Assembly: GCA_021737975.1 (NCBI GenBank)
Contig: JAIPCZ010000004.1
Location: 39,102-103,101, forward strand
DNA from: Polaromonas sp.
Lineage (GTDB): Bacteria > Pseudomonadota > Gammaproteobacteria > Burkholderiales > Burkholderiaceae_C
Length of the DNA stretch: 64,000 nucleotides
Direction: 5' to 3'
In this document: piece after piece, positions 1-64,000 of the stretch
Numbering within the stretch: position 1 is the stretch's first letter
How the letters are laid out: each line of letters begins with the position of its first letter
The notes under the pieces: generated by a model
What the model was told of the DNA's origin: nothing
What the model saw: only the letters and a program-made list of their open reading frames with translations
Database searches by the model: none
Program-made: the position numbers and the translations under genes

Positions 1-736
1 GCGCAACACCGACAACAACCTGATTGTTGCCGCCTCGACCGCAACCTCGACGCGCCTGGGTCAAAATGCCTACCCCGGCAACACCATGGACCAGGTCAAG
101 TGGCTGGCCTCGGTGGGTGCTGACTACGGCATGGTGGCCGTGGCAGCCGATTCGCCATACAACACCTTGCCCCAGCTGATGGCCAAGGTCAAGTCGGACC
201 CGACCGCCATCTCCTTCGCCGGCGGCTCTGCCGTGGGTGGCTGGGATCACCTGAAGATCCTCATTGCCGCGCGCAAGTCGGGCATCACCAATGTGCGCTC
301 GGTCAAGTACGTCGCCTTTGACGGTGGTGGCGAAGCCGTCACACAATTGCTGGCGGGCAAGATTCAGGCTTTCACCGGTGACATCTCCGAAGCCAAGGGT
401 TTTGTCGATGCCGGCAAAATCAAGGTGCTGGCCGTGCTGGCCCCTGAGCGCCTGAGCGGTGACTTCGCCAAGTTCCCGACCGCCAAGGAGCAGGGTCTGG
501 ACGCCGTGGGTGCCAACTGGCGCGGTTTTTATGTGCCCGGTGGCATGAGCCAGGATGCCTATAACTTCTGGGTCAAGGCAGTCGGCACGGTGTATGACTC
601 CGCCGAGTGGAAAGCCGTCATGGCCAAAAACGGCATGGCGCCGCTGAACCTGCGCGGCGACGCTTTTCAGAAGTACGTAAAAGAGTCGGTGAACGAAATC
701 AACGCGCTGTCAAAAGAAATCGGCATCGTCAAGTAA
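1..736 (+). CDS. tctC: Tripartite tricarboxylate transporter substrate-binding protein (TctC/Bug family), 5' truncated by window edge
   Basis: Frame open to window start; translation typical of Bug/TctC periplasmic proteins; followed by tctB and tctA. Confidence 0.85.
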   Translation, partial: RNTDNNLIVAASTATSTRLGQNAYPGNTMDQVKWLASVGADYGMVAVAADSPYNTLPQLMAKVKSDPTAISFAGGSAVGGWDHLKILIAARKSGITNVRSVKYVAFDGGGEAVTQLLAGKIQAFTGDISEAKGFVDAGKIKVLAVLAPERLSGDFAKFPTAKEQGLDAVGANWRGFYVPGGMSQDAYNFWVKAVGTVYDSAEWKAVMAKNGMAPLNLRGDAFQKYVKESVNEINALSKEIGIVK

Positions 737-752
737 GCCCTGGCGCCACCGC

Positions 753-788
753 AAGACCTGTCGATCGAATGCGTCGGCAGGTCTTTCT
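753..788 (+). terminator. Stem-loop with T-rich tail between tctC and tctB
   Basis: AAGACCTGTCGA...TCGGCAGGTCTT (12-bp stem with one G.T pair) followed by TCTTT. Confidence 0.6.
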
Positions 789-833
789 TTATCCCGGGAC
801 CTGCATGTCCCTTTTTATTGACCGGATCCTGCC

Positions 834-1268
834 ATGAAGAGCGACCGTATCTTTGCCATCATTGTGCTTGCTGCCTCCCTGGGGATGCTGTGGGCCGCCA
901 CACAGATTGAGGAAAGTTTCATCCAGGACCCCCTGGGCCCGAAGGCATTTCCCATGCTGATTGCGGTGCTCATGGCCGTGTCGGCCGTGGTCATGTTTTT
1001 CAAGCCCGATGCCGACCCGCACTGGCCGGGCTTTTACAAAACGCTGGAGCTGTTTGCCACCACGGGTGTGTTGATCGCCTACGCCCAGATCCTGCCGATT
1101 GCCGGTTTTGTGCTTGCCACCACCTGCGCGTCGGCATTTTTGACCTGGCGCCTGGGCGGTAATGCGCGCCAGTCTGCCGTCGGCGGCATTTGCACGGCGG
1201 TGGGTATTTTTGTGCTGTTTCAGTACGCCTTGGGCGTCAACATGGCCAAGGGCCCCTGGGGCTTCTAA
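834..1268 (+). CDS. tctB: Tripartite tricarboxylate transporter TctB family small membrane subunit
   Basis: Four hydrophobic segments, 144 aa, between tctC and tctA. Confidence 0.85.
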   Translation: MKSDRIFAIIVLAASLGMLWAATQIEESFIQDPLGPKAFPMLIAVLMAVSAVVMFFKPDADPHWPGFYKTLELFATTGVLIAYAQILPIAGFVLATTCASAFLTWRLGGNARQSAVGGICTAVGIFVLFQYALGVNMAKGPWGF

Positions 1269-1287
1269 GCTCCCAAAGGACTAAAAA

Positions 1288-2829
1288 ATGGATTCTTTAC
1301 AAGCTTTGGCGCATGGTTTTTCTGTCGCCATGACCTGGCAAAACATTGGCCTGGCGCTGATGGGTTGTTTCCTGGGCACCATCATCGGCGCGCTGCCCGG
1401 CCTCGGGCCCTCCAATGGTGTCGCCATCATGATCCCGGTGGTTTTCAGCATGGGTCTGTCACCCACGCCGGCGCTCATCCTGCTCACCAGCGTTTATTAC
1501 GGTGCCATGTACGGTGGCCGTATTTCCTCCATCCTGCTCAACATCCCCGGCGATGAGCCCGCGCTGATGACCACCCTGGACGGCTACCCGATGGCGCGCC
1601 AGGGACACGCCGGTGAAGCCCTGGCAATTTCCGGCATTGCGTCGTTTGTGGGGGCATTTTTTGCCACGATTGGCCTGGTTGTGCTGGCACCGCAGCTGGT
1701 TGAGGTGGCCCTGCTGTTCGGCCCGGCCGAGTACTTTGCCATGTTCACGCTGGCCTTTGCCACCCTGGGCGGTGTCACCAGCGCCAACCAGGCCAAGGCC
1801 GGCTTTGCCACCTGCCTGGGCCTGTCGCTGGCGTTTGTGGGTGTGGACGGCCAGACCGGGGTGCCGCGCTTTCCCTTTGGCAATGTGCACTTTTAGGACG
1901 GCATTGACTTTCTGGTGGCCATTGTGGGCATGTTCGCGCTGTCTGAAATCTTTGTTTTTATCGAAGAACGCCACAAGGTGGGCAGCCACACCACCGCCAA
2001 AATGCCTGAGGTGGGCCGGGTGATCCCGCCCTGGTCGATGATCAAACAAACCAGTGGCGCCATGGGACGCGGCACCATCCTTGGCTTCATTGCCGGTGTC
2101 TTGCCGGGGGCCGGTGCCTCGTTGGGATCGTTCCTGGCCTACACGGTCGAGAAGAAGGTGGCCGGCAAGAACGGGCGCTTTGGCAAGGGTGACCCGCGCG
2201 GTGTCGCCGCACCTGAAGCCGGCAACAACGCCGCTGCCGGCGGTGCGCTGGTGCCCATGCTGGCCCTTGGTGTGCCGGGCTCCGGCACCACGGCCGTGCT
2301 GCTGGCGATGTTGCTGGCCATGGACATTACCCCGGGTCCGCTCTTGTTCGCCCAAAACCCGGATGTGGTCTGGGGCCTGATTGCCGCCCTCTTTATCGGC
2401 AACTTCATGCTGCTGGCGCTGAACCTGCCGATGGTGGGCATGTTTACCAAGGTCCTGAAGATTCCATCGATGTACCTCATGCCGGCTGTGACGATGATCT
2501 CGTTTGTGGGCATTTACGGCATCACCAACTCCACTTTTGACCTGATGCTGATGATTGCGTTTGGTGTCCTCGGTTGGATATTGCGCAAGTTCGAGATCCC
2601 CATGGTACCGGTGATTCTGGGCATTTTGCTCGGTGAGCTGATGGAGAAGAACCTGCGCCGTGCCCTGACCATCTCGGACGGTGACTACGCCATTCTGTAT
2701 GGCTCCCCGCTGGCGGTCGGATTTTTGCTGGTGGCCGTGATCGGTTTTATTGTTCCGGTGTTCCTGCGCAAGTTCGTCAAGCCGAAAAAACTGGTCGAAG
2801 ACGCCATCACCGAAGGCACGCCCGACTGA
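1288..2829 (+). pseudogene. tctA: Tripartite tricarboxylate transporter TctA large permease, interrupted by in-frame TAG at 1894-1896
   Basis: ORFs 1288-1896 and 1915-2829 share a frame and together give a continuous TctA (GALPGLGPSNGVA... / ...GVLPGAGASLGSFLAY...); codon 203 is TAG. Confidence 0.85.
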
Positions 2830-2888
2830 AGTTAGCGCCCTGCATCGTGCGGGGCGCCGCAAACTGGTGTTAGATTCAGGCGAATGAA

Positions 2889-2913
2889 CTCGGTCGGGTG
2901 ACCGGGTTTTCTC
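2889..2913 (+). terminator. Possible rho-independent terminator after tctA
   Basis: CTCGGTC-GGGT-GACCGGG stem followed by TTTTCTCTTT. Confidence 0.5.
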
Positions 2914-2930
2914 TTTGATTGGCACCTTCG

Positions 2931-3776
2931 ATGACGTCTCCATCCCACTCCCCGCTGGGCAAGCCCGCCGTCTATGCGGACCAGTACGACGCTTCCCTGC
3001 TTTTCCCGATCGCCCGTGCACCGCAACGCGCAGAACTCGGTCTTGGCGCCCACCTGCCATTTCTCGGTGCCGACCTGTGGACCGCCTTCGAGCTGAGCTG
3101 GCTCAACGCGCGCGGCAAACCGCAGGTGGCGCTGGCGCACATCACGGTGCCCTGCGAGTCGGTCAACCTCATCGAGAGCAAATCACTCAAGCTGTACCTG
3201 GGCAGTTTCAACAACACCCGCTTTACGGATGCAGCCGAGGTATTGGCACGACTGCGCGCCGATCTGACCGAGCTCGCCTGGCGCGGCGACGTGGTGCAGT
3301 CCAGCGTCGGCGTCAAACTGGTGCCGGCCGACTTGTTTGACCGCGAACCGATCGAAGAACTCGACGGCCTGAGCCTTGACCGGCTGGACCTGGACTGCGA
3401 CCGCTACACGCCAGCTCCGGACTTGCTTCATTCAGCCACCGGCGAGGCCCCGGTGTCCGAGGTGCTCACCAGCAACTTGCTGCGCAGCAACTGCCCGGTG
3501 ACCGGCCAGCCCGACTGGGGCAGCGTTCAGATCAGCTACTTCGGTCCGCAGATTGACCAGGCCGGACTGTTGCGCTACATCGTCAGTTTTCGCCAGCACC
3601 AGGGCTTTCATGAGCATTGTGTCGAGCGCATGTTCATGGACCTCCAAGCCCGTTGCCAGCCGCACAAGCTGGCCGTCTATGCCCGCTACACCCGCCGCGG
3701 CGGCCTCGACATCAATCCGTTTCGCACCAGCCACCCGCAAGCCCTGCCCCCCAACCGCCGCAATGCACGGCAGTAG
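2931..3776 (+). CDS. queF: NADPH-dependent 7-cyano-7-deazaguanine reductase (QueF)
   Basis: Motifs [17 protein letters not shown] and [17 protein letters not shown]; start chosen at [10 protein letters not shown]. Confidence 0.93.
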
Positions 3777-3844
3777 CCAAGCCCCGGTTGTCACGGCAAT
3801 AATGCAGACTTTCAGGCAATCTTGAGACAACATCGGGTGGCAAC

Positions 3845-6079
3845 ATGAAAAGTACCGGATTTCTAAGGCTTCATGCGCTTCGCATCGGTCTGGGTTTTGC
3901 CATTGTGGTGCTGATGCTGCTCAACGCTGCGGGCGTGATACCGCTTGGTTTTGCGCAACGGCTTGAGACCTATGCCTATGACCAGCGCCTGCAATGGACC
4001 ATGCCCGGCACGGTGGACCCGCGCATTGTGATCGTGGACATTGACGAGCGCAGTCTGCTGCAACAAGGCCACTGGCCATGGCCGCGCCACGAGATCGCCC
4101 AAATGATCGATATTTTGTTCGACAAATACCAGATCGATGTGCTGGGTTTTGACGTGTTGTTTGCCGAGCCGGACCGCAGCTCGGGCCTGAGCCAGCTCGA
4201 GCAGCTCGAACGCGCCGATTTGAAGGACAACCCCGCCTTCAGGCAAGCGCTGGATCGCCTGCGCCCAAGCCTGCGTTATGACCAGATTCTTGCCGACAGC
4301 CTCAAAAACCGGCGCATTGCCCTGGGTTATTACTTCCGCCATGATGGGCAAGTCGAAAGCCGCGTGGGCAGCCTGCCCGCTCCCGCGCTGGCGGCCGGCA
4401 GCTTTGATGCGCAACAAGTGTGGGGGGCACAGGCCAGCGGGTACGCCGCCAACCTCCCGGTCTTGCAGCAGGCCGCCGCCAGCGCGGGCTTTTTCAATTC
4501 CAGCCCGCTGGTGGACGGCGACGGCGTGTTGCGGCGTATTTCCTTGCTGCAAATGCTCGACGGACAACTGTATGAGACGCTGAGCCTGGCCGTCACGCGG
4601 CTGGCCATGCAGGGGCCCGAGCTTGCGCTCAACTATGCCGACGGCGACAACAGCGCAGTGGCCCTGGAATCCCTGCAACTGGGCAACCGGCGCATTGCGG
4701 TCGATGACGACGTGGCGGCGCTGGCGCCTTACCGCGGCAAACAGGGCAGCTTCCCCTATGTGTCCGCCATTGACGTGTTTCAGGGGAAAGTGGCGCCCGA
4801 AGTCCTGCTCGGCGCCATCGTTCTGGTGGGGACCACCGCACCCGGTTTGCTCGATTTGCGCTCCGTGCCGATGCAGGAGTCCTATGCCGGTGTCGAGGTT
4901 CACGCCAACATGATTGCCGGCATACTCGACGGCAACATCAAGGAGCGCCCGGCCTACGTGATGGGACTGAATCTGGTGTTCATCTTGCTCATGGGCGGTT
5001 TTTTGGCCCTTTCCTTGCCCGCCCTGAGCCCATTGGCAGCGACGGTTCTGACCGCCGCCACCACCCTGGCCATGCTGGCAGGCAACCTGTATTTCTGGCA
5101 GGTCCAGAACATGATTCTGCCGCTGGCCTCCGGCCTGGTCCTGATCAGCGCCCTGTTCATCTTCAACATGTCCTATGGCTATTTTGTCGACGCGCGCAGC
5201 AAACGCATGCTGGCAAACCTGTTTGGCCAGTATGTGCCGCCTGAATTGGTCGATGAAATGGCCAAAGACCCGGGCGCCTACAGCCTGGAGGGCAGCAACC
5301 GCGACATGACCGTGCTGTTCTCGGACGTGCGCGGCTTCACCACCATCTCCGAGGGGCTCGACCCCAGGCAGCTGACCCAGCTCATGAACGAGTTCCTGAC
5401 GCCGATGACCCACGTGATCCACCATCACCGCGGCACCATCGACAAGTACATGGGCGATGCCATCATGGCGTTCTGGGGCGCGCCGGTGCCCGACCCCGAC
5501 CACGCGCGCAACGCCCTGCTGGCGGCCATGGAGATGGTCACCAAGCTGGACGCCATGCAGGAGCATTTCAAGTCGAGGGGCTGGCCACCGATCAAGGTCG
5601 GTGTGGGCCTCAACACCGGCGACATGACGGTGGGCAACATGGGCTCGGAATTTCGCTTGGCCTACACCATCATGGGCGACGCCGTGAACCTGGGCTCCAG
5701 GCTGGAGAGCCTGACCAAAAACTATGGCGTCGACATCATGGTGAGTGAATTCACCAGCGCCCGCGTGCCCGACTTCGCCTTCCGCGAGCTGGATTGCGTC
5801 AGGGTCAAGGGCAAGGACAAACCTGTCAAGATCTATGAGCCCATGGGGCCGGAGCGGGACCTCAAGCCCGCCGAACGTGAAGAGCTGGCGCTTTACAACG
5901 AGGCCCTCCGGCTGTACCGTTCGCAACAATGGGGGCCAGCCGGAGAAGCATTTGCCCACTTGCAACAGTTGGCACCCATGCGCAAGCTTTACCCCATGTA
6001 CCTCGAGCGTATCGACCATTTTGGACAACAGCCCCCGCCACCGGACTGGGATGGCACCTACACTTTTTTGACAAAATAG
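3845..6079 (+). CDS. CHASE2 domain plus class III adenylate/guanylate cyclase
   Basis: Extracytoplasmic CHASE2-like region, TM segments, cyclase motifs LFSDVRGFTTISE, DKYMGDAIMAFWGAP, YTIMGDAVNLGSRLE. Confidence 0.9.
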   Translation: MKSTGFLRLHALRIGLGFAIVVLMLLNAAGVIPLGFAQRLETYAYDQRLQWTMPGTVDPRIVIVDIDERSLLQQGHWPWPRHEIAQMIDILFDKYQIDVLGFDVLFAEPDRSSGLSQLEQLERADLKDNPAFRQALDRLRPSLRYDQILADSLKNRRIALGYYFRHDGQVESRVGSLPAPALAAGSFDAQQVWGAQASGYAANLPVLQQAAASAGFFNSSPLVDGDGVLRRISLLQMLDGQLYETLSLAVTRLAMQGPELALNYADGDNSAVALESLQLGNRRIAVDDDVAALAPYRGKQGSFPYVSAIDVFQGKVAPEVLLGAIVLVGTTAPGLLDLRSVPMQESYAGVEVHANMIAGILDGNIKERPAYVMGLNLVFILLMGGFLALSLPALSPLAATVLTAATTLAMLAGNLYFWQVQNMILPLASGLVLISALFIFNMSYGYFVDARSKRMLANLFGQYVPPELVDEMAKDPGAYSLEGSNRDMTVLFSDVRGFTTISEGLDPRQLTQLMNEFLTPMTHVIHHHRGTIDKYMGDAIMAFWGAPVPDPDHARNALLAAMEMVTKLDAMQEHFKSRGWPPIKVGVGLNTGDMTVGNMGSEFRLAYTIMGDAVNLGSRLESLTKNYGVDIMVSEFTSARVPDFAFRELDCVRVKGKDKPVKIYEPMGPERDLKPAEREELALYNEALRLYRSQQWGPAGEAFAHLQQLAPMRKLYPMYLERIDHFGQQPPPPDWDGTYTFLTK

Positions 6080-6083
6080 CGCC

Positions 6084-7724
6084 ATGACAAGCATTTCAAA
6101 AAGTACCGACCTGAACACGGTCGAGGGTTTGCTCGGGCGGCTGGAGCAGCTCAACGACATTGGCGCCGCGCTGTCCAAGGAGCGCGACATCACGCGCCTG
6201 CTTGAATACATTTTGCTGGCCGCCAAAGGCATCACCCGCGCCGACGGCGGTACCATCTACAGCAAAGTCGTGGGCGCCAACAGCCTGCGCTTCGAGATCC
6301 TGCGCACCGATTCGCTGAACATCGCGATGGGTGGCAGCGCCAGCCAGCCAATCAATTTTCCGGACTTGCCGCTGGTCAACGCCGGCGGGGAGCCCAACGA
6401 CTCGCTGGTGGCGGCCTACGCGGCCATTCACGCTGTCACCGTCAACATCGAAGACGCTTACAGCGAGCCCAATTTTGACTTTTCGGGCACCCGCAGGTTT
6501 GACCAAAACACAGGCTACCGCTCGCAGTCCTTCCTGACGGTGCCGATGTGCAACCAGGATGGTGATGTGATTGGCGTGCTGCAATTGCTCAACGCCCTCA
6601 AACCCGGCAGCGCCGAGGTCACCACGTTTTCCAAGGCCGACCAGCAACTGGTCGAGTCGCTGGCGTCCCAGGCCGCCATTGCACTGAGCAACCGGCTGCT
6701 GATGAATCAGCTGGAAGACCTGTTCGAGTCGTTCATTGACATGATCAACATGGCCATTGACGAAAAATCGCCCTACACCGGGGGCCACTGCCAGCGCGTG
6801 CCTGCCCTGACCATGATGCTGGCCGAAGCCACGGCACAGCACCAGGAGGGCCCGCTGGCTGGTTTTTCCATGACAGAGCTGGACCGCTACGAACTCAAGA
6901 TTGCCGGCCTGCTGCATGACTGCGGCAAAATCACCACGCCGGTGCACGTGGTGGACAAGGGCACCAAGCTGCAGACCCTGTTTGACCGGATCGCGCTGAT
7001 TGACACCCGTTTCGAGGTGCTCAAGCGCGATGCCGAGATCGAGGCGCTGCGCCGTCAACTGGCGCTGCGCCCCTGTGTTGATGAAGCCGCCGAGCGCGCG
7101 GCCATGACCAGTCTGCACAAGCAACTCGGCACGCTTGACGACGAGCGCAGCTTTTTGCGCGCGACCAATTCGGGCGGCGAATTCATGAGTGATGCCGATG
7201 TGGCGCGTGTGCGCCACATCGGCATCCATTACCAGTGGCGCAACCCGGATGGCCTGCAAACCAATTTTTTGTCGGCCGATGAACTCGACAACCTCAGCAT
7301 CCGCAAAGGCACGCTGACACTGGCCGAGCGCGACACCATCAATTACCACATCGTGGCCACCATCAAGATGCTGGAGAAATTGCCCTGGCCAAAACACCTG
7401 CAAAACGTGCCCGAGTTTGCGGGAGGCCACCATGAACGCATGGACGGCAAGGGCTACCCCAAGGGGCTCACGCGCGAGCAAATGTCGGTGCAGGCGCGCA
7501 TCATGGGGATCGCCGACATTTTCGAAGCGCTGACCGCCTCGGACCGTCCCTACAAGCTGGGAATGAAGCTTTCGCAAGCCATCAGCATCATGGTCAAAAT
7601 GAAAGATGAGGGGCATATTGACGCCGATCTGTTTGATGTCTTCATCAAACAAGGGATTTACCTGCGCTACGCCCAGGAGTTCATTGACCCGAATCAGATT
7701 GACGAGGTCCGCCTGGTCCTCTGA
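6084..7724 (+). CDS. GAF domain plus HD-GYP phosphodiesterase
   Basis: N-terminal GAF-like region; HDCGK and HHERMDGKGYPKGL motifs. Confidence 0.88.
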   Translation: MTSISKSTDLNTVEGLLGRLEQLNDIGAALSKERDITRLLEYILLAAKGITRADGGTIYSKVVGANSLRFEILRTDSLNIAMGGSASQPINFPDLPLVNAGGEPNDSLVAAYAAIHAVTVNIEDAYSEPNFDFSGTRRFDQNTGYRSQSFLTVPMCNQDGDVIGVLQLLNALKPGSAEVTTFSKADQQLVESLASQAAIALSNRLLMNQLEDLFESFIDMINMAIDEKSPYTGGHCQRVPALTMMLAEATAQHQEGPLAGFSMTELDRYELKIAGLLHDCGKITTPVHVVDKGTKLQTLFDRIALIDTRFEVLKRDAEIEALRRQLALRPCVDEAAERAAMTSLHKQLGTLDDERSFLRATNSGGEFMSDADVARVRHIGIHYQWRNPDGLQTNFLSADELDNLSIRKGTLTLAERDTINYHIVATIKMLEKLPWPKHLQNVPEFAGGHHERMDGKGYPKGLTREQMSVQARIMGIADIFEALTASDRPYKLGMKLSQAISIMVKMKDEGHIDADLFDVFIKQGIYLRYAQEFIDPNQIDEVRLVL

Positions 7725-7817
7725 AAATCAGCTTTTTCCAGGACAGCCTGGCCATTGCTGGCGCCTCTCTGCGGCTGCCGCGCCAGGGCCGGGTGGCGCA
7801 CCACGGATAATTCACAC

Positions 7818-8846
7818 ATGCCAACGCCATCTGCCCTAGCCCCCCGTCTCTCGCCGCGAGCCATTGGCATGGCCGCTGCGGCGATCACCGTGCTGATCTG
7901 GACATCGTTCATTTTGATCGCCCGCGCCTCTGCTGACCCGGCGCGCGGCGGCCAGCTGACACCACTGGACATGGCGTACTGCCGCATCGTCGGCGCAGCG
8001 CTGATACTGCTGCCCTGGGGCGCTTACCTGGTGCGCCGGGACCGGGCCGGCGGCACGGCAAGCGCCTCCTGGCTGGGGGTGTCGCCGCTGTCCAGGCGTG
8101 TCACGGTCGCCGTCGGCTTCTTTGGCGGCCTGCTTTACGCTTTGCTGGCCTACGGCGGCTTTGCCTACGCCCCGGCCTTGCACGCGTCGGTGCTGATGCC
8201 GGGCAGCTTGCCGCTGTGGACGGCACTGCTGGCGGCCTGGCTGCTGCGCGACCACATCACGCCCGGACGCGCCGTCGGGCTGGGACTGATTGTGCTGGGC
8301 GACCTGCTGGTGGGTGGCTTGAGCCTGTTGCGCGCTTTTGACGGTGGACAGGTCTGGCTGGGCGACCTCCTGTTCATGAGCGCGGCCCTGTGCTGGGCGA
8401 CTTACAGCGTGCTGGCACGGCACCACGGGCTTGACGCGGTGCGCGCCACCATCGCCGTCACCACCTTGGCCGCCGTCACCTATGTGCCGGTCTACAGCGT
8501 GCTGGCGCTCACGGGAATGGTGCAAGCCCACGTGTTTACCGCGCCGCTCAGGGAGATTTTGTTTCAGGCACTGTTCCAGGGCTGGGGGTCGGTGGTGATA
8601 TCGGGCATCACCTTCACACAGATGATCCGTTACTTTGGCCCGGTCCGCTCGACCATGATCACGGCGCTGGTGCCGGGCCTGTCGGCCATTGGCGCCGTTC
8701 TGGTATTGAACGAACCCCTGCACTGGAACCTGGTGGCCGGGCTCGTGCTGGTGACTTCAGGCATTTTGTTCGGGGTCCGGGCGACCCGTCTGACGGCCAG
8801 CCCAATGAAGGTGACTGCCAACTTTCAAACCGGCGTCAGCATCTGA
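7818..8846 (+). CDS. EamA/DMT family transporter
   Basis: About 10 hydrophobic segments; start chosen at MPTPSALAPRL. Confidence 0.8.
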   Translation: MPTPSALAPRLSPRAIGMAAAAITVLIWTSFILIARASADPARGGQLTPLDMAYCRIVGAALILLPWGAYLVRRDRAGGTASASWLGVSPLSRRVTVAVGFFGGLLYALLAYGGFAYAPALHASVLMPGSLPLWTALLAAWLLRDHITPGRAVGLGLIVLGDLLVGGLSLLRAFDGGQVWLGDLLFMSAALCWATYSVLARHHGLDAVRATIAVTTLAAVTYVPVYSVLALTGMVQAHVFTAPLREILFQALFQGWGSVVISGITFTQMIRYFGPVRSTMITALVPGLSAIGAVLVLNEPLHWNLVAGLVLVTSGILFGVRATRLTASPMKVTANFQTGVSI

Positions 8847-8869
8847 TGGACCCAAGACAAGGCAATCGC

Positions 8870-9583
8870 ATGAATTTGCTGGCCTTCGACACCAGCACCG
8901 ACATCCTGTTCATCGCCGTGCAAGGCGGTGCGGCGGACGCAGCCCGGCTGTGTCAGCACACGGCAGCTGGCGGCGCACAAACCTCTTCCCGTCTGATTCC
9001 CGAGATTCAGCGCCTCATGGCGCTGGCGCAGCTGCGACTGGAGGATCTGGATGCCATTGTGTTTGGCGCCGGCCCGGGCTCGTTCACCGGCTTGCGCACG
9101 GCCTGCTCGGTGGCCCAGGGACTGGCCTTCGGCGCTGACGTGCCGGTGCTGCCTGTCGACACCTTGCTGGCCTTGGCCGAAGAGGCGCGCTGGCAGTGCG
9201 CCGATGCGCAGTCCTTTGCAGTTACCGCCTTGCTCGACGCCCGCATGGACGAGCTGTACATGGCGGACTTTGTTTTTTCAGCGGGTGGCTGGACCCGGTG
9301 CAGCAGCGACCGCCTGATCAAGCCGGAAGACCTGGGCTGGAACGGGGTGAATCTGCTGGCCGGCAATGTGTTTGACGGCTACGGCGCGCGTTTACCCCCA
9401 CTGGCCGCACAGACCGCGGCCCTGCCCACCGCCACCGCGCTGTTGCGCCTGGCGCCCGCCCTGCTGGCCGCCGGGGCTGGCCTGTCGGCCGACAACGCGC
9501 TGCCCACCTACATCCGCGACAAGGTGGCGCAGACCACGCTTGAACGCAACGCCCGCAAGGCGCTGCTTGGGCTGGCGCCATGA
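8870..9583 (+). CDS. tsaB: tRNA threonylcarbamoyladenosine biosynthesis protein TsaB
   Basis: MNLLAFDTSTD..., GPGSFTGLRTACSVAQGLAFG; followed by rimI. Confidence 0.92.
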   Translation: MNLLAFDTSTDILFIAVQGGAADAARLCQHTAAGGAQTSSRLIPEIQRLMALAQLRLEDLDAIVFGAGPGSFTGLRTACSVAQGLAFGADVPVLPVDTLLALAEEARWQCADAQSFAVTALLDARMDELYMADFVFSAGGWTRCSSDRLIKPEDLGWNGVNLLAGNVFDGYGARLPPLAAQTAALPTATALLRLAPALLAAGAGLSADNALPTYIRDKVAQTTLERNARKALLGLAP

Positions 9584-10077
9584 GCCCGCCAGACGATGCG
9601 GTGCCGGTCCGTTTTGAGGCCATGACCGAAAGCCATCTGGATGCCGTCACCACAGTGGAGCAGCTGGCCCACCCGCATCCCTGGCAGAAACGCCACTTTG
9701 CCGACTGCCTGGCCAGTGCCTATGAAACCCAGCTGCTCATGGCAGGCGACACCCTGCTGGGTTACTTTGTTGCCATGAAGGGGGTTGACGAGGTGCACTT
9801 GCTCAACCTGGCCGTGGCGCCGGCTCACCAGCGCCAGGGCTGGGCCCGCCTCATGCTTGACGCGCTGGCCCTGTGGTCAACTGGCCAGGGCGCGCAATGG
9901 CTTTGGCTGGAGGCCCGCCACAGCAACACCCGCGCCATTCACATCTACAAGGCCCACGGCTTTCGCTCCGTCGGTCTGCGTCGCCAGTATTACCCGGCGG
10001 CGTCGGGCTCGCGTGAAGATGCGGTGGTCATGAGCCTGCAACTCAGGGCCCCACATGGTCAGGAGTCCGCGCCATGA
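9580..10077 (+). CDS. rimI: Ribosomal protein S18 alanine N-acetyltransferase RimI
   Basis: GNAT motifs, overlaps tsaB stop; NLAVAPAHQRQGWARLML. Confidence 0.88.
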   Translation: MSPPDDAVPVRFEAMTESHLDAVTTVEQLAHPHPWQKRHFADCLASAYETQLLMAGDTLLGYFVAMKGVDEVHLLNLAVAPAHQRQGWARLMLDALALWSTGQGAQWLWLEARHSNTRAIHIYKAHGFRSVGLRRQYYPAASGSREDAVVMSLQLRAPHGQESAP

Positions 10078-11000
10078 GCCTGGATCTGGACACGCGCCAG
10101 CGGGCCATGCTGCAGGAAATGGGCGTGCGCGTGTGGGCGCCGCTCGCTGCGCCTGAGCCACAGGCCGTGTCGTCGGAGAGCGCCATGGCGCAAAGTGCGT
10201 ACGTAGCCCAGTCCGCGGCTGTGCCTGTTGTTGCCGCGACGCTTGCCGCACCGGCTGCGCCAATCGCTGAGCTCATCTCCCCCGCCCCGGTCAGCGCCAC
10301 ACCCGACCACGTCCCGCAGGAGCAACTGCCAAGCCCGAGCCGGGTGACTGAGCTGGCCAGCGGCATTGCCGGCATGAACTGGCCCGAGTTGGCCGAGACC
10401 GTGCGCCATTGCCAGGCCTGCGCCATGTGCCTGGGGCGGCGCGCGCCCGTGCTGGCTGCACCCGGCAAGGCCAGCGCATGCGACTGGTTGCTCGTGGCTG
10501 ACCCGCCGGATGAAGCGCAGGAACGCGCCGGCCAGCCTTTTGTTGACGAGGCGGGCCAACTGCTCGACAACATGTTGCGCGCGGTGGCCGTGCAGCGCTG
10601 GAACCATGATGCCGGCGCGGGCACGGGCCACGGGGCCGCGTCGCGCGCCTACCTGACCCCTGTGCTCAAGTGCCGTCCGGCCCTGACGCGCGCGCCCAGC
10701 GCGGCAGAGCTGGACACCTGCGCGCACTTCCTGCGCCGTGAAATCGCCCTGACACAGCCCAGGGTGATCCTCGCCATGGGCCGTTTTGCCATGCAATTGC
10801 TGCTCAGTGAAACCCCGCCAGACCAAGCCCGGCTGCCGCTGGGCAAGTTGCGCGGCCAGGTCTGGCGCTTTGCCGATGTGCCGGTGGTGGTGACCTACCC
10901 CCCTGCTTACCTGTTGCGCAACGGCCAGGACAAAGCCCGCGCCTGGGCCGACCTGTGCCTGGCCCGCGCGGTGGCGACGGGCAAGCTGGTCAGACCGTAA
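10074..11000 (+). CDS. Uracil-DNA glycosylase family protein (family 4/5-like)
   Basis: CQACAMCLGRRAPV, DPPDEAQERAGQPFVDEAGQLLDNML, VVVTYPPAYLLRN. Confidence 0.85.
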   Translation: MSLDLDTRQRAMLQEMGVRVWAPLAAPEPQAVSSESAMAQSAYVAQSAAVPVVAATLAAPAAPIAELISPAPVSATPDHVPQEQLPSPSRVTELASGIAGMNWPELAETVRHCQACAMCLGRRAPVLAAPGKASACDWLLVADPPDEAQERAGQPFVDEAGQLLDNMLRAVAVQRWNHDAGAGTGHGAASRAYLTPVLKCRPALTRAPSAAELDTCAHFLRREIALTQPRVILAMGRFAMQLLLSETPPDQARLPLGKLRGQVWRFADVPVVVTYPPAYLLRNGQDKARAWADLCLARAVATGKLVRP

Positions 11001-11009
11001 AATCCGGGC

Positions 11010-12707
11010 ATGTTGATCGTCAAAACCCACTTGCTTGAAGCCCTGCGTGACGCGCTGGAAGATATCCAGCCCGGCGCCGGCGCCAAAGCCGCGTTCGAGT
11101 CGCCCAAAGTGGCCGCGCACGGTGACCTCGCCACCACGGCCGCCATGCAACTGGCCAAGCCGCTCAGACAAAACCCGCGGCAACTGGCCGAGAGCCTGTG
11201 CGCCGTGCTGCGCACCACGCTGCCCTACCAGACCTGGGTGGACTCACTCGACATTGCCGGGCCCGGCTTCATCAACATCAAGCTCAAACCCGCCGCCAAG
11301 CAGCAGGTGCTGCGCTCGGTGCTGCTGCTTGGCGGGCGTTATGGCGCCCAGCCAGACAACGGCCAACGCATGCTGGTCGAATTTGTCTCGGCCAACCCGA
11401 CCGGGCCGCTGCATGTGGGCCACGGCCGCCAGGCGGCGCTGGGCGACGCCATTTGCAACCTGTTTGACAGCCAGGGCTGGCTGGTGCACCGCGAGTTTTA
11501 TTACAACGATGCCGGGGTGCAGATCGGCACCCTGGCCACCAGCACACAATTGCGCGCCCAGGGATTCAAGCCCGGCGACGCCTGCTGGCCCACTGACCCC
11601 GACAACCCTGCAGCCAAGAACTTTTACAACGGCGAATACATCGCCGACATCGCGGCCGACTTCCTGGCCCAGAAGACGGTCACTTCGGACGACCGCGCCT
11701 TCACCGCCTCGGGGGATGTGACCGACCTCGACAGCATCCGCCAGTTTGCCGTGGCCTATCTGCGCCATGAGCAGGACCTCGACCTGTCGGCCTTTGCCGT
11801 CAAGTTTGACAACTATTACCTGGAGAGCAGCCTCTACACCAGCGGCAAGGTCGATGCCACCGTTAAACGTTTGGTGGAGGCCGGCAAGACCTACGAGCAG
11901 GACGGCGCGCTGTGGCTCAAGTCCACCGACTATGGCGACGACAAGGACCGCGTGATGCGCAAACAGGACGGCACGTACACCTATTTTGTGCCCGACGTGG
12001 CCTACCACATCAGCAAATGGGAGCGGGGCTTCTCGAAGGTCATCAACATCCAGGGCACCGACCACCACGGCACCATCGCCCGTGTGCGCGCCGGCCTGCA
12101 GGCGGCCAATGTCGGCATTCCGCAGGGCTACCCCGACTATGTGCTGCACACCATGGTGCGGGTGGTCAAGGGCGGCCAGGAGGTCAAGATCAGCAAACGT
12201 GCCGGCAGCTACGTGACGCTGCGCGACCTGATCGAGTGGACCAGCAAGGACGCCGTGCGCTTTTTTCTGCTGAGCCGCAAACCCGACACCGAGTACACCT
12301 TCGATGTGGACTTGGCCGTGGCCAAAAACAACGACAACCCGGTCTATTACGTCCAGTACGCCCATGCCCGCATCTGCTCGGTGCTGGCCAGTTGGGGCGG
12401 CGATGCGGCGACCCTGTGCCACGCGGACTTGTCGCCGCTGCAAAGCCAGCAGGCGCTGGCCCTGATGCTGCTGCTGGCCAAATACCCCGACATGCTGACC
12501 GCCGCCGCCGAGGGTTTTGCCCCGCACGACGTGACTTTTTACCTGCGCGAACTCGCCGCCTGCTACCACAGCTACTACGATGCCGAGCGCATTCTGGTCG
12601 ACGACGAAGCGCTCAAGCTGGCCCGGCTGGCGCTGGTGGCCGCCACCGCCCAGGTGCTGCGCAATGGCCTGGCGGTGCTGGGTGTCGGCGCGCCTGAAAA
12701 AATGTAA
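11010..12707 (+). CDS. argS: Arginyl-tRNA synthetase
   Basis: [41 protein letters not shown]; 565 aa. Confidence 0.96.
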
Positions 12708-12745
12708 ACCGTGACCCACTCACCGACGACAAGCAAAAACAACAC

Positions 12746-13345
12746 ATGAAACAACAAAGCGGCAACACCTTTTTGGGTTTTATCCTGGGCCTTCTCGTCG
12801 GACTGGGCCTGGCGCTGGCGGTGGCGGTCTATGTCACCAAGGTACCGATGCTGTTCTTCAACAAGGCGGCCAACAGCGGCGCGGATCAGGATGCCAACGA
12901 GCTTGAAAAAAACAAGAGCTGGGATCCCAATGCCCCGCTGTACGGCAAGAATCCAGCCAAGCCGGCGGGCCCGGCTGAAGTTGTTGTGACTTCACCGCCC
13001 GCCAATCCTCCGGAAAACAAGCCGGCGGTCACCGCCGACCCGCTCGGCGATTTGGTCAAGGCCCGCGCCAAGACCAGCGCGGCATCGGCACAGGCCGGCA
13101 CGCCCGACCCGTTCACCTATTTCATTCAGGTCGGCGCTTACCGGACGCCCGAAGACGCCGAAGCGCAGCGCGCGAAATTGTCATTGGCGGGGATTGAAAC
13201 CAAGATTTCCGAACGCGAACAGTCCGGACGCACGGTGTACCGTGTCCGGATGGGCCCGTTTGAAAAGCGCGACGAAGCCGATGCCGCCAAAACCCGCCTG
13301 GATGGCGCAGGCATTGAAACAGCGCTGGTCCGTGTGCAACGCTGA
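12746..13345 (+). CDS. SPOR domain-containing protein
   Basis: N-terminal TM segment and C-terminal SPOR repeat (YFIQVGAYRTPEDAEAQRAKLSLAG...YRVRMGPF). Confidence 0.88.
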   Translation: MKQQSGNTFLGFILGLLVGLGLALAVAVYVTKVPMLFFNKAANSGADQDANELEKNKSWDPNAPLYGKNPAKPAGPAEVVVTSPPANPPENKPAVTADPLGDLVKARAKTSAASAQAGTPDPFTYFIQVGAYRTPEDAEAQRAKLSLAGIETKISEREQSGRTVYRVRMGPFEKRDEADAAKTRLDGAGIETALVRVQR

Positions 13346-13405
13346 ACTTTGTCGCCATTGAACACTCTCACGCTGGTTCAAACTCACCCGTCAGGAGAAT
13401 AACGC

Positions 13406-14059
13406 ATGCAACGTCGCACCTTTTTCACGCAGACTGGGTCGCTCGCCTTCAGCGCCGCCCTGCTGACACCGGGCCTGTCCCAGGCACAGGTTGGCGCGCC
13501 GCGCGCCGGCACAGATTTCAATGTCCTGAATCGCCCGGCGCCGGTCGATGCGCCAGAGGGCAAGATCGAGCTGGTTGAATTCTTTTGGTACAACTGCCCC
13601 CACTGCAATGCGTTTGAGCCACTTCTGACCGAGTGGGTCAAAAAACTGCCCAAAGACGTTGTTTTCAAGCGGGTTCCTGTCGCTTTTCGTGATGACTTTG
13701 TTCCCCAGCAGCGCTTGTTTTTTGCGCTGGAAGCACTCAACCTGATCGACAGCTTGCACGCGCGCGTCTTCGCCGCCATTCATGTCGAAAGGCAAAACCT
13801 GAGCCAGGGACCCGCCATCATTGACTGGGTGGTCAAGCAGGGCGTCGACCGGGACAAGTTTGTCGAGCAATTCAATTCATTTTCGTCCTCCACCAAGGCC
13901 ACACGCGCCAAACAGCTGCAGGCAGCTTACCAGGTGGAAGGTGTGCCCGCGCTGGGCGTGGCCGGGCGTTATTACACCGATGGCGCACTGGCCAAAAGCA
14001 TGGGCCGGGTGCTGCAGGTGGTCGACCATCTGACCGAACAGGTCCGTCGTACCGCCTGA
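13406..14059 (+). CDS. dsbA: Thiol:disulfide interchange protein DsbA-like
   Basis: CPHC active site in FFWYNCPHCNAFEP; signal peptide; GVPALGVAGRY cis-Pro loop. Confidence 0.9.
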   Translation: MQRRTFFTQTGSLAFSAALLTPGLSQAQVGAPRAGTDFNVLNRPAPVDAPEGKIELVEFFWYNCPHCNAFEPLLTEWVKKLPKDVVFKRVPVAFRDDFVPQQRLFFALEALNLIDSLHARVFAAIHVERQNLSQGPAIIDWVVKQGVDRDKFVEQFNSFSSSTKATRAKQLQAAYQVEGVPALGVAGRYYTDGALAKSMGRVLQVVDHLTEQVRRTA

Positions 14060-14165
14060 AGCGCCAAAGCATCACGATCAGCTTGACGGAATTGACCGGC
14101 CAGCCCGTTTGGGCAGGCGCTGGCCGCTACAATCTTGCGAACTCCCACGCAAGATTCATGCCTTT

Positions 14166-14798
14166 ATGAAAAACCCCCTCCCTTCCTGGTTTGTGCTTTG
14201 TGTTCTGGTGTGCTCCAGCGGGACTGCGCAGGCGGAGAAAGCAGACCGGGACAAACCCATGAACATCGAGGCCGATGCGCTGCGTTTCGACGACGCCAGA
14301 CAGGTCAGCGTCTTCACGGGTCGGGTGGTTTTGACCAAGGGCACCATCCTGATCCGCGGGGGAAAACTTGAAGTGCGGCAGGATCCGCAGGGTTTCCAGT
14401 ACGGCGTGGTCACGGCCGAACCGGGCCAGCGCGCGCTTTTCAGGCAAAAGCGTGAAGGTGTTGACGAAACCATCGAAGGCGAGGGCGAAACCATTGACTA
14501 CAACGGCCGCCTGGACACCGTCAAATTTGTCGGCCAGGCGCAGTTGCGGCGCTACCAGGGGGCCAGACTCAATGACGAATTTAATGCCGGCATCATCGTT
14601 TATAACAGCCAGACCGATGTCTTTACCCTGGACGGCGCGCCAGCCTCGGGTTCCCAGGGTAGCAACGGCCAGCCCGGCGCGCCGGCCGGGCGGGTGCGAG
14701 CCATGTTGACGCCCAAATCTGATCCGGCGCTCGCGCCCGAACCCGCCGCGTCCACCCCGCTTCGCAGCAGCCCCGGATTGAACGATGCCAGGCGCTAA
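14166..14798 (+). CDS. lptA: Lipopolysaccharide transport periplasmic protein LptA
   Basis: OstA-like fold sequence, signal peptide, directly upstream of lptB. Confidence 0.9.
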   Translation: MKNPLPSWFVLCVLVCSSGTAQAEKADRDKPMNIEADALRFDDARQVSVFTGRVVLTKGTILIRGGKLEVRQDPQGFQYGVVTAEPGQRALFRQKREGVDETIEGEGETIDYNGRLDTVKFVGQAQLRRYQGARLNDEFNAGIIVYNSQTDVFTLDGAPASGSQGSNGQPGAPAGRVRAMLTPKSDPALAPEPAASTPLRSSPGLNDARR

Positions 14799-14813
14799 GC
14801 CGGTCTGACCGCC

Positions 14814-15587
14814 ATGACAACAGCCCTGCCACCCGACACCCCGCCAGAGAGCCGCCTCGAAGCGCATCACCTGCAAAAGTTTTATGGCAGCCGCAAGGTC
14901 GTCAAGGACGTGTCATTGACCGTGCGCAAGGGGGAGGTCGTGGGTTTGCTGGGCCCCAACGGCGCGGGCAAAACCACGTCGTTCTACATGATTGTCGGGC
15001 TGGTGCGCGCCACTGCGGGCGACATCACCATTGACGGCCAGTCCATCGAACACATGCCGATTCACCGGCGCGCGCACCTGGGTTTGAGTTATTTGCCGCA
15101 GGAAGCCTCCATTTTCCGCAAGCTCAACGTGGCCGACAACGTGCGCGCCGTGCTGGAACTGCAACTGGATGCACAGGGCAAGTCCCTGACCGGGGCCGAG
15201 ATTGAGAAGCGCCTGACCGGTCTTCTGCAGGATTTGCGGGTCGACCATTTAAGCGACTCGTCCGCTCTGGCGCTGTCCGGTGGCGAGCGCCGGCGGGTCG
15301 AAATTGCCCGCGCCCTGGCCACCCAGCCCCGATTCATTCTGCTCGACGAGCCTTTTGCCGGCATTGACCCGATCGCCGTGATCGAGATCCAGCGCATCAT
15401 CTCGTTCCTGAAAAACCGGGGCATCGGTGTCTTGATCACCGACCACAACGTGCGCGAAACCCTGGGCATTTGTGACCACGCCTACATCATCAGCGACGGC
15501 AGCGTGCTGGCCGAAGGAACACCCGCGGAGATCATCAACAACGTCGATGTGCGCCGGGTCTACCTGGGCGAACACTTCAGAATGTGA
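14814..15587 (+). CDS. lptB: LPS export ABC transporter ATP-binding protein LptB
   Basis: Walker [25 protein letters not shown] signature, lptA neighbour. Confidence 0.95.
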
Positions 15588-17170
15588 TGAAGCAAGGCCT
15601 CTCCTTACGCACCTCCCAGCATCTGGCACTCACACCGCAGTTGCAACAATCCATCCGTCTGCTGCAGCTCTCCACGCTTGAGCTCGGCAGCGAGGTGGAC
15701 CAGATGCTCGACGACAACCCGTTCCTGGAGCGCTCGGAGGAAGAGGCGGAACGCGAATCCTTCGGCCTGGCCCAAGCGGATACGGCCATCAGCCGCAATG
15801 ACCGCGAGTTGGAGTCTGCCGCCTATGCCGGCTCCGATGACAACTACACATCCCGGGTCAGCACCGAGGCGGCGTCCGAAAAGCCCGCCACCACGATGGA
15901 AGAAGCCCCGAGCTGGGACGGCGACGGCAGCGTCAGCCTGAGCCCGGACGACAGCGAATGGGGCGGCGAGGCACGCGCGCACGGCAACAACCTCAGCGGC
16001 GACGACGAGATGGACGCCACCGAGCTGGCGCGCAGCCAGGAGTCCTTACAAGGCTTCTTGCAGCGCCAAGCCCTGTCCCTGCGCCTGGGTCCGGAAGACC
16101 GGGCAGCGCTTTATTTTTTGATCGAGTCGCTCAATGACGACGGCTACCTGGAAGACGACCTGACCGATCTGGCCCGCGGCCTGGCCGGTGACGAGACCGA
16201 GCAGGTCGAGGATCTGGTGCACCACTTTACCGTGGGCTTGGGCCTGCTGCAAAGCCTGGAGCCTGCCGGGGTTGGCGCCCGGAGTCTGGCCGAATGCCTG
16301 CGTCTGCAGTTGCAGGCACTCAACCGCAACCCGGCCTTTGATGCCGACACGGTGCAAGTGGCCTTGCGCATTTGCGCCCAGCCCATGGACTTGCTGGCCC
16401 GGCGCGACATCAAGCACCTGATGCCCCTGTGTGATGCCAGCGATGCCCGGGTGCGCGCCGCCATTGCGCTGATCGGCCGCCTGGAGCCCAAGCCGGGCCG
16501 CCGCTTTGTTGATGTGGAGCGCAACATCGTGGTGCCCGATGTGCTGGTCACCGCCGTGGGACAGGGCCCGATGGTGAAGTTTCTGGTGCGGCTGAACCCC
16601 GAGGTCATGCCGCGCCTGCGCGTGCACGACATTTACGCCAACGCCCTCAAGGGCCACAAGGCCGTGGGCAGCGACGCCGCCAACTTTGCCGCGCTGCAGC
16701 AGCGCCTGCAGGAAGCGCGCTGGTTCATCAAGAACATCCAGCAGCGCTTTGACACCATCCTTCGTGTCAGCAGCGCCATCGTGGAACGCCAGAAAAGCTT
16801 TTTTGTGCATGGCGAGCTGGCCATGCGGCCCCTGGTGCTGCGCGAAATCGCGGATGAACTCGGCTTGCACGAGTCCACCATCAGCCGTGTCACCACCGCC
16901 AAGTACATGGCGACACCGTTCGGCACCTTCGAGCTCAAGTATTTCTTTGGCTCCGGGCTCGGCACCGACTCGGGCGGCAACGCGTCGAGCACCGCGGTGC
17001 GCGCACTGATCAAGCAGTTTGTCGCCGCCGAAAGCCCCAAGAAACCGCTGAGCGACAACCAGTTGTCCGAGATGCTCAAGGAGCAAGGCATTGAATGCGC
17101 CCGCCGCACCGTGGCCAAATACCGCGAAGGCCTGCGCATTGCGCCGGCTTCATTAAGGAAGTCACTTTGA
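15587..17170 (+). CDS. rpoN: RNA polymerase sigma-54 factor
   Basis: N-terminal LRTSQHLALTPQLQQSIRLLQLS, C-terminal RpoN box ARRTVAKYRE. Confidence 0.96.
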   Translation: MKQGLSLRTSQHLALTPQLQQSIRLLQLSTLELGSEVDQMLDDNPFLERSEEEAERESFGLAQADTAISRNDRELESAAYAGSDDNYTSRVSTEAASEKPATTMEEAPSWDGDGSVSLSPDDSEWGGEARAHGNNLSGDDEMDATELARSQESLQGFLQRQALSLRLGPEDRAALYFLIESLNDDGYLEDDLTDLARGLAGDETEQVEDLVHHFTVGLGLLQSLEPAGVGARSLAECLRLQLQALNRNPAFDADTVQVALRICAQPMDLLARRDIKHLMPLCDASDARVRAAIALIGRLEPKPGRRFVDVERNIVVPDVLVTAVGQGPMVKFLVRLNPEVMPRLRVHDIYANALKGHKAVGSDAANFAALQQRLQEARWFIKNIQQRFDTILRVSSAIVERQKSFFVHGELAMRPLVLREIADELGLHESTISRVTTAKYMATPFGTFELKYFFGSGLGTDSGGNASSTAVRALIKQFVAAESPKKPLSDNQLSEMLKEQGIECARRTVAKYREGLRIAPASLRKSL

Positions 17171-18456
17171 ATCAGCTCCAACTATTTCTCCCCTGCGCCG
17201 CCGGCGTCGAGGACTACCTGGCCCCCGAAGTGCTGCGCATCACCGGCTTGCCGCCGGGTTGCATCACCAAACAGCGCGGCGGCGTGGCGGTGCGCACCTC
17301 GCTGGCGCAAGCCATGCTGCTGAACCTGCACAGCCGGCTGGCCCAGCGTGTGCTGGTGCTGCTGAGCTACACCGAATACCGGGGTGAGCAAGACCTGTAC
17401 CGGGCCGCCTCCGAGGTGGCCTGGGAGCGCTGGTTCACCCCGCGCGAATCCATCAAGGTCGAGATCACGGCGCAGCACAGCCCGCTGACCTCGCTGAATT
17501 TTGCCGCGCTCAAGATCAAGGACGCGGTCTGTGACCGCTTTCGCGCCGTGGCCAATGGCGTGCGGCCCGACGTCAACACCCAGTGGCCTGACGTGCGCAT
17601 TTATGCCCACCTGACCACCGACAGTTGCTCGCTGTACATCGACACCTCGGGCGAACCGCTGTTCAAACGCGGCTGGCGCGAAGACAAGGGCGACGCGCCC
17701 CTGAAAGAAACCCTGGCGGCCGCCATGCTGGCCGCCAGCGGCTGGTTCGAGGGTGATGCCGATCTGAAGCCGCTCTATGACCCCTGTTGCGGCAGTGGCA
17801 CCATCGTCATTGAGGCCGCCCAAATGGCCTGCAATATCGCGGCCGGCAGCCGTCGCCACTTTGCCTTTGAGAAATATGTGCCGTTTCAAAAGCAGGTGTG
17901 GGACACCATCCGGCAGGAAGCAGCGGATGCCGAGGTGGTCCGGTCACCCGGTCAACAAGCCATCATCTTCGGCAGCGACGTGGCGCACCGCATGGTCGAT
18001 TTTGCGCAGCGCAACGCGATGCGCGCCGGCGTCGCCGACGTGATCGAGTTTCGCGGCGGCGACGCCCTGCAGCGCATGCCCCCCATCGATGTCAGCACCA
18101 CGGGCGGCGGGGTCATGGTGCTGAACCCGCCCTACGGCGAGCGTATCGACGTGGGCGGCGTCGCCAAAGGTGGGCCGCGCGATGCCGGCGGTTTTGAAGA
18201 CGAGCCCAATGTGCCGCGCTTCGGTGCGCGTGAACTGCCGCAATCCGAGGGGGCGGGTGAATTCTTCAACCAGTTGGCCAGCCACTGGAAGAAGAACTAT
18301 TCGGGCTGGACCGCCTGGGTCCTGACCCCCGACCTCAAACTGCCCGGCAAAATGCGCCTCAAGGAAACACGCCGCGTGCCGATGTGGAACGGCCCCATCG
18401 AATGTCGCCTGTTCCGCTTTGACATGGTCGCGGGGAAAATGGCTGGGAAAACATGA
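17167..18456 (+). CDS. THUMP-domain class I SAM-dependent RNA methyltransferase (RlmL/Trm-like)
   Basis: DPCCGSGTIVIEAA, NPPYGERI; TTG start overlapping the rpoN stop. Confidence 0.85.
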   Translation: MNQLQLFLPCAAGVEDYLAPEVLRITGLPPGCITKQRGGVAVRTSLAQAMLLNLHSRLAQRVLVLLSYTEYRGEQDLYRAASEVAWERWFTPRESIKVEITAQHSPLTSLNFAALKIKDAVCDRFRAVANGVRPDVNTQWPDVRIYAHLTTDSCSLYIDTSGEPLFKRGWREDKGDAPLKETLAAAMLAASGWFEGDADLKPLYDPCCGSGTIVIEAAQMACNIAAGSRRHFAFEKYVPFQKQVWDTIRQEAADAEVVRSPGQQAIIFGSDVAHRMVDFAQRNAMRAGVADVIEFRGGDALQRMPPIDVSTTGGGVMVLNPPYGERIDVGGVAKGGPRDAGGFEDEPNVPRFGARELPQSEGAGEFFNQLASHWKKNYSGWTAWVLTPDLKLPGKMRLKETRRVPMWNGPIECRLFRFDMVAGKMAGKT

Positions 18457-18857
18457 CTCCGGTGGTGCTAGACACCAACATCGTGCTCGACGCCTTTGTC
18501 TTTGACGACCCAGCCGCGCGACCGCTCAAATTGGCACTGGCCGCACTGCATCTTGAATGGATCGCCACCAAAGCCATGCGCGATGAGCTGGCCCGGGTGC
18601 TGTGCTACCCCAAAATCGCGCCGCGCATGGCTTTTTATGAGGTCACTGCAAACCATGTGTTGGCCCAGTTCGACGGGCAGGCCACGCTGGTCGACACCGC
18701 GCCCAAAGCCAGCGTGACCTGCCGCGACCCCGACGACCAGAAGTTCATCGACCTGGCAGTCAGCCACCGGGCCCTGCTGCTCAGCAAGGACCAGGCCGTT
18801 TTGTGCATGAAAAAAAGATTGTTGGCATTTTCTGTAACAACACAATCATCTTTGTAA
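18453..18857 (+). CDS. PIN domain protein, putative toxin component of COG1569 type
   Basis: VVLDTNIVLDAFVFDD; conserved acidic residues; TCRDPDDQKFIDLAVSHRALLLSKD. Confidence 0.8.
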   Translation: MTPVVLDTNIVLDAFVFDDPAARPLKLALAALHLEWIATKAMRDELARVLCYPKIAPRMAFYEVTANHVLAQFDGQATLVDTAPKASVTCRDPDDQKFIDLAVSHRALLLSKDQAVLCMKKRLLAFSVTTQSSL

Positions 18858-18919
18858 CAAATGGCATCGACTCACGGGTATGAATATTCTTGCAGCCTGA
18901 GTAAACTTTAATTCGTCGA

Positions 18920-18938
18920 ATGGACCATGCCGGTCCAT
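18920..18938. promoter_or_regulatory. Inverted repeat, possible operator or hairpin upstream of the acyltransferase-like gene
   Basis: ATGGACC-ATGCC-GGTCCAT, no T-tract. Confidence 0.35.
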
Positions 18939-18975
18939 AAGGCTTGTTTAACTCAACTTTTGCGAGGAAATCATC

Positions 18976-19758
18976 ATGATTCACCATGCCACGTCCGATA
19001 TCTCCAAGGCCTACCACTTCAACGCGCTGTCTTCAACTTACGGCGCACCGCAGGCGGCAAGGCTGCCTGAGGAGTTGCTGCCCTTCACCGTCCGGCTGGT
19101 TCGCAACGAAGATGACCTGAACAAGGCGGTCGAGATCCGCCATGCGGCCTATGCGCGCCATCTGCCCATGTTCGCGGAAACGCTCAAGACAGCCGAAACC
19201 GATGATGCTGAACAAGGCGTGGTCGTTTTGCTGGCTGAATCCAAGCTTGACGGCTCGCCACTGGGCACCATGCGCATTCAGACCAACCAGTACCAGCCGC
19301 TTTGCCTGGAGCAGTCCATCGAGTTGCCGCAGTGGCTCAGGTCGCGCTCTCTGGCAGAAGCCACCCGACTGGGCGTCACCAATGAAAAAGGCGGGCGACT
19401 CGTCACCACAGTGTTGTTCAAAGCCTTTTACCTCTACTGCCATCAAATTGGCTCGGAATGGATGGTCATCACCGCGCGCGCACCAGTTGACCGGACCTAT
19501 GACCGCTTGTTATTCAGCGATGTATTTCCGGGCGCAGGCTACATCCCGATTCACCATGTGGGCAATCTGCCGCACCGCGTGATGTCGTCGAATGTCGATA
19601 CCGCAGAGGAACGCTGGGCGGCCGCCCAGCACCCATTATTTAACTTCGCCTTTCGCACCCATCACCCGGACATTCAGCTCGACATGCCACAGCAACGCAG
19701 GCCGGCCTCATTGAATTTATCCACCTTACCAACGCACAAGGCAACTTTGCCCATGTAA
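18976..19758 (+). CDS. GNAT-like acyltransferase resembling N-acyl amino acid synthase FeeM
   Basis: IRHAAYARH..., AEATRLGVTNEKGGRLVTTVLFKAFYLYCHQIGSEWMVITARAP pattern. Confidence 0.55.
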   Translation: MIHHATSDISKAYHFNALSSTYGAPQAARLPEELLPFTVRLVRNEDDLNKAVEIRHAAYARHLPMFAETLKTAETDDAEQGVVVLLAESKLDGSPLGTMRIQTNQYQPLCLEQSIELPQWLRSRSLAEATRLGVTNEKGGRLVTTVLFKAFYLYCHQIGSEWMVITARAPVDRTYDRLLFSDVFPGAGYIPIHHVGNLPHRVMSSNVDTAEERWAAAQHPLFNFAFRTHHPDIQLDMPQQRRPASLNLSTLPTHKATLPM

Positions 19759-19879
19759 ACAGGCCGGGGCCAAATTCACGCACAGCAGGCACAACTGGCC
19801 CCTGCCGTTCTTCACGTCCGCAAGCAGAAACCACACGCCCGGCCTTATCATGCCGGTGTTGGAATTCAGACTATAAGCA

Positions 19880-22870
19880 ATGGACAAAATGCCAAATCAA
19901 TCCGGTTTTTTCATAAAGAGGATTGCTCTTCTTAACCAAGGGCTTGATCTGCTGCTGTATGTCTTTTCGACCTACGCCCTGCCGATCGTGATTGCGCTGC
20001 TGTCTTTGCTGGCACTTTTTAGCTGGAATGCGCAATTTCCGGACACGCGAGCTCAAGCTTTGGAAATCAAGGTTGCCCAAGACGCTGCTGACCTCATGGA
20101 CCCGGCGCAGGTGCTGGCTCGGTTGCATGATCGCCCGCTCGTCGCGTTCCACGACACACAGCTTTCCGAGGCTCCGATCTGGTTTTCATTCGTCGTTCCC
20201 AAAAGCGCAAGCGACACCCCCCCGATGGTCGAATTTCCATCCCGGCATGCCATGGATATCAGCTGCTGGGATGCCAGCAGCTTGGGTCCGATTGGCAGCG
20301 GCACCCGGTTTGGCACGGCTGGCAACATCTCCGCCTTGAAGGCAGGATTTGCACTTGACCTCGGCCCGGCCTTGACAGACCGGACCGTGCTGTGTCGCAG
20401 CAGTGCCATCGGACCTGCCCGGCTCTCGGTTCTCACCTGGCGGACTTCGGACCTGAAAAATTCGGTGCTGGAGTTTCACCGCAAATCCGGTCTTTTGGAC
20501 GGCGGCATTTTGATTTTGGCCGGTTTCATCCTGATCACCGCCCTGATCAACCGGAATGGCCTGTATGTCCTTTTCTCCGCCTGGCTCGTGGTGAACTTGC
20601 GCATGGCTTCGCTCTCTGCCGGTTGGGACACGCAATGGCTGGGAAATTCTGTCCCCGTTGACTGGTTGCCACGCCTTCGTGCCATCACCCTGGCCGTTTA
20701 CTATGTGTTGGCAGTGACCCTTTTCAAGGCACTGTTTCGTGAAGACCTGGCCAAGGTTGGCTACCCGCTGGTCTTCAAGGTCGTGCAATGGACTTGCCTG
20801 CCGCTGCTACTGCTGTCTGTCTTTGCGAGCTACCGGTCTTTCTTGCCCTTTCTTTGGGCGGCGACCGGGGTCAGTATCATCGTCATGGCATTTTTTCTGG
20901 CCCGCATTCTGCACAAGACGCGCTCACGGGTGGCCATGTGGTACAGCGCGGCCATCAGCATTGCACTGGTGGCCAGTCTCTACGAGGTGCTGGCTGCGGC
21001 GCTCGGCATCAAGGGACTGATCGGGTCAGTCAACAGCGTCACCGCCGCCCTGTCATCGAGCCTGTTGACAGCGCTGGCGATTGCCGAGCACATGCGGCTG
21101 GAGCATGAACAGCACCTGCAGGTGCAAGCCGAGTTGGCCCACACTTTTGAGGCCATGCCCATCGGACTGTTTACGCTTGACCTGCACGGCCGCTTTCTCA
21201 GCGCCAACCCTGCTTTGCTCGACATGCTCGGTCAGGATGTGCTTAAGAACGAGGGCAAGAACTGGCAGCATTATTTCGCGGACGGCGCCTGGACAATGCT
21301 GCATCAAATGGTGTTCAACAAGGTCCAGAACGAGATGGAGGCCAACGGGCGAGCGCTCCGAGGCTCCACTGACAGCAAGCGTTTTTTGGTCAAGGCGGCC
21401 CTGGCGCGCGACAAGATAGAAGGTTCGCTGCAGGACATCACCGAAAAATCAAGGGCCTCCGCAGACCTGGAGTTCCTGGCCAGTCATGACTCGCTGACCA
21501 AGATTCTGAACCGCCGCGGGATCGAGCGCGCACTGAGCAGCGCCATCGAAAGGCTGCCCGACAACAAGGCCCTGGCGGTGGCCTACCTTGACCTGGACCG
21601 CTTCAAGCTCATCAATGACCTGTTCGGCCATGGCGCCGGCAATGAGGTGCTGCAACAAATGTGTGGTCGTGTGTCGGAGATGCTGTCGCGCGATTTTCAG
21701 TTCGGCCGAGTGGGTGGTGATGAATTTGTCATCGTCTTTCCTGCCACGCCCATCGCGATGGCTTCTGTGTTGTGCCGGGGACTGCTTGACCGCATTGGCA
21801 ACCATCCGTTTCGTGTTGGCGAAAACGCCTTTAGCGTGCGCTGCTCCATCGGGCTGATCGAGGTCAGTCCAGGCATGCAATTCAACGATGCCATGTCGAC
21901 GGCCGACCGCGCCTGCCGCGAGGCCAAAGCCACCCAGGGCGGTGGCATGGTGGTGTACGAGAAACATGCCAAGGCATTTGCCCAGCATGAGGCCGAGGTG
22001 AAATTGATTGCCCTGCTCGCCACCCCTTCTGCAACCGAGGGTCTTTACCTCGAAATGCAGCCCATCATGTCACTCACGGCGCCACATGAGTCGCTCAATT
22101 TTGAAGTGCTTCTTCGCATGCGCGATCCGCAAGGAAGACAGATCAATACCGAACACCTGATCAAGGCGGGTGAAGCGAGTGGCCGCATGGGCATGATTGA
22201 CCGCTGGGTGCTGACCTCCACCCTGGCCTGGCTGGGCAAACATGACAAGCAGATGAAACACACCCGGTTCGTTTGTATGAACCTGAGCGGTGCGTCCCTC
22301 AACGACGAAGAATTTCTTACCGAAATCTACACGCTGCTGGAGAAAAACCTGCATCTGGCGGGCAGGTTATGCCTTGAAATCACCGAAAGTGTGGCGCTGC
22401 ACGATCTGGAAAACACCCGCCGCTTCGTGAACCAGGTGCGTGCTTATGGGGCCAAGGTGGCGCTGGACGACTTCGGCGCGGGTTACACCTCATTTTCCTA
22501 CCTGAAGGAATTCAAGGCCGATTTATTGAAGATCGACGGCAGCTTCATCGTTGACATGAACCAGCACCCGGCCAACATCGCCATTGTCGAGGCCATTGTC
22601 AGTCTCGCCAACAACCTGGGCATGAAAGTGATTGCAGAATGGGCCGAGGACAATGCCACCGTGCAAACTCTGGCGGAGATTGGCGTCGATTACGTGCAGG
22701 GATTTGCCATCGCAAGGTCGCAACACCCTGACAAACTGATCTCGGCCGAGTCGTCGGCCAGCTTCATTCAAGACGAGGAACTGGCCCATTATGTCGCCCT
22801 GATCGGCAAGTCCAGCCCGCCGCAACCCGTCGTGGATTTGTTTTCCGACCTGCCCCGCAAGGTGCATTGA
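19880..22870 (+). CDS. 7TM (DISM-like) plus GGDEF/EAL signalling protein
   Basis: N-terminal region and hydrophobic helices, FGRVGGDEFVIVFP, FEVLLRMRD (EVL variant of EAL), DDFGAGYTSFSYLKEF. Confidence 0.9.
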   Translation: MDKMPNQSGFFIKRIALLNQGLDLLLYVFSTYALPIVIALLSLLALFSWNAQFPDTRAQALEIKVAQDAADLMDPAQVLARLHDRPLVAFHDTQLSEAPIWFSFVVPKSASDTPPMVEFPSRHAMDISCWDASSLGPIGSGTRFGTAGNISALKAGFALDLGPALTDRTVLCRSSAIGPARLSVLTWRTSDLKNSVLEFHRKSGLLDGGILILAGFILITALINRNGLYVLFSAWLVVNLRMASLSAGWDTQWLGNSVPVDWLPRLRAITLAVYYVLAVTLFKALFREDLAKVGYPLVFKVVQWTCLPLLLLSVFASYRSFLPFLWAATGVSIIVMAFFLARILHKTRSRVAMWYSAAISIALVASLYEVLAAALGIKGLIGSVNSVTAALSSSLLTALAIAEHMRLEHEQHLQVQAELAHTFEAMPIGLFTLDLHGRFLSANPALLDMLGQDVLKNEGKNWQHYFADGAWTMLHQMVFNKVQNEMEANGRALRGSTDSKRFLVKAALARDKIEGSLQDITEKSRASADLEFLASHDSLTKILNRRGIERALSSAIERLPDNKALAVAYLDLDRFKLINDLFGHGAGNEVLQQMCGRVSEMLSRDFQFGRVGGDEFVIVFPATPIAMASVLCRGLLDRIGNHPFRVGENAFSVRCSIGLIEVSPGMQFNDAMSTADRACREAKATQGGGMVVYEKHAKAFAQHEAEVKLIALLATPSATEGLYLEMQPIMSLTAPHESLNFEVLLRMRDPQGRQINTEHLIKAGEASGRMGMIDRWVLTSTLAWLGKHDKQMKHTRFVCMNLSGASLNDEEFLTEIYTLLEKNLHLAGRLCLEITESVALHDLENTRRFVNQVRAYGAKVALDDFGAGYTSFSYLKEFKADLLKIDGSFIVDMNQHPANIAIVEAIVSLANNLGMKVIAEWAEDNATVQTLAEIGVDYVQGFAIARSQHPDKLISAESSASFIQDEELAHYVALIGKSSPPQPVVDLFSDLPRKVH

Positions 22871-22925
22871 GGCTGGAACAGGGGCGACACACGGCACCGG
22901 AACAAGCCCCCGGGGCCTGACCGGC

Positions 22926-23708
22926 TCAAAACCGCGCCGGGCGTTTCTCGATGAACGCCTGCACGCCTTCCAAAGCGGTTTCATCCATCATGTTGCAAGC
23001 CATGGTCTGCACCGCATCGGCGTAAGCCGCCTCGATACCGTTTTCCAGCTGGCGATAGAACAGGCTCTTGCCCAGGGTGACCGCCGGACGCGGCTTGGCG
23101 ACGATGCTGGCCACCAGGCGCTCCACTTCGGCATCCAGTTCCTGCGGTTCGGCAACCCGGTTGACCAGGCCCTTTTGCAGGGCTTGCTCCGCGCTGATGA
23201 ATTCACCCGTGACCAGCATCTCGAAGGCCGCCTTGCGCCCCAGGTTGCGGCTCAAGGCCACACCTGGCGTGGCGCAAAACAGGCCCAGATTAACGCCGCT
23301 GACGGCAAATTTGGCGGTGCTGGCCGCGACTGCCAGGTCGCACATGGCCACCAGCTGGCAACCCGCCGCGGTGGCAATGCCTTGCACCCTGGCGATCACC
23401 GGCACCGGCAGTTTCTGGATGCTCATCATCAGGTTGCCACATTGTCGAAACAGGGTTTGGTAGTAAGCCAGGGAAGGTTCGGCGCGCATTTCCTTCAGGT
23501 CATGGCCAGCGCAAAAGGCCTTGCCGGCCGCGGCCAGCACCACCACGCGCGCCGTGTCATCTTTGGCAATCCGCTCCAGCTCACCCTGCAGGGCAGCCAG
23601 CAAATTTTCAGAAAGCGCATTGAAGGCGGCCGGACGGTTCAGCGTGAGTGTGACGGCACCACGTTGATCGCAGTTCACCAGGACCAGGGGTTCTGTCATG
23701 AGGTTCAT
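22926..23708 (-). CDS. Enoyl-CoA hydratase/isomerase family protein
   Basis: Crotonase motif AFCAGHDLKEM, VSGVNLGLFCATPGVALSRNLGRKAAFEML. Confidence 0.9.
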   Translation of the reverse strand: MNLMTEPLVLVNCDQRGAVTLTLNRPAAFNALSENLLAALQGELERIAKDDTARVVVLAAAGKAFCAGHDLKEMRAEPSLAYYQTLFRQCGNLMMSIQKLPVPVIARVQGIATAAGCQLVAMCDLAVAASTAKFAVSGVNLGLFCATPGVALSRNLGRKAAFEMLVTGEFISAEQALQKGLVNRVAEPQELDAEVERLVASIVAKPRPAVTLGKSLFYRQLENGIEAAYADAVQTMACNMMDETALEGVQAFIEKRPARF

Positions 23709-23767
23709 GAGGGATGTCCTTCGTGGTTTGATTTTGCACGGGGGCGCATTGAAGAGAAGTTTCGCGC

Positions 23768-24196
23768 TCAGCTGAAATCCCCAGGCAGGCGGGCGTGTTC
23801 TATCTTGAGGCACAGGTTCATCACCGACGCCAGCCCGGCTGCGCGCACGAGCGCATCGGCCTCGCGGTTTGCCACGCCAATTTGCTGCCAAAGACATTTG
23901 GCGCCGATCTGCACCGCCTCCCGGGCGACGGGCAACACGTCCTCGGTGCGACGAAACACATCGACGATGTCCACCGCAAACGGGATGTCACCGAGGCTGG
24001 TGTAGCAGGGCTCACCCAGAATTGACTCGCCCGATGCGGCATAACGCGGATTCACCGGAACAATGCGATAACCGTGCCGCTGCAGGTAACGGGCCACGTC
24101 GTGACTGGGGCGCTGCGGATCCGCTGACAGACCCACGACGGCAATGGTGCAGGGCTGGCTCAGCAGGCGGCGCAGGGTGGTGTCATCAATCGTCAT
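23768..24196 (-). CDS. CoA-binding domain protein (YccU-like)
   Basis: TIAVVGLSADPQRPSHDVARYLQRHGYRIVPVNPRY. Confidence 0.9.
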   Translation of the reverse strand: MTIDDTTLRRLLSQPCTIAVVGLSADPQRPSHDVARYLQRHGYRIVPVNPRYAASGESILGEPCYTSLGDIPFAVDIVDVFRRTEDVLPVAREAVQIGAKCLWQQIGVANREADALVRAAGLASVMNLCLKIEHARLPGDFS

Positions 24197-24294
24197 GGCT
24201 TGGTTTCCTTTGACGCCATTCTGACATCCCGCAGCGCCGGTGCGCCGGTGGCGATAATCAAAACAAGTTAACTCATCGCGCACTGGAGCAAAGC

Positions 24295-25719
24295 ATGACA
24301 GGGAATTCACACAACACCAAGCCCCACCCGCTGGACGTCGTCATCATGGCGGCCGGCAAGGGCACACGCATGAAAAGCAAGCTGCCCAAGGTCCTTCACC
24401 AGCTGGCCGGGCGCGCCCTGGTGCAGCATGTGGTGGACACCGCGGCGGCCTTGTCGGCGCGCCAGGTCACGGTGATCACCGGCCATGGCGCCGATGAAGT
24501 GGAGTCGGCGCTCAAGGCCGGCAAGCACGGTGGGTTTGTGCTGAATTTTGTGCGCCAGGAGCCGCAGCTGGGCACCGGTCACGCGGTGCAGCAAACCGTG
24601 CCGGTGCTGCAGGACGATGGTGTGGTGGTGGTGCTCTCGGGCGACGTCCCTCTGACGCAGGCCGACACCCTGCGACAACTCATTGCCGCCAGTGCCGGCA
24701 CGCAACTGGCCTTGCTGACCATTGATTTTGCCGACCCAACAGGTTATGGGCGCATTGTGCGCAGCGGCGAGGCGGTGCAGGCCATCGTCGAGCAAAAAGA
24801 CGCCACGCCAGCCCAATTGGCCATCACCGAGGTCTACAGCGGCATCATGGCTGTGCCCGCGACCCACCTCAAGCGCTGGCTGGCGCGGCTCGACAACCAC
24901 AATGCCCAGGGCGAGTATTACCTGACCCAGATCGTGGCTTTTGCCGTAGCTGATGAGGTGCCGGTGGTGGCGCACAAAATCACCGACGCCGTGCAGGTGG
25001 CCGGTGTCAACAGCCCGGTGCAACTGGCCGAACTGGAGCGCGCCTACCAGCAGCGCCTGGCGCTGCAGTTGATGGAACAAGGCGTGCGCCTGGCCGACCC
25101 GGCGCGCCTCGACGTGCGCGGCCAACTGCAATGTGCGCAGGATGTGTCGATCGACGTGAACTGTGTCTTTGAAGGCGAGGTCACTTTAGGGGAAGGTGTG
25201 CGCGTGGGCGCCAACTGCGTCATCAAAAACGCCAGCATCGCCGCCGGGGCCGTGATCCACCCGTTCACCCACATCGAGGGCGGCAAACCGGGCAGCAAGG
25301 ACGCGGTCGAGGTCGGTCCCGGTGCCCTGATCGGGCCGTTTGCGCGCCTGCGCCCCGGCGCCAGGCTGGGGGCCGAGGTGCACATCGGCAACTTTGTTGA
25401 AGTCAAGAACTCCACCCTGGCCAAAGGCTCCAAGGCCAACCACCTGGCCTACCTGGGCGACGCCACAGTGGGCGAACGCGTCAACTATGGCGCAGGCTCC
25501 ATCACCGCCAACTACGACGGCGCCTTCAAACACCGCACCATCATCGAAGCCGATGCCCACATTGGCTCCAATTGCGTGCTGATTGCGCCCGTGACCATTG
25601 GCGCCGGTGGCACCGTGGGTGGCGGCTCGACACTGACCAAAGACACCGCACCGCTGGCCCTGACGGTGGCACGCGGGCGCCAGATCAGCATCCCGAACTG
25701 GAAACGGCCGAGCAAATAA
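24295..25719 (+). CDS. glmU: Bifunctional GlcNAc-1-P uridyltransferase / GlcN-1-P acetyltransferase
   Basis: MAAGKGTRMKSKLPKVLHQLAG, left-handed beta-helix hexapeptide repeats, 474 aa. Confidence 0.97.
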   Translation: MTGNSHNTKPHPLDVVIMAAGKGTRMKSKLPKVLHQLAGRALVQHVVDTAAALSARQVTVITGHGADEVESALKAGKHGGFVLNFVRQEPQLGTGHAVQQTVPVLQDDGVVVVLSGDVPLTQADTLRQLIAASAGTQLALLTIDFADPTGYGRIVRSGEAVQAIVEQKDATPAQLAITEVYSGIMAVPATHLKRWLARLDNHNAQGEYYLTQIVAFAVADEVPVVAHKITDAVQVAGVNSPVQLAELERAYQQRLALQLMEQGVRLADPARLDVRGQLQCAQDVSIDVNCVFEGEVTLGEGVRVGANCVIKNASIAAGAVIHPFTHIEGGKPGSKDAVEVGPGALIGPFARLRPGARLGAEVHIGNFVEVKNSTLAKGSKANHLAYLGDATVGERVNYGAGSITANYDGAFKHRTIIEADAHIGSNCVLIAPVTIGAGGTVGGGSTLTKDTAPLALTVARGRQISIPNWKRPSK

Positions 25720-25726
25720 ACGCCAG

Positions 25727-25751
25727 GAGCCTGGGCGGCAGAGCGTTCTGC
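25727..25751. repeat. Left arm of a 25-bp perfect inverted repeat flanking the IS110 element
   Basis: GAGCCTGGGCGGCAGAGCGTTCTGC, exact reverse complement of 27029-27053. Confidence 0.9.
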
Positions 25752-25777
25752 GCAGGTAAAAGACACCGTTGTCTTTG

Positions 25778-26756
25778 TCAAGCGGTAATCTTCCTCAAGT
25801 GATTGGGGTCGAAGGGTTTTCCTGATCGCAAGACGCCGTATGCAATTGCCAGAAGCTTGTGCATACACGCCACAACAATGACCTTGCCCGGTTTGTTCTG
25901 CGCTTTAAGCTTGGCCCAGAAGGCTGCAACCACAGGGTTGTAGCGTCCTGCCACCATGGCCGGAAAGTACAGCGCGCGTTTGAGTTCTTGATGCCCCATG
26001 GGATGCGTGCCTCGCCGCTTGTCCAGTGAGGTTCCGGACTGCCGTATCAGTGGCGTCAGTGCCGCATAGGCAATGAGCGCCTTGACGCTCTTGAATCGAT
26101 CCGGCCTCCCCACATAGGCCAACAACTGCGGGATCGTCCTGTCTCCAAGGCCTGGGATGGATTGCAGCAGCGCTGCGCGTTGCTTGAGGTCCGGGTCGTC
26201 ATCGACGGTGCTGGCAATCTGGGCCTTGATCTTGGCGATAGCTTTGTCCAAGTTGTCAATGACCTGCTGCACCGAGTCTGCAACCGAGCTGTGGGCAACT
26301 TCCAGGCGGTTGCACTCGGCTTGGCGCATGGCCTGCAGCGTGTCCAGACGAGCCACCAAGGCTTGCAACGTCCGTACCGCTTTGGAGCGGTGCTTCCCAG
26401 CGCTCAGGTTGTGTGGTCTTGCAAAACAGTGCCAGGCACTTGGCGTCACCGCCATCGGTCTTGTTGCGCAGCCGGTTTGCTTCGGCAAAGCGCTTGACCA
26501 ACAGCGGGTTGACCACGGACACCACCAAAGCCTGGTCGCTCAGAAAGCAAACCAGTGCTTCGTGGTAGCTGCCGGTGGCTTCCATGCACAGGTGCAGCGA
26601 GGTGTGCGCCTCAGGTACATGGGTTTGCAGCCATTGCAGCAACGCTTCAAAGCCTGCAGTGTTGTTGGCAAACACTTTGGACTTGAACTTGTCGTGGGCC
26701 AGCAGCGCCACATCCAGCTTGGCCTTGCTGACGTCGATTCCAATGAAATATTGCAC
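25778..26756 (-). pseudogene. IS110-family transposase, frameshifted near 26381-26396
   Basis: N-terminal ORF MQYFIGIDVSKAKLDVALL...TTQPERWEAP and C-terminal ORF ...SKAVRTLQALVARLD...SIPGLGDRTIPQLLAYVG... lie in different frames and join into one IS110 protein. Confidence 0.85.
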
Positions 26757-27032
26757 GCTCTGACCTCCTTGTTTGATGACAGGGATGAGTTCGCTGAATT
26801 CGACATGCGCACCCTAATATGCGGGGTCACTGCCATCAGACCAAAAGGTTCGAGGCAGTGCCCAAAGACACCGTTCGAGCTACAGCGTCGAAACCGGGTT
26901 GTGCCCCAGTCTTTTACCCAGGATCAAGGTCCCAAGGAGGAGCACGGGGTCAACAACCCGAACCCCCATCAGCGCTTAGGGGGTGATTGAACAATATTAG
27001 GAGGAGCCCGCAGGGTGGGGGACACGCAGCAG
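26757..27032 (-). ncRNA. Candidate IS110 bridge RNA locus (5' non-coding end)
   Basis: About 275-nt leader upstream of tnp; foldable segments (CCCCC-TAAGCGCTGAT-GGGGG, GGGT-TGTTG-ACCC); 10-nt and 12-nt matches to the opposite terminus. Confidence 0.5.
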
Positions 27033-27053
27033 AACGCTCTGCCGCCCAGGCTC
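27029..27053. repeat. Right arm of the 25-bp inverted repeat flanking the IS110 element
   Basis: GCAGAACGCTCTGCCGCCCAGGCTC. Confidence 0.9.
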
Positions 27054-27542
27054 TTAGGGCAAGGGTACCCGCGCACCAAACTTGCTGCGCTTGATGCTGA
27101 AAAATGTCTTGACGTTGCGCACATTGGTGTCGAAGGTGAACAGCCGCTGGGTCAGCGCCAGGTAGTCGGGCATGTCACGCGCGTGTACCACCAGGCAAAA
27201 ATCCGGCCCGGGGGACACGCGGTAACACTGCTGAACCGCGTCATCCTGCGCGACTTTCAATTCGAACGCCTCCAGCGCCTCCTGGTCCTGCCGGTCCAGC
27301 GTGATCTCCACCACGGCGCACAGGCCGTGACCGATGATGGCGGCCAGCGTGTCGACACTGAGCACCGCAATTTCACGCTCGATCAAGCCAGCCTCGCGCA
27401 AACGCTTGACGCGGCGCAGGCAAGTGGGCGGCGACACACGCACCAGCTCGGCCAGGGCCTGGTTGCTCAGCGACGCGTCGGTTTGCAGGCGTTCCAACAG
27501 TTGCAGGTCGATGGCATCAAGTTCTGGCTGCAATGCGCTCAT
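27054..27542 (-). CDS. Lrp/AsnC family transcriptional regulator
   Basis: LDAIDLQLLERLQTDASLSNQALAELVRVSPPTCLRRVKRLREAGLI. Confidence 0.92.
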   Translation of the reverse strand: MSALQPELDAIDLQLLERLQTDASLSNQALAELVRVSPPTCLRRVKRLREAGLIEREIAVLSVDTLAAIIGHGLCAVVEITLDRQDQEALEAFELKVAQDDAVQQCYRVSPGPDFCLVVHARDMPDYLALTQRLFTFDTNVRNVKTFFSIKRSKFGARVPLP

Positions 27543-27557
27543 GTCAATCTCCCTTTT

Positions 27558-28448
27558 TCAGCGGCGCTGCCAGCGCCGTGACCACCACGGCCACAGCAGG
27601 TTCAGCGCCAAACCCAGCATCACCAAAGCGGCGGCCAGTAATTTCCAGCCCGGAAGTCCCTCACCGAGCCACAGTGCCGAGCCGCCCATGCCAAACAGCG
27701 GCACCAGCAAGGCCATGGGCGTGATAGTGGCCGCCGAGTAGCGCGACAACAACCAGCCCCAGGCGGCGTAACCAAACAAGGAATTGCCCCAGGCCTGCCA
27801 GGCGACTGCGGCCCAGGTGAAAACATCGGCCTGCCGCAAGCCCGCCGCCAGCACGTCCCAGCCCTCCACCCAGAGCGACAAGGCGGCCAGCGGTGGCACG
27901 GCAAACAGGCTGGACCACACCACATAAGCCACCATGTTGATGCGCCCGGCGGCACGCGACACCAAATTGCCACCAGCCCACGACAACGCGGCCAGCAAAA
28001 TCAGGGCCAGCCCCAACGGCGTGGTGCTGCCGTCGGTGTGGGACACGATCACCCCCAGACCGGCCGCGCCCAGCGCCAGCGCAATCCACTGCACCCGTTG
28101 CAGCGATTCACCCGCCATCAGCATGGCCAGGCCAATGGTGAAGAAGACCTGGGTCTGGATCACCAAGGACGCCAGGCCAGGCGAAATGTGACCATTCATG
28201 GCGACAAACAGCAGACCAAATTGCCCGACACCAATCAGCAAGCCATAGGCGATCAGGTTGCGCCAGGGCACGGCCGGCCGGGGCAGGAAGAACACCATCG
28301 GCAGCACCACCACCGCAAAACGCAAGGTGGCAAACAACAAGGGGGGCATCTGCCCCAGAGCCAGCTTGATGACCACAAAATTGGTTCCCCACACCGCCAC
28401 CACAGCCAGGGCTAAAAGAAAGTGTCGCAACGACAATGATGTTTTCAT
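27558..28448 (-). CDS. EamA/DMT family transporter
   Basis: Ten hydrophobic segments; VWGTNFVVIKLALGQMPP...; adjacent lrp. Confidence 0.88.
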   Translation of the reverse strand: MKTSLSLRHFLLALAVVAVWGTNFVVIKLALGQMPPLLFATLRFAVVVLPMVFFLPRPAVPWRNLIAYGLLIGVGQFGLLFVAMNGHISPGLASLVIQTQVFFTIGLAMLMAGESLQRVQWIALALGAAGLGVIVSHTDGSTTPLGLALILLAALSWAGGNLVSRAAGRINMVAYVVWSSLFAVPPLAALSLWVEGWDVLAAGLRQADVFTWAAVAWQAWGNSLFGYAAWGWLLSRYSAATITPMALLVPLFGMGGSALWLGEGLPGWKLLAAALVMLGLALNLLWPWWSRRWQRR

Positions 28449-28585
28449 TAAATAATTGTCATTTTTTTGAAATAAATAACTTCATTCCCAAATTATAGAA
28501 ATATAAGTTCATAAAGTTAATAAAATTAATAACCTATTTCACACTTGGACTTTTAACATGGTGCCCTTCACTTCAGGAGTTCCCC
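28449..28585. promoter_or_regulatory. AT-rich divergent promoter region between the EamA transporter and glmS
   Basis: Markedly AT-rich stretch (e.g. aagttaataaaattaataac) in a GC-rich window. Confidence 0.5.
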
Positions 28586-30448
28586 ATGTGTGGCATTGTC
28601 GGCGCCGTATCCAATCACAACATCGTTCCCGTGCTGGTGCAAGGGCTGGCCCGGCTCGAATACCGGGGTTATGACTCCTGTGGTGTGGCGGTCTACGCCA
28701 ATGGCCTGCAACGCGCGCGCAGCACAGCACGAGTGTCGGAGTTGATGGAACAAATCGACAGCACCCACCTTCAGGGGAGCACCGGAATAGCCCATACCCG
28801 CTGGGCCACGCATGGCGCACCCGCCATGCACAACGCCCATCCACACTTCAGTCACGGCCCCGGGGCTGACGCGTCCAGCCGCCCCGGGCGGATTGCCCTG
28901 GTGCACAACGGCATCATTGAGAACCACGACGAATTACGCGCCACCCTGCAGGCCAAGGGTTACGTGTTTTTGAGCCAGACCGACACCGAGGTGATTGCCC
29001 ATTTGGTCGACAGCCTTTACGACGGCGACCTGTTTGAAGCCGTCAAAGCCTCTTTGGCATCGCTGCAAGGCGCCTATGCCATTGCCGTGTTCTGCAAGGA
29101 CGAGCCGCACCGCCTGATTGGCGCCCGCGCCGGCTCGCCGCTGATTTTGGGCGTCGGCACCGACGCGCATTACCTGGCCAGCGACGCCATGGCCCTGGCC
29201 GGCGTGACCGACCAGATTGTTTACCTTGAAGAAGGCGACGTGGCCGACATCCAGCTCGGCAAATACTGGCTGATCGACAAGGCATTCAAGGCGCTGACCC
29301 CGGCTCAGCGCCCGGTCAAAACGGTGCACGCACACAGTGGCGCGGCCGAGCTCGGCCCTTACCGCCACTACATGCAAAAGGAAATTTTCGAGCAGCCGCG
29401 CGCCATTGCCGACACGCTCGAAGGTGTGGATGGCATCGTGCCCGAGCTATTTGACGGCGCCAACGCCAGCGCGGCACGGGTTTTCAAGGACATCGACTCG
29501 GTGCTGATTCTGGCCTGTGGCACCAGTTATTACAGTGGTTGCACCGCCAAATACTGGCTGGAAAGCATCGCCAAGATCCCGACCCAGGTCGAAGTGGCCA
29601 GCGAATACCGGTACCGGGACTCGGTGCCCAACCCAAGGACCCTCATCGTCACCATCACCCAGTCGGGCGAAACCGCAGACACGCTGGCCGCGCTGCGCCA
29701 CGCGCAGAGCCAGGGCATGACACACACCCTGACCATCTGCAACGTGGCCACCAGCGCCATGGTGCGCGAGTGCGAACTGGCCTACATCACGCGCGCTGGT
29801 GTGGAAATTGGGGTGGCATCCACAAAGGCCTTCACGGCCCAGCTCGCTGGCCTGTTCTTGCTGACGCTGGCACTGGCGCAATCGCGCGGTTTATTGAGCG
29901 ACGCCGAGGAAGCGCGCCACATCAGGGCCATGCGCCACCTGCCCGCCGCACTTCAGGCCGTGCTGGCGCTGGAACCCCAGGTGATTGCCTGGTCACAGGA
30001 CTTTGCCGCCAAGGACAACGCGCTGTTCCTGGGCCGGGGCCTGCATTACCCGATCGCGCTCGAAGGCGCTCTCAAACTGAAGGAAATCAGCTACATCCAC
30101 GCCGAGGCCTACCCGGCCGGCGAGCTCAAGCACGGCCCGCTTGCCCTGGTGACCAGCGCCATGCCGGTGGTCACCGTGGCGCCCAACGACGCGCTGCTGG
30201 AAAAGCTCAAGAGCAACATGCACGAGGTGCGCGCCCGCGGCGGCGTTCTGTATGTGCTGGCCGATGCCGACTCACACATTGCCAGCGGCGAAGGCCTGCA
30301 TGTGATTCGTATGCCTGAGCACTACGGCGAGCTTTCCCCCCTGCTGCATGTGGTGCCGCTGCAATTGCTGGCCTACCACACGGCCTGCGCGCGCGGAACG
30401 GATGTCGACAAACCGCGCAATCTGGCCAAATCCGTCACGGTGGAATAG
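28586..30448 (+). CDS. glmS: Glutamine--fructose-6-phosphate aminotransferase (isomerizing)
   Basis: [10 protein letters not shown]-terminus, HTRWATHG, two SIS domains, KSVTVE C-terminus. Confidence 0.97.
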
Positions 30449-30496
30449 CCACAGCAACTCGCTCGGCGCATTCCGGTGCACATGGCATGTGCAGAC

Positions 30497-30970
30497 TCAG
30501 TCCGCCCGGTCCACAACGACCTTTCGCAGCAAAACGTCGATCCGGTCGTAATTGACACAACCGTCCTTGTGCACGGGCGAAACCACCATCTCAAACATGA
30601 CACGGCTGCCTTGACGAACATCGGCGACAGGCGAGGTCAAGTCGCGAAACGACTGCTTGCCGCCACTGAAGAAATTGAAATCGATCACTGTGCGACGACC
30701 CAAAATCTGGCTCGAGTCGTTGTTCAGCGTGCCTGAAACGAAGGCGAAGCAGCTCACGCCATTGACCGTGGACGTTTTCCGCTCAATCTGGTAACTCACG
30801 CTGACACCACCGCCGAGTTCAATATGGTGCTTTTCCAGCACCTTGCCGGGCACCGGACGGGTTGCGGCAGGCTCGGGGGGTCTGGTGGCGCAACCGCCGA
30901 GGGTCAGGACGAGCAAGACGAGGCCGGCATATTGCCTGACACCGGAAGAAGGCGACTGCATCATGGTCAT
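30497..30970 (-). CDS. Hypothetical lipoprotein
   Basis: Signal peptide with lipobox LTLGGC; no family recognised. Confidence 0.65.
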   Translation of the reverse strand: MTMMQSPSSGVRQYAGLVLLVLTLGGCATRPPEPAATRPVPGKVLEKHHIELGGGVSVSYQIERKTSTVNGVSCFAFVSGTLNNDSSQILGRRTVIDFNFFSGGKQSFRDLTSPVADVRQGSRVMFEMVVSPVHKDGCVNYDRIDVLLRKVVVDRAD

Positions 30971-31004
30971 TTCTGTTCAGCCTGCGGTTGAAGTGCCGCC
31001 AGAC

Positions 31005-31433
31005 TCACTTGACCAGCAGCACCGGCACCGTGGACAGGTGCACGACCTTGACGGTCACCGAGCCCATGAACAGGCCCACGACACTGCCAAAACCGTGGGC
31101 GCCCATGACGATGAGGCCGCAGGCTTTGTCCCTGGCAAACTCGACGATGGTCGGCGCCGTCTCCCCCATCATGATATGGGATGAGTAAGCCAGTCCGGCG
31201 GCGTCGAGCTTCTGCCGGGCTTGTCCCAGCGCGGCATCACCCGCTTCGCGGTGAAAATCTTCCACCACCTTTTCATCGATGAAGCGGGTGATGTCGCTTG
31301 AGAGCGGCGCCTGCACATTGACCAGAAAAAGTTGCGGTGGTTTCACCCGGTTGGCGGTCTCGGTGATGACGTAGTCAATGACTTTTTGCGACGGCTCCGA
31401 GCCGTCGATGGCGATGAGCCAGGATGTGTTCAT
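31005..31433 (-). CDS. Universal stress protein (UspA family)
   Basis: VMGAHGFGSVVGLFMGSVTVKVVHLSTVPVLLVK. Confidence 0.9.
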   Translation of the reverse strand: MNTSWLIAIDGSEPSQKVIDYVITETANRVKPPQLFLVNVQAPLSSDITRFIDEKVVEDFHREAGDAALGQARQKLDAAGLAYSSHIMMGETAPTIVEFARDKACGLIVMGAHGFGSVVGLFMGSVTVKVVHLSTVPVLLVK

Positions 31434-31444
31434 TGCAGTGCTCC

Positions 31445-32170
31445 TCAGGTGTTGGGCTTGTGGACATCAGACGCAAGTTCCACCGCCTTGATGGGCTTGC
31501 CGCGACTGCCCAGCCATTTGCCCACGATCACCACCAGCAGCGCACCTGTGGCGGCGAAAGCCTGGCTGGCGTAGGGAACGCTTGCAGCCACCGATGGCGG
31601 CATGACCGGGTCGGTGAGCAGCATGCCGCCTGCGATCCACCCCAGCAGCGCCGCGCCCAGCGTGATCACCGCGGGAAAGCGGTCCATCAGGGTCAGCACC
31701 AGCTTGCTGCCCCAGACCACGATGGGGATGGACACCAGGATGCCGAAGGTGACCAGCACCATGGAACCGTGCGAGGCACCGGCCACCGCGATGACGTTGT
31801 CCAGGCTCATCACGGCGTCGGCCACCACAATGGTCTTGATGGCGGCCATCAGCGTGGTGCCACCGTCAATGCCGTCGTGCCCGTCATCGTGCTCGGGCAT
31901 CAGCAGCTTGACGCCGATCCACAGCAGGAGCAGCGCGCCGACAATTTTCAGGTAGGGCAGTGCCAGCAGTTGCAGGGCAAAGAAGATCATGACCACACGC
32001 AGGCCGATGGCGCCGACCACGCCCCAGAAAATGCCCTTTCTTCGCTGTTCGGGCGGGAGTCTGCGGCAGGCCAGGGCAATGACCACGGCGTTGTCGCCAC
32101 CAAGCATGATGTCGATGGCGATGATCTGGAGCACGGCGATCCAGAAGAGTGAGGAACTGATATCAGGCAT
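31445..32170 (-). CDS. TerC family integral membrane protein
   Basis: DIMLGGDNAVVIALACRRLPPEQRRKGI, VVADAVMSLDNVIAVAG. Confidence 0.92.
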   Translation of the reverse strand: MPDISSSLFWIAVLQIIAIDIMLGGDNAVVIALACRRLPPEQRRKGIFWGVVGAIGLRVVMIFFALQLLALPYLKIVGALLLLWIGVKLLMPEHDDGHDGIDGGTTLMAAIKTIVVADAVMSLDNVIAVAGASHGSMVLVTFGILVSIPIVVWGSKLVLTLMDRFPAVITLGAALLGWIAGGMLLTDPVMPPSVAASVPYASQAFAATGALLVVIVGKWLGSRGKPIKAVELASDVHKPNT

Positions 32171-32445
32171 GGAAAAAAAGTGGTTGTCAAAGGCTGATCT
32201 TAACCAATCGTCCATCAGCGATCCGGCCAGAACTTGTTTTCACCTTGAGCCAGCCCGCCCGGTCAAATGATGCCCCCCGGTGCCGTCCCCAATGCCCCCG
32301 CCATCGCCATCGAAGACGGCGCGTTTTAATCACGTGGCGAGCCCATCAATCCATTTGTCGGCACGGCAGCGTCCGTTGCCTGGCGCACAGACCGGGGCGC
32401 AAGATCAGAGGTACATTGTTCCGTGCCAATTCACAAACCAATACC

Positions 32446-33785
32446 ATGACCAACGCCCTGTGGTTTCTACTGGTGGGCGGCCTGTTGCTGGCCCGGGGCC
32501 TGACCAGCTCCTTGCTCAAGAACCTTCCCGTGACGCCGGCCATTGTCTATCTGGCCGTGGGTTTGCTGGTGGGTCCGACCGTATTCAACTTGTTTCACTT
32601 CAATCCGCTCAAGGAATCTGCGCTGCTGGAGGTGATGACCGAAGTCGTGGTGTTGATCTCGCTGTTTTCTGCGGGTGTCAAGATGCCGGTGCCGGTCAGC
32701 CTGAAGCGCTGGCGGCAACCGATGCTGCTGGCTTCGGTGTCCATGGCGGCGAGCGTCGGGCTGATCGCGGCCTTTGCCCACTACGCCTTGGGTCTGCCAC
32801 TGGGTGCCGGCATCTTGCTGGGGGCCATCTTGTCGCCCACCGACCCGGTGCTCGCCACCGATGTGCAGACCCGCCATCCGGGTGACCGCGACCAGCTGCG
32901 CTTCACCCTGACTTGCGAGGCCGGCATGAACGACGGCAGTGCCTTTCCGTTTGTGATGCTGGGGTTGGGGCTGCTCGGGCTGCACGAGCTGGGCGACGCC
33001 GGCCTTCGCTGGGTGCTGGTCGATGTGCTGTGGGCGACGGCAGCGGGCATTGCCATCGGGGTCCTGGCGGGCGTGGCATTGGCTCACGGCGGCCGCAAAT
33101 TGCGCCAACTGGCGCCGAACCAGACACTCATGAATGACTTTCTCGGGCTGGGCTTGATTGGTGTCGTCTATGGCTTGAGTGTGATGGTCAATGCCTGGGG
33201 TTTCCTGGCCGTCTTTTTTGCCGCCGTCGCCTTGCGGCAGACCGAAGTCAAACACGCCAACACGCATCAGCAAGACCCTGCTCAACAGCCAGACCATGGG
33301 CTTGCAACGGGGCTCCCTGCCGCGCAACCACAAGACGACACGCAGACCATCAGCGCCCAATCGCTGGTCTTCAAGGAACATCTGGAACGGCTGTCGGAAC
33401 TGACGCTGGTGCTGCTGATCGGTGGTTCGCTGTTTCTTGATTCCTGGAGCTGGCGCGCCGTGGCGCTGGCGCTGTTTGTCTTTGCCATCGTGCGCCCCGT
33501 CAGTGTGCTGACGGGCTTGCTGGGCAGCCGCACCCCGTGGACCATTCGCAGCCTGGTGGCCTGGTTTGGCGTACGCGGAATTGGCTCGCTGTACTACCTG
33601 ATGTATGCCATCCAGCATGGCCTGCCTGAAGACCTGGCGCTGGAATTGATGCAATTGACGCTGATTGTGGTGACCCTGTCCATTTTTGTGCACGGCACCA
33701 GCGTCAAGCCCCTGCTCGGCCGCTTCTGGCGTTATCGCCAGTATTTGCCGGAATGGCGCAAGGGCGCAGGCCCGCCACCACCCGG

Positions 33786-33795
<10 letters not shown>
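32446..33795 (+). CDS. Cation:proton antiporter (NhaP/CPA1-like)
   Basis: ILSPTDPVLATDVQ, CEAGMNDGSAFPFV, VAWFGVRGIGSLYYL. Confidence 0.9.
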
Positions 33796-36056
<2,261 letters not shown>

Positions 36057-36101
36057 GCCATGAATATAGCGCGCCTGATGCAGATTTGAGCAGGACCAAC
36101 A

Positions 36102-36127
36102 AAAAAGCACCGCGCGCGGTGCTTTTT
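36102..36127 (-). terminator. Rho-independent terminator downstream of rpoZ, symmetric
   Basis: AAAAAGCACCGCGCGCGGTGCTTTTT; 16-nt perfect palindrome flanked by A/T tracts. Confidence 0.85.
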
Positions 36128-36149
36128 AGACTGGGCCGCAGCGCGCGTT

Positions 36150-36353
36150 TTACAAGGGCACTTTTTTCAGCATCTCGATGCCCACCTTGCCGGCGGCGAT
36201 TTCACGCAGGGCCGTCACACCAGGCTTGTTCTTGCTCTCGACCTTGGCGGTGTGGCCATGGCTCAGCATGCGGGCGCGGTAGGAGGCCGCCAACACCAGC
36301 TGAAAGCGGTTAGGGATCTGCAACAGGCAGTCTTCAACAGTGATACGGGCCAT
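36150..36353 (-). CDS. rpoZ: DNA-directed RNA polymerase omega subunit
   Basis: [28 protein letters not shown]. Confidence 0.96.
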
Positions 36354-36381
36354 GAATTCTCCAAAACCAGGGTGAGGCGCA

Positions 36382-37005
36382 CTAGGCAATATGCAGTGCT
36401 TTAAAGGTGTCTGCTCTGGCGCGGCGCTGCGCCAGATACTTGAGTCGCTGTGCATGCACAATGGATTTGAGGTCAAACACGGCGCGATCAAACAACTCGT
36501 TGATTATAACGAAGTCAAATTGCGACACCTGCGCCATCTCGGTGGCCGCATTTTCGAGCCGCGCGTCGATCACATCGGGTGAATCTTCGCCGCGGCGCTC
36601 CAGACGCGATCGCAGCTCGTCCCAGCTGGGTGGCAATATGAAAATCGTGACGGCATTGGCGAAGATTCTCTTGATTTGCAGCGCCCCCTGGTAGTCAATT
36701 TCAAGAATGACATCGGAGCCCTGCGCCATGCGTTCCTCAATGGCTCTTTTCGAGGTGCCATAGCGGTGCTTGTGCACATGCGCCCACTCGACAAATGCGT
36801 TGCCCTGCACCATGGCATCAAACTCTGATTCGGAGACAAAGAAGTACTCGCGGCCATGCTTTTCCTGGCCGCGCGGTGCGCGTGTGGTATGCGACACAGA
36901 AGGCCGCACCTGGGCATCAATTTCCAGCAGCGCCTTCACCAGGCTGGACTTGCCAGCGCCGCTGGGGGCGGCCACAACAAACAGATTTCCGGGGTAATCA
37001 ATCAC
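36382..37005 (-). CDS. gmk: Guanylate kinase
   Basis: [41 protein letters not shown]. Confidence 0.96.
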
Positions 37006-37036
37006 GGCGGGACTCTTATAAAGGAGGGCAAAGGCC

Positions 37037-37954
37037 TTATTCTATGTTTTGAACCTGCTCTCGCATCTGCTCGATCAGCACCTTCATATCCACCGAAATG
37101 TGCGTCAGCTCCAGCGCCGCCGACTTGGAGCCCAGCGTGTTGGCTTCGCGGTGCAACTCCTGGATCAAAAAGTCGAGCCGCTTGCCAACTTCGCCGCCCT
37201 TGGCCAGAAGCCGCTCGAGCTCGTCGAGGTGCGAGCTGAGCCGTGTCAACTCTTCAGCCACATCGATGCGAATGGCAAACGCGGTCGCCTCGGCGAGCGC
37301 CCGGTCCTGCGCGGCTTCCGGCAGGGCACCGCCATCAACCAAGCCCATGGCGTCGCGCCAGCGGTCCAGGAAACGCTGGCGTTGTTGCGCCACCAGTTGC
37401 GGCACCAGCGGCTGGGCCTGCGCCGCCAGGCTGCGCAATTGCCCCATGCGGTCCTGCAGCATCAGCACCAGGCGGGCGCCCTCGCGCTCGCGGGCGCCCA
37501 GCAGTGACGCCAGCACCTGCTCGGCCAGCGCCAGCAGCTCGGCCTGCCAATCGTGCTCGACCGCCGTGCTGCCCGCTGCCAGGCGGAGCACGTCCGCCAC
37601 ACTCAAGGGAGTCGCCAGGGGCAGCCAGGTTTTCACGTTGTCCTGGATCGTGTTGAGGCGTTGCAGCAGCCTCGCAGAGGGCTCGGCCACCAGGTTGGCG
37701 GCGTTGCTTTCGAGGGCGGCGCGCACCTCCACCTTGCCGCGCTTGAGTCGGTGCACCAGCAGCTCGCGCAAAGCAGGCTCAAAGCCGCGCAACTCCTCCG
37801 ACAGCTTGAAGGTCAAATCAAGGTAACGGCTGTTCACCGACCGGATCTCAAGGCCCAGACGGGCCGCTGAAGACGCCTGGCTTTCGCCGGCAGGGGAAGT
37901 GGCGGCAGCGCTGTGCTGGGCACTGGCATAACCGGTCATGCTGTAAACTGGCAT
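37037..37954 (-). CDS. yicC: YicC family endoribonuclease-like protein
   Basis: MTGYASAQ..., [41 protein letters not shown]. Confidence 0.93.
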
Positions 37955-38033
37955 ATCAATCATCTGTGGTGTTAATCGGTCACAAGAATAACACCCGGTT
38001 CCAGCAAAAACCGAACCCTGTTTCCTTGAAGCC

Positions 38034-39038
38034 ATGTCCAAATCCAAACCGTCCCCGCTACCGCCAGGCACCCAGATTGGTGGCTATCGGGTGATACGCC
38101 GGGTTGCCGCGGGCGGTTTTGGTGTGGTTTATCTCGCCGCTGGCGCCGATGAGCAGCAGGTCGCCATCAAGGAATACCTGCCTTCTTCGCTGGTCACCCG
38201 CGAACCGGGTCTGCTGGCGCCGCAGGTGGCCCCGGACAAGCTCTCGCTGTACCGGCTGGGCCTGAAAAGCTTTTTCGAAGAGGGGCGCTCGCTGGCGCAA
38301 ATCTCCCACCCTTCCGTGGTCAGCGTGCTGAATTTTTTCAGGGAAAACGAAACCGTTTACATGGTGACCGAGTTTCTGGAAGGGGCCAGCCTGCAGGACT
38401 TCATTGTGGTGGCGCGTGATCTCAAGAAAGACAAGGTTTTTCGCGAGTCGACCATCCGCTCGCTGTTTGATGAAATCCTGCGCGGCCTGCGCATCGTCCA
38501 CCAGCACAAGATGCTGCATCTGGACATCAAACCCGCCAACATTTTCATCACCGACGACAACCGGGCCGTGCTGATCGACTTCGGCGCGGCGCGCGAGGTC
38601 CTGTCCAAGGAAGGCAACTTCGTGCGCCCCATGTACACCCCTGGTTTTGCCGCCCCGGAAATGTACAGGCGCGACACCACCATGGGGCCCTGGACCGACA
38701 TTTACGCCATCGGTGCCTGCATGTATGCCTGCATGCACGGCTTCCCGCCCAGCGAGGCACCACAACGTGTGCCAGAAGACAAGAGCGTGCAGACACTGAA
38801 GCGTTTTCGTGGTGTCTACTCCGACGATCTGGTGGAAATCGTGCAGTGGTGCATGGCGCTCGATCCCCTGGAGCGGCCGCAATCTGTGTTTGCCCTGCAA
38901 AAGGAGTTGAACCGCGCGGGCGCGCGCCGTTACACCCAGCTCACGGTGGGTGACAAGGTCAAGCAACAACTCGGCAGCATGTTTGAGGGCAGCAAAAAGA
39001 ACGTTCTTAAATCGACAGAAAAGGACAAAAAAGTCTGA
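38034..39038 (+). CDS. Serine/threonine protein kinase
   Basis: VAIKEYLPSSLV, LHLDIKPANIFITDDNRAVLIDFGAAR. Confidence 0.92.
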   Translation: MSKSKPSPLPPGTQIGGYRVIRRVAAGGFGVVYLAAGADEQQVAIKEYLPSSLVTREPGLLAPQVAPDKLSLYRLGLKSFFEEGRSLAQISHPSVVSVLNFFRENETVYMVTEFLEGASLQDFIVVARDLKKDKVFRESTIRSLFDEILRGLRIVHQHKMLHLDIKPANIFITDDNRAVLIDFGAAREVLSKEGNFVRPMYTPGFAAPEMYRRDTTMGPWTDIYAIGACMYACMHGFPPSEAPQRVPEDKSVQTLKRFRGVYSDDLVEIVQWCMALDPLERPQSVFALQKELNRAGARRYTQLTVGDKVKQQLGSMFEGSKKNVLKSTEKDKKV

Positions 39039-39811
39039 TGCGTTTTTCCGTCTTCCAGGTCACACGCCAGGGTGGGCGAAAGAAAAACGAGGACCGCATG
39101 GGCTACAGCTACACCAGCGACAGTGCGTTGCTGATGCTGGCCGATGGCATGGGCGGGCACCCCGACGGGGAGGTGGCCGCCGCGTTGGCCATGGAAACGG
39201 TGGCCCGCTTGTTTCAAGCCATGGCTCAGCCCCAGCTTGACGATGTGGCTGATTTTCTGGCGCAGGCCCTGATGGCCGCGCATGAGCAGATCCTGCGTTA
39301 CGCCGCCGACCACGCCATGCCCGACACACCACGCACCACACTCGTGATGGCCGTGATCCAATCGGGCCAGCTGCGCTGGACCCATTGTGGCGACTCCCGG
39401 CTTTACCTGGTGCGCGCGCACCGGCTGCTGGCCCGCACCCAGGACCATTCCCTGATTGAACAGCGCCGGCTCCCGTCGCATGACAATGCCGCCGCGCTGC
39501 CGGCCGAGACCAATCGCAACGTGCTGTTCACCTGCCTGGGCTCCCCCACCAAGCCCGTGTTCAGTGTCACCGACCCGCTGGTCCTGCAACAGGGTGACAC
39601 CCTCATGCTCTGCTCGGATGGCTTGTGGGCGAGTCTGCCCGAGCAGGACATCGTGGCCGAACTGAGTCAGAAACCCGTGGAAACCGCGGTGCCTGACCTG
39701 GTTGACAAGGCGCTACAGCAGGCTGGTGATCGCAGTGACAACGTGACCTGTCTTGCGCTCACCTGGCTGACACCCGACCCTTCCCTCAACACCAACCCAG
39801 ACCGCCCCTGA
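39038..39811 (+). CDS. PP2C family protein serine/threonine phosphatase
   Basis: [33 protein letters not shown]; overlaps kinase stop. Confidence 0.92.
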
Positions 39812-39812
39812 C

Positions 39813-40553
39813 ATGCCTGAATTCTCAAGAACCGGCGCCCGCGCCGCCAATGCGCTGCGCCCTGTCACCCTCACACGCAGTTACACGCGGCACGCAGAGG
39901 GCTCGGTCCTGGTGGAGTTTGGCCACACCAAGGTGCTGTGTAATGCCTCGGTGCTCGACAAAGTGCCACCGCACCAGAAGGGCAGTGGCCAGGGCTGGGT
40001 CACCGCCGAATACGGCATGCTGCCGCGCGCCACCCACAGCCGAAGCGACCGCGAGGCCGCGCGTGGCAAACAAACCGGGCGCACCCAGGAAATCCAGCGC
40101 CTGATCGGCCGTGCCCTGCGCTCGGTGTTCGACCTGACGCTTTTGGGCGAGCGCACCATTCACCTCGACTGCGACGTGATTCAGGCCGACGGCGGCACCC
40201 GCACCGCGGCCATCACCGGCGCCTTTGTCGCGGCGCAGGATGCCGTCAACGGTTTGCTGGTCCAGGGAAAGCTGGCCCGCTCGCCCATTCGCGAGGCCGT
40301 GGCCGCCATCTCGGTCGGCATCGTGCGAGGCACGCCGCTGCTCGACCTGGAATACACCGAAGACTCGGCCTGCGACACCGACATGAACGTGGTCATGACG
40401 GCCAGCGGCCACTATGTCGAGGTCCAGGGCACGGCCGAGGGCGCCGCCTTCAGCCGTGCTGAGATGGATGCGCTGCTGGCGCTGGCCGACCAAGGCATTC
40501 GTGAGCTGGTTCAGTTGCAGCAGGCGGCACTCGCCAGGGTGGCGTTGTCATGA
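39813..40553 (+). CDS. rph: Ribonuclease PH
   Basis: [49 protein letters not shown]. Confidence 0.96.
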
Positions 40554-41149
40554 AAATCGTTCTGGCCTCCAACAACGCCGGCAAGCTGGCCGAGTTGCAC
40601 GCCATGTTTGCGCCGCTGGGTTTCGAACTGGTGCAGCAGGGCAGCCTGGGCATTCCCGAGGCCGAGGAGCCGTTTCACACCTTCATTGAAAACGCGCTGG
40701 CCAAAGCGCGCCATGCCGCGCGGCTCAGCGGCCTGCCCGCCGTGGCCGACGATGCCGGCCTGTGTGTGGATGCCTTTGGTGGCCTGCCCGGCGTGCAAAC
40801 CGCCTTTTACGCCACCCGATTCGGCTACCCCAAGAGCGACGACAACAATGTGCGCGCGCTGCTGGAACAAATGGCAGGCATCGACAACCGGCGCGCTGCA
40901 ATGGTCAGCACGCTGGTGGCGCTGCGCTCGCCCGACGACCCGGAACCCCTGGTGGCGGTGGGCCGGGTGGTAGGCGAAATTGCCCGCGAGCCCGCGGGTT
41001 CCAACGGCTTTGGCTTTGACCCGGTGATGTTCATTCCCGAGTTTGGCAAGACCTTTGCCCAGTTGCCGGTGGAAGTGAAAAACGCCAACAGCCACCGGGG
41101 ACGCGCAGCGGCGGCCATGGTCGCCTTGATGCGTGAGCGGTGGTTGTGA
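40550..41149 (+). CDS. rdgB: RdgB/HAM1 family non-canonical purine NTP pyrophosphatase
   Basis: [40 protein letters not shown]. Confidence 0.95.
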
Positions 41150-41180
41150 GTTTTGATCTTGCAGGCGCTGGGACGTTGAA

Positions 41181-41300
41181 ACCAAGGCGAAGTCCGTTCA
41201 TGACGAAACCCGCGAGGCAGGCCCTGTGGGCGGCTTCCTCATACTGGGGTACCAGAAATCGTCTGCCCCCCACAGGGCCTACCTCGCTAGACGCCTTGGT
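41181..41300 (-). repeat. Structured repeat element A: long hairpin with outer 9-bp inverted repeat
   Basis: Outer ACCAAGGCG(41181-41189)/CGCCTTGGT(41292-41300); inner 22-nt arms 41213-41234/41265-41286 with 20/22 pairs; apical 25-mer 41237-41261. Confidence 0.8.
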
Positions 41301-41374
41301 ATGCAAATCCAGTGACCATTCAGATGTTGGGATTGGGGGATTCAAGCAAGCTTTGCAAGCGAACCGCGACATCG

Positions 41375-41450
41375 GCGCGGCAGCCGGATGGGGTGATCGC
41401 CGATTTCTGGTACCCCAGTATGAGGCGGTCGCCCCATCCGGTTGCCGCGC
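41375..41450 (+). repeat. Structured repeat element B: long hairpin
   Basis: 27-nt arms 41375-41401/41424-41450 with 24 Watson-Crick and 3 G.U pairs; apical 25-mer 41401-41425 is the exact reverse complement of 41237-41261. Confidence 0.8.
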
Positions 41451-41496
41451 AGCTAACACACCAAACGCCTGATCCCTGCCATCTCGCAGCCCCGCC

Positions 41497-42738
41497 ATGA
41501 TCCCGATCCACCAAGAAACCACCTCAACGGATGCGCCTGTGACGACACGCGACATCCAGCACTACATGCGCCCCGGCACGCTGCAACTGGGCAGCCTGCC
41601 GCCCTTGTCGCTGTATGTGCATCTGCCCTGGTGCCTCAAAAAGTGCCCTTATTGCGACTTCAACTCGCATGAAATGCGCAGCGCAGAGCTGCCCGAGCAA
41701 CGCTACATCGACGCGCTGATGGCCGACCTGGAGGCCGCACTGCCGCTGATCTGGGGCCGCAGCGTCCAAACCGTGTTCATGGGCGGCGGCACGCCCAGCC
41801 TGTTCTCGCCACAAGCCATCGACCAGTTGCTGGCCGGCATCCGCGCCAGGGTTCGGCTGGCGCCGAACGCCGAAATCACGCTGGAAGCCAACCCCGGCAC
41901 GTTCGAGAAGCACCGCTTCAGGGCCTACCGTTCAGCCGGCGTCACACGCCTGTCGGTGGGGGTGCAAAGTTTCAACGACAATTTCTTGCGTGCGCTGGGC
42001 CGGGTCCATGACCGCGACCAGGCCATCGCGGCGGTCGAAGAGGCCGCGCAGGCGTTTGACACCTTCAACCTCGATTTGATGTACGCCCTGCCCGGCCAGA
42101 CGCTTGACGCTTTGCGCGCCGATGTCACCACCGCACTGGCGCTGGCACCCCGGCATGTGTCGATTTACCACCTCACCATCGAACCCAATACCTACTTCGC
42201 CAAGTTCCCGCCTGCTGCCGTGGAGGACGATCTGGCCGCCGACATGCTGGACCTGGTCACCGACATGACCGGTGCTGCGGGACTGCAAAGGTATGAGGTT
42301 TCGGCCTATGCCCTGCCTGGCCATGCGAGCGTGCACAACCTGAACTACTGGCAGTTTGGCGACTACCTGGGCTTGGGCGCAGGGGCCCATAGCAAGCTCA
42401 GCTTTGCCCACCGGGTCGTGCGCCAGGTGCGCGCCCGCAACCCCGAGCTTTACATGGCGCAGGCGCTGGCTGGGCAGTGCGTGGTGCAGGACTTCGACGT
42501 CAAGAGAGGCGAGTTGGCGTTTGAGTTCATGCTTAACGCGCTGCGACTGGCGGACGGCTTCGATACCGGTCTGTTTGCCGAGCGCACCGGCATGCCGCTG
42601 TCTGCCCTGCAGGCCGGGCTGCAACAGGCCCAAAGACAGGGATTGCTCACCGTGGACGGCACCCACGTCCGGCCCAGCGTGCGCGGCTTTGACTTTTTAA
42701 ACGATTTGCAGGCGCTGTTTTTGCCGGCCGCACGTTGA
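41497..42738 (+). CDS. hemW: HemW-like radical SAM protein (coproporphyrinogen III oxidase-like heme chaperone)
   Basis: LYVHLPWCLKKCPYCDFNSHE, VFMGGGTPSLFSPQAIDQLL; exact start uncertain (in-frame ATG at 41566). Confidence 0.92.
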   Translation: MIPIHQETTSTDAPVTTRDIQHYMRPGTLQLGSLPPLSLYVHLPWCLKKCPYCDFNSHEMRSAELPEQRYIDALMADLEAALPLIWGRSVQTVFMGGGTPSLFSPQAIDQLLAGIRARVRLAPNAEITLEANPGTFEKHRFRAYRSAGVTRLSVGVQSFNDNFLRALGRVHDRDQAIAAVEEAAQAFDTFNLDLMYALPGQTLDALRADVTTALALAPRHVSIYHLTIEPNTYFAKFPPAAVEDDLAADMLDLVTDMTGAAGLQRYEVSAYALPGHASVHNLNYWQFGDYLGLGAGAHSKLSFAHRVVRQVRARNPELYMAQALAGQCVVQDFDVKRGELAFEFMLNALRLADGFDTGLFAERTGMPLSALQAGLQQAQRQGLLTVDGTHVRPSVRGFDFLNDLQALFLPAAR

Positions 42739-42748
42739 TGCCACCGCC

Positions 42749-43165
42749 CTACCCGGGCTGGCGGCAGGCCCTGAGCAGGGTGACGCCGCCGTCTGAGGGC
42801 CTCCAAGCGGCCATGGGCTGGCAGCGGCCCTGCACACACACCTCGTAATCGGGGGTGAACTCCGAGCGGGTCAGGCGCAGTTCGGGCGGGGTGGTGATGG
42901 CGGGGGTGTATTGGTACCAACCCTGGCGCAACACCGCATCGGGCGGCGGCTCCATGCCGGCAGCCGAGCCGCGCACCCGGGCTTGTAGCGCGTGCAGCAG
43001 CGGCTGGCCACTCACAGCGTCAAGCAGCACCGCGTAGTCTTCTTCCCAGCGCACTTTTTCAATCGAGTGGGTCCAGGCCAGCGTGAATTCGGCCACCGGC
43101 ACAAAGACCACCGGGTTGCCCTGCAACGCGGCGGCGAGGCTGAGGCAGATGCCCAGTGGGGCCAT
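42749..43165 (-). CDS. DUF1850 domain-containing protein associated with TRAP transporter
   Basis: FTLAWTHSIEKVRWEEDYAV; adjacent to TAXI-TRAP permease. Confidence 0.8.
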   Translation of the reverse strand: MAPLGICLSLAAALQGNPVVFVPVAEFTLAWTHSIEKVRWEEDYAVLLDAVSGQPLLHALQARVRGSAAGMEPPPDAVLRQGWYQYTPAITTPPELRLTRSEFTPDYEVCVQGRCQPMAAWRPSDGGVTLLRACRQPG

Positions 43166-43179
43166 GTGTCAGGCCGAGC

Positions 43180-45201
<2,022 letters not shown>

Positions 45202-45224
45202 CTCGCGGAAATCCGAAACAAAAA

Positions 45225-45244
45225 CGGCCCCAGAAACGGGGCCG
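45225..45244 (-). terminator. Stem-loop with U-tract between TAXI substrate-binding gene and permease gene
   Basis: Minus strand CGGCCCC-GTTTCT-GGGGCCG followed by TTTTTGTTTCGG. Confidence 0.75.
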
Positions 45245-45262
45245 CAGGATGGCGCAGTCCGT

Positions 45263-46219
45263 TTACTTGATCAAGCCCACTTCCTTGTAGTACCTGGCGG
45301 CACCCGGGTGCAGGGGAATGGGCATGCCCTTGATGGCATTCTCGCGCTTGATGACCTTGGCTGCGTTGTGGGCCGCGTACAAGGTGTCGATGTTGTCGTA
45401 CATGGTCTTGGTCATCTGGTAGGCGAGCTCATCGGACACACCCGAATGGGTCACCAGAAAGTTGGGGATGGCCGCTGTGGCGACATCGACGGTTTGGCCG
45501 GCGTAAGTGTTGGCCGGGATGATGGTGGCCTGGTAAGCCTCGTCACCGACCTTCTTCACCACATCAGCAGGCACCGGAATCACCACGATCTTGATCGAGG
45601 TCGCCAAGTCGCGGATCGAGGCCACGCCCAGGCCGGCGGACTGCAAGGTGGCATCGAGCTGGCGGTTTTTCATCAGTTCGACCGATTCGCCAAACGGCAA
45701 ATACTCCACTTTTCCGAGGTCGGCATATGTCAGGCCGGCGGCCTTCAGGATGGCACGGGCGTTGAGTTCGGTGCCCGATTTGGCGGCCCCCACCGAAATG
45801 CGTTTGCCCTTGAGATCAGCCAGGGTCTTGATGCCGGAGTCGGCATTGGCCACGATCTGAATGTAGTTGTTGTAGGTGGCAGACAGGCCACGCAGTTTGT
45901 CGAGCTTGGTCTTGAAACCGGCCTCGACATCACCCTTCCAGGCATCCGACACCGAATCTGCCAGCGATAGCGCCAGCTCACCACGGCCCGCCTGCAGCAG
46001 GTTGAGGTTTTCTGCCGAGGCCTTGGTGACCTGAGCGGTGGAGCGCGCGTCGGGAATGGCTTTGGCGTAAATTTGCGACAAAGCCACGCCCAGCGGGTAA
46101 TAAACCCCGCTCTGGCCGCCGGTGAGCACGTTGACGAATTGTTGTTGTGCCAGCGCGTTGCTGCCGGCGAGGGCAACCCCCAGGCTCAAGGCCAGGGTGA
46201 TTTTCTTGATAAGACGCAT
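45263..46219 (-). CDS. TAXI family TRAP transporter solute-binding protein
   Basis: Signal peptide; FVNVLTGGQSGVYYPLGVALSQIY. Confidence 0.93.
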   Translation of the reverse strand: MRLIKKITLALSLGVALAGSNALAQQQFVNVLTGGQSGVYYPLGVALSQIYAKAIPDARSTAQVTKASAENLNLLQAGRGELALSLADSVSDAWKGDVEAGFKTKLDKLRGLSATYNNYIQIVANADSGIKTLADLKGKRISVGAAKSGTELNARAILKAAGLTYADLGKVEYLPFGESVELMKNRQLDATLQSAGLGVASIRDLATSIKIVVIPVPADVVKKVGDEAYQATIIPANTYAGQTVDVATAAIPNFLVTHSGVSDELAYQMTKTMYDNIDTLYAAHNAAKVIKRENAIKGMPIPLHPGAARYYKEVGLIK

Positions 46220-46419
46220 GGGGTTCGATCTCCAGTGGGTAAGCTGTGAAAAAAAATCAGTGTGGTCTTATTGTTGCCCGGATCGGCGCCCCTGTATGCT
46301 GGTGTTTTCCCCCAGACCGCGCGCTTATTTTTCTGGCCCGCTGCCCGAGGCTGCCACGCTCGTAAATCAAGTACGATTCCCAGCCTGAAATCAAGCGAAA
46401 TCACACCACGAGACGGTTT

Positions 46420-47703
46420 ATGACAACACCCCATGCGCCCGATGCCACCGAGACCCTGGGTTGGCAGGCCAAACAAGCTTCCGCGCTAATGGCCAAAGCG
46501 CCCGCCGCGACCCGGAACGCGGCGCTGCGCAAACTCGCCGAACTCCTGCGCGCCAATGTGGATGCGCTGCAGGTCGACAACGCCCAAGACCTTGAGCGCG
46601 CTCTGGCCGCGGGCCTGGCCGCCCCCATGGTGGACCGGCTCAAACTCAGCCCCAAGGTGATCGAGACCTGCGCCCAGGGCTGCGAGCAACTGGCCGCCAT
46701 GGCCGACATCATTGGCGAAATCACCGCCCTGCGCCAGCAACCCAGCGGCATCCGCGTGGGCCAGATGCGCGTGCCCATTGGTGTTTTTGGCATGATCTTC
46801 GAGAGCCGCCCCAACGTCACCATCGAAGCCGCCAGTCTTAGTATCAAGAGCGGCAATGCCTGCATCCTGCGTGGCGGCTCGGAGGCCATCGACTCGAACA
46901 AGGCGCTGGCCCGGCTGGTGCAACAGGCGCTGATCGACTCCGGACTGCCCGTCCATGCGGTGCAACTGGTGCAAACCACCGACCGCGCCGTGGTGGGCGA
47001 GCTCATCACCATGCCGCAGTATGTGGATGTGATCATTCCGCGCGGCGGCAAGGGCCTCATCGAGCGCATCAGCCGGGATGCCAAAGTACCGGTCATCAAG
47101 CACCTGGACGGCAATTGCCACACCTACGTCGACGACCCCTGCGACCTGGCCATGGCCGTCAGGGTCGCCGACAACGCCAAAACCAGCAAATACAGCCCCT
47201 GCAATGCCACAGAGAGCCTGCTGGTGGCACGCGGCGTCGCGGCTCAATTTTTGCCTTTGATTGGCGCGATTTATGCCGCCAAGGGGGTCGAGATGCGCTG
47301 CGACCCCGAAGCCCTGGCCTTGCTGAAGGCCTGCCCCGACAGGATGGTGCTGCAGCCCGCGCTCGAGGCCGATTGGTACGAGGAATACCTGGCCCCCATC
47401 ATCAGCATCAAGGTGGTGGCCGGTGTGGATGAGGCCATTGGCCACATCAACCGGTACTCAAGCCACCACACCGATGCCATCCTCACGCGTGACCACATGC
47501 ACGCGCAGCAGTTTCTGCGCGAGGTCGATTCGGCCAGCGTCATGGTCAATACCAGCACCCGCTTTGCCGACGGCTTTGAATACGGCCTGGGAGCCGAAAT
47601 TGGTATCAGCACCGACAAGTTTCACGCCCGCGGACCAGTCGGCATCGAGGGCCTGACCTCGCTCAAATACGTGGTTCTGGGCGAAGGTGAAGTGCGCGGC
47701 TGA
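46420..47703 (+). CDS. proA: Glutamate-5-semialdehyde dehydrogenase
   Basis: [39 protein letters not shown]; 427 aa. Confidence 0.96.
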
Positions 47704-47752
47704 GCCATGCGACCGCGCGTAAAATCAAGGCCAACACTATGCAAGGTCTCCT

Positions 47753-49048
47753 ATGGTTCCGCACCTGATCACCGCCCTGACGGGCCCCATCAATGAGTTG
47801 GAGCAGCGCGTGCTGGACTCCATGCCCGCCATCGAGCGCTGGTTCCGGCTGGAGTGGATGGAGCACACCCCCCCGTTTTACAGCTCGGTGGACGTGCGCA
47901 ACGCCGGCTTCAAACTGGCCCCGGTGGACACCAACCTGTACCCCGGTGGCTGGAACAACCTCACCGCGGAAATGCTGCCGCTGGCGGTGCAGGCCGCCAT
48001 GGCAGCGATCGAGAAAATTTGCCCGGAAGCGCGCAACCTGCTGGTGATCCCGGAGAACGGCCAGCCGAGCAGTTTTTACCTCGCCAACCTGGCCCAGTTG
48101 CAGCGCATTTTCAACATGGCTGGTCTCAATGTGCGGCTCGGCTCCATTGACCCTGCCATCAAGAAAAACACCGCTTTCGAGCTGCAAAACGGCGACAAGG
48201 TCACGCTGGAGCCGGTCATTCGCAGCAAGCGCCGTCTCGGTCTCAAAGACTTTGACCCCTGCACCATCCTGCTCAACAACGACCTGAGCGCCGGTGTGCC
48301 CGGCATTCTGGAAGAAACTTACGAGCAATACCTGCTGCCACCGTTACACGCGGGCTGGCCCACCCGGCGCAAGAGCACGCACTTCAAATGCTACGAGGAG
48401 GTGTCCAAGCGACTGGGCAAATTGCTGGGGGTGGACCCCTGGTTGATTCACCCGCTGTTTGACCGCTGCGAAAACGTCAACCTGGACCAGAGCAACGGCT
48501 TTGACTGCCTGCAAACCCAGGTCGACAGCGTTCTGACCCGTGTCAAGCGCAAATACAAAGAGTACGGCATCAAGGAAAAACCGTTTGTGGTGGTCAAAGC
48601 CGACCACGGCACCCACGAGTTGGGCATCGTCACCATCCGCGACACCAAGGACATGCAGGCCCTTCAGGAACGCATCCAGAGCCTGAACAAGGGTCGCAAA
48701 TCACCCTTTCTACCGCACGATTTCATGGTGCAGGAGGGTGTGCTGACGCAGGAGCGGGTCAACGACGCAGTGGCTGAACCGGTGGTCTACATGATGGACC
48801 GCTATGTCGTCGGCGGTTTCTACCGGGTGCACGCCGGTCGCGGCATCGACGAGAACCTGAACGCCCCCGGCGCCGGCTACGTGCCGCTGGCTTTCGAGCA
48901 CAGCACCCAGTTGCCCCAGCCAGGCGTCAAACCCGGCGCCAGTGTGCCCAATCGTTTTTACATGTACGGTGTCATCGGGCGCCTGGCCATGCTGGCGGCC
49001 AGTTATGAACTCGAAGCCACCGATCCGGAGGCCCAGGATTTCGAATAG
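47753..49048 (+). CDS. gshA: Glutamate--cysteine ligase (proteobacterial GshA of ~430 aa)
   Basis: NAGFKLAPVDTNLYPGGWNNL; neighbour of gshB. Confidence 0.9.
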   Translation: MVPHLITALTGPINELEQRVLDSMPAIERWFRLEWMEHTPPFYSSVDVRNAGFKLAPVDTNLYPGGWNNLTAEMLPLAVQAAMAAIEKICPEARNLLVIPENGQPSSFYLANLAQLQRIFNMAGLNVRLGSIDPAIKKNTAFELQNGDKVTLEPVIRSKRRLGLKDFDPCTILLNNDLSAGVPGILEETYEQYLLPPLHAGWPTRRKSTHFKCYEEVSKRLGKLLGVDPWLIHPLFDRCENVNLDQSNGFDCLQTQVDSVLTRVKRKYKEYGIKEKPFVVVKADHGTHELGIVTIRDTKDMQALQERIQSLNKGRKSPFLPHDFMVQEGVLTQERVNDAVAEPVVYMMDRYVVGGFYRVHAGRGIDENLNAPGAGYVPLAFEHSTQLPQPGVKPGASVPNRFYMYGVIGRLAMLAASYELEATDPEAQDFE

Positions 49049-49121
49049 GTGGCGTTTCTGACGCAAAATAGCGGCCTCACATGACACGGAGCCCGGCGGC
49101 CCAAGGCCCCCGGGTGACTAT

Positions 49122-50990
49122 TTGGCAACATCTCAATCGTCGCTTCGCGCGCTCACTCTGGGCGCCATCGGTGTGGTTTATGGCGACATCGGCACCAGTG
49201 TGCTGTACGCCGTCAAGGAAGTCTTTGGCGCGGGCCATGTGCCCTTCACCGTAGACAACGTGATGGGCGTCATGTCAATCTTCTTCTGGACGCTCACCGT
49301 CATCATTTCCTTGAAATACGTGACTCTGGTACTGCGCGCCGACAACAACGGCGAGGGCGGTCTGGTCGCCATGCTGGCGCTGGCTTCCCAGTCGGTCAAG
49401 GACAAGCCCAAGCTGCGCCGGGTGCTCCTGCTGGTGGGCATTTTTGGCACCTGCCTGTTTTACGGCGATGGCGTGATCACCCCGGCAATCTCGGTGCTGT
49501 CTGCCGTCGAAGGCCTGGAGGTGGTGTCGCCCAACTTCAAGAAGGCGGTGATTCCGCTCACGCTGGTGATTTTGTTCGGTCTGTTTGCCGTGCAGAAGCG
49601 CGGCACGGCCGATATCGGCAAATTTTTTGGCCCGATCACGCTGGTCTGGTTCATCACCATTGCCGTGCTGGGCGTGTCGCACATCGTGCACAACCCCGAA
49701 ATCCTGCAGGCCCTGAGCCCGCACCATGCGCTGGCCTTCATGTGGGCGGAGCCGCTCACCACCTTCATCATCCTGGGAGCCGTCGTGTTGTGTGTGACCG
49801 GTGGCGAGGCCCTCTATGCGGACATGGGCCATTTTGGGAAAAAACCGATCCGACTGGCCTGGTTTTTCATTGTCATGCCTTGCCTGACCTTGAACTATTT
49901 TGGCCAAGGGGCCTTGCTGCTGAGCAACCCGGAAGCTGTCAAGAATCCATTTTTCATGATGGCACCAGCCTGGGCCCTGATCCCGATCGTCTGCCTGGCC
50001 ACCCTGGCAACGGTGATTGCCTCGCAGGCCCTGATCACGGGCGCGTTTTCGGTCACCAAGCAGGTGATTCAACTGGGCTATTTGCCGCGCTTTCAAATCT
50101 GGCACACCAGCATCAAGGAAACCGGCCAAATCTTCATGCCCTTTGTCAATTGGGGCCTGTTTGTGCTGATTGTGCTGGCGGTCTTGTTGTTCAGGTCATC
50201 GAGCAACCTGGCCGCAGCCTACGGCATTGCCGTGACACTCGACATGCTGATCACCACGGTGCTGACGTTTTTTGTGATCCGTTATGCCTGGCACTACCCC
50301 TTGGCGCTGTGTGTGGCTGCCACCGGCCTGTTTTTTGTGGTCGACCTGGCATTTTTCTCCTCCAACCTGCTCAAGCTGTTCGAGGGTGGCTGGTTTCCCC
50401 TGCTGATCGCTGCAGGTGTCTTCACCCTGATGCTGACCTGGAAAGATGGGCGGCGCCTGCTGAACAAGAAATTGGAGGCCGACGCCATTGACCTGGGCAG
50501 CTTTCTGGATGCCGTGTTTGTCAGCCCGCCCGTGCGCGTGGCCGGCACGGCCGTATTTTTGACGGCGGCCCCGGGCACGGTGCCCAATGCCATGTTGCAC
50601 AACCTCAAACACAACAAGGTGCTGCACGAGGCCAACCTGTTTGTCACCGTGGTCAACCACGAGGTGCCGTGGATTGGCATGGACAAGCGCCTGAGCATCG
50701 AGTCGCTCGGGCATGACTGCTGGCAGGTGGTGGTGAACTATGGCTTCAAGAACGACCCGGATTTGCCCAAGGCCTTGCTGCAGATGCGCGGCCGCGGTTG
50801 TGACTTGGACCCCATGACCACCAGTTATTTCCTCTCTCGCGACACGGTGGTGCCCACCATTGGCAGTGGCATGGCGCCATGGCGCGAGAAACTCTTCGCC
50901 CAGATGCACCTCAACGCCAGCGGCGCGGCAGACTTCCTGAACCTGCCGAGCAACTCGGTGGTGGAGTTGGGCAGCAAGATTGAAATTTAA
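49122..50990 (+). CDS. kup: Kup family low-affinity potassium transporter
   Basis: [34 protein letters not shown]; apparent TTG start. Confidence 0.95.
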
Positions 50991-51003
50991 TTAGGACCCC
51001 CGA

Positions 51004-51969
51004 ATGAACCTGTTATTCATCGCCGACCCGCTTGAATCCTTCAAAATTTACAAGGACAGCACCTTTGCCATGATGCGCGAGGCCCAGGCTCGTGGCCATG
51101 TCTTAAGCGTCTGCGAGCCCAGGGACATCATGTGGCAACGCGGCGAGCCGGTCACCGCCTTTGTGCGCGACGTCACGCTCACCGGCGACCCCCTGCACTG
51201 GTTCAGCGCCGCCCAGCACAAGCCCGATGAGCGCGGTCAGGCGCTCAGGGACTTCGACGCGGTGGTGATGCGCAAGGACCCGCCGTTCGACAGTGAATTT
51301 TTCTACGCCACACACCTGCTGGAGCAGGCCGAGCGCGAGGGCGCAAAAGTCTTCAACAAACCGCGAGCCCTGCGCGACCACCCGGAAAAGCTGGCGATTC
51401 TGGAATGGCCCCAGTTCATCGGCCCGACCCTGGTCACACGCGATGCGCAGGACATCCGGCGCTTTCACGCCGAACACCAGGACATCATCCTCAAGCCGCT
51501 CGACGGCATGGGCGGCACGGGCATTTTCCGCGTCAAGGCCGACGGTCTCAATTTGGGCGCCATCATCGAAACGCTGAACCGGGACGGCGCCCAGACCGTG
51601 ATGGTGCAAAAATTCCTGCCCGCCATTGCCGAGGGCGACAAACGCATCCTGGTGATCGGTGGCCAGCCCGTGCCCTATTGCCTGGCGCGTATTCCGCAAG
51701 GTGGCGAGGTGCGCGGTAACTTGGCCGTTGGCGGCAAGGGCGTGGCGCAACCCATCAGCGTGCGCGACCGGGCCATCGCCGAGGCCATTGGCCCGGTGCT
51801 GGCCGACCGCGGTTTGCTGCTGATAGGCCTGGACGTGATTGGCGACAGCCTGACCGAGATCAACGTCACCAGCCCGACCTGTTTCCAGGAGATTTTTGAC
51901 CAGACCGGCTTTGACGTGGCCGCCATGTTCGTGCAGGCGCTCGAGGCAGCGGCCCAGCGCCCGTCCTGA
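51004..51969 (+). CDS. gshB: Glutathione synthetase
   Basis: FIADPLESFKIYKDSTFAMM, ILKPLDGMGGTGIFRV. Confidence 0.96.
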   Translation: MNLLFIADPLESFKIYKDSTFAMMREAQARGHVLSVCEPRDIMWQRGEPVTAFVRDVTLTGDPLHWFSAAQHKPDERGQALRDFDAVVMRKDPPFDSEFFYATHLLEQAEREGAKVFNKPRALRDHPEKLAILEWPQFIGPTLVTRDAQDIRRFHAEHQDIILKPLDGMGGTGIFRVKADGLNLGAIIETLNRDGAQTVMVQKFLPAIAEGDKRILVIGGQPVPYCLARIPQGGEVRGNLAVGGKGVAQPISVRDRAIAEAIGPVLADRGLLLIGLDVIGDSLTEINVTSPTCFQEIFDQTGFDVAAMFVQALEAAAQRPS

Positions 51970-51970
51970 C

Positions 51971-54142
51971 GTGAGTTTCCCCGCAACACAGTCCGCACCA
52001 CCCACCGGCCTGAACCTGGCTCAGCAGGAAGCCGTGAACTTCATGCACGGCCCCTGCCTGGTGCTGGCCGGCGCCGGCTCGGGCAAGACGCGCGTCATCA
52101 CCCACAAGATCGGACGTCTGATCCAGTCGGGGGTGGCGGCCAAAAACATCTTCGCCATCACCTTCACCAACAAGGCCGCCGCCGAGATGCGCGAACGCGC
52201 CCGGGGGCTGATCGGCAAGGCGGCGAAAGACGCGGCCATCTGCACCTTTCACGCCCTGGGGGTGCGCCTGCTGCGCGAGGACGGCGCGGTGCTGGGCCTC
52301 AAGCCCCAGTTTTCGATTCTCGACAGCGACGACGTCAACAGCATCCTGAAAGATGCCGGCGGCAGTGTTGATGCCGCCACGGCGCGCAGCTGGCAATGGA
52401 CCATCAGCCTGTGGAAAAACCAGGGCATGAACTCGGCCGCGGCGCTGGCGGCAGCCGGCAACGACTCAGAACGCATCATCGCGCGTGTGATGGCGCACTA
52501 TGAGGAACGGCTCACCGCCTACCAGAGCGTCGACTTTGACGACCTGATCAGCCTGCCGCTGAAACTGCTGCAGAACCACGATTCGGTGCGGCAAAAATGG
52601 CAGGCCCGGGTCGGGCACATTTTGGTGGACGAGTACCAGGACACCAACGCCACCCAGTACGAGTTGCTCAAGCTGCTGGTGGGCGGCAAGGACCCGGCCC
52701 AGGCGCGCTTTACTGCGGTGGGCGACGACGACCAGTCCATCTACGGCTGGCGCGGCGCCACACTCGACAACCTGAAGAAACTGCCGCTTGACTTCCCGGC
52801 GCTCAGGGTCATCAAGCTGGAGCAGAACTACCGCTCCACCGGCGCCATTTTGCAGGCTGCCAACAACGTGATTGGCCCCAACCCCAAGCTTTACCCAAAG
52901 AACCTGTGGAGCGACCTGGGCGTTGGCGAGCCGGTGCGGGTGGTCGATGCCGACACCGAAGAACACGAAGCCGAGCGCACCGTGGCGCGCATCCAGAGCC
53001 TGCGCGCCAGCGGCCTGAACCAGGCCGGGCCGCAATTCAAGGAGTTCCGCGACTTTGCCGTGCTCTACCGCGCCAATCACCAGGCCAAGACGTTCGAGAA
53101 GGCGCTGCGTAAGGCAGCCATTCCGTACAAGGTCTCAGGGGGAACGAGCTTTTTTGACCGGGCGGAAATCAAGGACCTGTGCGCCTGGTTTCGCTTGTGG
53201 ATCAACAACAACGACGACCCGGCGTTTCTGCGCGCCGTGACCACACCCAAACGCGGCATTGGCCACCAGACGCTCGCGCACCTGGGCGACTTTGCCACCA
53301 AGTACCGGGTCAGCATGTTCGAGGCGCTGTTTTCCAGCAGTCTGGGCAGCGTGATTTCGGGCAAGGCGCTGGGCAGCCTGCACGAGTTTGGCCGCGAGAT
53401 CAACGACCTCGAATTCCGCGCCCGCCAGACGCTCGGGGCCGAGGCCGCCAAAACCTTTTTGCTCGACTGGCTCAAGGACATCGGCTTCGAGAAATACCTG
53501 CTCGACGGCGAGGACAGCGAGAAAGTGGCTGCGGCGCGCTGGGGCAATGTGCTGGACTTTTGCGACTGGATGAGCGGGCGCTGTGGTGGCCAGATTGACG
53601 ATGCGGCCGGTGTGAGCACGGCCGGCGAGGTCAAGTCGCTGCTCGAAGTGGCGCAAACCGTGTCGCTGCTGTCCACCATCAGCGAACGCGAGACCGATCA
53701 GAACGTGGTCACCTTGTCGACCCTGCACGCCTCCAAGGGGCTCGAATGGCCGCATGTGATGCTGGTCGGCGTGACCGAGGGCATGCTACCTTTCAAGCTG
53801 CGCGACAACCCCGACGACCTGCCTGCGGGCAACGCGTCAAGCGCGCTGCGTGCGGCCGCACAGGAGGCCGCCAGCGCCACCCTGACCACGCATTTGCAGG
53901 AAGAACGCCGCCTGATGTACGTGGGCATCACCCGCGCCCAGCGCAGCCTGGCCGTGAGTTGGACGCGCAAACGCAAAAAGGGGCGTGAGATGGTGGCCGC
54001 CCAGCCCAGCCGCTTCATCTCCGAGATGGGACTGGACCAGAACACGGTGAAAGAAGACCCACGAGAAAAGCTCAAGGCCCTGCGCGCCGAGTTTGCGCAG
54101 AAGGCGCTGGACGGGGCGGCGGCGCGGGCGCTGGTGCGCTGA
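51971..54142 (+). CDS. rep: UvrD/Rep family ATP-dependent DNA helicase
   Basis: LAGAGSGKTRVITHKIGRLI, VDEYQDTNATQYELLK, VTLSTLHASKGLEW; GTG start. Confidence 0.93.
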   Translation: MSFPATQSAPPTGLNLAQQEAVNFMHGPCLVLAGAGSGKTRVITHKIGRLIQSGVAAKNIFAITFTNKAAAEMRERARGLIGKAAKDAAICTFHALGVRLLREDGAVLGLKPQFSILDSDDVNSILKDAGGSVDAATARSWQWTISLWKNQGMNSAAALAAAGNDSERIIARVMAHYEERLTAYQSVDFDDLISLPLKLLQNHDSVRQKWQARVGHILVDEYQDTNATQYELLKLLVGGKDPAQARFTAVGDDDQSIYGWRGATLDNLKKLPLDFPALRVIKLEQNYRSTGAILQAANNVIGPNPKLYPKNLWSDLGVGEPVRVVDADTEEHEAERTVARIQSLRASGLNQAGPQFKEFRDFAVLYRANHQAKTFEKALRKAAIPYKVSGGTSFFDRAEIKDLCAWFRLWINNNDDPAFLRAVTTPKRGIGHQTLAHLGDFATKYRVSMFEALFSSSLGSVISGKALGSLHEFGREINDLEFRARQTLGAEAAKTFLLDWLKDIGFEKYLLDGEDSEKVAAARWGNVLDFCDWMSGRCGGQIDDAAGVSTAGEVKSLLEVAQTVSLLSTISERETDQNVVTLSTLHASKGLEWPHVMLVGVTEGMLPFKLRDNPDDLPAGNASSALRAAAQEAASATLTTHLQEERRLMYVGITRAQRSLAVSWTRKRKKGREMVAAQPSRFISEMGLDQNTVKEDPREKLKALRAEFAQKALDGAAARALVR

Positions 54143-54154
54143 AAGGAAAACAAC

Positions 54155-55276
54155 ATGAACGGGATATCCGGGTCTTCAGCGGCCTTCGCGCTGGTTTTGT
54201 CAGCCCTTGCCACTGCCGCAAAGGCGCAAAACGACCCTGCAAACACAGCGTCACCGCCAAGCCCGGGCTGGCAACAATGCAGCGCCCTGACCGGCGACAG
54301 CGTGATGCGTCTGCGCTGTTTTGACCAATGGGCGGCGCAGCAAGCAAGGCCTGTCGTGCTGCCCGCGGTGGCCCCGGTCGTTATCACCATGACGGCGCCC
54401 GAAGCGCACAACTGCAAGAACCCGAAATTTTCGGAGCTGTCGCGCTTCTGGGAGCTCGAAGCCGGCAGCGACTGCGGCACCTTCGGCATCCGCGGTTACC
54501 AGCCCATCAGCCTGTCATGGATCGGCTCGGACAGTGTCAACCTCCAACCAGCATCGCCGGCCCCTGACCACACGGCGGCAGCTGCCCAGGCGTTCAAAAC
54601 CACCGAGATGCGCATCGGCTTGTCGATCCGGACAAAAATCGCCCAGGGATTTCTGACACAAAACGAGCCGTTCAGGCGCGACTCGCTGTGGTTTGCCTAC
54701 TCGCAGCAATCCAACTGGCAGATTTTCAGCGGCGACCTGTCGCGACCGTTTCGCACCACGGACCACGAGCCCGAGCTAATCTACATCTACCCCCTGGAAG
54801 CCACCCTGCCCTGGGGCTGGCAACTGCGCTACGCGGGTGTCAGCGCCAGCCACCAGTCCAACGGCCAGGCGCTGCCCCTGTCTCGCAGTTGGAACCGCAC
54901 CGTGCTGATGGCCGGCCTGGAAAAGGATCAGAAATTCACGGTACAAGGCAAGCTATGGTACCGCGCGACCGAGGACCCCGCCGATGATGACAACCCCGAC
55001 ATCAGCGACCTGATCGGCCGCGCCGAACTGGCCGGCTTCTGGAAAGCCAACGCCGACCACACGCTCGGCCTGACCCTGCGCCATTCATTGCGCGCCGAAA
55101 GCAAGGGTTCGATTCGACTGGAGTGGCTGCGAAAACTGGGCGGCAACGGATTTTCCGGCAGCAATAGCGGTCTGCGCATCCACACCCAGCTGTTCAGCGG
55201 ATATGGCGACTCGCTGGTGGACTACAACCGCCAGCGCACGGTGCTGAGCGTGGGGCTTAGCCTGGTGGACTGGTGA
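54155..55276 (+). CDS. pldA: Outer membrane phospholipase A
   Basis: SLWFAYSQQSNWQIF, SRPFRTTDHEPELIYIYPL, SHQSNGQALPLSRSWNR. Confidence 0.88.
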   Translation: MNGISGSSAAFALVLSALATAAKAQNDPANTASPPSPGWQQCSALTGDSVMRLRCFDQWAAQQARPVVLPAVAPVVITMTAPEAHNCKNPKFSELSRFWELEAGSDCGTFGIRGYQPISLSWIGSDSVNLQPASPAPDHTAAAAQAFKTTEMRIGLSIRTKIAQGFLTQNEPFRRDSLWFAYSQQSNWQIFSGDLSRPFRTTDHEPELIYIYPLEATLPWGWQLRYAGVSASHQSNGQALPLSRSWNRTVLMAGLEKDQKFTVQGKLWYRATEDPADDDNPDISDLIGRAELAGFWKANADHTLGLTLRHSLRAESKGSIRLEWLRKLGGNGFSGSNSGLRIHTQLFSGYGDSLVDYNRQRTVLSVGLSLVDW

Positions 55277-55283
55277 ACCCGGC

Positions 55284-56513
55284 CTAGCGCACCAGCTGAT
55301 TGAGCTGGATGATCGGCATCAGCACGGCCAGCACGATCAGCATCACCACCAGGCCCATGACCACAATCAGCAGCGGCTCGAGCAGGGTGGCAAGCTGCAG
55401 GGCGCGGCGCTGCACTTCGGTGCTGAGCTGTTTGGCCGCGCGCTGCAGCATCAGCGGCAGCGTGCCGGTCTGTTCACCCAGGCGCGCAAACATGGCCAGC
55501 AGCCCAGGGAAGCGCTTTTTTTGCGCAAGAGCCGAGGCCAGCGGCGCCCCTTCGCGCACCAGCACCAGGGCGTCGAGCGCGTCGGTGCGCATGGCCCGGT
55601 TGGACAGGGTGTGGGCGGCGGCCTGCAAGGCTTTCAGAATAGGGACCCCGGCAGAGGCAAGCATGGCCAGGGTGCTCGCAAAACGCGCCGAGTTGTAGCT
55701 GCGTGACATCTTTCCAAGAATCGGCAGATTCAGCCACGCAGCGTCGAATTTTTCACGGATCGGGTCCCGCGCCAGGGCCAGGCGCGCGCCAACAACACCA
55801 GCGGCAAGTGTGATCAACAACAGCCAGCCATAGCTTCGCAGGAAGGAGCTGGTGTTGATCATGATGACCGTCAGCAAGGGCAGCGCGCGTTTGCTGCCGG
55901 CAAAGACGCTGGCCACTTGCGGCACCACATAGGTCACCAAGAACAGCACGATGACAATGGCCACCAGCGAGACGATGGCGGGGTACAGCGCGGCCCCGAT
56001 CAGCTTGGATTTCAGGGCGTGCTGCTCTTCGAGGTCGTCGGCCAGTCGTTCCAGCACCAGCCCGAGGTTGCCGCTTTGTTCACCGGCACCGATCACCGCG
56101 ACAAAAATGTCCGAGAACTCTCGCGGGTGCTGCGCCAGGGCCTTGGCAAAAGGTGTTCCGCCGTTGACCTCGGCGCGCAGGAGGGCGACCAGCTCGCGTT
56201 CGGGCGCCTTGTCGGCCTCGTCCGAAAGGGAGGAAAGTGCCCGCTCCAGGGGCAGGCCCGAGGACACCAGGCCGGCGAGCTGGCGCGTCCAGATGGCCAA
56301 AGCCGTGGCGTTGAAGACGCGTCGCTGTCGCCGTGTCCCGCCCCCGCGGGCCGGTCGGTCCGAACCTGCCTGGGCGCTGACTAAGTCAACTTTAAGCGGC
56401 ACCAGCGCCTGGGCGCGCAACAAACCCCGCGCTGCCTTGGCCGAGTCGGCCTCGATCACACCCTTGCGGGTGTCGCCGGCAGCGCTGATGGCCTCAAAGG
56501 AATAAACGGGCAT
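55284..56513 (-). CDS. gspF: Type II secretion inner membrane protein GspF
   Basis: MPVYSFEAISAAGDTRKGVIEAD; T2SS operon context. Confidence 0.93.
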   Translation of the reverse strand: MPVYSFEAISAAGDTRKGVIEADSAKAARGLLRAQALVPLKVDLVSAQAGSDRPARGGGTRRQRRVFNATALAIWTRQLAGLVSSGLPLERALSSLSDEADKAPERELVALLRAEVNGGTPFAKALAQHPREFSDIFVAVIGAGEQSGNLGLVLERLADDLEEQHALKSKLIGAALYPAIVSLVAIVIVLFLVTYVVPQVASVFAGSKRALPLLTVIMINTSSFLRSYGWLLLITLAAGVVGARLALARDPIREKFDAAWLNLPILGKMSRSYNSARFASTLAMLASAGVPILKALQAAAHTLSNRAMRTDALDALVLVREGAPLASALAQKKRFPGLLAMFARLGEQTGTLPLMLQRAAKQLSTEVQRRALQLATLLEPLLIVVMGLVVMLIVLAVLMPIIQLNQLVR

Positions 56514-56532
56514 GGGCTGATGCTTCCAAAGC

Positions 56533-57933
56533 CTAGTCGCGCGTGACGCGCAGCAGTTCCTCGCGCGACGTGATGCCCGCACGCACCAGCCGCTCGCCGT
56601 CTTCGCGCATCAGCACCATGCCTGAGGCAATGGCTGCCGCGCGGATGTCGGCTTCCGAGGCGCGGCCGTGAATCTGGGCGCGAATGGCATCGTCGGTGAC
56701 GAGCAGTTCAAACACGCCGCTGCGCCCGCTGTAGCCGGTCTGGCCGCACTGGGCGCAGCCGACAGGTCGGTTGTCCAGCTTGCAATGCGGGCACAATTTG
56801 CGCACCAGGCGCTGGGCCAGCACCCCGAGCAGCGATGAGCTCAGCAAGAACGGTTCCACACCCATGTCGGTCAGGCGCGTCACGGCGCTGGCAGCGTCGT
56901 TGGTGTGGAGCGTCGCCAGCACCAGGTGGCCGGTCAGCGAAGCCTGGATCGCGATCTGCGCGGTCTCGAAATCGCGGATTTCGCCGATCATGATCACGTC
57001 CGGGTCTTGGCGCAGGATGGCGCGCAGGGCCTTGGCAAAAGTGAGGTCGATCTTGGCGTTGACCTGGGTCTGGCCGATACCCGCGAGCTCGTACTCGATC
57101 GGGTCCTCCACCGTCATGATGTTGCTGCTGGCCGAGTCCAGCCGCTGCAGCGCGGCGTACAGCGTGGTGGTCTTGCCCGAGCCGGTGGGACCGGTCACCA
57201 GCACAATGCCATGCGGTTGCGTCACCAACTGCTCAAAACGGCGCAGCACCTCACCTTGCATCCCCAGGGCTTCGAGGCTCAGGCGGCCTTCTGATTTGTC
57301 GAGCAAACGCAACACCGCCCGCTCGCCGTGGGCGCTGGGCAGGGTGGACACGCGCACATCGACCGAGCGCGTGCCAATGCGCAGGCTGATGCGGCCGTCC
57401 TGCGGCAGGCGGCGCTCGGCAATGTCGAGCTCGGCCATGATTTTCAGGCGCGAGATCAGCGCGGCGTGCAGCCCCCGGTTGGGTTGCACCACCTCGCGAA
57501 GCGTGCCATCCACCCGAAAACGCACGCTGCTGTGGCGCTCATAGGGCTCGATGTGGATATCGCTGGCGCCGTCGCGGGCAGCCTGCGTCAGCAGCGCGTT
57601 GAGCATGCGAATGATGGGGGCGTCGTCCGAGGTCTCCAGCAGGTCTTCGATGGCCGGCAGCTCCTGCATCATGCGGCTCAGGTCAGCGTCACTCTCGACT
57701 TCGCTGACGACCGCTGCCGCGCTCGACTCACCCTGGGCATAGGCGGCGCTGATGCGCTGGATCAGCGCGTTGGCCGCATGTGTCTGCAGCTGGCTCTGCG
57801 GGTATTTGCGCAGCACCTCGCCGACGGCGCCGGGCGCGGATTCGGGGTGCACCAGCAGGGCGAAATTGCCCGCGTCTTCCTCCAGCAGGAGCTGGTGGGT
57901 TCTGGCGAAGGCATAAGGCAGGGGGTAACGCAT
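56533..57933 (-). CDS. gspE: Type II secretion ATPase GspE
   Basis: [45 protein letters not shown], zinc motif CPHC...CAQC. Confidence 0.95.
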
Positions 57934-57955
57934 GGGCCAGCTCGCTTGTCACTGC

Positions 57956-60028
57956 CTATTGACGCGTCGCGCCAAGCGGGGCGGGTGTGCCGCCAGTCGT
58001 CGCATTGACGGGCGCCGGCGGCAACAGCGGAGCCTCGTTGATCGGCACCAGGTTGCTGGGCGCGGGCTGGGCAGCCTGCAGACCCGCTCGCATCAGGTCA
58101 TAACGGTCCAGCGACAGCTGGCCGGTGGCCTGCGCGTCGCGGACCACCACCGGGCGCAAAAACACCATCAGGTTGGTTTTCTTGCGGGTGCGGGCCTCGC
58201 TCTTGAACAGGTTGCCGAACAGCGGCACATCGCCCAGGCCGGGGACCTTTTCCTGGTTGCCCGAGTATTCGTCCTGCAGCAACCCGCCCAGCACCACAAT
58301 GGCGCCGTCCTCGACCAGCACGTTCGACTCGATGGTGCGCTTGTTGGTTGTGGGGCCATTGCTGGCATTGACTGTGGAGGCCAGCACGCTGGACACCTCC
58401 TGGTAGATGGCCAGCTTGACGGTGCCATTTTCGCTGATTTGCGGCTTGACCTTGAGTGTCAGTCCGACGTCCTTGCGCTCGATGGTCTGGAACGGGTTGA
58501 CGGAGCCGCTGCTGGCGCCGGTGCTGGTGAACTGGCCAGTGACGAAGGGCACGTTCTGGCCAATCACGATCTTGGCCTCCTCATTGTCCAGCGTGAGCAA
58601 GTTGGGCGTGGAAAGCACGTTGCCGCTGCCCGACTCTTCGAGAAAACGCGCCAGGAAACCCAGCACATAGACCCCGTTGGTTTGCTGCACAGCGCCAAAA
58701 TTGAGGCCGCGTCCTGGCGCCACGGTGCCGGTGGCCGCGCCCGTCGCCAGGTTGATGATGTTGCTGCCACCGGCGCCGAAGTTGGTGCCCAGCAGGCCGA
58801 TCACGGCGTCGCCGGCTTTGCCCAGCGGCCCCTGCCACTGGATGCCGAACTCCGCCGCGCGGTCGGCGCTGACTTCGGCGATCAGGCTCTCGACGAACAC
58901 CTGGGCACGTCGGCCATCGAGCTTGTCGATGACCGCGCGCAACTGCCGGTATTGCGGTTCGGGCGCGGTGATGATCAGCGAATTGGTGGCCACATCGGCC
59001 TGAATCTGGCCCCCGGTGGTGGCTTGCGCAACCGCGGCGCCTGCTGCGCCCGGCACGCCGGCAGATGCGGCAGGAGCCGCGGCCCCGCTGACCGCGGCGC
59101 GCAGCGTCGCGGCCATTTTCGTGGCGTCGGCGTTCTTGAGGTAAACCACATGGATGTTGCCCGCCGCGCCATTGCTGCTTGCGGCATCGGGCTGGTCGAG
59201 CCGCGCCACCAGCGAGCGTGCCAGCGCAAGTTGCGCGCCGTTGGAGGCACGCAGGATCAGGGCGTTGGAGCGGGGCTCGGCGATCAGTGTGGTCTTGAAC
59301 GAGGTGTCCACCTGGCCGGCGGGGGACGCCGAGCCACTGGAGCCCAGCAGCCTGAGCACCAGCGGCGCCAGGTCGGAGGCGATGGCGTGCTGCAGCACAA
59401 TCACCTCGACATCGGTGGCATTGGCCACGTCCATGGCGGCAATGATGCGCCCCATGCGGCGCAGGTTGTCGGCGTAGTCGGTGATCACCAGCGAGTTGCT
59501 GCCCGGGTTGGCGTTGATGGTGTTGTTCGGGCTGATCAGGGGCCGCAGCACCGGCACCAGGTTGTTCGCCGATTCAAAATTGAGCTTGAAAATTTGCGTG
59601 ACGATCTGGTTGCCTGTGGGCAGGTTGCCTTCGCCGCCATCGCGCATGCTGACGCCGGCACTTTGCAGCTTCGCATCTGCCTCGGGCACCACCTTGTACA
59701 AGCCGTCGGAGTCCACCAGTGTGAAGCCTTGCAGGCGCAGCGCCGCAACAAACTGGCCCATGGCGGCGGCCCGGCTCACCGGCTTGTCGGTCACCAGCGT
59801 CAAGGTGCCCTTGACGCGCGGGTCCACCACCACGTTGCGCCCGGTGATGCTGGCAAAGGTGCGCGCCACGGCGTCGATCTCGGCATTATTGAAGTTCAGC
59901 GTCACGGGCTCGCCCGGCCTGGCCGCAGTCTGCGCCACGACACCCGGGGGGAATAGCGCCATGCCAAGGGCCAGCAGGGCGGCGGCGGCAAGAAAGGAAA
60001 CACGGTGCTGTGAGTTCAATTTGATCAT
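57956..60028 (-). CDS. gspD: Type II secretion secretin GspD
   Basis: N0-N3 domains and secretin core (VPGLGDVPLFGNLFKSEARTRKKTNLMVFLRPVVV). Confidence 0.95.
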   Translation of the reverse strand: MIKLNSQHRVSFLAAAALLALGMALFPPGVVAQTAARPGEPVTLNFNNAEIDAVARTFASITGRNVVVDPRVKGTLTLVTDKPVSRAAAMGQFVAALRLQGFTLVDSDGLYKVVPEADAKLQSAGVSMRDGGEGNLPTGNQIVTQIFKLNFESANNLVPVLRPLISPNNTINANPGSNSLVITDYADNLRRMGRIIAAMDVANATDVEVIVLQHAIASDLAPLVLRLLGSSGSASPAGQVDTSFKTTLIAEPRSNALILRASNGAQLALARSLVARLDQPDAASSNGAAGNIHVVYLKNADATKMAATLRAAVSGAAAPAASAGVPGAAGAAVAQATTGGQIQADVATNSLIITAPEPQYRQLRAVIDKLDGRRAQVFVESLIAEVSADRAAEFGIQWQGPLGKAGDAVIGLLGTNFGAGGSNIINLATGAATGTVAPGRGLNFGAVQQTNGVYVLGFLARFLEESGSGNVLSTPNLLTLDNEEAKIVIGQNVPFVTGQFTSTGASSGSVNPFQTIERKDVGLTLKVKPQISENGTVKLAIYQEVSSVLASTVNASNGPTTNKRTIESNVLVEDGAIVVLGGLLQDEYSGNQEKVPGLGDVPLFGNLFKSEARTRKKTNLMVFLRPVVVRDAQATGQLSLDRYDLMRAGLQAAQPAPSNLVPINEAPLLPPAPVNATTGGTPAPLGATRQ

Positions 60029-60034
60029 GCTGGT

Positions 60035-60817
60035 TCAACCCATTTTGATGATGGAGCGCGCGCCGTTGCGCCGCCCAATGAGATTCAGAAGATTGTCGAG
60101 CGCCGCCTGATGCTGCGGCAGGGCACTGGCCTCGCCATTAAAACGCAGTTGTCCGCCCACCCATTGGCCGCTGCCCGAAATTTGCAGGCTGCCCTGCAGC
60201 GTCGTCAGGGCCAGCGTGACGGAGTTGCCGCCCTTCAAGCTGAAGCGGTAACTGCCCATGGGGCGCAGCGTGGACAGGTGCGAGGACAGGTTCATGGCGT
60301 CAAGTTCTGCCGCACCTGTCAACAGCAGCCTGCCTGCCGCCCATGCCAGCGTCAGGCCCTGGGTGCTCAGGTGCAGGGTGCCTTGCGCCTGGATGGTGTT
60401 CCAGGGCGTGCCCAGACCAGCCAGCAGCTTTGCCGGCCACTGCGACTGGGCGTCGGACAGACTCACCCGCAAGCCATTCCAGCGCGGCTGCAGTTGGATC
60501 GCCCAGGCTTGCTGCATGCAGCAATCGGCATTGAGTTGCAGGTTGGCGCCAGCCAGGGCAGGTGAAAAAGTCCAGGCCAGACGCCCCGGAAGCATGGCGG
60601 CTTCCTGGCTGCCCGCACCACCGGTAAGCGTGACACGCGCCGAGCCGGCCCACACCGTGCCGCGTGATTCCATGAGCAGCATCTGGCCGCCACTGGCCTT
60701 CTGCACCAGCGAAGACAGCCAGCGCGCCGGCGCAAAGAGCACGGTGCTCAGCGCCAGTCCCAGCAGCGCACCCGCCAGCGCCCAGCGCCAGGGGGTGGGC
60801 TGATGCATCAATTTCAC
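60035..60817 (-). CDS. gspN: Type II secretion protein GspN
   Basis: Single N-terminal TM, position between gspM and gspD. Confidence 0.82.
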   Translation of the reverse strand: MKLMHQPTPWRWALAGALLGLALSTVLFAPARWLSSLVQKASGGQMLLMESRGTVWAGSARVTLTGGAGSQEAAMLPGRLAWTFSPALAGANLQLNADCCMQQAWAIQLQPRWNGLRVSLSDAQSQWPAKLLAGLGTPWNTIQAQGTLHLSTQGLTLAWAAGRLLLTGAAELDAMNLSSHLSTLRPMGSYRFSLKGGNSVTLALTTLQGSLQISGSGQWVGGQLRFNGEASALPQHQAALDNLLNLIGRRNGARSIIKMG

Positions 60818-61296
60818 GGCCGCCCGCCCAGGTACAGCACCAGCGTGCCATCCCAGCTACCCGCCGGGTTGCGCACCAGATGCGCCTCCACCGGCGCGGA
60901 ATGCGCGTTTTGCCGTGCCGTGGCGAGCCATTGCGCCAGTGCAGCGGCACTGACTGCCTTCAACGTGACGGTGACACGGTCGACTTGCGCGGTCATTTGG
61001 GCCCCTGGTCCGAGGAGCTTCAAGGCCGCCTCCAGTGCCAGGCGTGTTTCACCGACCGAGAGCACAGGCTGCGCCTGCAAGGCTTTGGCCTGGGCTTGCA
61101 GGCGCAGCATCTGTTGCAGCTGGCCGTCCAATGCCCGGTGTTGCGCCGGTGCCGCCTTGAGCACCGCCAGAGCCGGCGCCAGCGCCAGCCACCAAAGCAG
61201 GGCCAGGCTGACCATGGCCAGCATCAGCAGAGCCAGGCGCTGTTCACGGGCTGGCATGCTGCGCCAGCGGGTCTGCAGTTGAAGCGGCAAGTTCAT
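60814..61296 (-). CDS. gspM: Type II secretion protein GspM
   Basis: Small single-TM protein between gspL and gspN. Confidence 0.82.
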   Translation of the reverse strand: MNLPLQLQTRWRSMPAREQRLALLMLAMVSLALLWWLALAPALAVLKAAPAQHRALDGQLQQMLRLQAQAKALQAQPVLSVGETRLALEAALKLLGPGAQMTAQVDRVTVTLKAVSAAALAQWLATARQNAHSAPVEAHLVRNPAGSWDGTLVLYLGGRP

Positions 61297-62525
61297 GGCC
61301 TTGCCCCCGGCTCGAGCACCCACTGGGCACCATCCCAGGTCGCAACCAGGCCCTGCTGCTTGAGGGCCAGCGCCACCCGCGCCTGTTCTGCGGCGGAGAT
61401 AGCGGGCGCCTTGGCTCGCAATTCCTGCGATCCGTAATCAATCGCCGTCACGGTCTGCGTGACGGCCAGCTGAGCGCCCAGAGAAGCCAGCATGGCCTCC
61501 AGGTCCGTGCCTGAGGCGACACCGCTGGCACGCTGCAAGACGGCCACTTCGCGGGCCATTTGCAGCGGTGCGTCGACCACCACGGGAATCTTGGGGAAGG
61601 TGCTGCTGAGCACAGAACGCACCGCCAGGCGCTTGGCCTGCAATGCCGCCTGCTCACGCAAGGCCCAGGCATTCAAACCGACAAGGTTGGCCAGCACCAG
61701 CACCACCATGGCCAGACGCGCCGCCCGCCATTGCGGCGCGCGCAGCAGACTTCCCATGGCTTGCGCAGCTTGCGCCCAAGCCTGTTCGCGGTTGGCATTG
61801 GCAAGGTCGAACTGTGCCAGGTTCCAGGAGGTTTGCGCGGCTTGCAGCAAGCGCTGGGCATGCTGCTGCAGCGTGACAGGCCGCTTGAACAGGTTTTCAG
61901 CCTGCCCCACCACAGCCGGTTCGGCGATGACCTCGGGCGGCCCGTTCGAAGCGGACGAATCAGTCTGCAAGCTCACGGCGGAGGCCGTCAAGGGGCTCAG
62001 CAACAAGCGCCCGCCCACCAACATCGGATGCTGTTCGTCACCCACCACATAAATTCTGTGCACGAGGGCTTCCGGCGTGAATTCGGGCACGATGCGGCTG
62101 GCCGAAAAACCCGCCGCGGCCAGGGCCTGCAGATGTGATGTGAGCCAGGCCTTGTCACAAGCAACCACCCAAACCGGGACATCGGCGACCGGCTGGGGCT
62201 GCAGCGCCAGATGCAACTGCGCCGGTTCGTCGAGCAGCCGGTCTTCAAGCAGGCCGTCCAGGATGGCGCGCAATCGACTGGCACCCCGTTCAGCGGTCAA
62301 CCCGCGCGCCAGGCTGCCCCTGGGCAGTTGCACCTGATGCCATGACAGCGTTTGCATGGGCAACAGCACGACCACATCTGACTGGCGATCCGGCGGCAAG
62401 GGGAGCAGGGCCAGCGGCGCACTGGCGCAACGGGCTTCTGAGTTGTCGTCGGAACTCAGCAGGTAATCGTACTGCGTCGCAGCGCCGGCGCTGGCCGCGG
62501 GGAGAGAAATGATGAAAGAGGTCAT
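61293..62525 (-). CDS. gspL: Type II secretion protein GspL
   Basis: GspL-like cytoplasmic region and C-terminal periplasmic domain; operon position. Confidence 0.85.
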   Translation of the reverse strand: MTSFIISLPAASAGAATQYDYLLSSDDNSEARCASAPLALLPLPPDRQSDVVVLLPMQTLSWHQVQLPRGSLARGLTAERGASRLRAILDGLLEDRLLDEPAQLHLALQPQPVADVPVWVVACDKAWLTSHLQALAAAGFSASRIVPEFTPEALVHRIYVVGDEQHPMLVGGRLLLSPLTASAVSLQTDSSASNGPPEVIAEPAVVGQAENLFKRPVTLQQHAQRLLQAAQTSWNLAQFDLANANREQAWAQAAQAMGSLLRAPQWRAARLAMVVLVLANLVGLNAWALREQAALQAKRLAVRSVLSSTFPKIPVVVDAPLQMAREVAVLQRASGVASGTDLEAMLASLGAQLAVTQTVTAIDYGSQELRAKAPAISAAEQARVALALKQQGLVATWDGAQWVLEPGARP

Positions 62526-62541
62526 GGTGAGCAGCTTCGGA

Positions 62542-63507
62542 TCATTGTAAGAGTGACCAGCGCGATTGGACCACTTCTCGCGTGCGACTCAGAATTTTCA
62601 CGTCCATGCCATCGCGTTGCAGCACCGAGGTCTCCTGCAGCGTGGCCTGACCCACCCGCAGCTGACCGGTGACGCTGAAAAAACGGCTGGCCACGGCATG
62701 CAGACCGGCATTCAGCTTGATCTCGGCGTTGCCCAGGCGTTTTTCAGCATCCGGCAGGGTGCCCAGGTGCCGCGTGCCGCGCGCGGTCTCGAGGGAGCGT
62801 GCCTGCGCCATGTCCAGGCCGGCAATGCAGGCCATCAGCACCTCGGGGGTCGCCGTGTTGAGATTGACCGGCGTGCGCGCCGGCAGCAACGTCACAAACG
62901 GCTGCAAAACCTGCAAGGTGGCAGGCGACAAGCCCAGCCAGACCAGGTCCGGCACGGCTTGCGGGCGCAAGGGTGCGCCCAGGGCAGCCCGCTGGTCTGA
63001 GGCGGGGGCATAGGCCAGCAGCAACTGCTGCGTCAACGCCTGCAACTCCGACTCAGGCAAGTTCAGCTGGTTGAACAGGCGTGTCCAGGCCGCCATGCTG
63101 GGCTCATGAAGTTTGCCGTTGTCAATCAGGTTGGTCACATTGAGGCGCGCCTGCAGGTCCTGCATCTGGCCAGCCAGAAAAGCATCCTGCGCGCCATCGG
63201 CGTCATCTCCCACCAGGGCCTCGCCACGTTCAGCGGCCAAAAAGGTGGTCAACCGCGCCGGCGCAAGCGCCACCGCCCAGGGCTCGGCCAGATGGTCAGG
63301 CCCGCCCTGGCGCGCGTCTTCACGCAAGATCAGGCGTGCCCAATCGAGTGCCCCGGTCAGGATCCAGGCTGCCTGCACGCGGGTGCGCTGGGCCGACTCG
63401 ACCTCGACGGCCCGCCATTGCTGCCACAGCATGGCCGTCGCCAGCGTGGCCACCAGGACCACCGTCAGCATGGCGGTCAGGATGGCGGCACCGCGCTGCC
63501 CCCTCAT
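62542..63507 (-). CDS. gspK: Type II secretion minor pseudopilin GspK
   Basis: MRGQRGAAILTAMLTVVLVATLATAM N-terminus; operon position; start at MRGQRG. Confidence 0.88.
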   Translation of the reverse strand: MRGQRGAAILTAMLTVVLVATLATAMLWQQWRAVEVESAQRTRVQAAWILTGALDWARLILREDARQGGPDHLAEPWAVALAPARLTTFLAAERGEALVGDDADGAQDAFLAGQMQDLQARLNVTNLIDNGKLHEPSMAAWTRLFNQLNLPESELQALTQQLLLAYAPASDQRAALGAPLRPQAVPDLVWLGLSPATLQVLQPFVTLLPARTPVNLNTATPEVLMACIAGLDMAQARSLETARGTRHLGTLPDAEKRLGNAEIKLNAGLHAVASRFFSVTGQLRVGQATLQETSVLQRDGMDVKILSRTREVVQSRWSLLQ

Positions 63508-64000
63508 TTGCCACCCCCGATCGCGCCGCGCACCCAATCACGCGTCAAGGTCCCGTTGATGGCCTGGCCGGGTGCGAGGGTCAACACCAGCCGCACGCCG
63601 TCGGGCACGGCCGCCACGGCCGGCGTCGTGGTTGCCGCCACTGCGGCGCTCGCGCCACCCGCCGGACTGACAGCAGTCGCACCGTCGGCACTCGAGAGCG
63701 GATTGCTCCAGGCATTGCCCCGGTAATAGAAGACCTGCCAGCCGTCGAGCGCCACCGTGCGAACCTCGCGCAAGCGGTCGTCGTCGCCAGGCGTTTGCGC
63801 CCAGACCTGCGCCTTTTGCCAGGCCAGCAGCAGTTCGCGGCGCGTCAGCAAGGACGGCGACTGCCAACGCAGCCACTGGCCCTGCCCAGCCACGCTGCGC
63901 CGGCTCCAGGCCACCACCTGCAAGCCCTCCCCCGGCATCCCGGTGCTGCGCCTTACGACACGCAACACACGACCATCCCAGTCCAGGCTGGGTAGGTCGG
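63504..64000 (-). CDS. gspJ: Type II secretion minor pseudopilin GspJ, 5' truncated by window edge
   Basis: Frame open to the right edge; operon position directly before gspK; DWDGRVLRVVRRSTG...LLLAWQKAQVWAQ. Confidence 0.75.
   Translation of the reverse strand, partial: DLPSLDWDGRVLRVVRRSTGMPGEGLQVVAWSRRSVAGQGQWLRWQSPSLLTRRELLLAWQKAQVWAQTPGDDDRLREVRTVALDGWQVFYYRGNAWSNPLSSADGATAVSPAGGASAAVAATTTPAVAAVPDGVRLVLTLAPGQAINGTLTRDWVRGAIGGGK

Follow-up and report, generated by a model that had tools for sequence, protein, structure and literature searches.

Long hairpins with an invariant internal loop near the tip form a dispersed, probably REP-like repeat family in freshwater Comamonadaceae

Two inverted hairpins in the spacer between an rdgB-like and a hemW-like gene of Polaromonas are one copy of a dispersed hairpin repeat family of freshwater Comamonadaceae that was previously unrecognised, or at best barely described. 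The pair is best read (with a probability of roughly 0.6) as belonging to a family of non-autonomous palindromic elements that resemble REP/BIME but have a new type of structure. (The window, here and below, is the whole 64,000-nucleotide stretch of DNA that was analysed; coordinates refer to it.) The features of the locus are:

40550..41149, plus strand: rdgB-like flanking gene (XTP/dITP pyrophosphatase), named from its sequence and not by family scan
41150..41496, no strand: rdgB-hemW spacer containing the hairpin pair, from comparison with congeners
41212..41287, minus strand: hairpin A, with type I neck (GACGA...A), from its fold and its match to the covariance model R1 (G000:C12:80313-80388:-)
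41237..41261, minus strand: invariant apical module of hairpin A (CGATTT-CTGG-TACC-CCAG-TATGAGG on the minus strand), by sequence match
41288..41374, no strand: poorly conserved core separating hairpins A and B, from comparison of orthologues
41375..41450, plus strand: hairpin B, with type II neck (CCGA) and an uninterrupted 27-bp stem, from its fold and R1 match (G000:C12:80476-80551:+)
41401..41425, plus strand: invariant apical module of hairpin B, by sequence match
41497..42738, plus strand: hemW-like flanking gene (radical SAM protein), named from its sequence and not by family scan

The central claim of the preliminary description, two inverted hairpins with an identical 25-nt apical sequence, is confirmed: CCTCATACTGGGGTACCAGAAATCG (41237-41261) is the exact reverse complement of 41401-41425, the apical 22-mer with up to three mismatches has exactly two sites in the window and none in 100 shuffled windows, and the fold energies of hairpins A and B lie at z -6.0 and -9.6 relative to shuffles. 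The shared apical sequence of the two hairpins is more than chance would supply. Parts of the original outline have had to be redrawn. Element A is a hairpin, but its conserved span is 41212-41287 and not 41181-41300; the outer stem ACCAAGGCG/CGCCTTGGT that extends it to the wider limits is probably fortuitous, because the orthologues do not keep it. The 25 nt are identical but do not form a single loop, being in reality a 4-bp mini-stem (CTGG/CCAG) set on a conserved internal loop. The stems of A and B do differ, but cannot be called simply unrelated, since stem subfamilies recur across loci.

Copies are numerous. A 21-mer with up to three mismatches finds 15 places in the genome that the window comes from (2.6 Mb and about 70% complete), most of them as divergent pairs, and R1 (whose E-values are rough, with strict filters in searches across more than 40 genomes) finds 22 hairpins there, that is, 25 matches minus three reverse self-matches. 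The apical sequence is present in 51 of 90 congeneric genomes and, in the wider family, in 21 of 301 genomes and 13 of 141 sampled genera; the named hosts are Rhodoferax, Limnohabitans, Polaromonas, Curvibacter and unnamed Comamonadaceae. Annotated collections of plasmid and phage records yielded no copies, and a shallow search of other families of the order gave no match. One copy is on a Singulisphaera-labelled contig (Planctomycetes; L151 79-100), probably through a binning error. The tip sequence also occurs on two viral-labelled contigs of IMG/VR (L194 7970-7990 and L195 1234-1254), the former without a stem, so that a chance match or host DNA may account for it. In Limnohabitans and relatives (L088, L147, L149, L150, L169) a distinct subfamily consists of single hairpins with TTAATTTCCAATC...GATTGGAAATTAA as flanks, often located between two convergent genes.

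The copies are structured. When places were chosen by loop sequence alone, 255 of 267 distinct ones had a stem score of at least 15. Stems are 23-32 bp long in units of about 76-90 nt, and the hairpins group into stem subfamilies common to several loci. In an alignment of 96 non-redundant hairpins, each of the 24 outer-stem pairs changes on both sides, 96.3% of cells are paired across the whole structure, and the covariation score is 0.906, against 0.193 for shuffled and at most 0.17 for slid controls; dealing the 3' arms out among the hairpins lowers Watson-Crick pairing from 89% to 41%. The predicted dispersed family with compensatory stem changes is thus found, and the opposite outcome, a sole locus with no covariation, is excluded; a one-off local rearrangement is ruled out by the same dispersed, covarying copies.

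What is invariant is smaller than the 25-mer. Own-genome tips that R1 finds and the 25-mer search misses read CGATTT-CTG-GGCGTTTGA-CAG-TATGAGG or have GTGG/CCAC mini-stems, and relatives carry CGC/GCG and CTGC/GCAG mini-stems, so that the mini-stem above the internal loop also covaries. What stays invariant is therefore the internal loop CGATTT/TATGAGG, which has a covarying stem on either side (the tip having served as search key, its conservation comes partly from hit selection, which the R1 search corrects in part). The type II neck may be read as C-G, C-G, G.A, A.G, U.U, U-A, U.U, which would make it a symmetric loop with tandem G.A pairs. At one locus (L073, ~940-1170 and 2711) both members of a pair have tips about 22 nt longer (CGATTTGGCTGCGCCGAAACTTCGTTTTCTGG...), which suggests concerted tip change within a pair.

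Stem mismatches are strongly biased with respect to strand. In 110 non-redundant hairpins, admitted on their Watson-Crick pairing (at least 17 of 23 pairs) irrespective of mismatch type, there are 179 G.T mismatches to 15 A.C, 56 A.G to 5 C.T, and 15 G.G to 3 C.C; the bootstrap range of the G.T:A.C ratio is 8-23 for a set equal in size and counts, and the bias is seen in both neck types. Each class of mismatch is its partner read on the opposite strand; selection for folding therefore acts on the GATTT...ATGAGG strand, which works single-stranded, as ssDNA or RNA. The working single strand would be the minus strand for hairpin A and the plus strand for hairpin B. Cruciform DNA or template switching would not yield such a bias, which fits ssDNA and RNA equally.

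Pairing follows a rule of orientation. Among neighbours 100-250 bp apart, 73 of 76 in a first catalogue are arranged (-,+), with two (--) and one (+-); a second catalogue has 47 of 54 in the (-,+) arrangement, the remainder being in part tandem additions. Loop-to-loop distances are mostly 109-222 bp, and at nine sites of one Polaromonas genome the distance is nearly constant (157-159 bp). Type I and type II necks are combined in 40 of 69 pairs (34 expected), slightly above chance. The core of the Polaromonas pairs is a third hairpin made from GGTAGCGCGCTACC-like palindromes. In Polaromonas bin75 (L050, L067, L077, L080, L125, L146) the core is a palindromic hairpin of GGTAGCGCGCTACC units with GTAG, and these loci form a fixed-length three-hairpin composite.

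Most copies are intergenic; others are read in frame, in linkers of the proteins encoded by uvrA, dnaE2 and the gene of an MmeI-type methylase. (Gene contexts were assigned by ORF length from a simple ORF caller, not by gene prediction.) The 73 classified pairs stand between convergent (24), codirectional (37) and divergent (12) genes; the corresponding numbers for background gene neighbours are 73 (20%), 225 and 67, so that pairs have a mild preference for 3' ends. Single hairpins do not favour the sense strand of the adjacent gene in a rough test that used the simple ORF calling, and the hairpins were on this ground rejected as an mRNA 3'-end element. In three genomes (G226, G256, G141), pairs with variant tips are found in frame at three shared linkers of a long UvrA protein, the G141 contig ending within the third. 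A regular spacing of ~1.9 kb that had looked like a gene-cassette array is in reality this long uvrA with its three in-frame pairs. Hairpins are also in frame in the error-prone DNA polymerase gene dnaE2 of G299, and G016 and G066 each have one hairpin in frame in an MmeI-type methylase gene.

The pair is a unit of presence and absence. Of 28 congeners with a readable rdgB-hemW spacer, 13 have the pair (spacer 320-472 bp), 14 do not (18-56 bp), and one retains a remnant cut from the tip of hairpin A to beyond hairpin B (99 bp); this pattern could include losses. The empty sites are too diverged for exact borders to be placed, and a target-site duplication is not established. Orthologous pairs at this locus keep the tip and change the stem on both sides (CTGTGGG/CCCACAG, CTCTGGG/CCCAGAG, CTTTGGG/CCCAAAG). 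Many other copies are orthologous across species at ~80-90% flank identity, and much of the spread is therefore old; copies within a Polaromonas genome are diverged (~70-86% identical), and so no recent transposition was caught.

Two loci contain inserted genes. In L073 (2952-3968, G002:C2) the core separating two hairpins has taken up an IS with a DDE_Tnp_1/DUF772 transposase. At a parE/gyrB-like locus (L074 1113-2679, G014:C150), genes for a BglII-like restriction endonuclease and an N6/N4 DNA methylase are flanked by parts of two hairpin elements and look as though two copies had captured them. An autonomous form, with a gene between two hairpins, was considered and rejected: what long-spaced neighbours flank are ordinary genes (sodB-like and transporter genes, for example), the inserted IS or the BglII-like restriction-modification pair.

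The preliminary description had also proposed looking for an associated nuclease or transposase. None was found beside the copies, and the RAYT-like gene, though ubiquitous, shows no association with the hairpins. Of 90 congeners, 80 carry Y1_Tnp genes, and they include genomes both with hairpins and lacking them; G031, G054, G084 and G088 have Y1_Tnp and no R1 match, and 30 fetched Y1_Tnp loci contained no hairpin. A RAYT was accordingly rejected as partner, the hairpins being missing from Y1_Tnp loci and Y1_Tnp being present also in hairpin-free genomes, and no other candidate partner protein emerged. The Y1_Tnp (RAYT-like) gene of these four genomes and of other congeners encodes ~240 aa, and nearly all congeners have it, whatever their hairpin content.

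According to the preferred, REP/BIME-like reading, each hairpin of ~76-90 nt would be a recognition unit, single-stranded in one orientation (the GATTT...ATGAGG strand). Its stem would need pairing alone, so that the sequence could drift by compensatory change, and a putative protein would read the fixed internal loop near the tip, CGATTT/TATGAGG. Two divergent units would be what is gained and lost, as in REPINs and BIMEs. Conservation and strand bias suggest recognition at the loop; mobility would be due to an enzyme acting on single strands, with ssDNA rather than RNA as the probable active form.

REPs form inverted dimers and are found as dual insertions in uvrA and as copies in DnaE2 genes; a GTAG/CGTC-tagged REP has a stem of 5-13 bp in a unit of 20-40 bp, with the tag at the foot of the stem (PMC3733652). 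Common to REPs, BIMEs, REPINs and the present hairpins are dispersed palindromes, mostly in inverted dimers, complementary stem drift with G.T pairs, mostly intergenic sites, in-frame uvrA and dnaE2 copies, and a patchy host range. In contrast, stems here are 23-32 bp and units 76-90 nt, and the invariant part is near the tip, whereas that of REPs is a GTAG/CGTC tag at the stem foot. Of the 110 non-redundant hairpins, 12 have CGTC and 3 have GTAG in the 14 nt on the 5' side of the foot. The GTAG-REP moreover has an associated RAYT (Y1_Tnp) gene flanked by repeats, an association absent here. The hairpins work like REP, BIME and RPE but fail the REP definition in stem length, foot tag and RAYT. 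The Rickettsia palindromic elements (RPE) are palindromic inserts read in frame within genes of working proteins (PMC3733652). The in-frame palindromic insert is shared with them, though RPE belong to a different bacterial class and the likeness is by description. MITEs (NEMIS/Correia, ERIC) are likewise small, non-coding, dispersed repeats with inverted ends; in the present family the ends are long hairpins in their own right, each having a fixed tip, and neither a terminal inverted repeat nor a target duplication is in evidence. Integron attC sites are also strand-specific single-strand hairpins with variable stems, but with conserved ends and a variable tip, the reverse of the present hairpins, in which the tip is invariant and the foot variable. 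No integron cassette array or integrase was seen with the hairpins.

The earlier impression that no known family matches holds for Rfam, where no family exceeds its gathering score (sub-threshold matches are mostly miRNA hairpins), and the tip sequence as a text string was found in no paper of the collection searched. It does not hold for behaviour, which fits REP, BIME and RPE, and the family may have been described before as BRE (PMC3110155). That it is this Beta-proteobacterial repeat element (Hot et al. 2011), already named but structurally not understood, is a serious possibility, though less likely than not. BREs are ~75-91 bp long, G+C rich and partly inside coding sequences; they were described from Bordetella as tight tandem repeats, and their hosts include Comamonadaceae, among them Polaromonas, and Rhodoferax ferrireducens with four BREs (PMC3110155). 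Unit size, high G+C, overlapping Comamonadaceae hosts and partial location within coding sequences thus agree, as far as descriptions can be compared. G003, presumably R. ferrireducens T118, has three R1 matches at a (rough) E ≤ 1e-4, where BRE has four copies. Against identity, R1 has no match in 41 genomes of the family f4 (its Alcaligenaceae label and the presence of Bordetella in it are guesses), and tight tandem repeats are not spaced inverted pairs. The BRE article text gives no fold, pair geometry or motif, and the likeness is one of description only (PMC3110155). Identity with BRE would concern the name, not the mechanism, and is compatible with the REP/BIME-like explanation.

A further reading is advanced only tentatively: an as yet unrecognised selfish-element system with strand-specific long hairpin ends, its CGATTT/TATGAGG internal loop (with possible tandem G.A pairs) read by a single-strand nuclease or transposase of Comamonadaceae that is unrelated to RAYT and would also put the in-frame inserts into repair genes.

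It is rather unlikely, though not negligibly so, that the hairpins are transcribed RNA with a protein-binding internal loop, acting in mRNA stability or as small RNAs, and that dispersal is secondary. G.U-type pairs at ~7% of stem pairs, with few A.C, are as in structured RNAs; an internal-loop motif between covarying stems resembles an RNA-protein site; and a possibly related BRE locus yields the Northern-positive sRNAs bprJ1/J2 (PMC3110155). However, the members of a pair are opposed, so that one transcript holds just one favoured strand, copies stand in many unrelated gene contexts, and single hairpins lack the sense-strand preference. The core of the window's pair, when searched for a sigma-70-like promoter or a terminator (a T tract after the stem), had neither.

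Intrinsic bidirectional terminators or 3'-end elements between genes, without mobility, are very improbable and already largely refuted: the convergent excess (24 of 73 pairs) is moderate, but there is no T tract after the stem, copies are also found between codirectional and divergent genes and inside ORFs, and termination needs no long fixed apical module. Scarcely credible is a local rearrangement, or a palindrome without selected function kept perfect by replication template switching; such repair could produce long near-perfect stems with rapidly changing sequence, as seen here, and may contribute to stem repair, but is refuted as sole cause because hundreds of dispersed copies carry the same apical module and because it gives no 12:1 mismatch strand bias.

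The family, if understood as REP/BIME-like, is a case of the REP mode of life realised with another architecture, its fixed part near the tip and not at the foot. Should it turn out to be BRE, the covariation, the strand bias, the tip motif, the pair geometry and the insertions in repair genes would still appear new. The strand bias of mismatches provides a test, from sequence alone, for which strand works single-stranded, and the hairpin is a defined bait for finding the partner protein. Linkers of uvrA and dnaE2 are used repeatedly, as by unrelated REPs in other phyla, and the question of why repair genes carry palindromes becomes testable in a new group.
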